Shown here: positions 1 to 64,000 of the stretch, one piece after another
Layout of the letters: every line of letters starts with the position of its first letter
Position numbering within the stretch: the stretch's first letter is position 1
NCBI RefSeq assembly: GCF_000420805.1
Contig: NZ_ATVQ01000003.1
Span: 1 to 64,000, forward strand
Source of the DNA: Yaniella halotolerans DSM 15476
Lineage (GTDB): Bacteria; Actinomycetota; Actinomycetes; Actinomycetales; Micrococcaceae
Direction of reading: 5' to 3'
Length of the DNA: 64,000 bases
Made by a program: the position numbers and the translations under genes
The notes under the pieces: generated by a model
Seen by the model: the letters and a program-made list of their open reading frames with translations, nothing else
Database searches by the model: none
What the model was told of the DNA's origin: nothing

Positions 1-249
1 CATCATCCGCCACACCCGGACCAGCTGCTTTTTCGCATTCTGAGAGTACTTGGTGGGTTTGTGATTGCGCCGGTCGATGCGCACCACGTTTTTGACCCCA
101 AGGGTCTTGGAAGTCAGATACCGCCGAGCTGTGGACCGACCGGCCCCGGTCGAGGCACAGAACTGATCGATAATCTCTGATTTCTCTGCTTTGGTTCCGG
201 TGCGGTAATCGGTGCGCAATTGCTTGGTGACTTCTATGCGTGTAGCCAT
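1..249 (-). CDS. Transposase, N-terminal part (runs off left edge)
   Basis: The minus strand reads open for 83 codons from an ATG at 249 to the window edge, with a GGAAAG ribosome binding site about 7 nt upstream. The product is basic. It has a Lys-Ser-Glu-Ile-Ile-Asp-Gln-Phe segment followed by Thr-Gly-x-Gly-Arg-Ser-Thr-Ala-Arg-Arg-Tyr-Leu, which resembles the helix-turn-helix start of integrase-core (DDE) insertion sequence transposases in which a KxxILDEF..TGYxRKYA segment precedes the catalytic core. The catalytic part lies outside the window, so I cannot say whether the element is intact. A second in-frame ATG at 270 lacks a better ribosome site. Family assignment is by pattern only. Confidence 0.55.
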   Translation of the reverse strand, partial: MATRIEVTKQLRTDYRTGTKAEKSEIIDQFCASTGAGRSTARRYLTSKTLGVKNVVRIDRRNHKPTKYSQNAKKQLVRVWRMM

Positions 250-611
250 CGAGGTTCTTTCCTTCTTCATAACTTCAGGCTAGAGTCTCGCGCTCACGGT
301 CTGTGAGGCACGACACGAGCTAGACGCTCAATATGAATAAGGTACGTCGCCGTTTTGCGATGCTGCCGGTTCCGTAGTATCGTAGGTAGCTGTTGTGCGT
401 GTCCTCCCGGATCGCAAGCGCAGCATGGCCCGACGCAGTTGCATCGTCGTAGGGTCGTTGCAGCACCGGGAACGAACGGACCCGGCATCACGCCAGTCCT
501 CACCTGGTGTACCGGATGCACCGTTAACTTAACAGCGATTTCGCGTCGTTGGTTCTCACGACCACACGTAGCTTCGCTAACCGAACACCGACATACGAAG
601 GCTAATACATA
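250..611. other. Intergenic region: end of the transposase element and rplM leader
   Basis: These 362 bases hold no convincing gene. Two modest GC-rich hairpins lie in what would be the rplM leader: CCGGG 466-470 with CCCGG 481-485, and GGTG 506-509 with CACC 519-522. A weak promoter candidate is TTGCGA 355-360, 17 nt, TATCGT 378-383. The structured leader could be an autoregulatory L13 target, but I cannot match it to a known leader family. An end of the insertion element should lie near 250-300, but I could not pick out its inverted repeat. Confidence 0.3.
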
Positions 612-1055
612 GTGCGTACGTTTACACCAACGCCAGACGACGTTGATCGTCAATGGCACGTCATTGACGCCACCGATGTGGTGCTTGGACGTCTTGCCAG
701 CCAGGTGGCAACGCTGCTGCGCGGCAAGCACAAGCCCACTTTTGCACCTCACATGGACATGGGCGATTTCGTCATCATTGTCAATGCTGAAAAAGTCGCT
801 TTGACTGGCGCCAAGCTCGAAAAGAAGCAAGCTTACCGTCACTCCGGTTACCCGGGTGGCCTCACCTCAACGTCTTATGCTGAACTGCTGGAAAAAAACC
901 CAGTTCACGCTGTTGAGAAGGCAATCAAAGGCATGCTGCCATCAAACCGCCTCTCAGACCAGATGATTAAGAAACTCAAGGTCTACGAAGGCACCGAACA
1001 CCCACATGCTGCACAGCAGCCAAAAGAATTCGTTATCGATCAGGTTGCCCAGTAG
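612..1055 (+). CDS. rplM: 50S ribosomal protein L13
   Basis: This is a component of the large ribosomal subunit and an early assembly protein. The 147-residue length is normal for the family. The typical L13 features are present: a Trp-His-Val-Ile-Asp-Ala start, Leu-Gly-Arg-Leu-Ala-Ser, a Gly-Asp-x-Val-Ile-Ile-Val-Asn-Ala core, Lys-Tyr/[10 protein letters not shown], and a Gly-Met-Leu-Pro segment. The start is a GTG with an AAGG ribosome site about 10 nt upstream. It is followed 28 nt later by rpsI, the usual bacterial L13-S9 operon. The transposase fragment upstream separates it from whatever normally precedes it. Confidence 0.97.
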
Positions 1056-1083
1056 GGTCACACTCTAAGTTCAAGGAGAACCC

Positions 1084-1581
1084 ATGACTGAAAACGTCAA
1101 TGAGATCGCTGAGGACCAGGAGCTGACCAGCTACACCTCGGAATCTGCCAATACCCCCGTCACCGAAGAAGTGACCGAACGACCACCACTGACCCAGTCC
1201 GGTCAGGCTGTTGGTCGTCGTAAGCGCGCCATCGCCCGTGTCCGCCTGATCCCAGGTACCGGTTCATGGAAAATCAATGGTCGCGACCTCGACACTTACT
1301 TCCCGAACAAACTGCACCAGCAGGAAGTCAACGACCCATTCCGTATCCTCGAGCTGTCCGGCGCATACGACGTCGTTGCACTCGTACACGGTGGTGGGCC
1401 ATCCGGCCAAGCCGGTGCTGTCCGCCTCGGCGTTGCACGCGCGCTCAACGAGATTGACCGCGAAAATAACCGTGGCCCGCTGAAAAAAGCAGGCTACCTG
1501 ACTCGCGATGCTCGCGCAGTAGAGCGGAAGAAAGCCGGTCTCAAGAAGGCCCGCAAGGCTCCGCAGTACTCGAAGCGTTAA
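1084..1581 (+). CDS. rpsI: 30S ribosomal protein S9
   Basis: S9 is a small-subunit ribosomal protein whose C-terminal basic tail reaches the P-site tRNA. The 165 residues include an acidic N-terminal extension of about 40 residues, common in actinobacterial S9, before the conserved Gly-Arg-Arg-Lys-x-Ala-Ile-Ala-Arg-Val segment. The core has the Gly-Gly-Gly-x-Ser-Gly-Gln-Ala-Gly-Ala-x-Arg-x-Gly motif, and the protein ends in the invariant Tyr-Ser-Lys-Arg. A strong AAGGAGA ribosome site precedes the ATG. It is cotranscribed with rplM and closed by the terminator at 1598-1632. Confidence 0.97.
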
Positions 1582-1597
1582 TTCGCCCACAGTTCTC

Positions 1598-1632
1598 AAA
1601 ACATCCGTCAACGCTATGTTGGCGGATGTTTT
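1598..1632 (+). terminator. Rho-independent terminator after rpsI
   Basis: A 15-bp stem (1598-1612 with 1618-1632, one G-U pair) encloses a 5-nt loop. The A-rich and T-rich flanks make it usable in both directions. It ends the rplM-rpsI operon 17 nt after the rpsI stop and isolates it from the hydantoinase genes. Confidence 0.9.
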
Positions 1633-1759
1633 GTTTAACCACAAATTTCTTAGAACGCTCCGACATCTCAGCGAGAATCGACCATGTCACCAAGCCGCCC
1701 ATCACGATACGATCGGAAGGAGAACAGAACCTTATTCGGTCAAGGGGCGTGACACGAAG

Positions 1760-3793
1760 ATGATGAGCCAAACTGATGGCCAACTCCACATGGCAGTCGA
1801 CACCGGTGGAACGTTCACCGATGTGGCCGTGCGCGGTGACGACGGCCAAATGGCCGTGTGGAAACTTCCTTCAACACCGTCTGCTCCAGATGACGCGGTG
1901 ATAGCAGGTGTTCAAGGAGCCCTTGAACGTGTGGGTCGTTCACCGGAAGAACTCACCCGATTTGTCCACGGCAGTACAGTCGCCACCAATACGGTGATCA
2001 CCCGTGACGGCGCCCGCGTCGGCATGATCACCACCCAGGGATTTCGTGATGTGCTGGCCATCGCCCATCAGTCTCGACCCGCGATCTATGATCAACACAA
2101 GCGTCGACCTGAGCCGCTCATTGTTCAAGAAGCCATCGTTGAGGCAACACAACGCATGGATGCTGGGGGAACAGTACTGGTAGAACTCGACGAAGCTGCC
2201 CTAGCCGAAACACTCAAACCGTTGGCAGCCATGGAACTCGACGTCATCGTGGTCTCGTTTCTCAACGCCTATGTCAATCCCAAACACGAACAACGCGCTG
2301 CAACCATCGTTCAAGACGCCGGTGTAGCCCCGCAGGTCGTCGCAGCCACAAGCATCTGCGCTGAAATGCGCGAATACGAGCGCAGTTCAACGGCAGCCAT
2401 CAACGCGTATGTTTCCCCCAAAATTACCGGGTACATCCAACGGCTCGAGCAAGGACTGACCAAGACTGGGATGAAAACTGGGTGGCGGATGATGCAGTCA
2501 TCCGGTGGGTTGCTTAGCCCCAGCGATGCCGCAGAACATCCGGCACGCACGGTCCTGTCTGGACTGGCGGGGGGAGTGGTTGGTGCCGCGAATTGGTCCA
2601 AACATCTGGGGCTACGGCGAACCGTTTCCTTCGACATTGGTGGCACGTCCACCGATATCGCTCTGATTCGCGACGGGGTCCCCGATGAAACCCTAGCGTC
2701 CGAGATCGCTGGGTTGCCCCTCCAGCTTCCAGCAGTCGATGTCCACACCATTGGAGCCGGAGGTGGGTCGATTGCCTGGTTGGATTCGGGAGGCGGTCTA
2801 CGGGTGGGACCGCACTCATCAGGCGCCGAACCAGGACCCATTAGCTATCAGCGCGGCGGCCAAGAACCAACCGTCACAGATGCTCACGTAGTTTTGGGCC
2901 GACTCGGCGATGAATTGCTTGGCGGAGAATTCCAACTCGACGCCGCTGCAGCACGCGAAGCGATGGCCACGTGGGGCGAAACTATCGGGCTGAGTGCCGA
3001 AGACACGGCTGAAGGCATCTTGCGCGTCATCACCGCAACGATGTCCCGCGGGATCCGGAAAGTCTCGGTCGAGCGAGGCATCGACCTACGCTCCTGTGAC
3101 TTGATGGCCTTCGGAGGTGCTGGACCGCTACACGCGGCAGATCTAGCGAGAGAACTGGGTATGCAATCTGCGGTTATTCCACCCCGACCAGGTATCGCAT
3201 CGGCGGTCGGCATGCTTGATGCACCCATCCGCCACGACTATGCCACCAGCGTCGAAGCAAAGACGAGCTCAACCCTGGCAGAACTGCAAGACGTCTTCGA
3301 CACCATGCGTGAACGTGCAGCAGACCAGCTCGACGATCCAACCGCTGAAACCAACTACGAATTGCTGGTTGATGCCCGATACATTGGTCAATCATATGAG
3401 CTCACGGTCGCCTACGACCCCGAGTGGGAACGCCAGCAAACACTGTTTGAAGAAGCCCACGAACAAAACTACGGGTTCGCCGATCCAGATGCTTTGATGG
3501 AAATCGTGGTGGCCCGACTGGTGGTGACCCAGCAGCTCGAGCACGGTGCTTTAGAATCTGTGGCCTCCATCGATGCTGAGGTGACACCCACGAGCCACCG
3601 GGATGTGTATATTGACGGAGCCTGGCGGGAAGTGCCGATATATGATCGCACCACATTCGGTGCAAAGACTGTGATCGAGGGGCCCGCGGTGATTGAACAG
3701 TTCGATTCAACCATTTATGTTCGTCCCGACCAGATAGCTGAAAATGACACTTACGACTTCCTGCACATACGCCAGGCAACGGAACAGGAGTGA
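1760..3793 (+). CDS. hyuA: Hydantoinase/oxoprolinase family protein, HyuA-type subunit
   Basis: This is the ATP-dependent subunit of the N-methylhydantoinase / 5-oxoprolinase / acetone carboxylase superfamily. It carries the N-terminal phosphate-binding motif Asp-Thr-Gly-Gly-Thr-Phe-Thr-Asp at residues 14-21, a second Asp-Ile-Gly-Gly-Thr-Ser-Thr-Asp mid-protein, and a Gly-Ala-Gly-Gly-Gly-Ser loop, in the Hydant_A_N then Hydantoinase_A order. Length is 677 residues, normal for HyuA. I start at ATG 1760; a longer reading to 1616 would run through the rpsI terminator. Its stop overlaps the start region of the HyuB gene, so the two are translationally coupled. The true substrate (hydantoin, 5-oxoproline or another lactam) cannot be read from sequence. 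Confidence 0.85.
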   Translation: MMSQTDGQLHMAVDTGGTFTDVAVRGDDGQMAVWKLPSTPSAPDDAVIAGVQGALERVGRSPEELTRFVHGSTVATNTVITRDGARVGMITTQGFRDVLAIAHQSRPAIYDQHKRRPEPLIVQEAIVEATQRMDAGGTVLVELDEAALAETLKPLAAMELDVIVVSFLNAYVNPKHEQRAATIVQDAGVAPQVVAATSICAEMREYERSSTAAINAYVSPKITGYIQRLEQGLTKTGMKTGWRMMQSSGGLLSPSDAAEHPARTVLSGLAGGVVGAANWSKHLGLRRTVSFDIGGTSTDIALIRDGVPDETLASEIAGLPLQLPAVDVHTIGAGGGSIAWLDSGGGLRVGPHSSGAEPGPISYQRGGQEPTVTDAHVVLGRLGDELLGGEFQLDAAAAREAMATWGETIGLSAEDTAEGILRVITATMSRGIRKVSVERGIDLRSCDLMAFGGAGPLHAADLARELGMQSAVIPPRPGIASAVGMLDAPIRHDYATSVEAKTSSTLAELQDVFDTMRERAADQLDDPTAETNYELLVDARYIGQSYELTVAYDPEWERQQTLFEEAHEQNYGFADPDALMEIVVARLVVTQQLEHGALESVASIDAEVTPTSHRDVYIDGAWREVPIYDRTTFGAKTVIEGPAVIEQFDSTIYVRPDQIAENDTYDFLHIRQATEQE

Positions 3794-3795
3794 CT

Positions 3796-5382
3796 ATGCG
3801 TGATGCAACACTGAACCCGGTCGAACTAGAAATCGCGCGAAACCGCCTGGAATCAATCTCCGAAGAAGTCGGCACCGCACTCATACAAACCAGTTACTCA
3901 CCCAATATTAAAGACCGGCGAGACTGTTCGGCGGGCATCTATGGCCCGGACGGCATGCTCATCTCCCAAGCAGAACACATTCCGCTGCACCTGGGGCTCA
4001 TGCCCACATTGATCAAAAACGCTCTGGCCTCCTACGGCACTGAACATTTGGTAGACGGCGACGTCCTGGTGACCAACAACCCCTACCTCGGCGGGTCACA
4101 TCTGCCCGATATGTGCGTCATTACCCCCGTGTTCTGGCAGGACACACTCGTTGCAGTGGTCGCAAATATGGCCCACCATGTCGATGTCGGCGGTATCACG
4201 CCGGGCTCCATGGCGACCCATGCCACCGAAATCTTCCAAGAAGGCATCCGCATTCCACCGGTGAAGCTGTTTGCAGCAGGCGAGTTGCGTCATGAGCTCT
4301 TGGCCGTTCTCTTGACTAATATTCGCACCCACGATAAAACTCGCGGTGACATCATGGCACAGGTCGCAGCCAACCGGTTGGGAGAACGCCGGCTCCACGA
4401 ACTGTTGGAAGAGTGGGGCAACCAGCGCTTTGGGGTGTCAGCCACAGCACTGGTGGAGTACGCTGCTCGTCGCACCCGCTCAGCCATCGAGCAGCTACCC
4501 GACGGGACCGGAATATTCACCGATTATCTGGAGCACGACGGGAACCAAGAAAATCCGTTGGCTATCACAGCAAGAGTCCAAGTCGAAGGCGACCACCTGA
4601 CCGTAGACTTTTCCGAGACCACCGACCAGGTAGCCGGAGCCGTCAACTGTTCCTGGGCGGTGACCGAAGGATGCGTCGCCTACGTCATCAAACTTCTGAC
4701 CGACTCATCTTTGCCATCCAATGCAGGACTCATGGAACCCATCGACGTCACAACTCGGGAAGGCTCCCTGGTGGCTGCCACGTTCCCGGCACCTGTATCC
4801 AACGGCAATATTCAAACGTCACAGCGGATCGTAGACGCCCTGCTCGGTGCGTTTCACCAATTCGCCCCCGAGTACGTGCCGGCGGCATCTTCTGGCTCGA
4901 TGTCCATCATGACCATCGGCGGATTTGACCAGGACACCGGCCAATATTTCTCCTATGTTGAGACCTATGGTGGAGGCCAGGGAGCCATGCCTGATCAAGC
5001 AGGTGCCTCTGCGATCCACACGCACATGACCAATACACGCAATACCCCGTGCGAAGTGATCGAACGGGAATATCCATTACGGGTCGAGGCCTATCGCATC
5101 GTCGAAAACACCGGCGGAGCCGGACACTACCCCGGAGGTGATGGACTCCTGCGTCGTCTTACCCTGACCCGCGGCACCGCTCAGGTGGTGGCCGGCACCT
5201 CGCGCGTTACCACCGCCCCGTGGGGGTTAGAAGGCGGCAGCGACGGCCGACCCGGCAAGGTGATACGACATGGTAACGATGGCGACGAACTTCGTGAATC
5301 CATGACCCGTTTCGAGGTTTCTGCAGGCGAGGGGATCACGATTCAAACCGCCGGTGGCGGGGGCTACGGTCAAGGTCAATAA
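3796..5382 (+). CDS. hyuB: Hydantoinase B/oxoprolinase family protein, HyuB-type subunit
   Basis: This is the partner subunit that works with HyuA in ATP-driven ring opening of cyclic amides. The 528 residues match the hydantoinase B family: an Ile-Lys-Asp-Arg-Arg-Asp-Cys-Ser segment near the start, Asn-Asn-Pro-Tyr-Leu-Gly-Gly-Ser-His-Leu-Pro-Asp, and a C-terminal Gly-Gly-Ala-Gly-x-Tyr-Pro-Gly-Gly-Asp-Gly plus a Gly-Gly-Gly-Gly-Tyr-Gly tail. ATG 3796 has an AGGAG site 5 nt upstream; a GTG at 3790 overlapping the hyuA stop is the alternative. The aldehyde dehydrogenase gene follows 29 nt later, suggesting a three-gene catabolic operon. Confidence 0.87.
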   Translation: MRDATLNPVELEIARNRLESISEEVGTALIQTSYSPNIKDRRDCSAGIYGPDGMLISQAEHIPLHLGLMPTLIKNALASYGTEHLVDGDVLVTNNPYLGGSHLPDMCVITPVFWQDTLVAVVANMAHHVDVGGITPGSMATHATEIFQEGIRIPPVKLFAAGELRHELLAVLLTNIRTHDKTRGDIMAQVAANRLGERRLHELLEEWGNQRFGVSATALVEYAARRTRSAIEQLPDGTGIFTDYLEHDGNQENPLAITARVQVEGDHLTVDFSETTDQVAGAVNCSWAVTEGCVAYVIKLLTDSSLPSNAGLMEPIDVTTREGSLVAATFPAPVSNGNIQTSQRIVDALLGAFHQFAPEYVPAASSGSMSIMTIGGFDQDTGQYFSYVETYGGGQGAMPDQAGASAIHTHMTNTRNTPCEVIEREYPLRVEAYRIVENTGGAGHYPGGDGLLRRLTLTRGTAQVVAGTSRVTTAPWGLEGGSDGRPGKVIRHGNDGDELRESMTRFEVSAGEGITIQTAGGGGYGQGQ

Positions 5383-5411
5383 CCTGGTCACAACACGATG
5401 AAAGGTGACAC

Positions 5412-6854
5412 ATGTCTGCCGCAACAACTATCGCGGAAGTTCAACAGGTATATGCTAGCGGACGCACCCGAAGTGTCGCATGGCGTCTGAGCCAACTAGC
5501 TGCACTTCAACAACTCCTCGAGGATAATGGCCCGACGCTGGAAGCGGCTCTGGCTCAAGATCTAGGGAAAAATGGGTTCGAAGCCTGGGTCTCTGAAATT
5601 GGACAGGTTCTCACCGAAATCCGTTGGCTTCGAAAACACACCGCCCCGTGGGCAAAACCTCAACGAGTTCGCACCCCGCTCGCGCTGTGGCCGGCCAAGT
5701 CGATGATCGAACATGAACCACGCGGAACAGTCTTGATCATTGCACCCTGGAATTACCCGGTCATGTTGGGGCTCTCACCGCTGGCGGGTGCGGTAGCAGC
5801 CGGTAATGCCGTGGTGCTCAAACCATCCGAGGTTGGCAGTGCCGTAGAAACCGTGCTGCAGGAATTAATCCCCTATTACCTGGACCCCCATGCGATCCGT
5901 GTGGTGACCGGCGGGCCCGATGTTGTACACGAGATGATTGATGCTCGACCCGATTACGTATTTTTCACCGGGTCACCGAAAGTGGGCTCAATCATCGCCA
6001 CGGCCTGTGCAGAACGCCTGATCGAATACACCCTGGAACTTGGCGGACAATCACCGGCTTATGTGCACCACGATGCAGATCTGGCCACGGCCGCCTCTCG
6101 TCTGGTGTGGAGCAAATACCTCAACGCAGGACAAACCTGCGTGGCCCCGAACCACATCTATGCCCACGAATCGATAGCCGAGGATCTTGTCACGGCGATG
6201 ATCAAAGAAGTGCGTCGCCAATTTGGCAAAGACCACGCGCGGGATCCAAGCTATCCGCGCATGATTACTGCAGACCACACTAAATCTCTGGTAGAACTTC
6301 TTGCTGAGACCGCAGGTGACGTGGTCTACGGCGGGAACTGCACACCATCCAAGCGCTATTTCGACCCCACAATCGTCACCAATGTGAACGAAGACGACGC
6401 GTTAATGTCTCGTGAGCTCTTTGGCCCCGTCCTACCGGTCATTACCGTCAACGATGCTGACGATGCTCTCGATCGGATAGCCAAACGTGAGAACCCGTTG
6501 GCTTTCTACCTCTTCACCCAATCAGAAGCACTCAAAGACCATGTTCTGCCACGGATCGTTGCCGGGGGAATAGGCATCAACGTGCCGCTAATGCACTTGG
6601 CAACACCCCATATGCCATTTGGCGGTGTGGGGAGCTCTGGTCACGGCAGGTATCACGGGATCTGGTCCCTGCGCACGTTCAGCCATGAACGCGCCGTATT
6701 AGATAAACCGGTTAAACCAGACACCCTGAAACTCGTGAAGCATCCGGCACCATTCTGGGCACATTGGGCGGTGCGCAAGCTCCTCACCGGTGGATATAAT
6801 CCGGGCCGGGATCTAGCACGTGCCCGCAGTTACCGAAATCAGCCCTTGGACTAG
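5412..6854 (+). CDS. Aldehyde dehydrogenase (ALDH3-like)
   Basis: NAD(P)-dependent oxidation of an aldehyde to a carboxylate. The 480-residue protein has the ALDH signatures: Ala-Pro-Trp-Asn-Tyr-Pro at 111-116, Phe-Thr-Gly-Ser near 185-188, the general base in Leu-Glu-Leu-Gly-Gly (Glu209) and the nucleophile in Gly-Gln-Thr-Cys (Cys243). The short length, the lack of a long N-terminal arm and the hydrophobic tail after residue 430 fit the class 3 / fatty-aldehyde branch. It has an AAAGGTGA ribosome site and lies directly after hyuAB, so it may oxidise an aldehyde released in the same pathway. That link is inferred from position only. Confidence 0.88.
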   Translation: MSAATTIAEVQQVYASGRTRSVAWRLSQLAALQQLLEDNGPTLEAALAQDLGKNGFEAWVSEIGQVLTEIRWLRKHTAPWAKPQRVRTPLALWPAKSMIEHEPRGTVLIIAPWNYPVMLGLSPLAGAVAAGNAVVLKPSEVGSAVETVLQELIPYYLDPHAIRVVTGGPDVVHEMIDARPDYVFFTGSPKVGSIIATACAERLIEYTLELGGQSPAYVHHDADLATAASRLVWSKYLNAGQTCVAPNHIYAHESIAEDLVTAMIKEVRRQFGKDHARDPSYPRMITADHTKSLVELLAETAGDVVYGGNCTPSKRYFDPTIVTNVNEDDALMSRELFGPVLPVITVNDADDALDRIAKRENPLAFYLFTQSEALKDHVLPRIVAGGIGINVPLMHLATPHMPFGGVGSSGHGRYHGIWSLRTFSHERAVLDKPVKPDTLKLVKHPAPFWAHWAVRKLLTGGYNPGRDLARARSYRNQPLD

Positions 6855-7350
6855 CTCATGAAGAAGGGCCCGCTGGGTGGCCATTGCAATCACAGGGGCA
6901 TCCCGTCTGATCCTAGGAAAAGAAAAATCCTCCAGTAATGCCCAGAAACCGCTAAAATATAGAGAATCTAGTCGCTGTGACAGGAAGGAGACTGAGCCAC
7001 GATGGGCCATACCGACTCCGTGATCCATCACGAATTCGAAATGCCTGCCCGTGATTTTTCGTCTTCTCTTGTCTGTCGAGGCCGAAACAGCATGCTTGAC
7101 CCTGGTCTCAACCAACGATCAACATCGAGCATGCCTCGAGACAATACGGCAGGTATGCAAGGTCTTGCCATACTGTGGAATGGCCACGTCGTGAGTGCCG
7201 CGACCAGAACCGCTCACATGTGGGCCGATATTCCTGTCGAACGCCGACAAAGTTTACGGCAGAAGCTTTCCAATTATCCAAAAATATGCAGTCCGACTCC
7301 TGTGCGTCACAACGCCGTGCAGATCTGCAGGTCACAAAGAATTGAAAACA
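6855..7350. other. 496-base region before glmM, no confident gene
   Basis: No recognised coding sequence. A TAAAAT at 6953-6958 and a strong AGGAAGGAG at 6982-6990 precede an ATG at 7002 that opens 118 codons. The reading overlaps the glmM start and its composition looks random, so I do not call it. Two imperfect hairpins are visible: one around a GCATGC within 7128-7142, and one pairing GTATG-CAAG with CTTGC-CATAC within 7153-7172. The glmM promoter must be in this stretch but I cannot place it firmly. Confidence 0.35.
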
Positions 7351-8694
7351 ATGTCTAAATTATTTGGTACCGACGGTGTTCGAGGCGTAGCCAACGAGAA
7401 AATCACCGTTGAACTTGCAACGAAACTCTCTCAGGCAGCGGCCGAAGTCCTCGGCCATGAAGACTCTGCCAACCGCCGTCCGAAAGCCGTCGTTGCTCGA
7501 GACCCACGAATCTCGTCGGAATTTATTAACGCTGCCGTGTCAGCGGGCTTGGCCTCCTCGGGGGTCGATGTTTTCGACGCTGGAGTGCTACCAACGCCTG
7601 CAGCTGCCTTTCTCGTGGATGATATCAACGCCGACTTCGGCGTGATGATTTCGGCGTCGCACAACCCGGCACCAGATAATGGCATCAAATTCTTATCCCG
7701 CGGCGGTGAGAAGCTCACCGACGCACAAGAAGACCGCATTTTGGAACAGCTGGAGCACGAGCCTCGCCGACCGATCGGAGCAGAGGTTGGTCGCGTACGT
7801 CGCTTCTCGGATGCAGAAGACCGTTATGCACTGCACCTGCTGAAGACGATGCCGAATCGGCTAGAAGGCATGAAGATCGTTATCGATGCCGCACACGGTG
7901 CTGGTTCCGGGGTGGCACCAGAGGTGTTCACGCAAGCCGGTGCCGAAGTAGTAGTGATCGGTGCCGACCCGGATGGCTTGAACATCAACCACAATTACGG
8001 TTCAACCCACATGGAGAATCTCCAGGCCGCCGTGCTCGAGCACGGCGCGGATCTCGGTGTCGCACTCGACGGCGACGCCGATCGTTTCCTTGCAGTCGAT
8101 CACAAGGGAACCATCGTTGACGGTGACCAGATCATGGCAATGATGGCTGTTGCGCTTAAGGATCAGGGGGCGCTGAAGGACGATACCCTCGTGGTGACGG
8201 TGATGAGTAACCTCGGTCTGAAATTGGCGATGCAGCAACACGATATCAACGTGGTCGAGACGAAAGTGGGCGACCGCTACGTCCTAGAAGCAATGGCTGC
8301 CAATCAGGCTTCGTTAGGCGGTGAGCAGTCAGGGCATATTATCTTCTCACAATGGGCTACCACCGGAGACGGGATCCTGACCGGCCTGCAGCTCGCGGCC
8401 CGCATGAACGCCACCAAGAAGAAGTTGGCCGATCTGGCGACCGTTATGACACGTTTGCCGCAGGTCTTGATTAATGTGAAAGACGTAGACAAAGCTGCGG
8501 TCGATAGCCACTCGGTCGTGAAACAAGAAGTGGTCGCCGTTGAATCCCAACTCGGAGAAACAGGACGGGTCTTGTTGCGACAGTCAGGTACCGAGCCAGT
8601 CGTTCGTGTCATGGTTGAAGCCGCTGATAAAGCCACCGCGCAGCAACAAGCACAGTACTTAGCTGATGTGGTATCCGAGAACCTGCCACTGTGA
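7351..8694 (+). CDS. glmM: Phosphoglucosamine mutase
   Basis: GlmM converts glucosamine-6-phosphate to glucosamine-1-phosphate for UDP-N-acetylglucosamine and cell wall synthesis in the cytoplasm. The start at 7351 gives the canonical N-terminus ([10 protein letters not shown]). The phosphoserine loop Ser-Ala-Ser-His-Asn-Pro places the catalytic Ser at 103, the metal loop Asp-Gly-Asp-Ala-Asp-Arg is present, and the sugar loop Gly-Glu-Gln-Ser-Gly-His and C-terminal Arg-x-Ser-Gly-Thr-Glu-Pro are intact. 447 residues is typical. The frame stays open upstream to 7195, but that extension has no homology signal. rplM-rpsI-glmM are normally neighbours in actinobacteria; here 5.6 kb separate them. 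Confidence 0.96.
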
Positions 8695-8978
8695 CACAGC
8701 AAAATTCTGAAGAGCCATTCGAGACAGACCGGCACAAACACGGTTACTTCGAGCGGGACGTCGACGACTTCCATCGCGAAGCAAACGTTCTCGCGGGGCA
8801 CGACCCGCAGAGCGTTTCGGCTGACCCACCCGAGAATCTGCGGTTCCGCCGTCTTGTAGTCTTTGCGACCCTGACGATCATGGGGCTGTGCGCAGCCGCG
8901 ATAGCACTTGGACTCATGGCTCTGCCAGAGTGTGAGAATCCGCAATACAACTGGATGCCTTGTATTCCGAATCTCTAA
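8691..8978 (+). CDS. Small single-pass membrane protein of unknown function
   Basis: 95 residues: a charged, His- and Asp-rich N-terminal half, one hydrophobic segment at about residues 55-78, and a short tail with two cysteines (81 and 91). The GTG start overlaps the glmM stop by 4 nt, so it is probably translationally coupled to glmM. I do not recognise the family. The terminator at 8998-9027 follows the stop by 19 nt. It could be a membrane adaptor of cell-wall synthesis, but that rests only on its neighbour. Confidence 0.6.
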
Positions 8979-8997
8979 GTCGTTGAAAAGATAGAAA

Positions 8998-9027
8998 GCC
9001 GCCGAACATCAGTGTTCGGCGGCCTTT
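8998..9027. terminator. Terminator between glmM operon and mscL
   Basis: A perfect 11-bp GC-rich stem (8998-9008 with 9013-9023) with a 4-nt loop and a short T run on the plus side. It sits between two convergent transcripts and could serve both. Confidence 0.8.
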
Positions 9028-9052
9028 GCCATAAAAGTTGTAGGTGCGGGGT

Positions 9053-9439
9053 TTAGTGTTTCGGACCGGAAACTAGAGCGTTACGGATCTCAGTCAGCAG
9101 AACAACTTCTTCAGTTGCCTCTTCTTCCTCAGCATGCTTCCCACGCATTTCAATGAGCTTATTCATTGGCATCACGATAGCGAAGTAGACGGCTGCGGCA
9201 ATCAGTAAGAAATTCACGATTGCGGTAAGGAGGACGCCGAATGCGATTTCGTTTCCGTTGAGGGTGACTTTGGCGAACTCATCGAAATTTGGTGAACCGA
9301 CGAGAGCCGAGATTAACGGCATGAGCACCGAGTCGGTTAGCGCTGTGACGACCTGGGTGAATGCGGCACCAATAATGACTGCGACGGCAAGATCCATGAC
9401 GTTGCCCTGTGTGAGGAAATCTCTAAAACCTTTGAACAT
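9053..9439 (-). CDS. mscL: Large-conductance mechanosensitive channel MscL
   Basis: MscL is a homopentameric membrane channel that opens on osmotic downshock. The 128 residues have the usual order: an amphipathic N-terminal helix (Gly-Phe-Arg-Asp-Phe-Leu), TM1 about 14-40 containing the Asn-Val-x-Asp-Leu-Ala-Val-Ala-Val-Ile-Ile-Gly-Ala-Ala-Phe motif, a periplasmic loop, TM2 about 66-90 with Asn-Phe-x-Leu-Ile-Ala, and a charged C-terminal bundle helix rich in Glu. A TATACT lies 7 nt before the ATG with no ribosome site, so the mRNA may be leaderless. Confidence 0.95.
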   Translation of the reverse strand: MFKGFRDFLTQGNVMDLAVAVIIGAAFTQVVTALTDSVLMPLISALVGSPNFDEFAKVTLNGNEIAFGVLLTAIVNFLLIAAAVYFAIVMPMNKLIEMRGKHAEEEEATEEVVLLTEIRNALVSGPKH

Positions 9440-9446
9440 GGATCAT

Positions 9447-9452
9447 AGTATA
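9447..9452 (-). promoter_or_regulatory. -10 box of mscL, leaderless arrangement
   Basis: The minus strand reads TATACT at these positions, seven bases before the mscL ATG at 9439. This would put the transcription start on or next to the start codon. No clear -35 box and no Shine-Dalgarno sequence are seen. Confidence 0.5.
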
Positions 9453-9499
9453 AGGCGGAAGAGTACTGCCCCCTCCTGAGGTGCACGTCACGTCAAGGT

Positions 9500-10612
9500 C
9501 TAATCTTTGTAGTCAGGCGCGGGTTCAAGCCCAAATTCTTCCTCCGCGACGCCAGAACTTTCGAAAATTTGCGTCGCATATTGTTCACCGAAATAGCGGA
9601 GATGCCATGGTTCATATTGGAAGCCGGTGATGTCTTGCGCGCCGTCGGGATAGCGGACGACGAATCCATACTCGTGTGCGTGTTCTGCAAGCCACTGACC
9701 GGCCGCTGTTTCTCCAAAACTCGTTTGTAGCGTGTGCTCTCCGTCCAGAGCGTCAATGTCCAGTGCTAAGCCGGTTTGGTGTTCTGAATGGCCCGGCCGT
9801 GCGGACATACCGTTCGTATTCTCAGCACCATATTGTTCGAGATAGCGGTCATACAACTCTTGTTGGTAGTCATACGAACGGAACGATGAAACAGCCTGGA
9901 GCTCAATATCATCGTCTTTGGCCGCGACGAACATTGCTTCAGCTGCTTCGGCAGCTTCCTCACGCAGTTGTTGAGTTGCCTCGGTGAAATCTGAGGACAG
10001 CTCGACAAGGTCGTCGGGCGTATAGTCAGCCGGTAACGGTCGAAGTTTATTGACGATCACCGTGACTGAGTCAGAAGACTCCAAGTCCTCGGGTACCGTC
10101 TCTTCTGGATCTGGGGTGCTGTCATGATCTCTGGAATCTGCAGTATCTTCGGCAGTTTCCGAAGGCTCGGCATTGTCAGAGCCTGAGGAATCTGGAAGCG
10201 CGACCTTAACCTGTGGGATTTCTGTGGTTATGCGAGCCGTAGGTTCTTCGGAAGGCTCGGCGGGAGGTTTTTCTTCGTCGGTTTCATGAGCGTTTGCTGC
10301 TGTGTCCTGATTTTCAGACCCTGTGAGCTCATCTGTGGCACTTGAAGCCGGGGCCAGGGCAGATCCGTGGGTCTCCCACTTTCCTCTTTCGGGCATAACC
10401 GATTCTGGGCCAGCTGTATCCACGTCGGTGGTAGCTTGCAGCGTGGTCTGTTCGCGCTGCCGCATAAACTCCTCATGGTTCATAAGAGAATAGGTGGTGA
10501 CTTCGCGCCCCATCGTCTCTGCAATAACTACGGGAGATGCATAAAGTGCTCCGGCGAGGCACGCCAAGGTGACCGTCGTGGCGGTAAAAGTCACCCTAGA
10601 GGTGCGCAACAT
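9500..10612 (-). CDS. VanY-type D-Ala-D-Ala carboxypeptidase, membrane-anchored
   Basis: Predicted zinc D-alanyl-D-alanine carboxypeptidase (peptidase M15B) acting on peptidoglycan stem peptides outside the membrane. The 370-residue protein has an N-terminal hydrophobic segment (about 9-30) and a long low-complexity region rich in Glu, Ser, Thr and Pro (about 60-195). The catalytic domain carries Ser-Ala-Arg-Pro-Gly-His-Ser-Glu-His-Gln-x-Gly-Leu-Ala-x-Asp and Glu-Pro-Trp-His-Leu-Arg-Tyr, which supply the zinc ligands and general base. It starts 2 nt after the coaA stop, so it is translated from the coaA message. The acidic linker probably spans the cell wall. Confidence 0.87.
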   Translation of the reverse strand: MLRTSRVTFTATTVTLACLAGALYASPVVIAETMGREVTTYSLMNHEEFMRQREQTTLQATTDVDTAGPESVMPERGKWETHGSALAPASSATDELTGSENQDTAANAHETDEEKPPAEPSEEPTARITTEIPQVKVALPDSSGSDNAEPSETAEDTADSRDHDSTPDPEETVPEDLESSDSVTVIVNKLRPLPADYTPDDLVELSSDFTEATQQLREEAAEAAEAMFVAAKDDDIELQAVSSFRSYDYQQELYDRYLEQYGAENTNGMSARPGHSEHQTGLALDIDALDGEHTLQTSFGETAAGQWLAEHAHEYGFVVRYPDGAQDITGFQYEPWHLRYFGEQYATQIFESSGVAEEEFGLEPAPDYKD

Positions 10613-10614
10613 TG

Positions 10615-11673
10615 CTAGATCTTCCTCATCAACACGCGTTTGACATGGTGGTCTGCGTTCTTGGTCAATACTAGCTTAGCCCTGCCCCGAGTAGGTAGGA
10701 CGTTTTGCACAAGGTTGGGCCCGTTGATGCGATCCCAGATGTCGGTGGCTGTTTTAACAGCCTCATCATCGGTCAGCCCTGAGTACCGGTGGAAATAGGA
10801 ATTTGGATCTGCGAAGGCACCGGAGCGCATTTCCATAAACCGGTTGACATACCAGTTGCGAACCGCGTGGTGGCTGGCATCGACATAGATCGAATAGTCA
10901 AAGAAATCGGAAACTGACAACCCTGATGTGCCATCGGAACGCGGTCGCGGTGGAGCAAGTACATTGAGCCCTTCAACGATGAGCACATCAGGCCGGCGCA
11001 CCACAATTTGTTGGTTGGGCACAATGTCATATGTTAAGTGCGAATACATCGGCGCTCGAACTTCCGGGACGCCGGCTTTGACATCGGAAACGAAGCGCAG
11101 CAGCCGACGCCGGTCGAAAGATTCCGGAAACCCTTTTCGTTCCATGAGGCCGCGGCGCCGTAGTTCGGCATTGGGATACAGGAAGCCATCGGTGGTCACC
11201 AGTTCGACGCGTGGAGTATTAGGCCATCGACGCAGCATCTCCTGCAGCACACGAGCAATTGTGGATTTTCCGACGGCGACCGACCCGGCCACCCCAATCA
11301 CAAACGGTGTACGACGGGTGGTCTCGCCTAGAAACTCGTTCGATGCTTCCCGAAGGCGGGCAGAACCGTCCACATAAATGCTCAACAACCGCGAAAGTGG
11401 AAGGTAGACTTCGGCGACCTCGGTCAAGGACAATCGATCTCCGAGGCCGCGGAGCCGTTCAACATCGGATTGGTCAAATGGTTGCTCGAGCTGATGCGCT
11501 AGCCTAGACCATGTGGAGCGGTCGAGTTCGATGAACGGTGAATATGTTTGTTGTGGTTCGAACGGTGGTGAACCCACAAACGAGATGGGCTCGGTTACAG
11601 GACTCACCGGAGTATCCGGAGAATCTGAGGAACCCTGTGGAGGGTATGGCGCATCGTTGATGTGGTAATTCAC
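10615..11673 (-). CDS. coaA: Type I pantothenate kinase
   Basis: CoaA phosphorylates pantothenate, the first and usually controlling step of coenzyme A synthesis. The P-loop Gly-Ser-Val-Ala-Val-Gly-Lys-Ser-Thr lies near residues 130-138. It is followed by the type I features Thr-Thr-Asp-Gly-Phe-Leu-Tyr-Pro-Asn, Lys-Gly-Phe-Pro-Glu-Ser-Phe-Asp, Tyr-Ser-His-x-x-Tyr-Asp and a Val-Glu-Gly-Leu-Asn-Val-Leu segment. 352 residues includes an N-terminal extension of about 40 residues rich in Pro and Ser. The GTG start has GATAAT 6 nt upstream and no ribosome site, suggesting a leaderless mRNA. It is close to glmM, as in other actinobacteria. Confidence 0.95.
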
Positions 11674-11679
11674 CTATTC

Positions 11680-11685
11680 ATTATC
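11680..11685 (-). promoter_or_regulatory. -10 box of coaA, leaderless arrangement
   Basis: GATAAT on the minus strand, six bases before the coaA GTG. No Shine-Dalgarno is present. The 101-base gap to rarD is divergent, so this stretch carries promoters for both directions. Confidence 0.45.
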
Positions 11686-11774
11686 GCTCACGGGCCGGCG
11701 AAGTGAGCAATTATTGATAATCCACTTCACTACCGGCTTGTTCCATTGCCACCCACGACATCGCAGGAGGACCG

Positions 11775-12767
11775 TTGGCTAGTGCCGATGACCAGGTCAA
11801 ATCACCGGCCAACAGCACCGGGCTCATGCAGGCTTTCTTGGCCTACTCCCTTTGGGGCGCACTCCCCATAGTATTTGCTCTGTACATGACGCCCAACCCC
11901 GTCGATCTTCTGTCGTGGCGCATTGTGATGGCGCTTGGTGTAACGCTGGTTGCGGTCGCAATCGTCCGGGGCGGTTGGCAACGCTTGGGCAAGGTGCTGA
12001 AAAATCGGCGCGACCATTTGCTGCTGATCTTAGCGGGCCATCTGATTGCGGTGAACTGGGGACTCTATATTTATGCTGTTGCCAGCCATCGAGTCCTTGA
12101 AGCCTCGTTGGGATATTTCATCAATCCGTTGATGACCATTGTGCTCGGCGTCGTCCTCCTAGGGGAGCGCTTGCGTCTTTTGCAATGGATCGCCGTGGGC
12201 ATTTCATTGATAGCCGTCATCGTTCTGACTTTCGACTATGGAAATCTGCCGTGGGTATCACTTGGTCTAGCGAGTTCGTTCGCCTTCTACGGTTTAGTGA
12301 AAAACAAGCTGGGGCCCACGGTGGATTCCTTGACCGGCCTAACGGTGGAGACCATGTGGTTATCGATCCCCTCGACGGTGTGGATTGTGTTGGCGTCTTT
12401 GGGCATCTTTGCTACCGCAGGTGGGATCGGGGTCTTCGAATCCTTTGACGCCATTCGTGCATACTCCTTACCGGTCGTCGGAATCATTACGGTGGTCCCA
12501 TTGGTGCTCTTCGCAGGAGCTGCCGCACGTTTACCCCTGTCAACCGTCGGAATGTTCCAATACATTGCTCCGATCGCCCAGTTCCTCTTCGGGTATTTCG
12601 TTTTCGAAGAAGTGATGTCGACCGGGCGCTGGGTTGGGTTCATTCTCGTGTGGCTTGCCGTGCTGATATTGATCAGCGATGTCCTTCGCCAAATCCGACA
12701 AAATCCGAAGTTACGTATCAAAACATCACAACAGTCACGTGAAGAAAAGGTAGACTACCAAGCATGA
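11775..12767 (+). CDS. rarD: RarD-type EamA family transporter
   Basis: Polytopic membrane protein of the drug/metabolite transporter superfamily. 330 residues with about ten hydrophobic segments. The N-terminal RarD hallmark (Leu-Trp-Gly-x-x-Pro followed by the Leu-Leu-Ser-Trp-Arg-Ile motif) and Phe-Ile-Asn-Pro-Leu are present. TTG start at 11775 with AGGAGG 4 nt upstream; no other in-frame start fits as well. Its last 4 nt overlap acpS. Substrate unknown: RarD was named from a chloramphenicol-sensitivity phenotype and its real cargo is uncertain. It occupies the place where glmS might be expected in related genomes. Confidence 0.88.
12751..12756 (+). promoter_or_regulatory. -10 box TAGACT for acpS
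   Basis: TAGACT ends seven bases before the acpS ATG, inside the 3' end of rarD. The same TAGACT-N7-start arrangement occurs before guaA and the TPR gene, so acpS may have its own leaderless transcript besides read-through from rarD. Confidence 0.45.
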
Positions 12768-13114
12768 TCATTGGCATTGGTGTGGACATGGTTGATATTG
12801 CGCGCTTCGAGCGGCAGTTAGAGCGGACTCCAAAACTCCGTGACCGGTTGTTTACCCCCGCAGAGCGAGAGCTCAGTCTCCAATCATTGGCTGCACGTTT
12901 TGCAGCGAAAGAAGCAGTCGCCAAAGCCCTCTCTGCACCGGCCGGCATGAACTGGCAGCACTGCCAAATTGGTCGCGAACCTTCGGGTGAACCCTACGTG
13001 GTGCTCACCGGCACGGTGGCTGATATCGCTGAGGCCAAAGGCGTACGGCGCTGGCACCTCTCGCTATCCCACGACGGTGGATGGGCCACAGCAATGGTTG
13101 TCGCAGAGGGCTAA
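12764..13114 (+). CDS. acpS: Holo-[acyl-carrier-protein] synthase
   Basis: AcpS transfers 4'-phosphopantetheine from CoA to the serine of acyl carrier protein. 116 residues, normal for the family. It has the Gly-Ile-Gly-x-Asp-x-Val-Asp-Ile-Ala-Arg motif with the metal Asp at 8, the Arg-Phe-Ala-Ala-Lys-Glu-Ala motif, and a His-x-Ser-Leu-Ser-His-Asp end. It overlaps rarD by ATGA upstream and nnr downstream (TAATG), so it is tightly coupled. CoA supply comes from coaA just across the divergent promoter. Confidence 0.95.
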
Positions 13115-14616
13115 TGCAACCCGTTTTTACCGGAACCCAGATACGCGGCGCTGAAGCGCCCTGGCTGGAGGCCGGTCACGGCCCCACGTTGATGCGCCAG
13201 GCAGCCTGGGGTCTAGCACACCATATTCGTCAACTGCTACACCGCCGTGGCGCCGTGTACGGCAGCCGAGCAATTGGACTCATTGGCAAAGGCAATAACG
13301 GCGGCGATGCGCTGTTGGCGCTCAGTTTTCTTGCCGACCGCGGGGTGTCGATCGCCGCGGTAGCCATCAACACCACGCACGATCAGTTCCACCCGGAAGC
13401 ACTGGCCGCTTTTCAGCGTGCCGGTGGACGAATAGTTTCGACGATCGGTCCCACCGTTGATGTCGTGCTTGATGGAGTATTTGGCACTGGATTTCGAGGG
13501 AGCTTCGATCTTCCGTGCTATCTCCACGACCATAACTTAGCTATCCCCGATACGGCAGCCGTTGTTGCCTGTGATATTTCTTCGGGACTCATGGCAGATA
13601 CCGGAAACATTCCGGGTAACGTGCTGCGCGCTGATGTGACCGTGACCTTCGGTGCGTCCAAACTCGGTTTACTCATCGGTGACGGCGGCCAACACAGCGG
13701 CGAGGTCGCTGTGGTCGACATTGGATTGGGCTCAGAACTCGACGGGGTTCAAGACCCCTGGTGGATCGCAGACGAGTCAGACATTCGGGCTGGCTACGGC
13801 ACCCCTCGATGGGATGTACATAAGTATTCTCGGGGCGTGTTGTCAGTGGTGGCAGGATCCCCGCAGTATCCCGGAGCGGCCGTTTTGGTCGTCAATGCCG
13901 TCGCGGCCACCGGGGTCGGGTATATGAGTTTGGTCGCGCAGCGGCCCCGCGACAACAAGGTGGCTGATCAGGTTTTGGCAGCACACCCGCAAGCCGTGGT
14001 CGAAGCTGAGGTCGCCCCGAAGGCTAGCGCTGTGGTGATCGGACCAGGACTCGGGAGCACCGCGGATGACCAGGAACGATTTAGCGAAGCACTCCAGGCG
14101 GCCCAACGCCAACAGCTCCCGGTGCTTGTGGACGCGTCGGGTCTCGACCTGTTGGATGAAGAAAACCTGGCAGAAACCTACACCGCGATGGTACTGACCC
14201 CGCATATCGGTGAAATGCAGCGTCTGGTCAAACGTCTGGCGCCAGAACTACAGGAAGCGACTCCCGTAGAACAGGCCAGCGCATTTGCACGGCGCTTCGG
14301 AGTATGGATTGTACTGAAGTCGGCTGATACCTATGTTGTGTCACCCGGGACTCTTCGAAGCGTGCACCCCGCCAAGACCTCAGAACTTGCAACGGCCGGA
14401 ACCGGCGACACACTAGCCGGGATCTTGGGGGCCGGTATCGCTGCGCTAGACCCTGCACGCAAGGACTTCCATCACGAGCTGTTCACCGTGTTAGCCGCCG
14501 GAGTACGACTGCACTCTCTGGCCGGTGAGCTTGCCGCGGCAGACGGCGGCATCGTGGTCTCGAGTTTGCAAGACGACATTCGTGCGGCCAAGCGCTACGC
14601 CATGGCGTCGTCGTAG
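13114..14616 (+). CDS. nnr: Bifunctional NAD(P)H-hydrate epimerase / ADP-dependent dehydratase
   Basis: Repairs damaged NADHX and NADPHX. The N-terminal YjeF-type domain (about residues 1-215) epimerises the hydrates and contains the Gly-Lys-Gly-Asn-Asn-Gly-Gly-Asp-Ala motif. The C-terminal CARKD domain (about 225-490) dehydrates the S form using ADP and has the Gly-Pro-Gly-Leu-Gly and Gly-Thr-Gly-Asp-Thr-Leu-Ala-Gly motifs. 500 residues. ATG 13114 overlaps the acpS stop with an AGAGGG site; an upstream in-frame ATG at 13081 lies inside acpS and is unlikely. acpS-nnr-alr order is common in actinobacteria. Confidence 0.94.
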   Translation: MQPVFTGTQIRGAEAPWLEAGHGPTLMRQAAWGLAHHIRQLLHRRGAVYGSRAIGLIGKGNNGGDALLALSFLADRGVSIAAVAINTTHDQFHPEALAAFQRAGGRIVSTIGPTVDVVLDGVFGTGFRGSFDLPCYLHDHNLAIPDTAAVVACDISSGLMADTGNIPGNVLRADVTVTFGASKLGLLIGDGGQHSGEVAVVDIGLGSELDGVQDPWWIADESDIRAGYGTPRWDVHKYSRGVLSVVAGSPQYPGAAVLVVNAVAATGVGYMSLVAQRPRDNKVADQVLAAHPQAVVEAEVAPKASAVVIGPGLGSTADDQERFSEALQAAQRQQLPVLVDASGLDLLDEENLAETYTAMVLTPHIGEMQRLVKRLAPELQEATPVEQASAFARRFGVWIVLKSADTYVVSPGTLRSVHPAKTSELATAGTGDTLAGILGAGIAALDPARKDFHHELFTVLAAGVRLHSLAGELAAADGGIVVSSLQDDIRAAKRYAMASS

Positions 14617-14668
14617 GAACTGTGTCGATCTGCAGAAACACGAATGGTCTGGAATAATGGGCGGCATC

Positions 14669-15820
14669 ATGGCTACAAGTTGGACTGCAACACCGGAACG
14701 CTGGGTGACGATTGATCACTCCGCGCTAGCGCATAATATCGATACGATTGCTCGCTGGGTCAAACCGGCCCAAGTGATGGCAGTGGTGAAAGCTGATGGA
14801 TATGGCCACGGGGCCGTCGAAGTCGCCCAGACCGCAGTGGCAGCCGGTGCAACTTGGCTTGGCACCGCACACGTTCGTGAAGCCCTGGCCCTGCGTGAAG
14901 CCGGTATCACCGCGCCACTAGTTGCCTGGTTGCACACCATCAACACCCCGTTTGAAGCCGCCGTAGCCCAAAATATTGACCTCGGCGTATCTGGTCCAGA
15001 AATCGAATCCGTGGCCGATGCCGCGCGAGCCAGCGATCTGCCAGCACGTATTCACTTGAAAATCGATACCGGGCTATCCCGCAACGGTGCCGTACCGGAG
15101 GAATGGGATGCACTGTGCCGTCGGGCTTCGGAACTCCAACAATCCGGTATCGTCCGCGTCGTCGGGGTCTTTACCCACTTTGCCGTCGCCGATGACCCAG
15201 TGGGCGAATCAGATGTCGACGAACAACTGCGGGTGTACCACGAAGCCGTGGAAACCGCCCGGAAACATGGACTCACCGTCGATGTCCGCCACGTCGCCAA
15301 TTCCCCGGCGCTGCTCTCACGCCCCGACACCCACCTCGATATGGTGCGTGCCGGTGTGGCCATTTATGGGCTGAGTCCCTTCGCGGATCGCACCGCAGAA
15401 GATCTCGGACTGCGTCCCGTTATGAGCTTTGGCACCACAGTGGCACACAACAAACCCGCAGATGAAGGCACCGGAGTGTCCTACGGGTACTCCTACCGCG
15501 TGCAGAAACCCACCAGACTCGCGCTGATCCCGTGTGGCTATGCCGATGGCGTGCCCCGCATAGCTGAAGGCGCGCCCGTCTGGATTGATGGTCAGCGCTA
15601 TCGTGTCACCGGTCGGATCGCCATGGATCAGTTTGTCGTCGACCTTCATACCGACCGTGAAGACGACGCAACCGCGCCCGTGGGGACGACCGTTGAACTC
15701 TTTGGCGCAAAATCCGGCATAGCATCCGACGCCTGGGCGCAGGCCTGTGGCAGCATCAACTACGAAATCGTCACCCGCATCGGTGCCCGCGTGCCACGAG
15801 TCCACCAGCAATGGGTGTGA
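14669..15820 (+). CDS. alr: Alanine racemase
   Basis: PLP enzyme making D-alanine for peptidoglycan. The PLP-binding Lys-Ala-Asp-Gly-Tyr-Gly-His-Gly motif has its lysine at residue 41, and the Tyr base of the Val-Ser-Tyr-Gly-Tyr segment and the Ala-Met-Asp-Gln loop are in place. 383 residues from the ATG at 14669; the ATG at 14657 is equally in frame and only four codons longer. An AATAAT at 14653-14658 could be a -10 box, which would favour 14669. The gene stands 52 nt after nnr and overlaps or abuts tsaE. Confidence 0.93.
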   Translation: MATSWTATPERWVTIDHSALAHNIDTIARWVKPAQVMAVVKADGYGHGAVEVAQTAVAAGATWLGTAHVREALALREAGITAPLVAWLHTINTPFEAAVAQNIDLGVSGPEIESVADAARASDLPARIHLKIDTGLSRNGAVPEEWDALCRRASELQQSGIVRVVGVFTHFAVADDPVGESDVDEQLRVYHEAVETARKHGLTVDVRHVANSPALLSRPDTHLDMVRAGVAIYGLSPFADRTAEDLGLRPVMSFGTTVAHNKPADEGTGVSYGYSYRVQKPTRLALIPCGYADGVPRIAEGAPVWIDGQRYRVTGRIAMDQFVVDLHTDREDDATAPVGTTVELFGAKSGIASDAWAQACGSINYEIVTRIGARVPRVHQQWV

Positions 15821-15822
15821 CC

Positions 15823-16323
15823 ATGAATTACAGCGCACAACTGCCAGACCTAGCCGCCACCGAGAATTTCGCGCTCGCAGTCGCCAACCAACTCCAGGCC
15901 GGAGACGTCATCATTCTGACCGGTGAACTGGGAGCCGGAAAAACGACGTTCACCCAGGGACTGGCACGCGGATTGGGCATCACCGCGGCCATTACCTCAC
16001 CAACATTCGTGTTAGCACGGCACCACACCCACCCAGCAGATGGGCTCAACCTCGTCCACGTGGATGCCTACCGGATGAGTGGTGAAGATGAGCTTGCCAG
16101 TCTTGACCTGGAAACCGCACTAGAAGACTCCGTGGTCGTGGTCGAATGGGGCCGAGGCACAGCCGAAGCGCTCACCGATGCCTACCTGGACATTGAACTG
16201 CAGCGCCCCGGAGCCGTCACCGACGAACTCGTCACCGATTTCTCCGATGACGATGTGGAGGAATCCCGCACCGTTCTGGTCACCGGATACGGGCCACGCT
16301 GGGAAGGAAGCAGCCTCGCATGA
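15823..16323 (+). CDS. tsaE: tRNA t6A37 synthesis ATPase TsaE
   Basis: ATPase of the bacterial complex (TsaB-TsaD-TsaE) that makes N6-threonylcarbamoyladenosine at position 37 of ANN-decoding tRNAs. Walker A Gly-Glu-Leu-Gly-Ala-Gly-Lys-Thr at 34-41, then the Thr-Ser-Pro-Thr-Phe motif and an Asp-Ala-Tyr-Arg segment, all typical of TsaE. About 166 residues. The start is ATG 15823 just after the alr stop, or an in-frame ATG at 15811 inside alr; neither has a strong ribosome site, consistent with translational coupling. tsaB follows with a 4-nt overlap. Confidence 0.94.
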   Translation: MNYSAQLPDLAATENFALAVANQLQAGDVIILTGELGAGKTTFTQGLARGLGITAAITSPTFVLARHHTHPADGLNLVHVDAYRMSGEDELASLDLETALEDSVVVVEWGRGTAEALTDAYLDIELQRPGAVTDELVTDFSDDDVEESRTVLVTGYGPRWEGSSLA

Positions 16324-16994
16324 GCAAAACCTATCTCGCCCTTGATACTTCGGCGACAGCCTCAGCAGCCGTGGTCCGGGACGACGACGTGATCGCCCAT
16401 CGTTGCACCTCGTCACAACGCAACCACTCCGAAGTCCTCGCCGGCTTCATTACCGAGGCGCTGACCGAAGCCACTATTGATCCCAGTACTGCTGAAGGCC
16501 TCGACGGCATTTTTGTGGGAGTCGGACCTGGACCATTTACCGGCCTACGCGCGGGCATTATCACCGCCCAAACACTGGCACACACCTGGCAATTGCCTGT
16601 CTATGGGGTGCTGAGCCTGGATGGTTTAGCCCACCGGGTTGCAGCCGATGCCTTCCGGGTTGGAGCCGAAGAGTTCGTCGTCGCCACCGACGCCCGGCGC
16701 AAAGAAGTCTATTGGGCCCACTATGACAACATCGGGGGTCAACCCCAGCGACTCCACGGCCCCTTCGTCAACGCAGCACCTGATGTGACCGAGCTGCCGG
16801 TATTCGGTGCCGGAGCTGGACTCTACCCCCAGGAACTCTTCGGAATCGCCGGATTCACCGACGCGGTACCCGATGCCAGCGACATCGCGGCTTACGGCAC
16901 CATCGCACTGCGCCGCGGCCGTGGACTGCAACCGGTCGAACCACAATATTTACGCGGCCACGACGCCAAGATCCCCAAACAGCTGCGCTCATGA
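16320..16994 (+). CDS. tsaB: tRNA t6A37 synthesis protein TsaB
   Basis: Inactive ASKHA-fold partner that dimerises with TsaD in t6A synthesis. 224 residues. It begins with Leu-Ala-Leu-Asp-Thr-Ser and contains Gly-Val-Gly-Pro-Gly-Pro-Phe-Thr-Gly-Leu-Arg, the TsaB signature. ATG overlaps the tsaE stop (ATGA), and its own stop overlaps the rimI start, so the four genes form one coupled unit. Confidence 0.95.
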   Translation: MSKTYLALDTSATASAAVVRDDDVIAHRCTSSQRNHSEVLAGFITEALTEATIDPSTAEGLDGIFVGVGPGPFTGLRAGIITAQTLAHTWQLPVYGVLSLDGLAHRVAADAFRVGAEEFVVATDARRKEVYWAHYDNIGGQPQRLHGPFVNAAPDVTELPVFGAGAGLYPQELFGIAGFTDAVPDASDIAAYGTIALRRGRGLQPVEPQYLRGHDAKIPKQLRS

Positions 16995-17521
16995 CCCAGT
17001 CAACACACGTACCACTACCGGCCGGCTACGTCATGCGGACCTGGGCCGAAGAAGACGTTGAGGCGGTGTCGCAGCTCGATGCCCTGGTATTCGGTCCAGA
17101 CAGCTGGTCACATGAGATCTTCCGTCACGAATACCGCGCCTCAACGGAACAGAACCCGCATAGCTTCTACCAGGTCATCACCTATGGCGGCGTCGTGATT
17201 GGATTCGCCGGTCTGCTGTACGGGCCGCCCTTTGCCGATGTCACCACCATCGGGGTCCATCCCGATCACACCGCCCAAAAACTGGGTGCCGCCCTGTTGG
17301 TATGGCTCATGGACACTGCGCAGGAACTTGGAGCAATGGATATTCTGTTGGAGGTGCGCGCCGACAACACCCGTGCACAACGTCTGTATACCGACAACGG
17401 TTTCGAACACATCCACACCAGACCCAAGTATTATCCTGGCGGTATAGATGCCTGGGTCATGCGGAAAAGACTGCGTCAACGCGGTCCCTCGAGCGCCGTG
17501 GCGCTAACGGATAAGGAGTAA
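16991..17521 (+). CDS. rimI: Ribosomal protein S18-alanine N-acetyltransferase
   Basis: GNAT acetyltransferase. The family member encoded beside tsaB/tsaD acetylates the N-terminal alanine of S18, although other targets are known. 176 residues with the acetyl-CoA motif (Val-His-Pro-Asp-His-x-x-x-x-Leu-Gly-Ala-Ala-Leu) and the Leu-Glu-Val-Arg-x-x-Asn-x-x-Ala-x-x-Leu-Tyr motif. Overlaps tsaB by 4 nt; the AAGGAG near its end serves tsaD. Confidence 0.92.
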   Translation: MTQSTHVPLPAGYVMRTWAEEDVEAVSQLDALVFGPDSWSHEIFRHEYRASTEQNPHSFYQVITYGGVVIGFAGLLYGPPFADVTTIGVHPDHTAQKLGAALLVWLMDTAQELGAMDILLEVRADNTRAQRLYTDNGFEHIHTRPKYYPGGIDAWVMRKRLRQRGPSSAVALTDKE

Positions 17522-17522
17522 T

Positions 17523-18596
17523 GTGAAACATCCCACCGTGCTAGGGATTGAAACCTCCTGCGACGAAACCGGCATCGGAATCGTTGCAGGCACCAACCTG
17601 CTAGCTCACCAGGTGGCCTCGTCGATGGATGAACACGTGGCCTTTGGCGGCGTGATCCCTGAAATCGCTGCTCGCGCCCACGTCACCGAATTCCTACCGG
17701 TGCTCGAGGCCGCGTTAGAAGAAGCCAACATCACGCTCGACGACATCGACGCCATCGCTGTGACTGCAGGACCGGGACTGGCCGGTGCGCTCATGGTCGG
17801 CGTGTCCGGTGCAAAAGCACTGGCGCTAGCCACCGGCAAACCGCTCTACGGTATCAATCACCTGATCGCCCACATCGGGGTCGGCTACCTCGATGCTTCG
17901 GGAGCTGACCTGACGAGGGTCAACCAACTGGGTGCCCTGTTAGTTTCGGGTGGACACTCCGAGATGCTGAAGATCAACTCCCTGACCTCAGATGTTGAAC
18001 TACTCGGCGGAACCATTGACGACGCCGCTGGTGAAGCGTATGACAAAGTCGCCCGGCTCATCGGAGCCGGCTATCCTGGCGGGCCTGTTATCGACAAGAT
18101 GGCTAGCCAAGGTGACGGACGGGCGTTCAAATTCCCACGTGGCCTGAGCGCACCAAAGAACATGGGCACCCGCGATGCACCAGGAAAAGACCGCTACAAT
18201 TGGTCCTTCTCTGGCCTAAAAACTGCAGTGTCTCGTGCCGTAGAACAATTCAAAATCCGCGACATGGAGATTCCTGCCAACGACATTGCAGCGTCCTTCC
18301 AAGAAGCCGTCGCCGACGTCATCACCAAAAAAGCGGTGCTGGCAGCCACCGAACACGACATCGACCACATACTGCTCGGCGGGGGAGTAGCTGCTAACTC
18401 ACGACTCCGTAACCTGCTAACCGAGCGCACTCAAGCCGCAGGCATCGGTCTGACCATCCCACCGATCAACCTGTGTACCGATAACGGGGCGATGGTCGCA
18501 GCCCTGGGCGCACAACTGGTCGCAGACGGAATTGTCCCATCAGATCTAGGATTCTCAGCTGACCCGACACAGCAAGTCAGCATCATTTCTGTCTAG
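17523..18596 (+). CDS. tsaD: tRNA N6-adenosine threonylcarbamoyltransferase TsaD
   Basis: Metal-dependent catalytic subunit of t6A synthesis. 357 residues beginning with Gly-Ile-Glu-Thr-Ser-Cys-Asp-Glu-Thr. The metal-binding Asn-His-Leu-Ile-Ala-His segment and the nucleotide loop Leu-Val-Ser-Gly-Gly-His-Ser are present, as is Gly-Gly-Gly-Val-Ala-Ala-Asn near the C-terminus. GTG start with AAGGAG 5 nt upstream. It is the last gene of the acpS-to-tsaD run. In M. tuberculosis groES follows directly; here 8.5 kb intervene. Confidence 0.96.
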   Translation: MKHPTVLGIETSCDETGIGIVAGTNLLAHQVASSMDEHVAFGGVIPEIAARAHVTEFLPVLEAALEEANITLDDIDAIAVTAGPGLAGALMVGVSGAKALALATGKPLYGINHLIAHIGVGYLDASGADLTRVNQLGALLVSGGHSEMLKINSLTSDVELLGGTIDDAAGEAYDKVARLIGAGYPGGPVIDKMASQGDGRAFKFPRGLSAPKNMGTRDAPGKDRYNWSFSGLKTAVSRAVEQFKIRDMEIPANDIAASFQEAVADVITKKAVLAATEHDIDHILLGGGVAANSRLRNLLTERTQAAGIGLTIPPINLCTDNGAMVAALGAQLVADGIVPSDLGFSADPTQQVSIISV

Positions 18597-18647
18597 CTTC
18601 AGGGGCTGAATGATTGCCGAGTTCAGCAAATACCTGGTACACCTCAT

Positions 18648-18671
18648 AGAGATAACATCTCTGTGAGAGAT
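18648..18671 (+). promoter_or_regulatory. Three alternating repeat arms in the gltS-like leader
   Basis: AGAGAT 18648-18653, its reverse complement ATCTCT 18657-18662, and AGAGAT again at 18666-18671, each separated by 3 nt. The middle arm can pair with either neighbour, giving two mutually exclusive 6-bp hairpins 23 nt before the ATG at 18695. It could be a small RNA switch or a multi-half-site operator; no known family is recognised. Confidence 0.35.
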
Positions 18672-18694
18672 ATGCCTCTTCGAAAGGTGTACAT

Positions 18695-20119
18695 ATGTCA
18701 CCGTCAACCGTCGGGCTCGCCATCTTGCTGCTCGGAGTGCTGGCCTTAGTCGGCATCATGATTCGGGTGCGCAGCCGTACTGCACAGAAACTCTTTTTAC
18801 CGGTATCAATCATCGCCGGGTTTATCGCACTCGTCCTGGGGCCACAGGTCATCGGCCGTATCGGCGAAGGACTTGGCTGGGACGCACTGGCCGAGGGCGG
18901 TATCTTTTCATCTGGCGTACTTGAAGTCTGGGGCGAGCTGCCAGGCTTGCTCATCAGCGTGGTCTTTGCGGCCCTCTTTCTGGGCACGCGACTGCCGTCA
19001 CCGAAACGGGCGGTCAAGCTCTTGGGCCCACAGCTTTCGCTCGGCGTCACGTTTGCCGCCGGCCAATACGTGATTGGTATCGCGCTCGCAGTTGCGATAC
19101 TCGTGCCATTATTCAACGTGAGCCCGATGTTCGGTGCGCTGATCGAAATCGGCTTTGAAGGTGGTCACGGGACGGCCGCGGGCATGGCACCGGTCATGAC
19201 GGAACTGGGCTTCGAAGAAGGCGGCGACCTTGCCCTAGCGATGGCGACCGTCGGGATCTTATCCGGCGTCATCATCGGGGTGATCGCCGTGAACTGGGCT
19301 GCCCGCCGCGGACACTCCGAAACTCTAGATGTCTCAGCCAATAAAGACCCTGAGATCGCTCGCGGCATTTACTCTCGCGAACAGCCCTCCGGTGGCTTGC
19401 TCACGGTGCGCACCGAATCTCTTGATACGTTGACCCTGCATATCGGTATTATCGCGATTGCGGTGCTGATCGGCCAGGGACTGCTCTCAGGTCTTCAGGC
19501 AATAGAACAATGGTTGTGGGCGGATAGCATTGAAATCTTCACCTACGTTCCACTGTTCCCGTTAGCCATGCTCGGCGGCGTTATTATTCAACTCTTTGCT
19601 GATCAGGCCGGGCTGGGCAACATGATTGACCGCGGTACGATGGAGCGTATCCAGGGGCTGGCTCTTGATACACTCATCATCGCAGCGCTCGCGACCCTGT
19701 CACTCGATGCCATCGCCGACAACATCGGACCGTTCGTCATTCTGGCGGTTGCCGGCGTGCTCTGGAACGTATTCGTCCTGTTCTTCCTGGCGCCACGCTT
19801 TATTCAAAGTTTTTGGTTGGAACGTGGCATTGCCGATTTCGGGCAGTCCATGGGTGTGACGGCTACAGGGCTATTGTTGCTGCGCATGGCTGATCCGCAT
19901 CAGAAGAGCCCCGCCTACGAAGCGTTCGGCTATAAACAGTTACTGTTTGAACCGTTCTTTGGTGGGGGTCTCGTTACGGCAGCATCGATTCCGCTGATCG
20001 TGCAGTTGGGCCCCTACCCGCTGTTGATCATTATGGCGGTCTTGCTCATTGCTTCGTTGCTCAGCGGACTGTTCTACTTCGGGAAGCGAGCAACCTTTAC
20101 GGTGGACCACGGGTCGTGA
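18695..20119 (+). CDS. Sodium/glutamate symporter family (ESS, GltS-like)
   Basis: Integral membrane protein of 474 residues with roughly ten to twelve hydrophobic helices. The central Gly-Phe-Glu-Gly-Gly-His-Gly-Thr-Ala-Ala-Gly motif is the hairpin signature of the glutamate:Na+ symporter family, which imports glutamate with sodium. GAAAGGTG ribosome site before ATG 18695. Monocistronic: tsaD ends about 100 nt upstream and the next gene is convergent. The carried anion may be glutamate or a relative. The neighbouring GCS2-type ligase also uses glutamate, which may or may not be meaningful. Confidence 0.85.
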   Translation: MSPSTVGLAILLLGVLALVGIMIRVRSRTAQKLFLPVSIIAGFIALVLGPQVIGRIGEGLGWDALAEGGIFSSGVLEVWGELPGLLISVVFAALFLGTRLPSPKRAVKLLGPQLSLGVTFAAGQYVIGIALAVAILVPLFNVSPMFGALIEIGFEGGHGTAAGMAPVMTELGFEEGGDLALAMATVGILSGVIIGVIAVNWAARRGHSETLDVSANKDPEIARGIYSREQPSGGLLTVRTESLDTLTLHIGIIAIAVLIGQGLLSGLQAIEQWLWADSIEIFTYVPLFPLAMLGGVIIQLFADQAGLGNMIDRGTMERIQGLALDTLIIAALATLSLDAIADNIGPFVILAVAGVLWNVFVLFFLAPRFIQSFWLERGIADFGQSMGVTATGLLLLRMADPHQKSPAYEAFGYKQLLFEPFFGGGLVTAASIPLIVQLGPYPLLIIMAVLLIASLLSGLFYFGKRATFTVDHGS

Positions 20120-20144
20120 TCGCTCACATCAGTCCGGCGGGCGG

Positions 20145-21305
20145 TCAGCGCCAAGTGCGAATAGAAGTCGTGGTTTCCGCCGCAGAGTCCAGGACCAACG
20201 AGGCAAGTTTGGCCTGCTCAACACGCATTCCGAACGTCGATTCCACCCTGGTTCTCTGCCGCGCGGCTGCGGTGTCACTACTGATCATGTCCTCGACCCA
20301 ACCGAGTTCCCGCGAACAGCCAAGTTCAGCCGCAACAGGTTCTAAACGATTGAGCACATGCTTGAGATGGTCGGTTACCAACAGCTCGGTGCCCTGCGAG
20401 TCGATAATCACGATGGCGTCCAGCCCGTACCGTGCTGCGCGCCATTTATTTTCCTGAACGTACCAGGGCGGCAGAATTTCGATCTGGTGAAGCGCATCGG
20501 CATCGGCGCCGACAGCTTCGTGGACCAGGCACTGCGTTAACGCGGTGATGGCCCCGACCTGTTGCAGCGTTGACACACCGTCACACACCCGCTGCTCGAC
20601 CGTGCCAAACCTCGGCACCGGGCGAATATCCCAGCGAACTTCGGTCACGTCATCCGCCACGCCGACGCGCAAGAGGTCGGCTACAACTCGCTCGTAGTCA
20701 GACCATCCGTGATACTGAAACGGCAAGCCTGAGGTCGGCAGCTGTTGGAAAAGCAAAGTTCGTTGCGAAACATACCCGGTATCGTAGCCACCCCAGAATG
20801 GGCTGGAAGCACTGAGCGCCAGCAGGTGAGGGTAGTACTGAATCAGTTGATTGACCGCAGGCATGGCTTTGGCAACATCATTGAGGCCGACATGCGTGTG
20901 CACCCCGTAGATCAGCATTTGCTGACCCCAATATTGTGTCCGATCGAGCATCTTCTGGTATCGCCACCCCGACGAGATCTGCTCGTCCAAGGCATTGGCG
21001 AATGGGTGGGTGCCCTGTGAGAAAAGCGTGAGATGTTCTTCGGCGGCAACATCCAGAAGGTGGCGGCCGGCAGTGGCTAACTGGTCGAGTCCTTCAGAGA
21101 CCGTTTGGCATACACCGCTCACAAGCTCAACGGTGTTCAGCATGAATTCGCCGACGACTTGGAATGGCTCGTCGTCGGGTGTTTCAAGTTTGCCAAGAAT
21201 ATCGTCGCTGACATTGCGTAACTCACCGGTGACGGGATCAACGAGCCCGAGTTCCCATTCGACACCGATGGTCGATTGGGCAGACTTCGCAAATTCTAAG
21301 TGCAC
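20145..21305 (-). CDS. Carboxylate-amine ligase, GCS2 family (YbdK-like glutamate-cysteine ligase)
   Basis: ATP-grasp-like ligase of the type 2 glutamate-cysteine ligase family. Members join glutamate to cysteine or another amine weakly or specifically. The N-terminal Gly-Val-Glu-Trp-Glu-Leu motif, the His-Thr-His-Val-Gly segment and the Val-Glu-x-Arg-like Thr-Val-Glu-Gln-Arg-Val region are visible. I start at GTG 21305, which has GGAGG 7 nt upstream, giving 386 residues; an in-frame ATG at 21323 is the alternative. Convergent with the symporter gene (25-nt gap). In this phylum a role in ergothioneine or another low-molecular-weight thiol is possible, but not shown here. Confidence 0.85.
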   Translation of the reverse strand: MHLEFAKSAQSTIGVEWELGLVDPVTGELRNVSDDILGKLETPDDEPFQVVGEFMLNTVELVSGVCQTVSEGLDQLATAGRHLLDVAAEEHLTLFSQGTHPFANALDEQISSGWRYQKMLDRTQYWGQQMLIYGVHTHVGLNDVAKAMPAVNQLIQYYPHLLALSASSPFWGGYDTGYVSQRTLLFQQLPTSGLPFQYHGWSDYERVVADLLRVGVADDVTEVRWDIRPVPRFGTVEQRVCDGVSTLQQVGAITALTQCLVHEAVGADADALHQIEILPPWYVQENKWRAARYGLDAIVIIDSQGTELLVTDHLKHVLNRLEPVAAELGCSRELGWVEDMISSDTAAARQRTRVESTFGMRVEQAKLASLVLDSAAETTTSIRTWR

Positions 21306-21658
21306 GCCATTGCCTCCATGCATAGGGTCCCCATTATGGTACCGGCCGACGATCCATGCGCATGTTCTGCGCTATTTTGAGTCCAAAATGGTCAAATTTT
21401 TCCAAGCTGTGAGCTAAAGAACTTTCGAATTCACTTGCTTCGAATGCCTTGAGTTCTGACTAGAAACATTCCAGATTTCAAGAAACCTGCAGGGATTGAT
21501 GGAAATAGTCCATAAATTGTTCTGTGCCGAGGGTGGAGGAACGGGACTGTCTATCAGGAAACCCTATGGTTTTCGATTGAAATTCCCTGAATAGTGGCAA
21601 CTTAAAGCACGCTGGACGTTCGCTGAAAAAATAGTGACCTGAATAACCGCATTGGTTC
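21306..21658. other. Intergenic region upstream of the iron-uptake operon
   Basis: About 350 bases with lower GC than the genes around it and no supported reading frame. The right edge leads into the DtxR-type promoter described separately. I saw no RNA gene or repeat in it. Confidence 0.4.
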
Positions 21659-21721
21659 TTGCGGTAATTCAAGAAGGCTTACTAAACTGTCATCTGTTAG
21701 CTTAGGCATGCCTAAGTAAGT
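21659..21721 (+). promoter_or_regulatory. Iron-responsive promoter with DtxR/IdeR-type box
   Basis: A perfect 16-bp palindrome CTTAGGCATGCCTAAG (21701-21716) lies within a TTAG...TAAG context, matching the actinobacterial iron box core TTAGG-N4-CCTAA. A candidate promoter is TTGCGG 21659-21664, 18 nt, TAAACT 21683-21688, which places the box over the transcription start where iron-loaded repressor would block initiation. About 45 nt further on is the GTG of the binding-protein gene. Confidence 0.8.
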
Positions 21722-21765
21722 AAGAATGTTATTCTGTTATTTATTCTGTCATTTGGAGACGAAAC

Positions 21766-22767
21766 GTGAAAAAACTCGGAATCACTCGCACAAGTCTTGC
21801 GGCACTTATCGCTGTTGGCGCCCTCGGGCTGAATGCTTGTGGATCATCAGACGCCGATACGTCAGAAGCCGGTGCCGAAAACGGCGAGACCATCGAGGTC
21901 ACGGACATGGCCGACGAAACCCACACTATTCCTGCGGAACCTGAATCCGTTATTGCCACCGATAACCGTATTTTCCGTACCCTGGCGCAATGGGATGTTG
22001 AGCTTTCTGCAGCGCCAGTCGACCTCATGCCTGAAGACCTGGAAGTTCTTGAGAAGTACACGAATAACGATGACATTCTCAATATGGGCAATCACCGTGA
22101 GCCAGATATGGAAATGGTGACCGCTGCAGAACCAGATTTGATTTTGAACGGCCAGCGGTTCAGTCAGCACGGTGAAGACCTCGCCAACGCTGCGACCGGA
22201 GACGTGCCGATCGTTAATACCGATATCGAAACTGAAACCGGTGAACTCGACCAGGAATTCCGTGATCAGACGACCCTGCTCGGTGAAGTCTTCGGCAAAC
22301 AGGATGAAGCCGATCAGCTCATCGCCGACTTCGATGAAGCGTTAGAGCGCGCCCAGGAAGCGTACGATTCCGAGATGACAGTGACCGGTCTGGTCACCTC
22401 AGGCGGCGACATTAACTACGCCGCACCAACAACCGGCCGTGCCGTTGGCCCACTCTATGACATCCTAGATATGACACCAGCTCTAGACGACGAGGGTTCA
22501 ACAGATGATACCGGTGACGACATCTCGGTCGAGGCTATCGCATCAGCCAACCCTGACTTCCTGATCGTGCTGGACCGTGACGCTGCCGTAGGCGACGGTT
22601 CATCGGCCGGTGCAAAAGAACTTATTGAAGACTCTGAAGCACTACAAGATGTTCCAGCGGTGAAAAACGATAATATTTACTACATGCCAGCCGACTTCTA
22701 CGTCGCTGAAGACATCCAGAACCACACGACGATCCTCAACGACCTCGCAGATCACTGGTCGGAGTAA
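21766..22767 (+). CDS. Siderophore ABC transporter substrate-binding lipoprotein
   Basis: Extracytoplasmic binding protein of the FepB/FatB/CeuE class that captures ferric siderophore. 333 residues with a lipoprotein signal peptide and lipobox Leu-Asn-Ala-Cys (Cys25), then the two-lobed TroA-like fold: an early segment Thr-Ile-Pro-Ala-x-Pro-x-x-Val-Ile and a C-terminal Asn-Ile-Tyr-Tyr-Met-Pro. GTG start with GGAGACG upstream. First gene of a complete importer and directly behind the iron box, so expression should rise in iron starvation. The particular siderophore cannot be told. Confidence 0.92.
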   Translation: MKKLGITRTSLAALIAVGALGLNACGSSDADTSEAGAENGETIEVTDMADETHTIPAEPESVIATDNRIFRTLAQWDVELSAAPVDLMPEDLEVLEKYTNNDDILNMGNHREPDMEMVTAAEPDLILNGQRFSQHGEDLANAATGDVPIVNTDIETETGELDQEFRDQTTLLGEVFGKQDEADQLIADFDEALERAQEAYDSEMTVTGLVTSGGDINYAAPTTGRAVGPLYDILDMTPALDDEGSTDDTGDDISVEAIASANPDFLIVLDRDAAVGDGSSAGAKELIEDSEALQDVPAVKNDNIYYMPADFYVAEDIQNHTTILNDLADHWSE

Positions 22768-22781
22768 TCTAAAGGCCTTGC

Positions 22782-23795
22782 GTGACTAAACTTTCTCAAT
22801 CCCGCCCTGCTGGGCTCGATACATCTGCCGGTGCATCGAAAACAACTGGACTGTGGTCACGTACTTGGCCGCTATTGATCGGGCTGATGGTCACCATCAG
22901 CCTGGTCATAGCATCACTTTTTATCGGAGTGTATGATCTGAACTCCGAAGGCGGCAGTGAGATGTTCTGGATCACTCGCGTGCCGCGTACCGTTGCGCTG
23001 ATTCTCTCCGGGGCCTCCATGGCCGTTGTTGGACTCATCATGCAATTGATGACGCAAAACCGGTTCGTGGAGCCCTCGACGACCGGCACCATCGAATGGG
23101 CCGGGCTGGGGCTGATTCTGACGTATATCATCGTCCCACAGCCATCGCTGACCTTACGGATGCTTGTGGCCATCGTGTTCTCGCTGATCGGGACACTGAT
23201 CTTCTTTGGGTTCTTGCAACGTGTGGCGTTGAAGTCCTCACTCGTCGTCCCCATTGTGGGGCTGATGTTGGGCGCAGTCGTCGGCGCTGTCTCGACGTTT
23301 GTTGCCTTGCAGACCGATATGCTGCAGAACCTGGGCATATGGTTCGCCGGATCATTTACCGGCGTGACCAAAGGTCGCTACGAGTTACTGTGGATCGTCG
23401 CGCTCATGACGATCATCGTCTATTTCATCGCTGATCGGTTTACCGTGGCTGGCCTCGGACAAGAAATCGCGACCTCGGTAGGCCTGAACTATCGAGCGGT
23501 TGTGCTGACCGGTATTTTGATCGTAGCCGTTGTGACCGGCGTGGTTTCCGTTGTTGTTGGCTCACTGCCGTTTCTGGGATTAGTGGTGCCCAATATTGTC
23601 TCAATGTTCCGCGGTGACAACCTGAGATCGAATTTGCCCTGGGTTATGCTGGTCGGCATTGTTGTCATCACGTTGACAGATATTATTGGTCGAACCGTCA
23701 TCATGCCCTTTGAGATCCCGGTCTCCATGATCCTGGGTGTCTTAGGGGCTACCGTCTTTGTGTACCTGATCGTGAAGCGAGGTCGCCGTGGCTAA
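22782..23795 (+). CDS. Iron-siderophore ABC transporter permease 1 (FecCD family)
   Basis: Integral membrane subunit of the siderophore importer, 337 residues with about nine hydrophobic helices. It carries the Pro-Arg-x-x-Ala-Leu-Ile-Leu-Ser-Gly-Ala and Gly-x-Leu-Pro-Phe-Leu-Gly-Leu-Val-Val-Pro-Asn motifs of the FecCD family, the latter forming the coupling region for the ATPase. GTG start 15 nt after the binding-protein stop; overlaps the second permease by 8 nt. Confidence 0.92.
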   Translation: MTKLSQSRPAGLDTSAGASKTTGLWSRTWPLLIGLMVTISLVIASLFIGVYDLNSEGGSEMFWITRVPRTVALILSGASMAVVGLIMQLMTQNRFVEPSTTGTIEWAGLGLILTYIIVPQPSLTLRMLVAIVFSLIGTLIFFGFLQRVALKSSLVVPIVGLMLGAVVGAVSTFVALQTDMLQNLGIWFAGSFTGVTKGRYELLWIVALMTIIVYFIADRFTVAGLGQEIATSVGLNYRAVVLTGILIVAVVTGVVSVVVGSLPFLGLVVPNIVSMFRGDNLRSNLPWVMLVGIVVITLTDIIGRTVIMPFEIPVSMILGVLGATVFVYLIVKRGRRG

Positions 23796-24813
23796 CGCCA
23801 GCAATGCTGCAGCGGTCACGACTTCAACCTTCGTGACTCCAGCACACCGTCGTCGGTGGCTGATCTCACTGGTCGTGTTGGCACTCGCTGCCCTCGGTCT
23901 GACCGCGGGGATCCTCACCTACGACAATCCGATGCCGTTTGGCAGCGATGGCTTCTGGAAGATCGCCCAATCACGCATCACCACCGTCCTAGTCATCGCA
24001 GTGGTTGCGGCTGCACACTCATTCGCCACCGTTGCGTTCCACACGGTCACCTTCAACAGGATTGTGACTCCATCAATTCTGGGCTTTGAAGCCCTGTACG
24101 GGCTGATCAATACTGCCGCTGTATTCTTCCTCGGGGCGGTGGGGGCAACCGCGACGCGCGGGATTGCGTCGTATCTCTTCCAGGTCGTGGTGATGGTGGC
24201 CTTTGCGACACTGTTGTACTCCTGGCTGCTCAGTTCCAGGTTCACGAACGTCCACACCATGCTGCTGGTCGGTGTCGTGATCGGAGCGGGACTCGCCTCA
24301 CTCACCACGTTTATGCAGCGCATGCTGGACCCCAACGAATTCGACGTGCTGACCGCACGATTGATGGGTAATATTTCGAATGCCAGCACACAGTATCTGC
24401 CCTACGCCATTCCGATTGTTGCCGTCGTCGCGTTCTGGATTCTGGCCCGGGCTCGCCGGATGGATACCTTGGCGCTGGGCTCATCAGTCGCAACGAGCCT
24501 CGGGCTGAACCATCGTCGCGAAACCATCAAAGTACTCATCGCCGTTTCGATTCTGATGGCGATGACGACGTCATTGGTCGGGCCCATGACCTTCCTAGGC
24601 TTCCTGGTAGCAACCCTGGCATATTCGATAGCAGACACCTACAGTCACCGGGCGATCCTACCCATTGCGTTCTTATTGGGCTTCGTTCTGCTGACCGGCG
24701 CATATTTCGTCCTGCGGCATATTTTTTACGCTCAGGGTGCGGTTACCATCATCGTCGAGCTCATCGGTGGGCTAGTATTTCTTATCGTCATCATGCGGAA
24801 GGGGCGGTTATGA
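23788..24813 (+). CDS. Iron-siderophore ABC transporter permease 2 (FecCD family)
   Basis: Second FecCD-type permease, 341 residues, predicted to pair with the first as a heterodimer. It has a long cytoplasmic N-terminus (about 25 residues), multiple hydrophobic helices, and a degenerate coupling motif Gly-Pro-Met-Thr-Phe-Leu-Gly-Phe-Leu-Val-Ala. It overlaps both neighbours (8 nt upstream, 4 nt downstream), consistent with stoichiometric expression. Two different permeases plus one ATPase is the FatCD/YclNO type of arrangement. Confidence 0.9.
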   Translation: MANASNAAAVTTSTFVTPAHRRRWLISLVVLALAALGLTAGILTYDNPMPFGSDGFWKIAQSRITTVLVIAVVAAAHSFATVAFHTVTFNRIVTPSILGFEALYGLINTAAVFFLGAVGATATRGIASYLFQVVVMVAFATLLYSWLLSSRFTNVHTMLLVGVVIGAGLASLTTFMQRMLDPNEFDVLTARLMGNISNASTQYLPYAIPIVAVVAFWILARARRMDTLALGSSVATSLGLNHRRETIKVLIAVSILMAMTTSLVGPMTFLGFLVATLAYSIADTYSHRAILPIAFLLGFVLLTGAYFVLRHIFYAQGAVTIIVELIGGLVFLIVIMRKGRL

Positions 24814-25565
24814 TAACCCTCGAAAATGTCACGAAAACGTACTCGGGCGAAACCACGATCGGTCCCATCGACGTCAAAATTCCTTCCGGTGGTATCACCT
24901 CGCTGGTTGGCCCCAACGGTGCCGGAAAATCCACTGTTTTGACCATGATGGGGCGACTCATGGGTGCCGACACCGGCAAAATCACCGTTGGTGGTTTGGA
25001 TGTGGCTACATCCAAATCCAATGACATCGCCAAAAAGTTGGCGATTCTACGCCAAGAAAACCACTTTGTGACTCGACTAACGGTCCGTCAGCTCGTCGGT
25101 TTTGGTCGCTATCCGCACTCTGCCGGTCGACTCAATGTTGAAGACGAACAGCACATCAATTCGTCACTAGAATTTTTGAACCTTACCGCGCTCCAAGACC
25201 GTTACCTGGACGAACTGTCGGGCGGGCAGCGGCAGCGCGCATACGTTGCCATGGTTCTGGCCCAAGACACCGAATACGTGTTTTTAGACGAGCCACTCAA
25301 TAACCTCGATATGAGCCACTCGGTACAAATGATGCGGCAGCTCCGTAAAGCCGCCGACGAGTTGGGGCGCACCGTTATCATGGTGATGCACGATATCAAC
25401 TTTGCATCCCGGTACTCGGATCACATCCTGGCGATGAACGAGGGCCAAGTAACACACTTCGACTCGTGTGCCGACACCATGAAGTCATCTGTGCTGTCTG
25501 AAATTTTTGGTACCTCGGTGCGGATTATCGACGATGTCGATGGTCCACTGGCCGTGTACTTCTAA
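24810..25565 (+). CDS. Iron-siderophore ABC transporter ATP-binding protein
   Basis: ATPase that drives import, 251 residues. Walker A Gly-Pro-Asn-Gly-Ala-Gly-Lys-Ser-Thr at 34-42, signature Leu-Ser-Gly-Gly-Gln at 136-140, Walker B ending Phe-Leu-Asp-Glu-Pro near 158-162, and the switch His in Met-His-Asp-Ile. ATG overlaps the preceding permease stop (ATGA). It closes the four-gene importer operon. The following gene is convergent and 40 nt away. Confidence 0.94.
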   Translation: MITLENVTKTYSGETTIGPIDVKIPSGGITSLVGPNGAGKSTVLTMMGRLMGADTGKITVGGLDVATSKSNDIAKKLAILRQENHFVTRLTVRQLVGFGRYPHSAGRLNVEDEQHINSSLEFLNLTALQDRYLDELSGGQRQRAYVAMVLAQDTEYVFLDEPLNNLDMSHSVQMMRQLRKAADELGRTVIMVMHDINFASRYSDHILAMNEGQVTHFDSCADTMKSSVLSEIFGTSVRIIDDVDGPLAVYF

Positions 25566-25604
25566 CACTCAGCGGGTTGCCGCACGAGCACAGCCTCCTA
25601 AGCG

Positions 25605-26897
25605 TTAGATAGGTTGGACCACGATTGCGAAGCGTTCATCGCCGATGCGCGTCAGGACTAGGGTGAGGTGCTCGCCCGAAGCGGGCTTTTTCGAGTTCTG
25701 TCCCTGCATCAGTGTGCGTCGCAATTCTTCCGGAGAGACATCCACGCCACGTTTTTTGATGTCTAAGCGGGTCACACCGTGTTCTTTGACGTACCGACGC
25801 AAAGTCTTGATCTTATAGGGGAGGACTTCAAGAATGCGATACCCGGTGGCAAACGGTGTCTCCACGTAGGCATCGGAACAGAAGTACGCGATGTGTTCGT
25901 CTAACTGTCGGGCAGCAGCAGCGTCGGTCGAATCGTCGTCCATAAAGTGCTCGACCATGAGGTCCGTGATCAAACCTGCACGAATGACCGAGCCATCAGG
26001 CTCATACAGGTATCCTGTCGCGCCTTCAACACCGGTGACGGGGACATCAGGCGAGGTCCCGAAGTCGGTGGGCGACGTCAGCTCCGAGGCGCCGGAAGCA
26101 CCGATCACTAACGCAGCACGCCGGACATCAGGGCGCTGAACCATATTGAACCACAGCACCGCCTCAACCACGCTGCCGTGTAAGGACACCCACTGAGCCT
26201 CGGCGTTGTCAGGGATGACATCGTGTGCCAGCGCCGGACCGAGTTTTACCCCAACCGCGTGACCGGCATCGGCGAGTGATTCCACAAAGGACAGCGGGGG
26301 AGAGAAGGCTTCGGGATCAAAAATACGGACCGTGCCGTGCGAACGTGTCTTGCGACGTGCCGGATCCAACCAGAAACCGCGGGTCGTATACTCATCTGCC
26401 GGGTGGTCATCCACCCAATCCATGGCATCGGCGACTTCCACCTTGGCATGCGGGAACGCCATCAGGTTGATGGTTGTGGCTGCCGCGGTCGTCTCGTCCA
26501 TCTCGATAGCTGTCACTGGGATGTCCAAGCCGGCAATTGCTAGGGCATCAGCACCCAAACCTGAGCCAAGATCCACGACTTCATCGACCCCGGCCCGAGC
26601 AAATCGGCGGGCGTGGTGGGCAGCAACTTGTAGGGAAGTGGCCTGCTGGAGTCCGGCATCAGTAAAAATCATCTGATCAACAAACGGCCCAAATTTCGCC
26701 TCTGCCTGGGTGCGAAGTTTTAGCTGCGTGAGCACAGAATTCACGACCCTGGGTGCATACCCATCGGCTCGGAGCCGCTCAGCAAGTTTGAGGGTATCCA
26801 TCGTGGCGTAGTCGCCGTCGCGCCATAGTTGATTGAGGAGTTTGAAGCCTTCCGGGGTCAGGACACCGGCAAGTTCAGCAGCAGTTGATTCAGACAC
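25605..26897 (-). CDS. Class I SAM-dependent methyltransferase with THUMP-like C-terminus
   Basis: Predicted methyltransferase of 430 residues. The Rossmann-type SAM-binding motif Asp-Leu-Gly-Ser-Gly-Leu-Gly-Ala-Asp lies at 109-117, an acidic motif II (Ile-Glu-Met-Asp) follows at about 131-134, and Asp-Pro-Ala-Arg-Arg at about 179-183 occupies the catalytic loop. The C-terminal third resembles the THUMP-like domain of actinobacterial proteins annotated this way, pointing to an RNA substrate. Target unknown. Divergent from groES across a 250-bp regulatory region. Confidence 0.82.
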   Translation of the reverse strand: MSESTAAELAGVLTPEGFKLLNQLWRDGDYATMDTLKLAERLRADGYAPRVVNSVLTQLKLRTQAEAKFGPFVDQMIFTDAGLQQATSLQVAAHHARRFARAGVDEVVDLGSGLGADALAIAGLDIPVTAIEMDETTAAATTINLMAFPHAKVEVADAMDWVDDHPADEYTTRGFWLDPARRKTRSHGTVRIFDPEAFSPPLSFVESLADAGHAVGVKLGPALAHDVIPDNAEAQWVSLHGSVVEAVLWFNMVQRPDVRRAALVIGASGASELTSPTDFGTSPDVPVTGVEGATGYLYEPDGSVIRAGLITDLMVEHFMDDDSTDAAAARQLDEHIAYFCSDAYVETPFATGYRILEVLPYKIKTLRRYVKEHGVTRLDIKKRGVDVSPEELRRTLMQGQNSKKPASGEHLTLVLTRIGDERFAIVVQPI

Positions 26898-26976
26898 AAC
26901 TCCCAGCGTACCCGGTCGATGTGTTCGCGTGGTCGTTGTGCCAGTCCTGTCGAGGCGTTTTTCAAGCGTCGTAAAT

Positions 26977-27003
26977 TTAGCACTCTATTTGACCAAGTGC
27001 TAA
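26977..27003 (+). promoter_or_regulatory. CIRCE operator 1 for HrcA
   Basis: TTAGCACTC, 9 nt, AAGTGCTAA: a CIRCE element with one mismatch (consensus arm GAGTGCTAA). A TTGACC that can serve as the -35 box (26989-26994) lies within and at the end of its spacer, so bound HrcA would cover the promoter. Confidence 0.9.
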
Positions 27004-27017
27004 CGGGGTAATACAGT
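26989..27017 (+). promoter_or_regulatory. groES promoter
   Basis: TTGACC 26989-26994, 17 nt, TACAGT 27012-27017. The -35 is inside CIRCE 1, and CIRCE 2 begins 5 nt after the -10, over the expected start of transcription. Confidence 0.6.
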
Positions 27018-27022
27018 TGGAA

Positions 27023-27049
27023 TTAGCACACGCGCGATGCGAGTGCTAA
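27023..27049 (+). promoter_or_regulatory. CIRCE operator 2 for HrcA
   Basis: TTAGCACAC, 9 nt, GAGTGCTAA: a second CIRCE with one mismatch in the left arm. The two operators are spaced 46 nt centre to centre on either side of the -10 box. HrcA itself is not encoded in this window. Confidence 0.9.
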
Positions 27050-27147
27050 AGCCTTTAGGTTCCAGCCATCCGGCACCCGCGACGACGGTTGGCTTGCCCG
27101 GCAAATGAACATTATTTACCTTTTACAGTATAAGTAGGAGAAGATTC

Positions 27148-27444
27148 ATGGCTGTTTCCATCAAGCCGCTTGAGGACCGTATCGTTGTAGAACCACTGGC
27201 CGCTGAGCAGACCACTGCTTCCGGTCTGGTCATCCCAGATACCGCTCAGGAAAAACCACAAGAAGGAAAAGTCGTTGCAGTCGGTCCAGGCCGCGTAGCT
27301 GATAACGGCGAACGCGTAGCTGTTGACGTTGCCGAAGGCGACGTTGTGCTGTTCTCCAAATACGGTGGCACCGAAGTCAAATACGCCGGCCAGGAATTCC
27401 TCGTCCTGTCCGCTCGTGACGTGCTCGCCGTTATCGAAAAATAA
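27148..27444 (+). CDS. groES: Co-chaperonin GroES
   Basis: Heptameric lid of the GroEL folding chamber. 98 residues with the standard start (Ile-Lys-Pro-Leu-x-Asp-Arg), the mobile loop (Thr-Thr-Ala-Ser-Gly-Leu-Val-Ile-Pro) and the Tyr-Gly-Gly-Thr-Glu-Val-Lys segment. TAGGAGA ribosome site. Transcription is from the HrcA-controlled promoter above; groL follows 50 nt later. Confidence 0.97.
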
Positions 27445-27484
27445 GCCTGACGCTACTCGCATATTTTTCGAAACGACTTACTAA

Positions 27485-29086
<1,602 letters not shown>

Positions 29087-29110
29087 CGAACTGTTCTTCT
29101 GAAACCTTCA

Positions 29111-29149
29111 AACAGAACCTCTGCCCACTCGCTGGGCAGAGGTTCTGTT
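29111..29149 (+). terminator. Terminator after groL
   Basis: Perfect 17-bp inverted repeat (29111-29127 with 29133-29149) around a 5-nt loop, GC-rich at the apex with an AACA/TGTT base. It closes the groES-groL operon 24 nt after the stop. Confidence 0.88.
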
Positions 29150-29265
29150 GGTTAACAGCATCAGGGGTGGACAACTCACAGCAGTACGACAATGCTGGAA
29201 AGTGGTTGGTCGCAGCAGCGGCTAGCAAATGCAAAGAAGCTGAGCTTCTATCTAAGGAGGAGCAC

Positions 29266-29688
29266 ATGAAAACTCCCGAAAACATTGCATACACTGCCAA
29301 AGCAGAAATCACAGGTGGTCGCGATGGCCGTGGTACCACCGACGACGAAATGATTGATGTCAACCTACGCACCCCGAAAGAACAGGGCGGACCAGGAGGC
29401 GGCGCAAATCCAGAACAGCTGTTTGCTGTCGGCTACGGCGCCTGCTTTCAAAGCGCACTGGGCTTAGCCGGTAAAGAACTGGACGTTGATACGACGGACT
29501 CCGTCGTGAACGCAGAGGTCGGTATTGGCAAAGAAGGCGAAAGTTTCGGCCTGTCCATCAAACTGCAGGTCAATATTCCCAAGACTGATAAAGCAACGGC
29601 CCAACAGGTCGTGGATCGCACCCACCAGCTCTGCCCATATTCCAAAGCCATCAGTGGCAATATTCCCGTCGAAGTCGTGGCCGTGTGA
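29266..29688 (+). CDS. ohr: Organic hydroperoxide resistance protein (Ohr family)
   Basis: Thiol peroxidase that reduces organic and fatty-acid hydroperoxides. The start at 29266 has an AAGGAGG site and gives 140 residues, the family norm; the frame is open further upstream without support. The reactive cysteine is Cys60 in Tyr-Gly-Ala-Cys-Phe, and the resolving Cys123 lies in Leu-Cys-Pro-Tyr-Ser, which separates Ohr from OsmC. No OhrR-type regulator is adjacent. Confidence 0.93.
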   Translation: MKTPENIAYTAKAEITGGRDGRGTTDDEMIDVNLRTPKEQGGPGGGANPEQLFAVGYGACFQSALGLAGKELDVDTTDSVVNAEVGIGKEGESFGLSIKLQVNIPKTDKATAQQVVDRTHQLCPYSKAISGNIPVEVVAV

Positions 29689-29797
29689 AATAGCCCGTGT
29701 CCGATGAATAAGCGTGAACCCCGGCAGTGTGATCAGCCGGGGTTTTCACGTAGAAATCAGGCCGAGGCGTAAAGTATGAGGCCGCATGGTCCAAAAG

Positions 29798-29826
29798 TTC
29801 TCAAAAAATTTTGCACGGGCTATACT
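29798..29826 (+). promoter_or_regulatory. Promoter of the gcv operon
   Basis: TTCTCA 29798-29803, 17 nt, TATACT 29821-29826. The -10 is close to consensus and sits 38 nt before the riboswitch, so the aptamers would be the first structured part of the transcript. Confidence 0.6.
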
Positions 29827-29863
29827 GTGAGCCGACACATAATTGAATGCGGCCGTACATAGC

Positions 29864-30037
29864 AGGCGGGAGAGCCCAGTAAATGGGCACCGACGGTGCA
29901 ACTTCCTCCCCAGGAATCTCTCAGGTACCCTTACCGTCTACTACAGGCCAATCTGGAAAGCAGTCGTCGCATAGACGGCTCACCGACGGGGCAACCAGCT
30001 ACTGGAAAACTCTCAGGTCGATAACAGATGGGGAGGG
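29864..30037 (+). ncRNA. Tandem glycine riboswitch
   Basis: Two glycine aptamers in series. Aptamer 1 opens with GGCGGGAGAGCCC and closes with TCTCTCAGGTACC; aptamer 2 opens at AATCTGGAAAGCAG and closes with CTCTCAGGTCGATAACAGA. Each has the conserved ACCGACGGnGCAA core (29872-29940 and about 29980-30000). The element ends about 38 nt before the gcvP start and controls the glycine cleavage operon in response to glycine, as in many bacteria. Short open frames through it are artefacts. Confidence 0.92.
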
Positions 30038-30075
30038 GTCCACGGATAACGCTGTATCCATACTTAGGAGATCCC

Positions 30076-32910
30076 ATGGCTGTCTATGATCTAGCCAACT
30101 TTGCTCATCGTCACCTCGGACCGCGCGAATCCGGCATTGCAGAAATGCTGGAAACACTCGGCTATGAGGACCTAGATGCGCTCACCACCGCGGCAATGCC
30201 AGAAAATATTGCCCAAGATGAACCACTTGTTCTACCCGATGCGCTCACCGAAACCCAGGCCCAAGCCCGACTCCGTGAACTAGCAGCAAAAAACACTGTC
30301 AAGAAAACCATGATCGGTCAGGGCTTCTACGACACGATCACCCCCGCCGTCATCCGCCGCAACGTCTTTGAAAACCCAGGCTGGTACACCGCTTACACGC
30401 CCTATCAGCCGGAAATCTCCCAGGGCCGTCTTGAAGCCCTGCTGAACTACCAGACCATGGTGTCAGACCTGACCGGCTTAGAAATTGCCAACGCTTCGAT
30501 GTTGGACGAATCCTCGGCCGCAGCAGAAGCCGTACTCATGATGCGCCGCGCCAACCGCAAGCACTCAGATGCGCCCGTGGTTATCGACAAAAATATCTTC
30601 CCACAGACCCTGTCAGTCATCCTGGGACGCACCCGTTCGCTCGGTGTTGAAACCCACCTTGTCGATCTCGCTACCGAAGGCCTACCAGAAGGCGATCTGT
30701 GCGGTGTGCTGGTCCAGCAGCCGGGCAACGACGGCGCGATCGTTGACCACCAGACCATTTTCGACGAGGCCAAAGAACGTGGCGCCATGATCAGTGTGAT
30801 CGCCGATCTGCTGTCCCTGACGCTGATCACACCCCCTGGTGAACAAGGGGCTGACATTGCGGTGGGCACGACCCAGCGTTTTGGTGTGCCACTGTTCTAC
30901 GGTGGACCACACGCCGCCTACATGGCCACCAAAGAACGCTTCGTCCGCCAAATGCCAGGCCGCCTGGTTGGTGTTTCCCAAGATGCTTCCGGAACACCGG
31001 CATACCGGCTGGCACTGCAGACACGCGAACAACACATTCGCCGTGAAAAAGCCACCTCGAACATCTGTACCGCACAAGCACTTCTGGCCGTGATGGCCGG
31101 CATGTACGGCGTCTACCACGGCCCCGAAGGCGTTACTGAAATTGCCCAGCGCACCCACTCCATGGCAAGCCGTCTGGCAGCATCGCTGCGCTCGGGTGGC
31201 TTTGAACTGGCCTCCGAACACTTCTTCGACACCCTTGTGGTGACCGTTGATGACGTCGCCGCAACCATGACCAAGGCCGATGACGCAGGCTACAACCTGC
31301 GTCGCTTCTCGGATACCCAGGTCGGTATCTCCATGGATGAGACCACCACCGACGCGGATCTGAAAGCCCTGGCTTCGGTCTTTGGTGTTGAACTTGCGGC
31401 CTCATCAGAGTCAGCCATTGATTCGGCGTTGGTTCGTGAATCGGAATTCATGACGCACGAGATTTTCCAGAAGATCCGTTCCGAATCCACCATGATGCGT
31501 TATTGCCGTCGTCTGGCAGACCGCGATCTCGCGTTAGACCGCACCATGATCCCACTGGGGTCGTGCACGATGAAACTCAACGCAGCCGCCGAAATGGAAG
31601 CCACCGCCTGGCCGGAATTTGCTGGCATCCACCCCTATGTTCCCACCGAACAGGCCGCAGGGTGGATCGAGCTGATCGAAGATCTGGAATCCAAACTCGA
31701 AGCGATCACCGGCTACGCGGCGGTGTCACTCCAACCAAATGCGGGTTCACAGGGTGAATACGCCGGACTGCAGGCGATCCGCCAGTACCTGAACTCCAAG
31801 GGCGAGACGCAGCGCGATATCTGCATCATCCCGGCATCCGCTCACGGTACCAACGCCGCGTCGGCAGTCCTGGCTGGTCTACAAGTCAGCGTTGTCAAAA
31901 CCGCTGACGATGGTTCGATTGATTCCGATCACCTGGATGAGGTCCTAGAAAAATACGGTGATCGCATCGCCGCGATCATGATTACCTACCCATCGACCGC
32001 CGGTATCTACGACACAGACGTTGTCGAGATCTGCGAAAAGATTCACAACGCAGGCGGACAGGTCTACATCGACGGCGCAAACCTCAACGCCCTGGTCGGC
32101 CTGGCCCAGCCGGGTAAATTTGGTGGCGATGTGTCCCACCTGAACCTGCACAAAACCTTTGCCATCCCACACGGTGGTGGTGGCCCCGGTGTAGGACCAG
32201 TCTGCGTGGCCGAACATCTCAAACCACACCTGCCGGCGAACCCCAACGGCCCACTGCCAGAAGACTCCACACCGGTTGCCTCAACTCTGTACGGTTCAGC
32301 AGGCGTGTTGCCCATCACCTGGGCATACGTCTCGATGATGGGTGCGCCAGCACTCAAAGAAGCAACCCAAGTTGCCGTGCTCTCGGCAAACTACCTGGCA
32401 CACCGCCTCAAGGAGCACTACCCGCTGCTCTACACCGGTCTCAACGGGCTCGTGGCACACGAATGCATTTTGGATTTGCGTGAGCTCACCAAGCAAACCG
32501 GTGTCACAGCCGAAGACGTGGCCAAACGTCTCATGGACTTCGGATTCCACGCACCAACCATGGCCTTCCCGGTACCGGGCACCCTCATGGTTGAACCAAC
32601 CGAATCCGAAGACCTGGAAGAAATCGAACGGTTCATCACCGCGATGGTCACCATTCGTGAAGAAATCGACGAAATCGCCAACGACAAGGTGTCCTTGGAA
32701 GCCTCTGTGCTGCGCAACGCTCCGCATACGGTAGCCGATGTCGTGTCATCAGACTGGGACCGCGCATACTCCGTTGAACAAGCGGCCTTCCCGGTTCCAG
32801 AACTGCGGGTGGATAAATACTTCACCCCGGTCTCGCGCATTGATCAGGCTGGTGGCGACCGCAACCTGATCTGCTCTTGCCCACCACCTGAAGCGTTCGA
32901 AATCGACTAG
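30076..32910 (+). CDS. gcvP: Glycine dehydrogenase (decarboxylating), P protein
   Basis: PLP-dependent P protein of the glycine cleavage system. It decarboxylates glycine and passes the aminomethyl group to lipoyl-GcvH. 944 residues, a full-length fused alpha-beta P protein. The PLP lysine is Lys693 in Leu-His-Lys-Thr-Phe, followed by the Ile-Pro-His-Gly-Gly-Gly-Gly-Pro-Gly loop. The start at 30076 has TAGGAG upstream and lies just past the riboswitch; an in-frame ATG at 30028 would fall inside the aptamer and is rejected. gcvT follows after 10 nt. Confidence 0.96.
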   Translation: MAVYDLANFAHRHLGPRESGIAEMLETLGYEDLDALTTAAMPENIAQDEPLVLPDALTETQAQARLRELAAKNTVKKTMIGQGFYDTITPAVIRRNVFENPGWYTAYTPYQPEISQGRLEALLNYQTMVSDLTGLEIANASMLDESSAAAEAVLMMRRANRKHSDAPVVIDKNIFPQTLSVILGRTRSLGVETHLVDLATEGLPEGDLCGVLVQQPGNDGAIVDHQTIFDEAKERGAMISVIADLLSLTLITPPGEQGADIAVGTTQRFGVPLFYGGPHAAYMATKERFVRQMPGRLVGVSQDASGTPAYRLALQTREQHIRREKATSNICTAQALLAVMAGMYGVYHGPEGVTEIAQRTHSMASRLAASLRSGGFELASEHFFDTLVVTVDDVAATMTKADDAGYNLRRFSDTQVGISMDETTTDADLKALASVFGVELAASSESAIDSALVRESEFMTHEIFQKIRSESTMMRYCRRLADRDLALDRTMIPLGSCTMKLNAAAEMEATAWPEFAGIHPYVPTEQAAGWIELIEDLESKLEAITGYAAVSLQPNAGSQGEYAGLQAIRQYLNSKGETQRDICIIPASAHGTNAASAVLAGLQVSVVKTADDGSIDSDHLDEVLEKYGDRIAAIMITYPSTAGIYDTDVVEICEKIHNAGGQVYIDGANLNALVGLAQPGKFGGDVSHLNLHKTFAIPHGGGGPGVGPVCVAEHLKPHLPANPNGPLPEDSTPVASTLYGSAGVLPITWAYVSMMGAPALKEATQVAVLSANYLAHRLKEHYPLLYTGLNGLVAHECILDLRELTKQTGVTAEDVAKRLMDFGFHAPTMAFPVPGTLMVEPTESEDLEEIERFITAMVTIREEIDEIANDKVSLEASVLRNAPHTVADVVSSDWDRAYSVEQAAFPVPELRVDKYFTPVSRIDQAGGDRNLICSCPPPEAFEID

Positions 32911-32920
32911 GAGCCTGCAC

Positions 32921-34021
32921 ATGACTTTGAAAACTACCGCATTGTTTGAGGCTCACGACGCGCTAGGCGCAAGCTTCACCGATTTCAACGGCTGGAACAT
33001 GCCGCTGAAATACTCCTCAGAAATCACCGAGCACAAGGCCGTTCGCGAAGCCGTGGGGATCTTCGACCTGTCACACATGGGCGAAATCTTTGTTACCGGC
33101 GCCGACGCCGTCAAAGGGCTTAACACCGCCCTGGCCGGGGATTTCTCCAAGATGACCATTGGCCGGGCAAAATATACGGTCATGCTCACCGAACAGGGCA
33201 CGATCCTCGATGACCTGATCGTCTACCGGCTAGGGGAGGACCGCTACCTGTTGGTCCCCAATGCCGGGAACGCCGAAGCCGTCGCCGAGGCCGTGACCGA
33301 GCGGTTGGCCGGCTTGGACGCGACCATCGACGATGCCACGGACCGGCTGTCACTGCTGGGCATCCAGGGGCCACAGGCACAAGACGTGGTCGCAGCCCTG
33401 GGTGCAGAATTTGCCGAAGCAGCCTCGTCATTGAAAAACTATCGCGTCACCCAACTGACGGTGGACGGTAGCGAATGGATCGTGGCCCGCACGGGGTACA
33501 CGGGTGAAGATGGATTTGAAATCATCACCCCCAACGACCAGGTGAATCATTTATGGAACCGCATCTTCGCAGCCGATACCGGAGTCGAGGTCACCGCGTG
33601 TGGCTTGGCCAGCCGTGACTCGCTGCGACTGGAAGCCGGGATGCCACTGTACGGCAACGAACTCTCGCGCGAACGTACACCGTTTGAAGCCGGTATGGGA
33701 CGGATCGTGTCCTTCGACAAACCAGAAAACTTTGTCGGACGCGCAGCGCTGGAACCACACCGCGAAACAGCCCCCGCACAAGTTTTGGTCGGCCTGACCA
33801 GCGACCAACGTCGCGCCGGACGCAGTGGCGCAACGATCGTCCTTGATGGTCAAACCATAGGCGTCGTGACCTCCGGGATCCCATCGCCCACAATGTCCCA
33901 ACCGGTAGCACTGGGCTACATCGATGCCGAACACGCGGCAGTCGATACCGCCGTGGACGTCGAGATTCGCGGCAAAGCACTACCGTTTGTCATCACCAAA
34001 CCCCCGTTCTACACTCGCTAA
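32921..34021 (+). CDS. gcvT: Aminomethyltransferase, T protein
   Basis: Releases ammonia from the aminomethyl-lipoyl arm of GcvH and passes the one-carbon unit to tetrahydrofolate. 366 residues with the conserved Asp-Leu-Ser-His-Met-Gly segment, Leu-Gly-Ile-Gln-Gly-Pro, [11 protein letters not shown] and the C-terminal Gly-Tyr-x-x-x-Glu region. AGGAGCC ribosome site. Middle gene of the gcvPTH operon. Confidence 0.96.
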
Positions 34022-34040
34022 CCCAAACGAAGGACCCATC

Positions 34041-34421
34041 ATGACAGTAGTTAAACCCGCACTGCGCTACTCCGCTGAACACGAATGGCTCAACGACGAG
34101 GACCCGGTACGCATCGGCATTACCGACTACGCTGCCGATCAACTCGGTGACGTCGTGTTCGCTGAACTCCCAGAAGTTGGCGACACCGTAACCGCCGGCG
34201 AAGTCTGTGGCGAACTGGAATCCACCAAATCGGTGTCCGAACTCTACTCGCCAGTGACCGGAACGATCGTAGAATCCAATGAAGATGTCATCCAGAATCC
34301 GGAACGCATCAACGAAGACCCATACGGTGCCGGCTGGCTGTTCACCGTCGAGGTTTCAGAAGAAGGCCCCTTGCTAACCCCGGAGGAATACGCCGAGCAA
34401 ACCGAGGGCACCGTCGAGTAA
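34041..34421 (+). CDS. gcvH: Glycine cleavage system H protein
   Basis: Lipoyl carrier protein of the glycine cleavage system. 126 residues; the lipoylated lysine is Lys63 in Glu-Ser-Thr-Lys-Ser-Val-Ser, followed by Leu-Tyr-Ser-Pro-Val-x-Gly. The ATG at 34041 has AAGGAC upstream. A longer open frame into gcvT is discarded. No lipoylation enzyme or L protein gene is nearby, so those come from elsewhere. Confidence 0.96.
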
Positions 34422-34464
34422 AGAGCAGCGTGTTTGGCCCGGAAGTGTTCACGGTCTGCGATGA

Positions 34465-36094
<1,630 letters not shown>

Positions 36095-36156
36095 TAGAGT
36101 GACGGTAGAATCCCAAGCGCTAAACCCATCCACAATCGGATAGAAACTGGATATAC

Positions 36157-37293
36157 GTGAGCTACGAAGTTGAAATTGGTCTCGGTAAACGCGGCAGGAA
36201 ATCCATGCCCTTGGATGCCATATCCATCGTGCCAACCCGCCGAACACGCGACCCGGAAGACGTCTCGCTCGACTGGCAGATCGATGCGTTCAAATTCTCC
36301 ATGCCCGTCATCGGTGCACCAATGGACTCAGTGATGTCACCGGCCACCGCAATCCAGCTGGGACAGCTCGGCGGTATGGGCGTACTCAACCTTGAGGGCC
36401 TCTGGACCCGGTACGCCGACCCACAGCCGGTACTGGACGAAATTGCTGCCCTACAGGCCCAGCAGTTCTCCCCAGAAAACACGGCACGGCTCCAGGAGCT
36501 CTACTCGGCACCGATCCAAGCAGACCTCATTTCAGCTCGTCTGGAAGAGATCCGCGAAGCCGGAGTGGTCGTCGCAGGAGCCCTGACACCACAGCGCACC
36601 CAAGAGTTCTACAAGACCGTTGTGGATGCCGGAGTCGACATGTTTGTCATCCGCGGGACCACCGTCTCGGCACAGCACGTGTCCGAAACCAAAGAACCAT
36701 TGGACCTCAAAAAGTTCATCTACGAACTCGATGTCCCGGTCATCGTCGGGGGCGTGGCAGGCTACACTCCGGCCCTGCACCTGATGCGCACCGGCGCTGC
36801 CGGCGTACTGGTCGGTTTCGGGGGCGGCGCCTCCTCGACCACCCGTCGAGCCTTAGGGATTCGCGTACCAATGGCCACGGCTATCTCCGATATTGCGGAA
36901 GCTCGCCGCGACTACATGGATGAATCCGGCGGCCGCTATGTCCACGTCATCGCCGACGGTGGAATGGGTACTTCCGGCGACATCGTCAAGGCCATCGGCA
37001 TGGGTGCTGACGCCGTCATGCTCGGCACCACGCTGGCTCGGGCAACCGAAGCACCGGGCAAGGGCTGGCACTGGGGACTGGAAGCAGCACACCAAGATTT
37101 CCCACGCGGCGACCGGACCCACGTTGGTACCGTCGCACCACTGGAAGAGCTGCTTGTGGGCGCTACCAACCACACCAACGGCACCGCAAACCTCATGGGT
37201 GCCCTGCGCCGCGCCATGGCCTCCACGGGCTACACTGATCTGAAAGATTTCCAAAAAGTCGAAGTTCAGATCTCACCGACCTACACCGGGTGA
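36157..37293 (+). CDS. guaB3: GuaB3 family IMP dehydrogenase-related protein
   Basis: Actinobacterial paralogue of IMP dehydrogenase that regularly sits beside guaB. 378 residues without CBS domains. It has the barrel signature His-Val-Ile-Ala-Asp-Gly-Gly-Met-Gly-Thr-Ser-Gly-Asp-Ile and the characteristic Leu-Gly-Ile-Arg-Val-Pro-Met-Ala-Thr-Ala. No catalytic cysteine loop like that of GuaB is visible. GTG start after GGATATAC. Function in the family is unsettled. It ends 7 nt before the SURF1 gene. Confidence 0.92.
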   Translation: MSYEVEIGLGKRGRKSMPLDAISIVPTRRTRDPEDVSLDWQIDAFKFSMPVIGAPMDSVMSPATAIQLGQLGGMGVLNLEGLWTRYADPQPVLDEIAALQAQQFSPENTARLQELYSAPIQADLISARLEEIREAGVVVAGALTPQRTQEFYKTVVDAGVDMFVIRGTTVSAQHVSETKEPLDLKKFIYELDVPVIVGGVAGYTPALHLMRTGAAGVLVGFGGGASSTTRRALGIRVPMATAISDIAEARRDYMDESGGRYVHVIADGGMGTSGDIVKAIGMGADAVMLGTTLARATEAPGKGWHWGLEAAHQDFPRGDRTHVGTVAPLEELLVGATNHTNGTANLMGALRRAMASTGYTDLKDFQKVEVQISPTYTG

Positions 37294-37300
37294 TCCCCAC

Positions 37301-38221
37301 TTGCTACGCACAGCTCTAAAACCACGGTGGATCGGCTTCCTGATTCTCACCCTCGCGGTAGCGTCGCTCTTTGTGCTGCTCACCCAGTGGCAGTTCGCAC
37401 AATCCACCGCCGTTCAGCCCCGCACACACGCCGAAACTGAAACACCGGTTGCACTTACCGAACACTTCGAACCCGGTGTGGCGATGATGAGCGATCAAGC
37501 CGACCAAATGGTGCACTTCACCGGGACCATCGACCCGGAGCACACCGTGCAGGTCGAATCTCGGGTCGATGAAGGCAACGTTGGTCTCTGGCTCGTGTCC
37601 AGTGCGGACGTTGAAGGCGCACCCGAAAACAACAACATTCCGATTGCTTGGGGCTGGATTCCCGAAGAAATTGAAGCTGACACCTCCGAAATCACAGCGC
37701 TATTTGAAGAGTCCACCGGATTGTCGATGGACGAGCCCATGCAGATCTACGGTCGTCTGATTCCAGGCGAAGGGCCAACCCCCAATACGAACCACTTCAT
37801 CGAGCCCAAACGCACCCAGATGCTGTCCACCGCAGAATTGGTGAACCTGTGGAACCAGCCGCTGTACGCCGGCTATGTCGTCGCCGAAACCTTTACCGTG
37901 GACGGCACCGAGCATGTTGTGTCTGGTGAAGGCATCGAAGATGTTGGCGTCGCTCCACAACCCGAAGAACGCGAAGTGGCCTGGCTCAACATCTTCTACG
38001 CCGTCGAATGGTTCATCTTCGCCGTCTTCTCGTTGTATTTGTGGTGGCGCTTCGTCCGCGATGACTACCTGAAAGATCAACGCGAAGCCGAACTTGACCA
38101 GCTCTGGGAACAGCACTGGCGAGCGCAAGAACTGCAACGCCTGCGTGAACAAGCACGCCAAGAAAAAGCAGCTGCTGCCCAGGCCTACCGCGCATACTAC
38201 GGGCAAGACCCCGCTGAGTAA
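37301..38221 (+). CDS. SURF1 family cytochrome oxidase assembly protein
   Basis: Membrane protein implicated in assembly or heme insertion of heme-copper oxidases. 306 residues, TTG start, one N-terminal transmembrane helix (about 12-32) and one near 245-265. The typical Trp-Ile-Gly-Phe-Leu start, a Gly-Trp-Ile-Pro segment and a Tyr-Ala-x-x-Trp-Phe-Ile-Phe-Ala stretch in the second helix are present. A long charged, Gln- and Ala-rich C-terminal helix extends into the cytoplasm. It lies inside the gua cluster, 7 nt after guaB3. Confidence 0.85.
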   Translation: MLRTALKPRWIGFLILTLAVASLFVLLTQWQFAQSTAVQPRTHAETETPVALTEHFEPGVAMMSDQADQMVHFTGTIDPEHTVQVESRVDEGNVGLWLVSSADVEGAPENNNIPIAWGWIPEEIEADTSEITALFEESTGLSMDEPMQIYGRLIPGEGPTPNTNHFIEPKRTQMLSTAELVNLWNQPLYAGYVVAETFTVDGTEHVVSGEGIEDVGVAPQPEEREVAWLNIFYAVEWFIFAVFSLYLWWRFVRDDYLKDQREAELDQLWEQHWRAQELQRLREQARQEKAAAAQAYRAYYGQDPAE

Positions 38222-38240
38222 GAAAGACAAACAAAACACT

Positions 38241-38786
38241 ATGACAGACAAGTCGAACCCACCGGTAGACCCATCCACCCTGCCGGATCCAGAAGACATT
38301 ACCGAAGACGATATCGGCCAGGCACCGCCGCGTCCCGAGGCCAAAAAGAAGCGTCGCTTCGGAGGCACCCACCGTCAGATCCGCGGCGCCCAGAAGCTCT
38401 ATACCTTCACGGCCTGGTTGACCGGTATCTTCCTGTTGCTGCTCGTGCTGCAGATGATCGTCAAATACGGTTTCGGCTATGAACTCTTCGCCGGGGGCAC
38501 CGCTGAAGACGGTACAGAATTCATCCTTGGTCTCTACCATCAGGATGCCGTCTTAGAAGGCGTCAATATCTCGCTGATCATCCTCATCGTCCACGGCTGG
38601 CTCTACGTCGCCTACCTGCTGGGTTGCTTCAGACTCTGGGCCATGATGCGCTGGGGTGGCCTCCGCTTGCTCTCCATGGCCGGTGGCGGTGTTGTCCCAT
38701 TCCTGTCCTTCTTCGTTGAAAAACGCGTCAATAAAGGAGTCGAACGCGAATTGTCCGCACACCCCGAAGCGACCATGCGCTACTAG
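38241..38786 (+). CDS. DUF3817 family membrane protein
   Basis: 181 residues from ATG 38241. A Pro- and Asp-rich N-terminal third with a basic cluster (Lys-Lys-Lys-Arg-Arg) precedes three hydrophobic helices: about 57-77, 105-130 and 138-158. The helices fit the small actinobacterial DUF3817 integral membrane family, often found next to SURF1 or guaA. The segment Val-His-Gly-Trp-Leu-Tyr-Val-Ala-Tyr is the clearest family-like signal. The longer open frame back to 38094 overlaps SURF1 and is discarded. Function unknown. Confidence 0.78.
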   Translation: MTDKSNPPVDPSTLPDPEDITEDDIGQAPPRPEAKKKRRFGGTHRQIRGAQKLYTFTAWLTGIFLLLLVLQMIVKYGFGYELFAGGTAEDGTEFILGLYHQDAVLEGVNISLIILIVHGWLYVAYLLGCFRLWAMMRWGGLRLLSMAGGGVVPFLSFFVEKRVNKGVERELSAHPEATMRY

Positions 38787-38818
38787 CGCGCACTGCGCAG
38801 CCAACTCCATGAATCCAC

Positions 38819-38824
38819 TAGACT
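38819..38824 (+). promoter_or_regulatory. -10 box TAGACT for guaA
   Basis: TAGACT ends seven bases before the GTG at 38832, within CCACTAGACT, a 10-mer repeated exactly before the NUDIX gene (50518-50527). It suggests a leaderless guaA transcript separate from the upstream operon. No clear -35. Confidence 0.45.
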
Positions 38825-38831
38825 GAATGCT

Positions 38832-40427
38832 GTGATGACTACACCCCAAAACGCCACCGTTTCTGCTCAAGACACCGTCATCGTTGTGGACTACGGTTCA
38901 GACGACGCCCAACTCCTCGCTCGCCGCATTCGCGAAGCAAAAGTCTATTCGGAAGTGCACTCCTACACCTCCGGAGCCGACGCCATTCTCGGTGCACAGC
39001 CTGCAGCCCTGGTGCTTGCGGCTCGTTCCACGGTCACCGAAGACCTCCCGGAGATTGACCCGAAACTCTTGAACGCCGGGATTCCTGTACTGGCCATTGG
39101 TGGCGGCTTCCTGGCCATGACCCAAGCACTGGGTGGCACCGTGACACTCGATGCAGTCTCCAAAGAAGTCCTGTCCCTCGATACCGTCGACGATAATTCC
39201 ACGTTGTTTTCCGGCCAGCCGGCGACACAAGACGTGGCTACCAACCACGCTCACGTTATCACCGAGCCAAGCCAAGGTTTCGTGGTAACCGCCTCGCACG
39301 CTGCCATGCCGGTCGCAGCAGCCGAGCATCCGGAACAGCAGCTCTATGGCGTGCTGTGGAATCCCGGAGCACAGGATTCCACCCACGGTCAAGCCACCAT
39401 CAAGAACTTCCTGTTCATCGCCGCAGACCTGTCACCGCACTGGTCCGTCGAACAGGTCATCGAACAACAGGTTGCAAAGATTCGCGAGCAAATCGGTGAC
39501 AAGCGTGCACTGGTAGGACTCTCGGGTGGGGTTGACTCAGCCGTGGCAGCAGCCCTGGTACAGCGTGCCGTGGGCGATCAGCTGACCGCGGTGTATGTGA
39601 ACCACGGACTGATGCGCAAAGACGAGTCGGTAGAAATCGAACAGGCATTTGGGGCCTCCACCGGCGGCGCCAAATTGATCATGGTGGATGCCGAGGAAGA
39701 ATTCTTATCCGCACTGGACGGGGTGTCTGACCCGGAGGCTAAACGCAAGATCATCGGCGAACACTTCATTCGTACCTTCGAACGTGCACAAGCTGAAATC
39801 GTTGCGAAATCAGCCAATGATCCCAACGCGACCGATGTGCAGTTCTTGGTGCAAGGCACCGTCTATCCGGATGTCATCGAATCCGGTGACGCCGATGGTT
39901 CCAAAGTCATCAAATCCCACCACAACGTGGGCGGCTTACCCGAGGACATCGAATTTGAACTCGTGGAACCGTTGCGCCAGCTTTTCAAAGATGAAGTTCG
40001 GACCGTGGGCACAAAGCTTGGTCTGCCAGATGAGATCGTGTGGCGTCAACCATTCCCCGGACCCGGTCTTGGTATTCGTATCGTCGGTGCCGTCTCTAAA
40101 GAACGACTAGATCTGTTGCGCGAAGCTGACGCAATTGTGCGAGAAGAACTCACCGCATCAGGCCTTGACCGTGAGATCTGGCAATCACCCGTCGTCTTGC
40201 TTGCCGATGTACGCTCGGTCGGTGTTAACGACGGTGGACGTACCTACGGTCACCCCGTTGTATTGCGTCCAGTCCTATCCGAAGATGCCATGACCGCACG
40301 ATTTGCGCGTATTCCATATGACATCCTGGATCGTATTTCACAGCGCATCACCGAAGAGGTGGACGGAATCAACCGCGTGGTGCTGGACATTACCGGCAAA
40401 CCACCGGGAACTATCGAGTGGGAATAA
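38832..40427 (+). CDS. guaA: GMP synthase with degenerate glutaminase domain
   Basis: GuaA aminates XMP to GMP. The C-terminal ATP-pyrophosphatase half is intact: Ser-Gly-Gly-Val-Asp-Ser, Gln-Gly-Thr-x-Tyr-Pro-Asp, Pro-Phe-Pro-Gly-Pro-Gly-Leu, and the end Lys-Pro-Pro-Gly-Thr-Ile-Glu-Trp-Glu. The N-terminal class I glutamine amidotransferase half (about 1-195) keeps the fold-level pattern (Val-Val-Asp-Tyr-Gly) but lacks its catalytic residues. Where the family has Gly-Ile-Cys-Tyr-Gly-Phe this protein reads Ala-Ile-Gly-Gly-Gly-Phe (Cys to Gly90). Where the family has Trp-His-Pro-Glu it reads Trp-Asn-Pro-Gly (His to Asn177, Glu to Gly179). The Ser-Gly-Gly-Pro loop is Ala-Ala-Arg-Ser. It probably uses free ammonia or ammonia from another protein. 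531 residues from GTG 38832, or ATG three bases on. Confidence 0.93.
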
Positions 40428-40431
40428 GTTT

Positions 40432-40451
40432 CCGGCTCCCGGGGCCGGTTT
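40432..40451 (+). terminator. Possible terminator after guaA
   Basis: CCGGC 40432-40436 pairs with GCCGG 40444-40448 around a 7-nt loop, followed by TTTA. Short stem, so moderate support. Confidence 0.4.
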
Positions 40452-40489
40452 ATGTGGTGTGGCAACGCGAAACTCAGCCGTATTGGTAC

Positions 40490-40495
40490 TAGAGT
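40490..40495 (+). promoter_or_regulatory. -10 box TAGAGT before the helicase-like gene
   Basis: TAGAGT ends seven bases before a GTG at 40503, which would be both the transcription start and a possible leaderless start. The ribosome-site-preceded GTG at 40536 lies 33 nt further on. Confidence 0.4.
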
Positions 40496-40535
40496 CAGGT
40501 AGGTGCAACCTGTATCAACCACAGGAAGGATGAGC

Positions 40536-43500
40536 GTGAGCCGCGATAAACAAGACGTCGACTACGACGATACAACGCTGTCTGCCGAAGACGTTGACAC
40601 GAGTATCGAAGTGGCTGCAACCGAAGCCCCGATTGTCGAGGAGGCTGACGTCGCGGAAGACGATGGCGCAGTGGATCCTGTGGAGGTTGCTGATTACGAC
40701 TTTTCCCGGTGGTTAGCTGAGATCGCGACCGGAACCGAATCCGACACCATGTTGCGGTATGCGCCCACCCGGTCGAATTCGATTGACGTCACGCACTCCC
40801 AGCCCAGTGGGCTCACGCAATTCTTATCCGCACGTCGGACCCGGTTGACCACACTGTTGCGCGATCAACCCGAAATGCAGCGCAGTATTGACACGGCCGA
40901 GGCCATTGATACCAAAGTTCAAGAGTTGCTGGCAGACCGTGGCATTAACGTCGGCTATCTTGCAGCCGGACTGGCCACCTGGCGTGCTACCGAAGATGGC
41001 GTCAACCAGCAAATGTCGGCCCCCGTGCTTCTGGCGCCCATTCGGTTGGCTGCTCGACCTAATCGCGACGACTACGATATCCAGATCACCGGCCCAGCAC
41101 GTCTCAACCCGGCACTGGTGCGCTTCTTTGAAGACAACTACGGGATCGTCTTAGATCCACAAACCCACGAAGAAGCCGCCTACACCACAGCTAAACTCGA
41201 ACCGCTGCCCACGCTTGATCTGCTGCGCACCCAGTCATCAAAAGTACGCGGCCTGGTAGTCGAGCACCGGCTACTCATTTCCACGTTTGCAGACCTGTCG
41301 GATACTGCTTCGCGAGAAGTCGTCAACACCGACCATGACGTCATTACCGCCCTGTATGAAGTCGGTGCCGGAACCGATGAAGCAGGATATGAAGACGAAG
41401 CCCCCGAACTTACCTTTGAGCCGCTACCACTGGATCAACGCGATCCGGCAGATGAAGTGCTCGTCGTCGACCTCGATGCGTCCCAACAACGCGCGGTCGA
41501 CCACATTGTAGCCGGTGAATCATTGGTCGTCTCAGCGCCGCCGGGCACCGGTCAAACGCAAACCGCAGTGGCGGCTGCAGCAGGCTTAGCCAAAGAAGGT
41601 AAACGCGTGTTGGTCATCGCGGAAAACACCTCGACCCTGGCAGAATTTTCGAACCGGTTAGCTGGGCTCCAACTGGACCCCATGGTCTTTAGCGTGCAAG
41701 CAGACACCGATTCAACGCAAGTCACCAACCAACTGGTGCGCTCCCTGCTATCCGCCGAGCGGGCCAAGGAACCAGCGGTCCGCCGGATTCATGAAACACT
41801 GCGCGATGCGCGCCGCCAACTCGTAGAACACGGTGAATCCCTGCACGAGGTTCGCGAGCGTTGGCAGTGCTCACCGATCCAGGCCATGAATGAACTGGTC
41901 ACCCTCATGAACGCCGACCCGGCACCATCGACGTCGGTGCGGCTGAAACGCTCGGTGTTGGATAGCACCGTAGACCGCGAACAAGTTGCCGAACAGCTGC
42001 GGTATGCCGCAGAGCTGGGAGCATTTGAAGCTTCCTCAACCGAATCACCTTGGTATGGCGCCCGACTACGTAACGTGCACGAGGCCGAGGAAGCGCTCGA
42101 ACTGGCACAGTCTGTCCACGACCAGCTCTCCGATGTCGCACCACGCTTTGAAGCAGCCACCGCGCAGGCTCAGCTGTCGATCGCAGCCAACATCACCGAA
42201 TGGATGGAACAGGTCGAACTGCTGCGCGAAGTTCGCGACACCCTGGACCAATTTACCCCGGATATCTTTGACCGCCCGGTCACCGACCTCATTGCCGCCA
42301 CCGCCACCGGGTCATGGCGCAAACGCAACGGCATCGATATGTCTGCCATGACTCGCACCCGCCTACGGTGGCTTGCTCGCGAATATATCCGCCCGGGTGT
42401 CGATGTGCCGAACCTGCACGAAGCACTGGTCAAAGTACAAGACCAACTGACCTTGTGGAACCAGTGGGCCTCATCCAAGCGCAACCCGGTCATCCCAACC
42501 GGTGTTGAGTCCCTGGCCGCAGATACCAGCCAGCTCTATGAAAACCTCAACCGGCTCCAAGACATGCTGGCGCCAGCCGAGTCAGAAGCAGACCGGTTGA
42601 CCCGACTTGATGCCGGTGACCTCCACGATGTGTTGTCCAAGCTGGTTCAAGACTCCCATACGCTTCATACCCTGCCCGAGCGGACGATCGTCATTGACCA
42701 GCTCACCGAACAGGGTCTTGAGGAACTGCTGGATGATTTCCAGGCCCGCGGTGTCTCATCTGACCAGGTGACCTTAGAACTCGAGGTGTCCTGGTGGCAA
42801 TCAGCCCTAGAAGCCATGGTGTCGGCCGATGAACACCTGGCTGCCACCACGGGTGAACAGTTAGCCCGGTTAGAAGAAGAATTCCGGATCGCCGATACGG
42901 CCCACCGTGAATCTGGACCATCGCGAATCCGCCACAGCCTGGCGACCAGCTGGGAGAAAGCGACTCGAGACTATCCGGACGCCGCCGACTCTCTGCGTCG
43001 CCTCCTGCGCACCGGCGGGGCCAATGTGGAAACCATTCTGAGCATCAACCCCAACTTGCTCCAGCCACTCGTGCCTATCCTGACCACGTCGCCGCTCACC
43101 CTGGCGGAGCTGCCACCATCGGTTACCTTCGACACCGTGTTAGTCCTCGACTCCGAAACCATCGGATTGGCCACCGGTCTTGGCGCGATCTCGCGTGCCG
43201 ACCAGGTCGTTGCTTTTGGGGACGCAGTCTCGGGCCGACCCGTCGGATTCCAGGTCTCAATCGACCCCACCGCGCGTCCATCCCACCCTCGACAGGCCGA
43301 ATCTGTCCACCGTGCTCTGACCCGTGTGCTGCCGGTGGTCCCGTTGCATTTCTTGCACCGCGGCATCAACCGGTATCTGGCGCGAACCCTGGGTGAGCAG
43401 TTGTATGACGGTCGACTTGACCGGGCACCAACACCACAAGAAGTTGCCACCAGCTCGCAAACCGGCATGTCGGTCGAATACCTCACCGAATCAGGTAGCC

Positions 43501-44435
43501 CGGGCATGGGCGACGACGGTGTGGAATCCACAACCGCCGAAGTCACCCGCACCGTTGATGCGGTCTTTGAACACTTCCGGGATCATCCGGAACGTTCCCT
43601 GGCCGTCATCGCCGCCAATGGGGCTCACGCGCGTCGCATCGCCGAATCCATCCGGTACAACCTGCCAAATCATCGGTGGGCAGCCAAGTTCTTTAGTGCT
43701 GAGACCTCGCCCAGTGGTGAAGCCTTCGTGGTCGCGCCAATGGAGCGTGCACACGGCATCGTGGCCGACCATGTGATCTTCACACTCGGTTATGGTCGCA
43801 CAGCCAACGGCAAAGTCATTCACCACTTCGGGCCGCTCTCCGAGCAGCACGGCGTGGAATACTATGCCACCAGCTTCACGCGAGCCCGTCAGCACATTCA
43901 GGTGTTTACCGCAATCCACCCGCATGAGGTCAACTTCGATAACCTCATGTCGGGTGCGTATTACTTCTGGGATTTGCTGGTCAATTTGCCAACCGACCCA
44001 GCGCAGCCCGGGGACCCAACGGCCGGTGAAGCCCTCGATCATCTCACCGATGACTTCGTGCAACACCTTGCCGAACGTGGAGCAGCCTACAACTTCGACA
44101 CCCACGAATTCACGGACCTGTTGCTCTACACACCGAGCAAACACCGGCCAACATTCCACTCGGAGACCTACCAGCCAATTGCCGTTGCCTATGATGGCTC
44201 ACCGCGACACGATCAAGCATCCGTGCGTAGTCGAACACGCACCATCCCGGCACAACTGGAACATCTCGGCTGGCAGAACGAAACCCTGTGGGCGATTGAT
44301 GTGTTTACCGACCCGATCAGTATTACCGATACTTTCGCCGACAAGCTGCAGCTCGACCCACGTGCAGCATCCACAAGCGATACGCAGGCTGAACCGGACT
44401 CCGATGCAACCGCTGACAGTGATCCTGAAGCCTAA
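40536..44435 (+). CDS. Very large superfamily 1 helicase-like protein with altered Walker A
   Basis: 1299 residues (1310 if started at the GTG at 40503). An acidic N-terminal stretch of about 60 residues leads into a DUF4011-like region, then a P-loop reading Ala-Pro-Pro-Gly-Thr-Gly-Gln-Thr-Gln-Thr at about residue 334, where the usual Lys is Gln. A long helical insert follows, then a degenerate Walker B (Val-Leu-Val-Leu-Asp-Ser-Glu) and a C-terminal helicase-like lobe. That lobe has Val-Ile-Phe-Thr-Leu-Gly-Tyr-Gly and Thr-Arg-Ala-Arg-Gln, matching motifs V and VI of DNA2/NAM7-type helicases. Start chosen at GTG 40536 for its AGGAAGG site. Cellular role unknown; nucleic-acid remodelling is a family-level inference. 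Confidence 0.8.
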   Translation: MSRDKQDVDYDDTTLSAEDVDTSIEVAATEAPIVEEADVAEDDGAVDPVEVADYDFSRWLAEIATGTESDTMLRYAPTRSNSIDVTHSQPSGLTQFLSARRTRLTTLLRDQPEMQRSIDTAEAIDTKVQELLADRGINVGYLAAGLATWRATEDGVNQQMSAPVLLAPIRLAARPNRDDYDIQITGPARLNPALVRFFEDNYGIVLDPQTHEEAAYTTAKLEPLPTLDLLRTQSSKVRGLVVEHRLLISTFADLSDTASREVVNTDHDVITALYEVGAGTDEAGYEDEAPELTFEPLPLDQRDPADEVLVVDLDASQQRAVDHIVAGESLVVSAPPGTGQTQTAVAAAAGLAKEGKRVLVIAENTSTLAEFSNRLAGLQLDPMVFSVQADTDSTQVTNQLVRSLLSAERAKEPAVRRIHETLRDARRQLVEHGESLHEVRERWQCSPIQAMNELVTLMNADPAPSTSVRLKRSVLDSTVDREQVAEQLRYAAELGAFEASSTESPWYGARLRNVHEAEEALELAQSVHDQLSDVAPRFEAATAQAQLSIAANITEWMEQVELLREVRDTLDQFTPDIFDRPVTDLIAATATGSWRKRNGIDMSAMTRTRLRWLAREYIRPGVDVPNLHEALVKVQDQLTLWNQWASSKRNPVIPTGVESLAADTSQLYENLNRLQDMLAPAESEADRLTRLDAGDLHDVLSKLVQDSHTLHTLPERTIVIDQLTEQGLEELLDDFQARGVSSDQVTLELEVSWWQSALEAMVSADEHLAATTGEQLARLEEEFRIADTAHRESGPSRIRHSLATSWEKATRDYPDAADSLRRLLRTGGANVETILSINPNLLQPLVPILTTSPLTLAELPPSVTFDTVLVLDSETIGLATGLGAISRADQVVAFGDAVSGRPVGFQVSIDPTARPSHPRQAESVHRALTRVLPVVPLHFLHRGINRYLARTLGEQLYDGRLDRAPTPQEVATSSQTGMSVEYLTESGSPGMGDDGVESTTAEVTRTVDAVFEHFRDHPERSLAVIAANGAHARRIAESIRYNLPNHRWAAKFFSAETSPSGEAFVVAPMERAHGIVADHVIFTLGYGRTANGKVIHHFGPLSEQHGVEYYATSFTRARQHIQVFTAIHPHEVNFDNLMSGAYYFWDLLVNLPTDPAQPGDPTAGEALDHLTDDFVQHLAERGAAYNFDTHEFTDLLLYTPSKHRPTFHSETYQPIAVAYDGSPRHDQASVRSRTRTIPAQLEHLGWQNETLWAIDVFTDPISITDTFADKLQLDPRAASTSDTQAEPDSDATADSDPEA

Positions 44436-44440
44436 CCCCC

Positions 44441-44665
44441 ATGGGTAAACGCGCTGAGCAACCCGAGAGCGGTAACAAGCGTCAGGACGGTGGCAAAAAG
44501 CGACGGGGGAGTCGACGAGTCACCGTTGCCGGTACCGGCCCCCAGTCTGCCACCGGGCCCGAACCGCGCATCGAATCCATCGAGCCACAGCCCAAGCCGT
44601 CGAAGGACCGCCAGCTGACGGAACGAGAACGCTGGATGCTAGAGCAGCGGCCTCCGCACTATTAA
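44441..44665 (+). CDS. Small basic hypothetical protein, partner of the helicase-like gene
   Basis: 74 residues, rich in Lys, Arg, Gly and Pro in the first two thirds and apparently disordered. It ends in a defined Leu-Thr-Glu-Arg-Glu-Arg-Trp-Met-Leu-Glu-Gln-Arg-Pro-Pro-His-Tyr motif. It begins 5 nt after the helicase-like stop, so it is cotranscribed. The compact conserved-looking tail suggests a short peptide that binds a protein partner. It shares its stop region with the convergent cyclo-ligase gene (4-nt overlap). Confidence 0.65.
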   Translation: MGKRAEQPESGNKRQDGGKKRRGSRRVTVAGTGPQSATGPEPRIESIEPQPKPSKDRQLTERERWMLEQRPPHY

Positions 44666-45279
44666 ACCCAGACGATACCGTTTGCTGCGGTGGCGACCGC
44701 CTGAACCGGTAGATCGTGGTCTTCGATGGGGAAAGCTTCCGCGTCTGCTGCAAAGAACTCGTGATCAAAGAGCGGTGTCACCAACAACGGGACATCATCG
44801 GCAATTTTTGGCAAGGCCTCCAGGAGCCGGTCGTAATAGCCACCGCCCTTACCCAACCGATACCCGGCGGTGTCAGCAGCTAGTGCCGGAACGAAGATCA
44901 CGTCGGCATCAGCCACCACCTCGGGACCAAAACGCTCACCGGTGGGCTCCTGTATCGGACCTAGCTTCGACTGCTCCATCGGAACCTGTGGGTACCACTG
45001 CGTCCACGACATCGAACGATCAGCATTCGAAATCGGCACCCAAATCTCCACGCCATCCGCATGCAGCGCATGCATCACCGGATCGGTATCTGGTTCCGTG
45101 CCAAACTTAATCGTCAACGCAACCTTCTTGGCAAACCGACTGGCGGCGTCGAGCCCGCGATACCAGTCCAAGAGCTGTTCAGAGAGACTTTCGGATTGGC
45201 GCTGACGCTCCTCAGGTCCAAGTTCCTTGCGTTGGCTAAAGAACTGACGACGGAGCTCATCCTTGGTTTCAAGAGACAT
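44662..45279 (-). CDS. 5-formyltetrahydrofolate cyclo-ligase
   Basis: Converts 5-formyl-THF to 5,10-methenyl-THF with ATP, returning a storage folate to the one-carbon pool. 205 residues from ATG 45279. The N-terminal Arg-Arg-Gln-Phe-Phe-Ser-Gln-Arg-Lys and the ATP-binding Gly-Lys-Gly-Gly-Gly-Tyr-Tyr-Asp-Arg near residue 150 are diagnostic. The frame extends upstream to 45390 but without a ribosome site and through the divergent gene's promoter. A CACAAT six bases upstream suggests a leaderless transcript. Confidence 0.92.
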   Translation of the reverse strand: MSLETKDELRRQFFSQRKELGPEERQRQSESLSEQLLDWYRGLDAASRFAKKVALTIKFGTEPDTDPVMHALHADGVEIWVPISNADRSMSWTQWYPQVPMEQSKLGPIQEPTGERFGPEVVADADVIFVPALAADTAGYRLGKGGGYYDRLLEALPKIADDVPLLVTPLFDHEFFAADAEAFPIEDHDLPVQAVATAANGIVWV

Positions 45280-45337
45280 AATCTTATTGTGACACCGGGG
45301 ACACAACATGCAAACAGACGATGCGCGCCCAACGACA

Positions 45338-45343
45338 TACAAT
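45338..45343 (+). promoter_or_regulatory. -10 box TACAAT of the acetyltransferase gene
   Basis: TACAAT ends six bases before the ATG at 45350 with no Shine-Dalgarno, so the message is probably leaderless. The divergent cyclo-ligase start is only 71 bp away. Confidence 0.5.
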
Positions 45344-45349
45344 GACCCC

Positions 45350-45970
45350 ATGAAACAATTTTCTGCGCTGCCTACGAGCTGGCCCGTCACGCTGGAACAC
45401 CACCGCGTGATGCTGGCGCCGCTTCGTTACCCCCATCGCAGACAGTGGTATGAAGTGCGCAACCGCAACGCAGCCTGGCTGACCCCGTGGGAGGCCACCG
45501 ATCCACTACGGAATCCTCCCAGCATGACATACGGGGCAATGGTCAGGGCGCACAACCGCGATGGTGCCGCAGGAGTCTCATTCCCGTGGGCCATTTTCTT
45601 CCAAGACGGCCCAGCCGCCCGCCCCGAGCTCGTCGGTCAAATGATTGCCGCCCCGGTGCTGTGGGGATCCATGCGCTCCACCACCTTCGGCTACTGGGTC
45701 GACAAAGAACAGGCCGGAAAAAACATTGTGCCAACCGCTGTGGCACTGGCGGCCGACTACTTGCTGAGCCACGTGGGATTACACCGGATCGAAATCAACA
45801 TCGTCCCCGAAAACGCGCCGTCGATACGCGTCGTTGAAAAACTCGGCTTTCGCTCCGAAGGCATCAGGAAAGACTACATACATATCAACGGTCAATGGCG
45901 TGATCATGCATCATACGCGCTCACCGTCCAGGAAATCCCACCCGGTGGACTCCTCACACGTCTTCCATAG
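45350..45970 (+). CDS. GNAT family N-acetyltransferase (RimJ/RimL-like)
   Basis: 206 residues from ATG 45350. The fold signals are an Arg-x-x-Trp-Tyr-Glu-Val-Arg-Asn-Arg-Asn segment, the acetyl-CoA region Gly-Tyr-Trp-Val-Asp-Lys-Glu, and His-Arg-Ile-Glu-Ile-Asn-Ile-x-Pro-Glu-Asn with a later Leu-Gly-Phe-Arg-x-Glu-Gly-Ile-Arg-Lys-Asp-Tyr, all typical of RimJ/RimL-like enzymes that acetylate protein N-termini. Target unknown. An in-frame ATG at 45308 would lie upstream of the -10 box. Confidence 0.88.
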   Translation: MKQFSALPTSWPVTLEHHRVMLAPLRYPHRRQWYEVRNRNAAWLTPWEATDPLRNPPSMTYGAMVRAHNRDGAAGVSFPWAIFFQDGPAARPELVGQMIAAPVLWGSMRSTTFGYWVDKEQAGKNIVPTAVALAADYLLSHVGLHRIEINIVPENAPSIRVVEKLGFRSEGIRKDYIHINGQWRDHASYALTVQEIPPGGLLTRLP

Positions 45971-46050
45971 AGCATCCTCATAGCTGAAACCTGGCAACAC
46001 ACGACCAGAAAGCCGCCAACTTCGGGTTGACCCGGTATATCGTAAAGATC

Positions 46051-46893
46051 GTGGACAACCGTATCCGAGAGCTTGAAGAGACCTTAGCCGCTACGCTCGG
46101 ATTCCTGCCCGAAATCGATATCGCAACGTCTGTTGTCGTTGCTGTCGTTGTTGTAGTCGGCTTAGTGATCCTTGCACGTCGACCGGATGTCACACAACGG
46201 GCTCGAAAGAGTCGCGAATCCCGCCAACGAAGGAAAGCCATGCAATCTTCCCCCTCTTCGACCACCTCCGGTGGCACTGGATTCTCAATTCGCTGGGGCC
46301 GGCTCGCAATCTTCGGCATCGGTGTCATCGCACTGCTGGTTGCCGTCATTTGCTTTATCGCCGGTCTCTTTGGTGCAGCTACGTGGGTCACCGCTGGCAT
46401 CAGCGTGCTGATCACCGCCGCAAGCTATGGCGCACTCCGTGGCCTGGCCATCATGGATTCTAAAAAGCGTGCCCGCGAACGCGAGAAACTCAGCCGCTCC
46501 GAAGGTCTCGATGCAACCATCGCGCAATACACCACAGAGGCCAGCCAACAGGACACCTACGTCAACACCAATGACGAAGTATTTGACGTCGCTGATGCCC
46601 CGGCCAAAGAGCATGACGAGCCTGTTGCAGAACCGGTAGCGCAAGAAGAGGCTGCCGCAGAGGCACCAGCACCGGTGCCCGCACGGCAACCGGTCCCGCG
46701 CCCAATGTACCTGGATACTCCGGAAGTGCAGCGTGAAGCACCAGAACCATTGGAAACCCCGCAGGACCCAACACCATCGCGCCAGGTACACCTAAGCGAA
46801 GGGGTCTCCAGCCAGTACCAGGAAAAGATCCAGCAGAAAGCCAACACGCGACTCGACCTCGACAAGGTACTGAACCGTCGCCGCGCCATGTGA
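46051..46893 (+). CDS. Two-helix membrane protein with long acidic, Pro/Ala-rich tail
   Basis: 280 residues if started at GTG 46051 (TATCGT ends 7 nt upstream); TTG 46027 is the alternative. A short N-terminus leads to a very hydrophobic Val-rich helix (about 26-42), a basic Arg-rich loop, two further helices (about 85-110 and 115-135), a basic stop-transfer, then a disordered Glu/Ala/Pro tail ending in a basic Arg-Arg-Arg-Ala-Met. I do not recognise the family. The next gene starts 12 nt after its stop, suggesting an operon. Confidence 0.65.
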   Translation: MDNRIRELEETLAATLGFLPEIDIATSVVVAVVVVVGLVILARRPDVTQRARKSRESRQRRKAMQSSPSSTTSGGTGFSIRWGRLAIFGIGVIALLVAVICFIAGLFGAATWVTAGISVLITAASYGALRGLAIMDSKKRAREREKLSRSEGLDATIAQYTTEASQQDTYVNTNDEVFDVADAPAKEHDEPVAEPVAQEEAAAEAPAPVPARQPVPRPMYLDTPEVQREAPEPLETPQDPTPSRQVHLSEGVSSQYQEKIQQKANTRLDLDKVLNRRRAM

Positions 46894-46905
46894 GGTCAGA
46901 CAACC

Positions 46906-48117
46906 ATGAGTGCCGGTAGCTTCGGTCCCTTCCTGGAGACAGAACTCACCGGACTCCTTGCGGACGGGGTGACAGATCCCCGATATCGCATCGCAAGTGC
47001 CACACTGCACGACGTCCAATTCCGTGCCGGGCACTACTATGGCATCGCCGAAGCCGTGGTCCACCATGAAGGGGGAGTAGGCCAAACATACTTCGGCATG
47101 ACCACCGCGCAAGTCCCACCCACAGCGCAGGGACAAACAACCAACCACCTGGGCTATCAGGTATTTATTTGGCAACATCCGCAGGATCCGATGCTTCCAG
47201 GACTCGGGCTGGCCGCAACCCCGGCGCAGGTCCAACAGTATTTCGCACAAGAGCGAGAACTCACTTCGCTGCAGACCGTCATCTACCGGCCAATGAACCG
47301 AGCGGTATTCAAAGCACACCTGGCCCCACGCCAGCCAGCAGGATTGGGCGAGACCATCTACTTGAAGGTCCTCCGCCCAAACACCGCAGCAGCGTTGTAT
47401 AACATCCACGTGAAGCTATCTGCAGCCGGTGTCCCCGTGGTCGCACCCATCGCAGAACCTGTCGCCGATGTCCTGGCGCTGGCCGGTGGACAAGGCATGC
47501 CGCTAGGTGAACTCGTACGCATCGAAGGCGTGCACAACCATTTCGATCCACGCCGACTCATCGGCATCCTCGACCGTTTTCCTCGCCAAGTCATGGACTA
47601 TCCGCATCGACCATCATGGGCTGACCGGCACCAAGAATTCATATACTCGGCGCGCCAAGCCATGCCCGCTGACGACGCTCGCGTCGCACATCTTGGCTAC
47701 CAGCTCGAGCACGCGCACGAGGGACTAGAACTTGGTCCACTCGTTCCAACCCACGGTGACCTCTACGAAGCCCACATTCTGGTACACCAGGGGACCGGCC
47801 GCATTCAGCAGCTCTTAGACGTCGATGGTGCGGGCCCAGGTTTCCGCGTGGACGACTACGCCTGTCTCATCGGTCATCTTGCCGTGCTCGGGTATAACGA
47901 GCAACAGCGGTGGGGTTGGCAAACCGCCATGCGATTCTTCAATCAGTTGGCGCCATATACCAATCCGTATGCGCTTGCTGTTCGGTCAGCTGCGATGGTT
48001 GTGAGCCTCATTCCAAGTCATCAACCCGATGCGCAGTCCCAATTACGCGGCAGAGCTTATCTGCAGATTGCCGAAACGCTGCTGGCCATGGCTCCGTCGT
48101 CTTTCCCCGGTGTTTGA
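46906..48117 (+). CDS. Phosphotransferase-like protein (APH fold) with altered catalytic Asn
   Basis: 403 residues. The C-terminal half resembles aminoglycoside/maltose-kinase-type phosphotransferases: Thr-His-Gly-Asp-Leu-Tyr-Glu-Ala-His at 282-290 and Leu-Leu-Asp-Val-Asp-Gly-Ala-Gly-Pro-Gly as the metal loop. In the HGDxxxxN motif the final Asn, a Mg ligand, is His290. The N-terminal 110 residues resemble the cap domain of actinobacterial maltokinase-like proteins. Substrate unknown; resistance activity is not implied. Expressed with the membrane-protein gene upstream. Confidence 0.75.
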   Translation: MSAGSFGPFLETELTGLLADGVTDPRYRIASATLHDVQFRAGHYYGIAEAVVHHEGGVGQTYFGMTTAQVPPTAQGQTTNHLGYQVFIWQHPQDPMLPGLGLAATPAQVQQYFAQERELTSLQTVIYRPMNRAVFKAHLAPRQPAGLGETIYLKVLRPNTAAALYNIHVKLSAAGVPVVAPIAEPVADVLALAGGQGMPLGELVRIEGVHNHFDPRRLIGILDRFPRQVMDYPHRPSWADRHQEFIYSARQAMPADDARVAHLGYQLEHAHEGLELGPLVPTHGDLYEAHILVHQGTGRIQQLLDVDGAGPGFRVDDYACLIGHLAVLGYNEQQRWGWQTAMRFFNQLAPYTNPYALAVRSAAMVVSLIPSHQPDAQSQLRGRAYLQIAETLLAMAPSSFPGV

Positions 48118-48161
48118 TCTCGGGTCTTGTATTCCGTAACAGTGATTGTCAGGCTTGGCAT

Positions 48162-48602
48162 ATGACCAAACAGTATTTTGTAGCAGGCTGAGGTGTTGCA
48201 GCACTTTTGCTCGCGGGGTGCTCAGGTTCAGAAGATCCAGAACTTGCGATCATGAACGATAGCCAGGAGCGTGAAATACCTGAGCGGGTAAAAGACGTGG
48301 GCGAGGACATGCAAATGCAGAATCATACCTTCGTTGGTGAAGGTGAAGACTTCAGCGTCTTTGCGGCACGCGATGGCCAAGACGCCTGGTGTATTTTGCT
48401 CTACAACGAACCGTCACCCAATAATCCAGATGATTGGTCAGTGTCATCGTCCTGCGGTACATCAGGGGATCTTGCCAACGGCAAAGGGTGGGTGCAAGGC
48501 GGCTCATCGCGTACCCACACAGCCCAATTGCTGCCAGATAACTATTCCGGAGAAATTGCTGAAGACCTCGAGCGGGTCAACGACAATCTGGCGGCCAAAT
48601 AA
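48162..48602 (+). pseudogene. Small secreted lipoprotein gene interrupted by a TGA in its signal peptide
   Basis: An ATG at 48162 opens Met-Thr-Lys-Gln-Tyr-Phe-Val-Ala-Gly, then a TGA (48189-48191) interrupts what continues in the same frame as Gly-Val-Ala-Ala-Leu-Leu-Leu-Ala-Gly-Cys-Ser-Gly. Together this is a perfect lipoprotein signal peptide with a lipobox Cys. The mature part is open for about 125 codons to 48602, acidic, with two cysteines. A TTG at 48207 could restart translation but would lack a usable signal. Either a recent nonsense mutation or a sequencing error. No known family. Confidence 0.6.
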
Positions 48603-48629
48603 CCCGGGCACCGCAACACGTGAATCGAC

Positions 48630-50480
48630 TTAGTCGTCGAAGAGGTGCTCCGCGGTGAACTCGTGCTCCTTCTCCAGTGGTTTCTCAACCTGAATACGTT
48701 CGGCTTGTTGTTTCGCCCGTTCAGATTCTTGTTGATCACCTTGACCACGCAATGCCGTGGAGAGGCCCAACAGAGCAGCACGCCGTAGCGGCGGTTGAAT
48801 GCCTTCTGCATCGGCGATCGTGGAAAACAGCGTTGTGGCCTCTAACCATTTGCTGTTTTCAATCAGGAATTTTCCGGCTAAGAGTTCGCAGCCGTGGCCC
48901 ATGGAAAGTTCGGCTTCGTCCTCAAACATATCCGCTGCGGTCAACGCGGTGGCAACAGCCTTATTTGTTTTGCCAAACAGCGCATAGGCACGGGCTTTCT
49001 GACGGGTCAGTTCGGCAGCAACATAACGGATCTCATCTTTACCAGCCAGCTTGATCGCCTGGTCGTAGAGGTCCAAGCCTTCGGGCTTCGATTGATCACA
49101 TAAGAGCTTCGCCAACTCACGCAGCCCCTGTGTTTCAACTGCTGGATCTTCTGACGTTTTTGCCATTTCTACGGCCTGCCGCATGAGCTGTTCAGCTTCA
49201 GAAAATACTGTCTCGTCTTCTGCCTCGGCAAGTTTCATGCCTGCCCCCAGGCTGGTGCGGGCGGCCTCGCGGACGGCATCGACTTTCAGGAAGGCTTCAA
49301 TGGAATCACGCCAGTGGGTGATGGCTTCCTTGAACCGCTCTTGGCGGCATACCGCATTTCCTAAATCAATGAGGGCATGGGCTAAAACTTGATGGTTGCC
49401 GGTGAGCTTTTCACGGGTGACCAACCCGGTGAGAACTTCTTCGGCTTCGGCGACTTCGCCTGCATCTAGCAGTTGATGTCCTAGTGCTGCGACCAAACCT
49501 GAGGTTTCTTCGACCTCGCCTTGTTCTGCCTGGTCGACAGCGACTTTCCAGGCAAGCACTGAGAGCTGATGCTGATCAGCACGGCGGGCCACAGACGCAA
49601 CCAGGGACGCTGCTGAGGCAGCACCCGGTCGGATCTGTAGTCGCGCGTAAAGCTCTAATGCGCGGATCCCAAAGTTGGCAGCCTCAGCCATCTCGTTGCG
49701 GTGGTGGGCAATCACCGCTTGCATCATCCACATCGCGGCGCGAACGGCCCGGTTACAACCCGATTCTAAGATTTGGGTGGAAAGTGTATCTGCTTCATCC
49801 ACTTGCTCGTTCATGAATTTCAGATGCGCCAAGAACATCTCGGTGTTGACCAGTGAACCGGCAGAGAGTCGTAATCCTGCTTCGTGGCGACGACGCTGCA
49901 TCGCAACAGCTTCTTCAATCAGTTCGAGGGCTTCCTCAGCACGCATTTGACTCATCTGGTGGACAGCTAACCCGATCAGGACATCAGCCAGGACGGAGTC
50001 TTCGGTGTCGAGTGCACGTTCTTGGTCAGCCACACCGCCGAGCACGGTCGAAGCGAAGGCGTCGGCTTCGGCAAATAAAATCGAACCCAGTTGGTCTTCC
50101 ATGTCTGCCTGGTGGGTTTGACCCAGGGCGCGTAAGAGCTCGGTCCGCTTGTCAATCGCGTGCTGCATGGCGGTTTCATCACCGAGTTTATGATGTACCG
50201 ATGCCAGTAAGCGGTAAAGCCCAAGTTTGACGTCGGGCTTTGTGCCAGAGCTCGCCAGACCGTGTTTGGCACAATCGAGTGCCCACTCCAGATCATCGGC
50301 ATACGCCGATTCATGCGCGAGATCCAACCAACCACGAGCCGTATGCGCGGTCTCCTGCTGAAAGTTTTGGGTTGCTGGTCCATTGCTTAGGAGCGAACGC
50401 AATTTTAGTTCGAGAATGGACGGGAGAGCAGAGTGGCTGTCAGATCCTTCAAATTCAGCCGACGACGTCGAGAATTCCAT
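48630..50480 (-). CDS. Large helical TPR-like protein of unknown function
   Basis: 616 residues, almost wholly alpha-helical and rich in Ala, Glu and Leu. It has many segments of the TPR kind, such as Ala-Leu-Glu-Leu-Ile-Glu-Glu-Ala, Asn-Phe-Gly-Ile-Arg-Ala-Leu-Glu-Leu-Tyr-Ala and Leu-Tyr-Asp-Gln-Ala-Ile-Lys-Leu-Ala. Cytoplasmic, no signal or membrane helix, no enzyme domain. Probably a scaffold for protein binding. The ATG at 50480 follows TAGACT by seven bases, so it is likely leaderless and is divergent from the NUDIX gene. Confidence 0.7.
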   Translation of the reverse strand: MEFSTSSAEFEGSDSHSALPSILELKLRSLLSNGPATQNFQQETAHTARGWLDLAHESAYADDLEWALDCAKHGLASSGTKPDVKLGLYRLLASVHHKLGDETAMQHAIDKRTELLRALGQTHQADMEDQLGSILFAEADAFASTVLGGVADQERALDTEDSVLADVLIGLAVHQMSQMRAEEALELIEEAVAMQRRRHEAGLRLSAGSLVNTEMFLAHLKFMNEQVDEADTLSTQILESGCNRAVRAAMWMMQAVIAHHRNEMAEAANFGIRALELYARLQIRPGAASAASLVASVARRADQHQLSVLAWKVAVDQAEQGEVEETSGLVAALGHQLLDAGEVAEAEEVLTGLVTREKLTGNHQVLAHALIDLGNAVCRQERFKEAITHWRDSIEAFLKVDAVREAARTSLGAGMKLAEAEDETVFSEAEQLMRQAVEMAKTSEDPAVETQGLRELAKLLCDQSKPEGLDLYDQAIKLAGKDEIRYVAAELTRQKARAYALFGKTNKAVATALTAADMFEDEAELSMGHGCELLAGKFLIENSKWLEATTLFSTIADAEGIQPPLRRAALLGLSTALRGQGDQQESERAKQQAERIQVEKPLEKEHEFTAEHLFDD

Positions 50481-50486
50481 GACTTA

Positions 50487-50528
50487 TAGTCTAGTGATCC
50501 CCGGCAGGTGGTGACGACCACTAGACTA
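50487..50528. promoter_or_regulatory. Divergent promoter pair on a 10-bp inverted repeat
   Basis: TAGTCTAGTG 50487-50496 and its exact reverse complement CACTAGACTA 50519-50528, separated by 22 bp (centres 32 bp apart, three helical turns). Each arm contains a TAGACT -10 box: the left for the TPR gene on the minus strand (7 nt to ATG), the right for the NUDIX gene (8 nt to ATG). The 22-bp spacer holds an inner GTGGT-GACG-ACCAC dyad. Confidence 0.6.
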
Positions 50529-50535
50529 GGAAAAT

Positions 50536-50991
50536 ATGGAATTTCAGTGGCGACCGGCGTCTTATGCGCTAATTACGAAACAAGATGAAGTTTTGCTGAG
50601 TCTATGGGAGAGCTCGATTGGCTCGTTTTGGACGTTACCCGGCGGGGGTATCGAGTTCGAGGAGCAACCCCAAGAAGCATGCATCCGTGAAGTATGGGAA
50701 GAAACCGGCTACAACGTCGCTTTAACAGGCTATTTGTCTACCTCCACACACGTGATCCCGACGGAAAAACGCGTGCCTGGACAACACCTTCCACTCCAAA
50801 TTTTGCGCATTTTATACACCGCCGATATCGTCTCCGGAACGCTTCGTCCAGAGGTTGGTGGCTCGTCTACAGACGCCGCGTGGATTCCAATAAGCCAGTT
50901 GCATAATCGTGCACAAACCAAGGGACACAGTGTGTCTGGATGGGTCGAAGAAGCCTTGAGTATGCCCGTCGCCTCGATTGATTTGACCTAG
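50536..50991 (+). CDS. NUDIX hydrolase
   Basis: Hydrolase of nucleoside diphosphate-linked compounds. 151 residues with a complete Nudix box in which Gly-Gly-Ile-Glu-Phe-Glu-Glu precedes Arg-Glu-Val-Trp-Glu-Glu-Thr-Gly (about residues 37-60). Substrate unknown. AGGAA lies 4 nt before the ATG, and TAGACT 8 nt before it. It is followed after 17 nt by a lipoprotein gene in the same direction. Confidence 0.88.
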   Translation: MEFQWRPASYALITKQDEVLLSLWESSIGSFWTLPGGGIEFEEQPQEACIREVWEETGYNVALTGYLSTSTHVIPTEKRVPGQHLPLQILRILYTADIVSGTLRPEVGGSSTDAAWIPISQLHNRAQTKGHSVSGWVEEALSMPVASIDLT

Positions 50992-51008
50992 GAAACGGTG
51001 ACCCCTCG

Positions 51009-51956
51009 GTGAAGTTCTCTGCAAAATTCTGTGGCATGCTCGCGGCTGCCAGCATCATGTTGGTCGGGTGCTCAGACACCCAGGAAGCTGATGTCGAACA
51101 ACTGACCATTGTCACCACCTCGTCGGTGCTTGATCAGGCCACCTCTTTGGCGGTATCAGAATACGTTGAGGACCGGGGTACCACGGTAGAAATCCAAGAC
51201 CATGCCGACTCGGCTGAAGTCTTTGCCGCATTGGAGACGCAGACAGCCGATGATCACGCTGTCATAGGAATCGTCACTGCACAACAGGAACCAGGCAGCG
51301 ATGACCAAGAGCTTCAACTTCCGAATGATCTGGAGCTCGTTTCTCAGGCGCCTGCAGACTTGGGCTTGGTGGCTGCGGCTTCAACGATCACCTCGGAGCA
51401 ATTTAGCCGGGACCTGCAGGAAAGCACCGAGGACGACGAGGGAGAAGAACTCTTAGCCGCCTGCCAGGACCTGACATGGATCCATGCCGAATCCCTTGCA
51501 GATGAAATCGAGCCCATGAACGCAGAACTTGCCCAGCAAGGGTGTGAGCCGGAATTTGAAATCACCTCGGGTGACGAGACCGAAGCCTATGACGAGCTCA
51601 CCGACAGGTTAAAAACCGAACCGGATGTGATCGCCATGCTTTATAGTCTCGACCCCGTTATCGACGATCAAGGACTGGCTACCCTCGATGTTGCAACAGA
51701 TACCTGGCCGCGTAGCGCCGTGGCCGCAGTCGCACCGGATAATGAGCAAGCGATATTACACCGGGACGTCATCGCGGTGCTGGAAGAACTTGATGGCGAA
51801 TCAGCCACCGAACTCTTGCGAGGTTTTCACAATTCGCGTCTCTCCGTTTCTGATTTGGACTACGAGGTTGACCAGGCCATTCGGCACTGGCTTGCCGGAC
51901 AGGATCTGATCGATAGCGACACAGTTACTGACAATTCGGCTGACACTGTGCAGTAG
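51009..51956 (+). CDS. Orphan glycine betaine/choline-type binding lipoprotein (OpuAC-like)
   Basis: 315 residues, GTG start. Signal peptide with lipobox Leu-Val-Gly-Cys (Cys21), then a periplasmic-binding fold like OpuAC/ProX proteins: an early Thr-Ile-Val-Thr-Thr-Ser segment, the paired-cysteine region (Ala-Cys-Gln-Asp and Gln-Gly-Cys-Glu-Pro) and a C-terminal Asn-Ser-Arg-Leu-Ser-Val. Unusually acidic. No permease or ATPase gene is adjacent, so it is an orphan receptor or serves a transporter encoded elsewhere. Confidence 0.72.
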   Translation: MKFSAKFCGMLAAASIMLVGCSDTQEADVEQLTIVTTSSVLDQATSLAVSEYVEDRGTTVEIQDHADSAEVFAALETQTADDHAVIGIVTAQQEPGSDDQELQLPNDLELVSQAPADLGLVAAASTITSEQFSRDLQESTEDDEGEELLAACQDLTWIHAESLADEIEPMNAELAQQGCEPEFEITSGDETEAYDELTDRLKTEPDVIAMLYSLDPVIDDQGLATLDVATDTWPRSAVAAVAPDNEQAILHRDVIAVLEELDGESATELLRGFHNSRLSVSDLDYEVDQAIRHWLAGQDLIDSDTVTDNSADTVQ

Positions 51957-51998
51957 TAATCTACAATCAACCTAAACTCGACAGTTTCAGGAGGACCC

Positions 51999-53234
51999 GT
52001 GACCCGCGCCTACCGCGACATTCGTCAATCATCCAAACTACTTAATGTCCGCTACGATGTGCGCGGTCCAATCCTGGAAGAAGCCCAACGTCTTGAAGCC
52101 GCAGGTCAGCGCATTATGCGCCTGAATATCGGTAATCCTGCCCCATTTGGTTTCGAAGCACCAGACGAGATCCTCAAAGATATGATCTCCAATCTGCCAG
52201 ATGCCCAGGGCTATTCCGACTCCAAGGGCATTACCTCTGCACGCCGCGCGGTTTCGCAATACTACGAAACCGAAGGCATCATGGACATCCGCAGCGATGA
52301 CATTTTCATCGGCAATGGGGTTTCTGAGATGATCTCCATGGTCCTCCAGGCACTGCTCGATGACGGTGATCAGGTGCTGATCCCGTCACCGGACTACCCG
52401 CTCTGGACCGGAGCGACCACGCTATCTGGTGGTAGTGCCGTGCACTACCGGTGCGTGGAGGAAGAAGGCTGGGCCCCGGATCTGGAGCACCTGGAAGCTC
52501 AGGTGACGGACCGGACCAAAGCCATCGTCATCATTAACCCCAACAACCCAACCGGGGCCGTGTACTCACGGGAAACTCTTGAAAAGATTTTCGAAGTGGC
52601 TCGGAAAAATGGTCTGGTGGTGTTATCGGATGAGATCTACGAAAAGATCCTCTATGAAGATGCCGAACACATCCATGCTGCTTCAATTGCTGATGACGTT
52701 TTAGTGTTGACGTTCTCCGGCCTGTCGAAAGCCTACCGGGTTGCTGGTTACCGTGCCGGTTGGGTTGCTGTCTCGGGTGCGAAACACCGTGCTGCTGATT
52801 TTCTGGAGGGGCTCACGCTGTTGGCCAATATGCGGATGTGCGCGAATGTGCCGGCACAACACGTGATCCAGACGGCGCTGGGTGGCTATCAGTCCATTGA
52901 TGATTTGATCTTGCCGGGCGGACGCCTGCTGGAACAGCGCAACGTGGCCACCTCGCTCTTGCGAGAGATTCCCGGTGTATCAGTACAGGAAGCTAAGGGG
53001 GCGCTGTATTTGTTCCCGAAATTGGATCCTGAGATGTATCCGATTGCCGACGACGAAGCGTTCGTCATTGAGCTGTTGCGACAACAGCAAATCCTGGTCT
53101 CCCACGGTCGAGCGTTCAACTACCATGGAACCGATCACTTCCGGATGGTGACCTTGCCGTCGGTTCGCGAACTGACGATTGGCATCGAGCGCATCGCAGA
53201 ATTCCTGGCCGACTACCGGTACCGGCACGCCTAA
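51999..53234 (+). CDS. PLP-dependent aminotransferase (alanine transaminase AlaT/AlaA-like)
   Basis: Class I fold type aminotransferase, 411 residues, GTG start with CAGGAGG upstream. The PLP lysine lies in Leu-Ser-Lys-Ala-Tyr-Arg, and Asn-Pro-Asn-Asn-Pro-Thr-Gly-Ala is the cofactor-site signature. The N-terminal Ser-Lys-Leu-Leu-Asn-Val-Arg-Tyr-Asp-Val-Arg-Gly-Pro is characteristic of the AlaA/AlaT group that interconverts pyruvate and alanine with glutamate. Convergent with xseB, 13 nt away. Confidence 0.9.
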   Translation: MTRAYRDIRQSSKLLNVRYDVRGPILEEAQRLEAAGQRIMRLNIGNPAPFGFEAPDEILKDMISNLPDAQGYSDSKGITSARRAVSQYYETEGIMDIRSDDIFIGNGVSEMISMVLQALLDDGDQVLIPSPDYPLWTGATTLSGGSAVHYRCVEEEGWAPDLEHLEAQVTDRTKAIVIINPNNPTGAVYSRETLEKIFEVARKNGLVVLSDEIYEKILYEDAEHIHAASIADDVLVLTFSGLSKAYRVAGYRAGWVAVSGAKHRAADFLEGLTLLANMRMCANVPAQHVIQTALGGYQSIDDLILPGGRLLEQRNVATSLLREIPGVSVQEAKGALYLFPKLDPEMYPIADDEAFVIELLRQQQILVSHGRAFNYHGTDHFRMVTLPSVRELTIGIERIAEFLADYRYRHA

Positions 53235-53247
53235 ACGGCACGTGAAG

Positions 53248-53523
53248 TTAGGCATCTGGTTGCTCTGGCTGTTGGGTCTGAGCACGGACTTCTTCGAGAC
53301 GTGCCCGTGCGCCGTCCAGCCAGGACTCGCAGCGCCGGGCAAGGGCTTCGCCGCGTTCCCATAGGGCCAACGATTCTTCGAGCCCGGCACCGCCTGCTTC
53401 AAGCCGTTCTACGGTTTGGATCAGTTCTGTGCGTGCTTGTTCATAGCTCATCGAGTGCACGTCAGAAACATCGGCGGATGAGAAGCCTTCGACGGCGGGT
53501 TGTTCGGCGGGGTTTTCAGTCAC
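53248..53523 (-). CDS. xseB: Exodeoxyribonuclease VII small subunit
   Basis: Small helical subunit of exonuclease VII, which degrades single-stranded DNA. 91 residues; the conserved core Leu-x-x-x-Val-Glu-Arg-Leu-Glu-x-Gly-x-x-x-Leu-Glu-Glu-Ser-Leu is present. It overlaps the large-subunit gene by 8 nt. The N-terminal 30 residues are low-complexity. Confidence 0.92.
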   Translation of the reverse strand: MTENPAEQPAVEGFSSADVSDVHSMSYEQARTELIQTVERLEAGGAGLEESLALWERGEALARRCESWLDGARARLEEVRAQTQQPEQPDA

Positions 53524-54796
53524 GGTGTTGCTCCTGTGTCGTTTCGGTCACCGATGTGGTGGTTGCGCTCAGGCGTCCTGCTGACACCAAAATATCAAGT
53601 TCATCGCCCACCGACACTGCGGCTGCATCGCGGAGGACGGTGTTGTCGTGCTGCACGACGGCGTAGCCACGGTCCAGAGTTTTTTGTGGGGACAGCGCAC
53701 GGACCCGAGCCTTGAGTTGGCCGATCTGATCGGTGCTGCGGTCCAATTGGTGAGCAAACGTTGCCCGGGTGCGCGCCAGGATTTGCTGAATTTCTTCGGC
53801 GCGAGTCGTGATCATCGTGGCCGGTTGGGCCATGACTGGTCGTGAGCGAAGTTGGGCAATCTGTTGTTCTTGCACATCGACGAGCCGCTGGACGGCCTGG
53901 GCCATGCGAACCCGGACATCGGCGATACCGGCGAGTTCTACAGCGGCATCGGGCACGATAGTTTTTGCTGCATCAGTGGGGGTGGATGCCCGGAAGTCTG
54001 CCACATCATCCAACACGGGTCGATCTTGTTCGTGGCCAATGGCAGAGACCACCGGCGTCGTCATATCGGCCACTGCTCGGATGAGGAGCTCTTCGGAGAA
54101 GGGCAAAACGACTTCTTCCAGCGCGCCACCACCTCGTGCCACCACGATGACGTCAACGGTTGGATCCTGATCAAGCGCGCGCAGTGCAGCCGTTACCTCG
54201 GTACCCACCTGGGGGCCCTGCATGGCTGCGTGGATCACTTCGAATTGGGCTGAGGGCCACCGAAGCCACACATTGCGTTGGACGTCGTGCATCGCATCGG
54301 AATTTCGTCCGGTGATGAGGCCAATTTTTTGTGGCAGGACGGGTAATGGTTTCTTGAGTTCGGGGGCAAAGAGCCCTTCTTCGGCGAGGGCGCGACGGAG
54401 TCGTTCGACGCGGGCGAGTAGTTCACCGATTCCGACGGGGCGCATCTCATTGACCACCATGGTCAGTCGCCCGGTTTTGGTGTAGAAGTTGGGCTTGACC
54501 AGGGCCACGACGCGTGCACCTTCGGCGATGGCGGCATCAAAGTTTCGGGCAGTGCGTGACCAGGCTACGACGGGCAGTGACATTTCAACGTCAAGGTCGC
54601 GCATGGTCATCCAGGCGTGACCGCGGGAGAGTCGGTGCTCGATGAGCTGACCTTCGATCCAGGTGGGGGAGACGCGCTCAATGTAGTGTTTGAGGTTGTC
54701 TGATAGCCGGGATAGGGGCCACGGATTATCTGGTGTGGTGTCCGCGGCTTGTTGCGGTTGATCGGGTCCATTCCCGGTAGGAATGTGTTCAGTCAT
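53516..54796 (-). CDS. xseA: Exodeoxyribonuclease VII large subunit
   Basis: Catalytic subunit of exonuclease VII. 426 residues from ATG 54796 (AGGTGGA upstream; GTG 54805 also in frame). An N-terminal OB-fold (about 25-120), then the nuclease core with Ile-Gly-Leu-Ile-Thr-Gly, Ala-Arg-Gly-Gly-Gly and Ile-Gly-His-Glu-x-Asp, and a C-terminal coiled coil with a Gly-Tyr-Ala-Val ending. Transcribed with xseB. Confidence 0.94.
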   Translation of the reverse strand: MTEHIPTGNGPDQPQQAADTTPDNPWPLSRLSDNLKHYIERVSPTWIEGQLIEHRLSRGHAWMTMRDLDVEMSLPVVAWSRTARNFDAAIAEGARVVALVKPNFYTKTGRLTMVVNEMRPVGIGELLARVERLRRALAEEGLFAPELKKPLPVLPQKIGLITGRNSDAMHDVQRNVWLRWPSAQFEVIHAAMQGPQVGTEVTAALRALDQDPTVDVIVVARGGGALEEVVLPFSEELLIRAVADMTTPVVSAIGHEQDRPVLDDVADFRASTPTDAAKTIVPDAAVELAGIADVRVRMAQAVQRLVDVQEQQIAQLRSRPVMAQPATMITTRAEEIQQILARTRATFAHQLDRSTDQIGQLKARVRALSPQKTLDRGYAVVQHDNTVLRDAAAVSVGDELDILVSAGRLSATTTSVTETTQEQHRD

Positions 54797-54874
54797 CAAT
54801 TCCACCTAAACTAGTTCTTTAATACCCTGATGATTTCACAACTTGACCAATTTTGGAGAAAGTAGGATTCACGG

Positions 54875-55786
54875 ATGCGTAACTTTTTGGCTGTCGTGCT
54901 GGCCTTGGTTGCTGGAATCACTGCTTCGGTGGGATTGGTCGCGTGGAAGCTTGATGGCGTGATTAATGAACCGGAGCCGGTCCAAACAATGTTTGGTTCT
55001 GGTGAGTCGGCAGAGCCACTGAAATCTGCTGTTCCGGACGCGTTAGGAAACATGGCATCGGAGTCCATTGAGAACGGTGCTGTCGGAGATGCCGTGAGTG
55101 CGGCGGTGTCGAGTGCGGTTGGTGACCTGACGGCGCACGAGGACTTCGACGAGGCGTGGTCGGAAAGCTTGGAGCAGACGCGTGCTGGATGGTCGCAGAG
55201 CATTGATTCGTTGCGTGAACGGATGGAGAACGGTGAATCGATTGCCCAGAATTCGACGGACGCGCAACTGCAGCTGCAGCTGGATCCGGTAGCTGAGGTA
55301 GGCATTTCGATGATCGATGATGCGGTGGCCGGGATTCCGGGTGTCAGCGGTGGGCTTGGTCTTGAGCCGGAGCTGCGCATTGACGTGGCGATTCCACCGG
55401 TGACCATGTTGACTGCAGAGCAGACGGTTTTGACGGAAGAATTGATTACGCTGTGGCCGGTCGTGTTGGTGATTGCTGGCATTGTGTTGTTGATGGCTTT
55501 GCTGGTTGCTACTCATGGCAGTCGTTGGATTGTGTGGTTGATCTCCGGGCTGCTGACCGCCATTACCGGGGTCGCGCTGAAACTGGGGCTCGCATGGATG
55601 CAAAATCAAGTCCTCGAATCGGCGGAAAACACGCCTCAGCTGTCCTTGGCACGTTCGTTCTTGCGGGCGTTTCAGGAGTGGGCTGATCCGCAGCTGATTG
55701 TGCTGATGGCCATTGGCTTTGGCTGTGCACTGCTTGGCATTCTTGGTGGATTCATTTCTGCGAACCGTCAACGAGCACGGTATTAG
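54875..55786 (+). CDS. Membrane protein of unknown function
   Basis: 303 residues: an N-terminal hydrophobic segment (5-24), an extracellular helical region of about 150 residues rich in Ala, Ser, Glu and Gly, and three further hydrophobic helices (about 190-212, 218-240 and 275-295). No recognised domain. The extracytoplasmic part has repeated Ala-Val-Ser-Ala-Ala-like segments and Gln-rich stretches. The ATG has a GAAAGTAGG-type site upstream. Divergent from xseA. Confidence 0.7.
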   Translation: MRNFLAVVLALVAGITASVGLVAWKLDGVINEPEPVQTMFGSGESAEPLKSAVPDALGNMASESIENGAVGDAVSAAVSSAVGDLTAHEDFDEAWSESLEQTRAGWSQSIDSLRERMENGESIAQNSTDAQLQLQLDPVAEVGISMIDDAVAGIPGVSGGLGLEPELRIDVAIPPVTMLTAEQTVLTEELITLWPVVLVIAGIVLLMALLVATHGSRWIVWLISGLLTAITGVALKLGLAWMQNQVLESAENTPQLSLARSFLRAFQEWADPQLIVLMAIGFGCALLGILGGFISANRQRARY

Positions 55787-56247
55787 GAACGGTATCGTAC
55801 CGCTTGCTGGCCATCCGGGGAATTCACGTGCGTTTCGGGTCCTCCAGGGACAACGTCGGTGTTGTGTGCCGCAACAGCCTTCCAGTGTGTGCCGTGATCG
55901 TCGGATAATCGGGTCACAACAAAACTAAAAACGGTGCGTCGATCGTCGGCAAGCTGGCCATCAGGTGTGTTTTGGCCTGTCACGATGACTCGACCGTGGA
56001 CCACTGCATGATCTTCACCCAGCATCCGTACTTCTGTGCGGCCAACGGTCATTGTTGAGTCGCCAAAAATACGTTCAAATCCAAACGCGTGTGCTTTACG
56101 GATTTGCGCCTTATTGGACCACCACAATCCCGTGACATTGACGAAGTGTGCATCGTCGACAAAGAGTTCGGCAAGAGCATCGGCATCATGAGCGTTCCAG
56201 GCTTGTTGGAAGCCTGTGAGAATCGATTTCGGTGATTGTCGATTCAC
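55783..56247 (-). CDS. SgcJ/SnoaL-like NTF2-fold protein
   Basis: 154 residues of the NTF2-like fold: the opening Ala-Trp-Asn-Ala-His-Asp-Ala-Asp-Ala-Leu-Ala-Glu-Leu-Phe segment, the Asp-Asp-Ala-His-Phe-Val-Asn-Val core and a C-terminal Trp-Lys-Ala-Val-Ala-Ala-His-Asn-Thr strand match SgcJ/EcaC-type small proteins. They may bind or act on small molecules; role unknown here. It starts 6 nt after the rmuC stop on the same strand, so it is probably in the rmuC operon, and its 3' end overlaps the neighbouring membrane-protein gene by 4 nt. Confidence 0.82.
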   Translation of the reverse strand: MNRQSPKSILTGFQQAWNAHDADALAELFVDDAHFVNVTGLWWSNKAQIRKAHAFGFERIFGDSTMTVGRTEVRMLGEDHAVVHGRVIVTGQNTPDGQLADDRRTVFSFVVTRLSDDHGTHWKAVAAHNTDVVPGGPETHVNSPDGQQAVRYRS

Positions 56248-56253
56248 AGTCTG

Positions 56254-57471
56254 CTACCTTTCATCCGTGGTGTGTTCGGTTGCGTCGATATTGGCCTGAA
56301 GTTCCGGGGCTGTGACATCACGTGTAGTCTGCTGAACCGCATCGGGTAAATCGATGGAGTCCAGTGAGGCATCGAGTTCTTCGAGTCTGCGTGCCGATGG
56401 CATGACGCGTCCCTCGAGGGTGGCCATCATGGAGTTGAACCGAGAGACGGTGGTGTTAATGGATTTGCCCAGCGAGTCGAGGCGGCGACCCATGAGACCG
56501 AGGCGTTCATAGAGTTCGCGTGCCGAGGCGAAAACAGTGCGCGCGTTATCGACCAGATTTTCTTGTTGCCAGGCATAGGCGACGGACTTCAACGTGGCAA
56601 GTAGTGAGACGGGGGAGACCAGGGCTACACCCTGGCTGAAGGAGTAGTCGAGTAATTGCGGATCAGCTTCAAGTGCCGCTGATAAGTGGGATTCAGCCGG
56701 CAGGAACAACAACACCAGGTCCGGGGTGTTGTCGAGTGCAGCCCAGTACTTTTTGGTGCCCAGGTCTTTGACGTGCATGCGGACCGCGCGGGCGTGCGCG
56801 GCTTCTAATTCTGCGCGACGACGTTGTTCCTCTTCGGAGCCGTCTGTCGGCACTTCGCCTGCTTGCAGGATGGCCGACATCGGTGCTTTGGCATCGACCA
56901 CCAGCGACTTCTCGCCGGGTAGATGCACCAACATATCCGGACGGAAGATTTCACCATCACGTTCAGCCGTATCGCTGGAGAAACTGACTTGCTCCTCAAA
57001 ATCTGTATGGCGCAGCATGCCGGCAGCTTCCACTATGCGCCGCAGTTGGACTTCACCCCAGTGGCCACGCGCTGATGAAGAGCGCAGGCTGGCAACCAGT
57101 TTATGCGTGTTCTCGAGCAGTGCTGCATCAGTGGCGTGCGCCGTCCGCAGTTGCTGGGACAGCTGCCCGTACTGCTGACCTCGATCGCGTTCTAGTTGCG
57201 AGACTTGGCCTCCCAAATGCTCCAACTGCTTGGAAAGCGGCCCAAGCATCTGGACGATCTGTTGCTGCGATTGGAATTGGTCGCGATCTTCGTGGCGTTG
57301 ACGTTCCAACAGCTCGGCACGTGTCTGCGCTGTCGCTAATTGCTCACGCAGGTCGGCATCATCGGTTGAGGTAGCGCGGTTTGTAGCAAGGCGTGACCCG
57401 ACAAAAATACCAGCGGCAAAGCAGACGAGGGCGATCAGAAGGCACAGCACAATCGCAGTTGAAATCTCCAT
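56254..57471 (-). CDS. rmuC: DNA recombination protein RmuC
   Basis: RmuC limits inversions at short inverted repeats and has a predicted nuclease-like core. 405 residues from ATG 57471; a longer open frame upstream is unsupported. An N-terminal hydrophobic helix (3-22) anchors the protein, a coiled coil spans about 35-110, and the RmuC domain (about 130-360) contains Val-Asp-Ala-Lys-Ala-Pro and Leu-Phe-Leu-Pro-Ala-Glu-Ser, both diagnostic. Confidence 0.92.
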   Translation of the reverse strand: MEISTAIVLCLLIALVCFAAGIFVGSRLATNRATSTDDADLREQLATAQTRAELLERQRHEDRDQFQSQQQIVQMLGPLSKQLEHLGGQVSQLERDRGQQYGQLSQQLRTAHATDAALLENTHKLVASLRSSSARGHWGEVQLRRIVEAAGMLRHTDFEEQVSFSSDTAERDGEIFRPDMLVHLPGEKSLVVDAKAPMSAILQAGEVPTDGSEEEQRRRAELEAAHARAVRMHVKDLGTKKYWAALDNTPDLVLLFLPAESHLSAALEADPQLLDYSFSQGVALVSPVSLLATLKSVAYAWQQENLVDNARTVFASARELYERLGLMGRRLDSLGKSINTTVSRFNSMMATLEGRVMPSARRLEELDASLDSIDLPDAVQQTTRDVTAPELQANIDATEHTTDER

Positions 57472-57621
57472 ACCCACAACCCTGGCACACCCCAGGGACA
57501 CGATAAGCCTGGCGCGCTGCGAGTGGCGCCACACCAGACCTCAAAGTACCCGGTACGGACAGTATCGAGAAACTCTGGCAGAATGTAGCGTAGACCACGT
57601 CCACGATTGAATGGAGTAATG

Positions 57622-58446
57622 GTGTCCAACTCGACTCTGCATGAAAAAACCGTCCTCATTTCCGGTGGAAGCCGCGGTATCGGCTTAGCAATCGCCAAGC
57701 GACTGGCAGAAGACGGCGCCAACGTCGTCCTGCTGGCCAAGACGGCAGAACCACATCCAAAACTGCCCGGAACGGTATACACCGCCGCTGAAGAAATTCG
57801 CGAAGCCGGTGGCAAGGCCCTGCCAGTCGTCGGAGATGTACGCGAGGAAGCTGACGTTCAGGCTGCCGTGGACGCTGCGGTACAAGAGTTTGGCGGCATC
57901 GACATCGTCATCAATAACGCTTCAGCGATCAATCTGGAACCAGCAGACCAGATCGATATGAAACGCTACGATCTGATGCACGACATCAACGTACGGGGCA
58001 CATTCTTGCTCACCAGAACCGCCCTACCGCACTTGAAAAAATCTGCGGACCCACGCATTCTGAGTCTGTCACCACCGTTGAACATGAGCCAAAAGTGGCT
58101 CGGAGCAGCACCGTCCTACATGATGGCCAAATACAGCATGAGTCTTGCAGCCCTGGGCATCGGAGCACAGTATCAGATTCCAGCGACCTGCTTGTGGCCC
58201 AAAACCACCATCCAGACCGCCGCGGTGCAGTACGCACTTGGCGGTAGCGAAATGTATGAGCGCTCGCGGACTCCAGAAGTCTACTCAGACTCCGCACATG
58301 CTGTCCTGACGGCAGAGCCGACAACATATGCTGGTCGCACCATGCTGTGTGAAGATGTACTGGAAGATGCAGGCGTGACTGACTTTGCCAAATACTCGCC
58401 GGGCATTGATCCCAATGAGTTAGAAAAAGACATCTTCGTCGACTAG
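57622..58446 (+). CDS. Short-chain dehydrogenase/reductase (HSDL2-like)
   Basis: NAD(P)-dependent oxidoreductase, 274 residues from GTG 57622 (GGAG 5 nt upstream); ATG 57619 and TTG 57607 are also in frame. Cofactor motif Gly-Gly-Ser-Arg-Gly-Ile-Gly at 15-21, Asn-Asn-Ala-Ser at 98-101 and the catalytic Tyr166-x-x-x-Lys170. The Leu-Ser-Pro-Pro-Leu-Asn-Met segment is typical of HSDL2-like enzymes. Substrate unknown. A thioredoxin-like gene follows 74 nt later. Confidence 0.9.
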   Translation: MSNSTLHEKTVLISGGSRGIGLAIAKRLAEDGANVVLLAKTAEPHPKLPGTVYTAAEEIREAGGKALPVVGDVREEADVQAAVDAAVQEFGGIDIVINNASAINLEPADQIDMKRYDLMHDINVRGTFLLTRTALPHLKKSADPRILSLSPPLNMSQKWLGAAPSYMMAKYSMSLAALGIGAQYQIPATCLWPKTTIQTAAVQYALGGSEMYERSRTPEVYSDSAHAVLTAEPTTYAGRTMLCEDVLEDAGVTDFAKYSPGIDPNELEKDIFVD

Positions 58447-58520
58447 TAAAAACCACTAGGGTGAGGTCCGGGGCAGTTGCCTCGGACCACCTGTGTTTAA
58501 CCAGCAGAGAAGGAACGACG

Positions 58521-58850
58521 ATGCGAGAACTCACACTTGCCACCTTGGCGCCAACAGTGGAGAGCAACGCGACCGTTATCGTCGACTTCTGGGCACCCTG
58601 GTGCACCACGTGTATGCGATTCAGCCCGATCTTTTCGGACGTCGCCGAACAATTCGACGACGTGGTGTTCGCAACGGTGAATACCGATGAAGAACAAGAA
58701 CTCGCCGGGATTATGGGCGTGCGCTCACTGCCTACACTGATCGCTTTCCGCAACGGGAAGCATGTGTTCGCGAAGTCGGGAGTTACCACCAGGCGCCAGC
58801 TCGGTGAGATTATCGATGAGATTCGACTACTGACTCCTGAGCAAGACTAA
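58521..58850 (+). CDS. Thioredoxin-like protein with CTTC active site
   Basis: 109 residues, thioredoxin fold: Val-Asp-Phe-Trp-Ala-Pro-Trp-Cys-Thr-Thr-Cys (Cys28, Cys31), the cis-proline loop Ser-Leu-Pro-Thr, and a C-terminal helix. The ordinary thioredoxin site is Cys-Gly-Pro-Cys; Thr-Thr changes the expected redox potential. ATG 58521 has an AAGGAACG site. No reductase is encoded nearby. Confidence 0.88.
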   Translation: MRELTLATLAPTVESNATVIVDFWAPWCTTCMRFSPIFSDVAEQFDDVVFATVNTDEEQELAGIMGVRSLPTLIAFRNGKHVFAKSGVTTRRQLGEIIDEIRLLTPEQD

Positions 58851-58961
58851 CTCCGATCCACCAACCGAGTTATCCACAATCTGGCTGACACGATCACCTG
58901 TGGACTGTGCATCTTGCAAACTCTTGGTATCCAAACAATCTCGGATACAACAGGAGTTGCC

Positions 58962-59510
58962 ATGACCACCGCACAACTACTCAACCTCACGCCGAGAGCG
59001 TTCAACCGCCGTGAGAAAACTATTCTTCGACAAGATGTAAAACGCTTCCAGAAAATCGGTCGGGACCACGGGGTGAGCACTTTTGAAGACTATGCCTATT
59101 TCGTCATCGACCGGATAAAACGCGATGAATCCGGGAAGCTCACGGACAAATCATTCGCACTGTTCCGTGGTCTGACTGGCTACTTCGGCGAAGAGCTCAT
59201 GAACGAGACTACCCTTGCACGACTGGCTACTGACCTCACCGTGACGGAAGACCCCGACGCCGAGGCGGTAGAACAGTACTGGAGTGCCGTACCCGGACGG
59301 CTACTCGTCGACCGGTTCGCCGGCCAGACCGTGATGATCGCCGACATTATTTACACTCGCGTTTTTGTCGCTGATCGGTTTCCGATGCCCCTTGATGAAA
59401 TCTTTGACCAGATTATCGATTGGAATCAGGGCTATCTGATCCGAGATGAGGTCGAAACGCCCTGGGTGATCGGCAACGACATCGAACCAGAAGATTACCT
59501 GGCTGCCTAG
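58962..59510 (+). CDS. Uncharacterised cytoplasmic protein
   Basis: 182 residues from ATG 58962 with an AGGAG site 6 nt upstream. No signal peptide or membrane helix. An N-terminal basic region precedes an alpha-beta part with Gly-Tyr-Phe-Gly-Glu-Glu and a C-terminal Asp-Trp-Asn-Gln-Gly-Tyr-Leu-Ile. I do not recognise the family. A perfect DnaA-box sequence TTATCCACA lies upstream at 58870-58878, probably by chance. The next unknown gene starts 29 nt later, so the two look like one operon. Confidence 0.6.
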   Translation: MTTAQLLNLTPRAFNRREKTILRQDVKRFQKIGRDHGVSTFEDYAYFVIDRIKRDESGKLTDKSFALFRGLTGYFGEELMNETTLARLATDLTVTEDPDAEAVEQYWSAVPGRLLVDRFAGQTVMIADIIYTRVFVADRFPMPLDEIFDQIIDWNQGYLIRDEVETPWVIGNDIEPEDYLAA

Positions 59511-59539
59511 CGGACGCTCGTAGCGCGAAAGGAAACCGC

Positions 59540-60025
59540 ATGGAAGAGACAGCAGAGTACATCCGGCAGTTGGAATGTCACGAACTCGAACATCGTCACC
59601 AAGCAGACGCCCGTCTTGCACCATATGCCAACACCGATGATCCGGAAGAACTCGATGCGCTGTGTGTAAAAGTTGGGACGCTTTGGCACCAACGAGACAC
59701 CGAAGCTGCCATGGTGTTGTGGGAAGAACTGATAGTCGATCTGACCATCTGTCTCGGAGATATCCTGCTGCGATACCTGCTAGGAAACTGGATCATTCAA
59801 GGTCTCCAGGTAGCTGAGGATGAACCTACGTGCGAGTCATGGGTGCTCATGCTGCACGCAGAAGAGGCACATTTCTCACTCAACGTTGAAGCCTATGTCA
59901 CCGCGCGGTTCTACGGTCAAAACGACCAAACGTTTGGCGAATTCGTCGAATCGTGCATCTGCCGCCTCCAACATATCCCGGGCGCTTACCTGGGCGGGTA
60001 CGGTCCGATGAGCCACGACCACTAG
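59540..60025 (+). CDS. Uncharacterised acidic protein
   Basis: 161 residues, acidic, rich in His, Glu and Leu with three cysteines, no signal peptide. AAAGGAA ribosome site. Contains Cys-His-Glu-Leu-Glu-His near the start and a central hydrophobic Leu-Gly-Asp-Ile-Leu-Leu-Arg-Tyr-Leu-Leu helix. Family unknown. It ends about 120 nt before the metal ATPase gene, with the palindrome at 60104-60127 between. Confidence 0.6.
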   Translation: MEETAEYIRQLECHELEHRHQADARLAPYANTDDPEELDALCVKVGTLWHQRDTEAAMVLWEELIVDLTICLGDILLRYLLGNWIIQGLQVAEDEPTCESWVLMLHAEEAHFSLNVEAYVTARFYGQNDQTFGEFVESCICRLQHIPGAYLGGYGPMSHDH

Positions 60026-60103
60026 CTTCGTACTTACTTGTTGGCATAACCACAGCCGAAGATAGCTGAATCAACGCAAAATTCGCGACATTATGCCAGA
60101 CTG

Positions 60104-60127
60104 CTGTTTAACTGATCTCGTTAACAG
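60104..60127 (+). promoter_or_regulatory. Inverted repeat before the metal ATPase gene
   Basis: CTGTTTAAC 60104-60112, 7 nt, GTTAACAG 60120-60127: a near-perfect dyad (one extra T) 21 nt before the start codon at 60149. Likely an operator; a copper-responsive repressor is possible but none is encoded here. Confidence 0.45.
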
Positions 60128-60148
60128 TGTCGCAGCAAAGGAGCGTTG

Positions 60149-62227
60149 ATGGCTGATCACCATACTCATCACAACCATGGTGGGCAGACCGCCACTGAAC
60201 ACGAGCATGAAGGTCACGGTCAGCACGACCATCATGGGAATCACGACCACGGTGACCACGTAGGGCAGTTCCGTAGGCTGTTCTGGATTAACCTCGTCAT
60301 CGCCATCCCGGTCGTGATCTTCTCGCCGATGTTCGCCAGTCTGCTTGGCTATACCGTTCCAGACTGGTCGCTGTGGATCTCACCGCTACTGGGCACCGTC
60401 ATGTATGCCTGGGGCGGCTGGCCATTTTTGACCGGCGCCAAGGAAGAGATCAAAGCCCGACAACCGGGCATGATGTTGCTGATCAGCCTAGGTATTACCG
60501 TTGCCTTCTTCGCTTCCTGGGCGGCAACACTTGGCATCATCGAACCAGAACTCGAATTCTGGTGGGAACTGGCTTTACTGGTCGTGATCATGCTGTTGGG
60601 GCACTGGATCGAAATGCGTTCCCTGGAACAGACCACCTCCGCTCTCGACTCACTTGCAGCGTTGCTCCCTGATGAAGCCGAGCGCATTGAAGGGGACGAC
60701 ATCATCACGGTTGACCCCTCCGAGCTGCAGGTTGGCGATGTGGTGGTGGTTCGCCCCGGTGGCAGTGTCCCAGCAGACGGTGAGATCGTTGATGGTAGGG
60801 CGGCCATGGATGAATCGATGCTCACCGGCGAATCACACTCGGTCATCCGCGGAGAAGGCGAAATCGTGATTGCGGGAACGGTAGCCACCGATTCAGGTTT
60901 GAGAATACAAATCAACGCGATCGGTGATGACACCGCCCTGGCGGGGATCAACCGTCTGGTTGCTGAAGCCCAAGGATCCTCATCTCGTGCGCAGCGCATT
61001 GCAGATCGTGCAGCAGCTTTGCTCTTTTGGTTTGCACTGGGTGCTGCGGCAATCACCGCCATCGTATGGTTTGCTATCGGTGAGCCCGACGCCGCAGTCG
61101 TCCGTATTGTCACGGTGTTGGTCATTGCCTGTCCACACGCCCTTGGGCTTGCTATCCCGTTGGTCGTCTCCATTGCCACCGAACGGGCAGCACGCGGGGG
61201 AGTGCTCATCAAGGATCGTTTGGCGTTGGAATCCATGCGCCACGTTGATGCTGTGCTGTTTGATAAAACCGGCACCCTGACCAAGGGCGATCCGGTTGTT
61301 AATGCCGTTGAAATCACGGGTGATTTCGAGGAAGACACTGTACTGGCCCTGGCCGCAGCGGCAGAAGCAGATAGTGAACACCCGCTAGCAAAAGCCATCG
61401 TCAGTGCGGTCAAGCAACGAGGCCTGGCCGTACCAGCAGCCACGGGGTTTGCTTCATCACCCGCGGTTGGAGTGACAGCCACGGTCGATGGACACCAAAT
61501 ACGAGTAGGTGGACCCGCACTGCTGGAAGAAACCCACCAACCAGAAATCGAGGCCGCCGATAACTGGCGAACCGAGGGTGCGATCATCTTGCATGTGTTG
61601 CGTAACGGCACCATGATCGGTGGGCTGAAACTGGCGGATGAAATTCGCCCGGAATCCTACGATGCAGTCACAGCACTGCACCGTCTCGGTGCTGAAGTTG
61701 TGATGATCACCGGGGATGCAGAAGCCGTAGCCCATGCTGTTGGACACGAACTTGGTATCGACCGGATTTTTGCCAGTGTACGCCCGGAAGATAAATCTGC
61801 AAAAGTCTCCCAGCTGCAAGATGAAGGCAAACGGGTGGCCATGGTTGGTGACGGTGTCAACGACGCTCCAGCTCTTGCCCAAGCAGACGTTGGTATCGCG
61901 ATCGGGGCAGGCACCGACGTAGCGATCGCTTCCGCAGGCGTCATCCTCGCCAGCTCGGATCCTCGCTCCGTCATCTCTGTCATTGACCTGTCCCGAGCAG
62001 CGTATGCAAAGATGAAACAGAACCTGTGGTGGGCTGCGGCGTACAACATCCTGGCTGTGCCGTTGGCCGCTGGTATTTTGGCCCCCATTGGATTTGTTCT
62101 ACCAATGTCAGTTGGAGCGGTGTTGATGTCGCTTTCCACGATTGTGGTGGCACTGAATGCACAGCTGCTACGTCGGATTGACCTCAGACCTGAAGCCAGC
62201 ACGCAAGCAGTCCTCCAGAATGCCTAA
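60149..62227 (+). CDS. copB: CopB-type heavy-metal P-type ATPase
   Basis: P1B-type ATPase exporting copper or a related cation. 692 residues. The N-terminus (4-38) is very His-rich and Asp/Glu-rich, a metal-binding tail without a CxxC domain. The membrane metal site reads Cys-Pro-His (Cys328, His330), typical of CopB (P1B-3), not the Cys-Pro-Cys of CopA. The phosphorylation site Asp-Lys-Thr-Gly-Thr has Asp372, the Thr-Gly-Glu-Ser actuator loop, the Ser-Glu-His-Pro motif and Gly-Asp-Gly-Val-Asn-Asp are intact. ATG 60149 with AAAGGAG; TTG 60146 also in frame. Confidence 0.93.
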   Translation: MADHHTHHNHGGQTATEHEHEGHGQHDHHGNHDHGDHVGQFRRLFWINLVIAIPVVIFSPMFASLLGYTVPDWSLWISPLLGTVMYAWGGWPFLTGAKEEIKARQPGMMLLISLGITVAFFASWAATLGIIEPELEFWWELALLVVIMLLGHWIEMRSLEQTTSALDSLAALLPDEAERIEGDDIITVDPSELQVGDVVVVRPGGSVPADGEIVDGRAAMDESMLTGESHSVIRGEGEIVIAGTVATDSGLRIQINAIGDDTALAGINRLVAEAQGSSSRAQRIADRAAALLFWFALGAAAITAIVWFAIGEPDAAVVRIVTVLVIACPHALGLAIPLVVSIATERAARGGVLIKDRLALESMRHVDAVLFDKTGTLTKGDPVVNAVEITGDFEEDTVLALAAAAEADSEHPLAKAIVSAVKQRGLAVPAATGFASSPAVGVTATVDGHQIRVGGPALLEETHQPEIEAADNWRTEGAIILHVLRNGTMIGGLKLADEIRPESYDAVTALHRLGAEVVMITGDAEAVAHAVGHELGIDRIFASVRPEDKSAKVSQLQDEGKRVAMVGDGVNDAPALAQADVGIAIGAGTDVAIASAGVILASSDPRSVISVIDLSRAAYAKMKQNLWWAAAYNILAVPLAAGILAPIGFVLPMSVGAVLMSLSTIVVALNAQLLRRIDLRPEASTQAVLQNA

Positions 62228-62237
62228 GGGCAACGTC

Positions 62238-63176
62238 CTAGAGTTCGGGTTCAATCAGTCGGATGGCCGGGTTTTGGGCCGCTAATTCAGCCACGGTTTG
62301 AAGAATCATGTTTTGCATCGCGCCGGCCGCTCGGCTCAGCTGCACGTCTTTGCGATGTGCAAGGGCGATCGTCCGGGTCAGTGAAGGCTCGATGAGCCGA
62401 CGCGACTCCAAACCAGGTCGGTCTAACAAAACGGTTGCCGGAACCACGGCCACACCCAGCCCTCGCTCAACAAAGCGCAGCACAGCATCCATTTCAGCGC
62501 CTTCCAGAACGACATTGGGTGCTAGGTCGTGTGCACGATACGCCCCCATCGTGGCGGCACGAAGGTCGTAGCTTTCCGAAAAGACGATTTGCGGCATATC
62601 TGCCAGTCCACGCAGCGAGAGCTCTGCCTCATGGCCTACAAAATGTTGTGGATCTGCTGAAACGACTACAAGTTCTTCGACGAATAACGGCGTGTGTTCA
62701 AGACTCTCTGCAGAGGCGGGATCGTGCTCCGAGGCAACGATCAAAGCAAGATCCAACGTTCCGCCGACCAGCTCGTTCAGTAAATGATGCGACCCAGACT
62801 CTCGCAGGTGCAGATCAACACCCGGGTAATCCCGGTGATACGGGCCGACAACCTCGGCGACCACGGAAACGCACATACTTGGCGGTGCTCCGAGCCGGAC
62901 TCTGCCGCGGCGCAGCCCAGCCATTTCGTGCATTTGGAATCGGATATGTTCTGCATCGGCCAGCATGCGAGAGGCTACCGGCAGTAGTGTTTCACCGGCG
63001 GCAGTCAGTGTGATATTGCCCCTAGCGCGGTTGAAGAGTTCGGAGCCAAGCTCGGTTTCCAAACCCGAAATGTGCCGGCTCAACGTCGGTTGAGCGACGT
63101 GGAGTTTGGCTGCAGCCTTGGTGAAATGACCGGTTTCCGCCACGGCCAGGAAACTTCGCAGCTGTTCAAGATTCAT
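62238..63176 (-). CDS. LysR family transcriptional regulator
   Basis: 312 residues with the LysR N-terminal winged HTH (Phe-Thr-Lys-Ala-Ala-x-x-Leu-His-Val-Ala-Gln-Pro-Thr-Leu-Ser), a linker, and a periplasmic-binding-like effector domain. It reads divergently from the flavoprotein gene, with a dyad in the 77-bp gap. Probably regulates that gene and responds to a small-molecule ligand; ligand unknown. Confidence 0.93.
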   Translation of the reverse strand: MNLEQLRSFLAVAETGHFTKAAAKLHVAQPTLSRHISGLETELGSELFNRARGNITLTAAGETLLPVASRMLADAEHIRFQMHEMAGLRRGRVRLGAPPSMCVSVVAEVVGPYHRDYPGVDLHLRESGSHHLLNELVGGTLDLALIVASEHDPASAESLEHTPLFVEELVVVSADPQHFVGHEAELSLRGLADMPQIVFSESYDLRAATMGAYRAHDLAPNVVLEGAEMDAVLRFVERGLGVAVVPATVLLDRPGLESRRLIEPSLTRTIALAHRKDVQLSRAAGAMQNMILQTVAELAAQNPAIRLIEPEL

Positions 63177-63181
63177 GTCAA

Positions 63182-63194
63182 TAGCATATATGCA
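63182..63194. promoter_or_regulatory. T-N11-A LysR-type dyad
   Basis: A perfect 10-bp palindrome GCATATATGC (63184-63193) within a T-N11-A context, 6 bp upstream of the LysR start. This is the type of site these regulators bind when they control a divergent gene and themselves. Confidence 0.5.
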
Positions 63195-63253
63195 TCGAAA
63201 CGAGTCGGATAATTCATTGGACTGATCGTCAGTGGGGTTCTTACCGTGGGAGC

Positions 63254-64000
63254 ATGTTGAAGAACAAAACCCAAGAACAGCAAATTTCTACCAGCGTGTT
63301 AGTGATCGGTACTGGAGGTTCAGGCCTTCGGGCCGCGATCGAATTGGCCGAACTTGGCGTCGATGTCCTAGCGGTTGGAAAGCGTCCACGTCATGACGCA
63401 CACACCTCGCTGGCCGCAGGTGGCATCAACGCAGCGCTGGCAACCATGGATGAAGAGGACTCGTGGCAGCAGCATGCAGCAGACACGATCAAAGAAAGCT
63501 ATCACTTAGCGGACCCACAAACCGTGGAGATCGTGGCGAAAGGCGCAGAGCAAGGCATCGCAGACCTGGAACGCTACGGTATGGGCTTTGCCCGCGAAGA
63601 CGATGGCCGCATTTCTCAGCGCTTCTTTGGCGCCCATACGTTCCGGCGCACTGCATTCGCTGGCGACTACACCGGCCTGGAAATCCAGCGCAGCCTGGTC
63701 AAGCGCAGCGAGCAACTTGAGATCGCCATACTCGACACCGTCTACATCACCGACATCCTGACCGAAGGCAATACCGTCTTCGGTGCCTATGGTTTCGACG
63801 TCAACGACGGCAGACGATACCTCATCCACGCCGACGCCGTGATACTGGCGGCCGGAGGACACAACCGCATCTGGCGCCGTACCTCCTCTCGCCGCGACGA
63901 GAACACCGGTGATTCATTCCGTCTGGCAGTCGAAGCCGGTGCTCGGCTTCGCGACCCAGAACTGGTGCAGTTCCACCCATCAGGGATCATTGAGCCAGAA
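63254..64000 (+). CDS. Fumarate reductase/succinate dehydrogenase-type flavoprotein, N-terminal part (runs off right edge)
   Basis: FAD-dependent oxidoreductase; 249 codons visible with no stop. The dinucleotide motif Gly-Thr-Gly-Gly-Ser-Gly at 19-24 and Ala-His-Thr-Ser-Leu-Ala-Ala-Gly-Gly-Ile-Asn near 49-59 match the fumarate reductase/succinate dehydrogenase flavoprotein, in which His50 would carry covalent FAD. The Ala-Ala-Gly-Gly-His and Gln-Phe-His-Pro segments further on fit. L-aspartate oxidase is a related alternative. ATG 63254 with GGGAG upstream. Reads away from the LysR gene. Confidence 0.85.
   Translation, partial: MLKNKTQEQQISTSVLVIGTGGSGLRAAIELAELGVDVLAVGKRPRHDAHTSLAAGGINAALATMDEEDSWQQHAADTIKESYHLADPQTVEIVAKGAEQGIADLERYGMGFAREDDGRISQRFFGAHTFRRTAFAGDYTGLEIQRSLVKRSEQLEIAILDTVYITDILTEGNTVFGAYGFDVNDGRRYLIHADAVILAAGGHNRIWRRTSSRRDENTGDSFRLAVEAGARLRDPELVQFHPSGIIEPE

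Follow-up and report, generated by a model that had tools for sequence, protein, structure and literature searches.

A GMP synthase with an apparently inactive glutaminase domain in Yaniella halotolerans and the wider loss of amidotransferase active sites in its genus

The guaA locus

The guaA gene of Yaniella halotolerans, predicted to encode a GMP synthase with an inactive glutaminase domain, lies on the + strand at 38832..40427 of the window, the whole stretch of 64,000 nucleotides that was analysed. The ORF comprises 531 amino acids and opens with a GTG codon directly followed by ATG, and its product reaches 614 bits against the full-length GMP synthase model NF000848 (cut-off 400). An N-terminal class I GATase-like domain, called here a pseudo-glutaminase (residues 15-203; 38874..39440, + strand), is followed by a conserved synthetase half consisting of the ATP pyrophosphatase and dimerisation parts (residues 204-531; 39441..40424, + strand). 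The N-terminal domain scores 54.1 bits against PF00117 (cut-off 22.8) and stays below the cut-off of TIGR00888 (guaA_Nterm; 106.4 bits, cut-off 172.15), and the synthetase half is recognized by TIGR00884 (449.9 bits, cut-off 338.75). GuaA also matches PF00958 (120.6 bits, cut-off 27). This is the single PF00958 match in the genome, whose assembly of 2,775,456 bases in 6 contigs is rated 100% complete, and a second conventional guaA, offered in the sequence-only reading as one possibility, is thus refuted.

Upstream, an IMP dehydrogenase gene, identified by eye, occupies 34478..36094 on the + strand; its product makes XMP, the substrate of GuaA. It is syntenic with the relative G009, and the gene order around guaA as a whole matches that of this relative. 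Genes read by eye as gcvP, gcvT and gcvH are found at 30025-34421, between a groEL-like gene and the IMP dehydrogenase gene. It had been speculated that ammonia released by the gcvPTH products might matter for GuaA, but no ORF in positions 29107-34478 of the window (the gcv region) matches the G009 stretch that was compared, and the other dead amidotransferases of the genome are encoded on other contigs. Such a link is thus not supported.

A glutaminase site without its catalytic residues

Codon 90 of guaA is GGT (Gly; 39099..39101, + strand) where the catalytic Cys stood, and codons 177-179 read Asn-Pro-Gly (177 AAT, 179 GGA; 39360..39368, + strand) where the catalytic His-Pro-Glu stood. In an alignment, Gly90, Asn177 and Gly179 share columns with the Cys, His and Glu of the solved GMP synthetases 1gpm, 5tw7 and 7sbc. 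Counting along the 1gpm line identifies the first of these columns as that of E. coli Cys86, and the His and Glu columns agree by alignment. The old SGGP loop is now AARS in the alignment (residues 63-66; 39018..39029, + strand). All of these replacements had been named in the sequence-only reading, and they hold. No shifted motif that would place the catalytic residues elsewhere within the domain is seen in the alignments with structures, genus members and outgroups.

The changes extend beyond the triad. If positions that are invariant in 20 or more of 21 actinobacterial outgroups and in at least 90% of 77 diverse GuaA are taken as conserved, all nine genus members differ at 16 of the 40 such positions of the GATase half. 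For the synthetase half the count is 4 of 111; the conservation of this half, claimed earlier, is thereby borne out together with its TIGR00884 score. The genus-wide changes are far from chance and clustered in the glutaminase machinery: they affect the SGG loop, the WMSHGD motif and the neighbours of the nucleophile. The spacing of WMSHGD suggests that its final Asp corresponds to PfGMPS Asp172, whose replacement by Ala raises the Km for glutamine about 170-fold according to the available text of the source (PMC4673825). Glutamine binding by GuaA has therefore probably been lost as well. Family models label these proteins as glutamine-hydrolysing, which is probably wrong.

Distribution and evolution of the loss

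The genus set comprises the nine searched genomes of Yaniella/Enteractinococcus (Micrococcaceae; G000-G008), Y. halotolerans included; four of the nine are rated 99-100% complete, G002 88% and G007 71%. The Cys/His/Glu triad is fully absent from GuaA in 9/9 genomes, so that the sister species share the loss first noticed as Gly/Asn/Gly in Y. halotolerans. The positions read Gly-Asn-Gly in four genomes, Gly-Asn-Ala in three, and Ser-Asp-Ala and Ser-Asn-Ala in one each. Outside the genus, the complete Cys-His-Glu triad is found in 96 of 98 rows and all three residues are lost in none. These rows are the GuaA of 21 outgroup genomes (50 were searched, 21 GuaA were aligned and 29 left out) and of 77 non-genus loci. 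The two exceptions lack only the Cys (Asn in L044, Ser in L056) and retain His and Glu. Both are distant MAGs, from Clostridiaceae and Candidatus Fermentithermobacillaceae respectively; the adjacent PurF of L044 and PurQ of L056 are intact by eye, with no sign of systemic loss.

A sequencing error or assembly artefact was rejected because the same loss occurs in nine genomes. Horizontal replacement of guaA is not favoured either, as guaA of the genus clusters with the intact genes of other Micrococcaceae and the gene order is as in G009. In a tree of the synthetase half, one branch (support 100/100) separates the 9 dead rows from the 21 intact ones, and the nearest outgroup to the genus is G024 (93/89).

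The guaA frame is open in all nine genus genomes. For the dead domain, dN/dS is 0.08-0.14 in five of six genus pairs (the computable ones), compared with 0.17-0.19 for the intact domain in two pairs, all of these values being rough with dS near saturation. The dead GuaA domain is still under purifying selection. With the triad gone and dN/dS this low, GuaA appears, as first proposed, to be a selected enzyme that cannot draw ammonia from glutamine through the known mechanism. Mean identities of the GATase and synthetase halves are.688 and.902 within the genus and.690 and.803 among outgroups; measured against the synthetase half, the GATase half has changed more quickly in the genus, where it is dead, than in outgroups, where it is live. 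This relative speed is what would be expected under relaxed selection in a purine-fed lineage, in which GMP comes mainly from salvage and the domain decays. However, the low dN/dS, the nine open frames and the highly conserved synthetase half speak against decay, and losses also affect enzymes of pyrimidine, folate and amino-sugar synthesis, which makes this explanation very unlikely. The sequence data would instead fit one loss on the genus stem, followed by constraint of another kind.

In a survey of the class with the GuaA N-terminal model, 385 of 394 genomes were above the cut-off. Among the nine that were not (by E-value), Y. halotolerans, G066, G115, G179, G209, G279, G361 and G365 gave weak matches and G080 none, although the model is non-specific at weak scores, with stand-alone TrpG/PabA also reaching 87-89 bits. 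G179, G209 and G279 belong to one genus, are each a single contig of 1.2 Mb and give only weak GuaA N-terminal matches; their GuaA may be missing or degenerate.

Other amidotransferases in the genus

What could not be seen from one window is that the loss is genus-wide and concerns several glutamine amidotransferases. A class I GATase family search gives weak scores across the whole genus. In CarA, the Cys is replaced by Gly and the His by Tyr in 8/8 genus genomes read, with the Glu kept; the triad is intact in 4/4 aligned outgroup genomes. The dead CarA is still above the CarA cut-offs and is followed by CarB. In PurQ, the Cys is replaced by Gly in 7/7 genus genomes and the His by Ser or Asn in 6/6 (one row is incomplete), again with the Glu kept; PurQ is intact in 2/2 outgroups, and genus PurQ falls under the PurQ cut-offs (180.9 bits vs 212). 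In a PabAB fusion, the PabA half has Gly for Cys in 6/6, with His-Pro-Glu unrecognisable in an alignment of genus rows only, and the PabB half reaches 292.8 bits where its cut-off is 328.4. The rows cover all genus genomes except G007 for CarA, HisH and PurF, G002 and G007 for PurQ, and G002, G005 and G007 for PabAB; the locus tried for PabAB of G005 (L252) gave no match.

Other members of the family are affected less or differently. The HisH triad is intact in 8/8 genus genomes read. PurF retains Cys1 in 8/8, and its RYSTTG and HNGN, which we take to be glutamine-site motifs, have become RYG(S/A).. and xNG(A/E) in the same 8/8, with the usual motifs in the one close outgroup copy (L164). Among class II proteins of the N-acetylglutaminylglutamine-amidotransferase type, the N-termini read MLT in G004, MVC in G005, MLS in G006 and MLC in G008, so that the Cys is replaced in two of four. 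In the other two it is shifted by one position, unless translation begins at the second codon. The one protein of this set that was scored, L151 of G005, reaches 701.6 bits against TIGR03104. AsnB-like proteins of G005 and G008 start with MSAI. NadE of Y. halotolerans is of the short form (PRK00768) and is uninformative here, as short ORFs occur in the genus and in both outgroups tested. Glutamine synthetase is present in 7/7 genus genomes tested, together with extra paralogues; for this reason glutamine is probably still made in the genus.

Azaserine, DON and acivicin are cysteine-directed glutamine antagonists. If such compounds were produced by the lineage or its neighbours, loss of the nucleophile could have conferred resistance, with ammonia use as a consequence. 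The common denominator of the changes is indeed the nucleophile of several different amidotransferases, and the altered N-termini of some class II members point the same way. Selection by antagonists is nonetheless unlikely: HisH and PurF retain the nucleophile throughout the genomes read, and the decay of GuaA reaches the oxyanion loop, the His and the Glu as well, beyond what resistance would need.

A different kind of protection would be from gamma-glutamyl amides. Intact glutaminases would cleave these glutamine look-alikes and feed methylamine into GMP and other products. The genus carries genes of the gamma-glutamylmethylamide-synthetase and N-methylglutamate-synthase types. In Y. halotolerans, a type III glutamate-ammonia ligase (TIGR03105, above cut-off) has a class II GATase and a GltB-like ORF in its vicinity (L258:4549-9157; C1:474.5-479.2 kb), and additional matches of the ligase type, at about 295-304 bits, occur in 7/7 genus genomes and 0/2 outgroups. 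The cluster resembles a gamma-glutamylmethylamide / N-methylglutamate cluster, and the class II GATase beside the type III ligase keeps its Cys in 7/7 loci read. Against this explanation, HisH is intact, and we know of no dead amidotransferases in methylotrophs that have the pathway. Moreover, both traits fall on one stem branch, which means that their correlation amounts to one event. Avoidance of look-alikes is accordingly considered quite improbable.

The seven PF00117 matches of Y. halotolerans are CarA, PabAB, HisH, GuaA and three further ORFs with intact motifs. The latter could in principle supply ammonia to GuaA, as could another hidden or moonlighting glutaminase such as HisH or a gamma-glutamyl hydrolase paralogue. 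However, two of the three ORFs, which were partly scanned, are under every curated cut-off (one reaches 43.5 bits vs 198 for GMP synthase subunit A), and all three share a stretch of 13 kb with a glutamine-synthetase-like gene, an arrangement like that of gamma-glutamyl-amine catabolism. The three ORFs read as gamma-glutamyl-GABA-hydrolase-like; with the glutamine-synthetase-like gene and an ORF that is aldehyde-dehydrogenase-like by eye, they occupy L259:4633-17796 (C1:1306.6-1319.8 kb), a cluster that suggests amine use. CarA, PurQ and PabA would also require partners. A stand-alone partner glutaminase, raised as a possibility at the outset, is thus not supported among the seven matches, and the chance that a hidden one serves GuaA is judged very slight indeed.

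Missing genes and the ancestral glmS site

Several amidotransferase genes were not found at all. With a full-length outgroup GlmS as query, 2/2 outgroups match over its whole length and 0/9 genus genomes match its isomerase half at E 0.001; the genus ORFs that the query does pick up encode PurF and another class II GATase. The GATase_2 domain of the GOGAT (GltB) large subunit is found in 0/9 genus genomes, 2/2 outgroups and 12/14 control genomes, and the N-domain of CTP synthase (PyrG) in 0/9 genus genomes, 3/3 outgroups and 14/14 controls. PyrG may have been lost before the genus arose, because the relatives G024 and G019 have no PyrG-like GATase match either. In 8 outgroups, the best PF00117 match (168-189 bits) is a stand-alone TrpG/PabA, identified by model in two of them. 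None is present among the seven PF00117 matches of Y. halotolerans, all of which were read. The other eight genus genomes give no TrpG-like PF00117 score, none of their best matches exceeding 128 bits (CarA in those that were read), with weak matches only partly read and a degenerate TrpG possible among them.

For glmS, the site of the loss can be placed within the window. About 26 kb upstream of guaA lie coaA (- strand), rarD, acpS, an nnrD-like gene and alr. The same gene order is found in G009, but there glmS and one more large ORF stand between rarD and acpS. In Y. halotolerans, the ancestral glmS site corresponds to 12743..12770 (+ strand), where the stop codon of rarD (12765-12767) overlaps the start of acpS (12764). 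The gene for phosphoglucosamine mutase, glmM, is kept at 7195..8691 (+ strand; a stop-to-stop ORF whose start is not fixed). Since glmM, the next amino-sugar enzyme, is retained without glmS, glucosamine-6-phosphate probably comes from elsewhere; a NagB-type ammonia route would be a guess. As CTP synthase and GlmS were not found in nine genomes, unrecognised routes to CTP and glucosamine-6-phosphate, or auxotrophy, may be expected.

A probable ammonia-dependent GMP synthase

The observations are probably best accounted for if GuaA is an ammonia-dependent GMP synthase with a pseudo-glutaminase, part of a genus-wide shift away from glutamine nitrogen whose driver would be ammonium at alkaline pH. 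The synthetase half would adenylate XMP with ATP as usual, and free NH3 from the ammonium pool of the cell, not from glutamine, would attack the intermediate to give GMP. We infer that the N-terminal pseudo-glutaminase is kept for folding, dimer geometry or control. The lineage would have largely stopped using glutamine as a general biosynthetic nitrogen donor, and abundant ammonium at alkaline pH is likely to have made glutaminase activity useless or wasteful.

As enzyme families, GlmS and GOGAT are poor ammonia users, and GuaA, CarAB and PabB can use ammonia. In the genus, the poor users are missing and the capable ones are kept with dead glutaminase sites, as use of free ammonia predicts. 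PyrG can use ammonia too, and its loss is therefore a misfit left unexplained by ammonia dependence. The intact HisH is a second misfit. Glutamine chemistry is not abolished in the genus, because HisH, Cys1 of PurF and the Cys of the class II GATase are retained.

The synthetase half of GuaA, in which only four conserved positions are changed throughout the genus, shows no obvious sign of having adapted to free ammonia. According to the available text of one source, most glutamine amidotransferases accept added ammonia, and the GMP synthetases studied favour glutamine, with a Km for NH4+ of up to 174 mM (PMC10526850). Lower values are given for PfGMPS in the part of the literature that could be consulted. 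The C89A mutant loses glutamine activity and keeps ammonia activity (PMC4673825), with a Km for NH4Cl of 8 mM compared with 19 mM for the wild type and a kcat with NH4Cl of 63 per min compared with 55 (PMC4673825, Table 2); for the C89A/C113A double mutant, the Km for NH4Cl is 2.8 mM (PMC4673825; PMC9312489). Such a GMP synthase could be supplied in a cell where ammonium is at mM levels and the pH is alkaline. As far as the accessible descriptions go, Enteractinococcus comes mainly from animal faeces and soil and grows at pH 7-11 with an optimum of 8. Yaniella has been detected in poultry litter (PMC9283091) and in late-ripening cheese and caves, the available text of the latter source making no mention of ammonia (PMC11055350). 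These habitats fit an ammonia-rich, alkaline setting, which would be the putative cause.

On balance, it seems that this free-living genus has largely abandoned glutamine nitrogen and makes its purines, pyrimidines, folate, amino sugars and glutamate with free ammonia, several conserved pseudo-glutaminases remaining as structural parts.

Relation to known systems and significance

GuaA of this genus resembles the C89A and C89A/C113A forms of PfGMPS in being a GMP synthase without the catalytic Cys; in the published portions available, those mutants have no glutamine activity and an ammonia activity that is kept or improved (PMC4673825; PMC9312489). They are, however, laboratory mutants changed at one or two residues, whereas here the Cys, His and Glu and other residues of the glutaminase site have been lost naturally and genus-wide. 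In the archaeal two-subunit GMP synthetase, subunit B (6jp9, 2dpl) is a synthetase that uses ammonia by itself, as stated in the accessible text (PMC10526850). There the GATase is a separate protein, whereas here it is fused and inactive. The short NadE, also present in Y. halotolerans, performs amidation without a glutaminase domain and, unlike GuaA, carries no pseudo-domain. Vertebrate carbamoyl-phosphate synthetase I is a natural ammonia-dependent amidotransferase that retains its GATase domain without the Cys. It is one enzyme in an ammonia-handling organelle, whereas several enzymes of one bacterial genus are concerned here.

An amidotransferase turned ammonia-dependent is thus already known from carbamoyl-phosphate synthetase I, and a joint loss that spans several amidotransferases of one genus is apparently unreported: no publication on it was found in the open-licence literature, available mostly as titles and the beginnings of abstracts, which is weak evidence that it is unpublished. 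To our knowledge, the carriage of nitrogen by glutamine, with ammonia channelled inside amidotransferases, is near universal. Four amidotransferases with different synthetase partners in which the nucleophile is lost, yet the proteins are kept, amount to a natural experiment. With this genus one could ask why the channelling of glutamine nitrogen is kept elsewhere, which non-catalytic roles glutaminase domains have and how much free ammonia is needed to do without glutamine hydrolysis.
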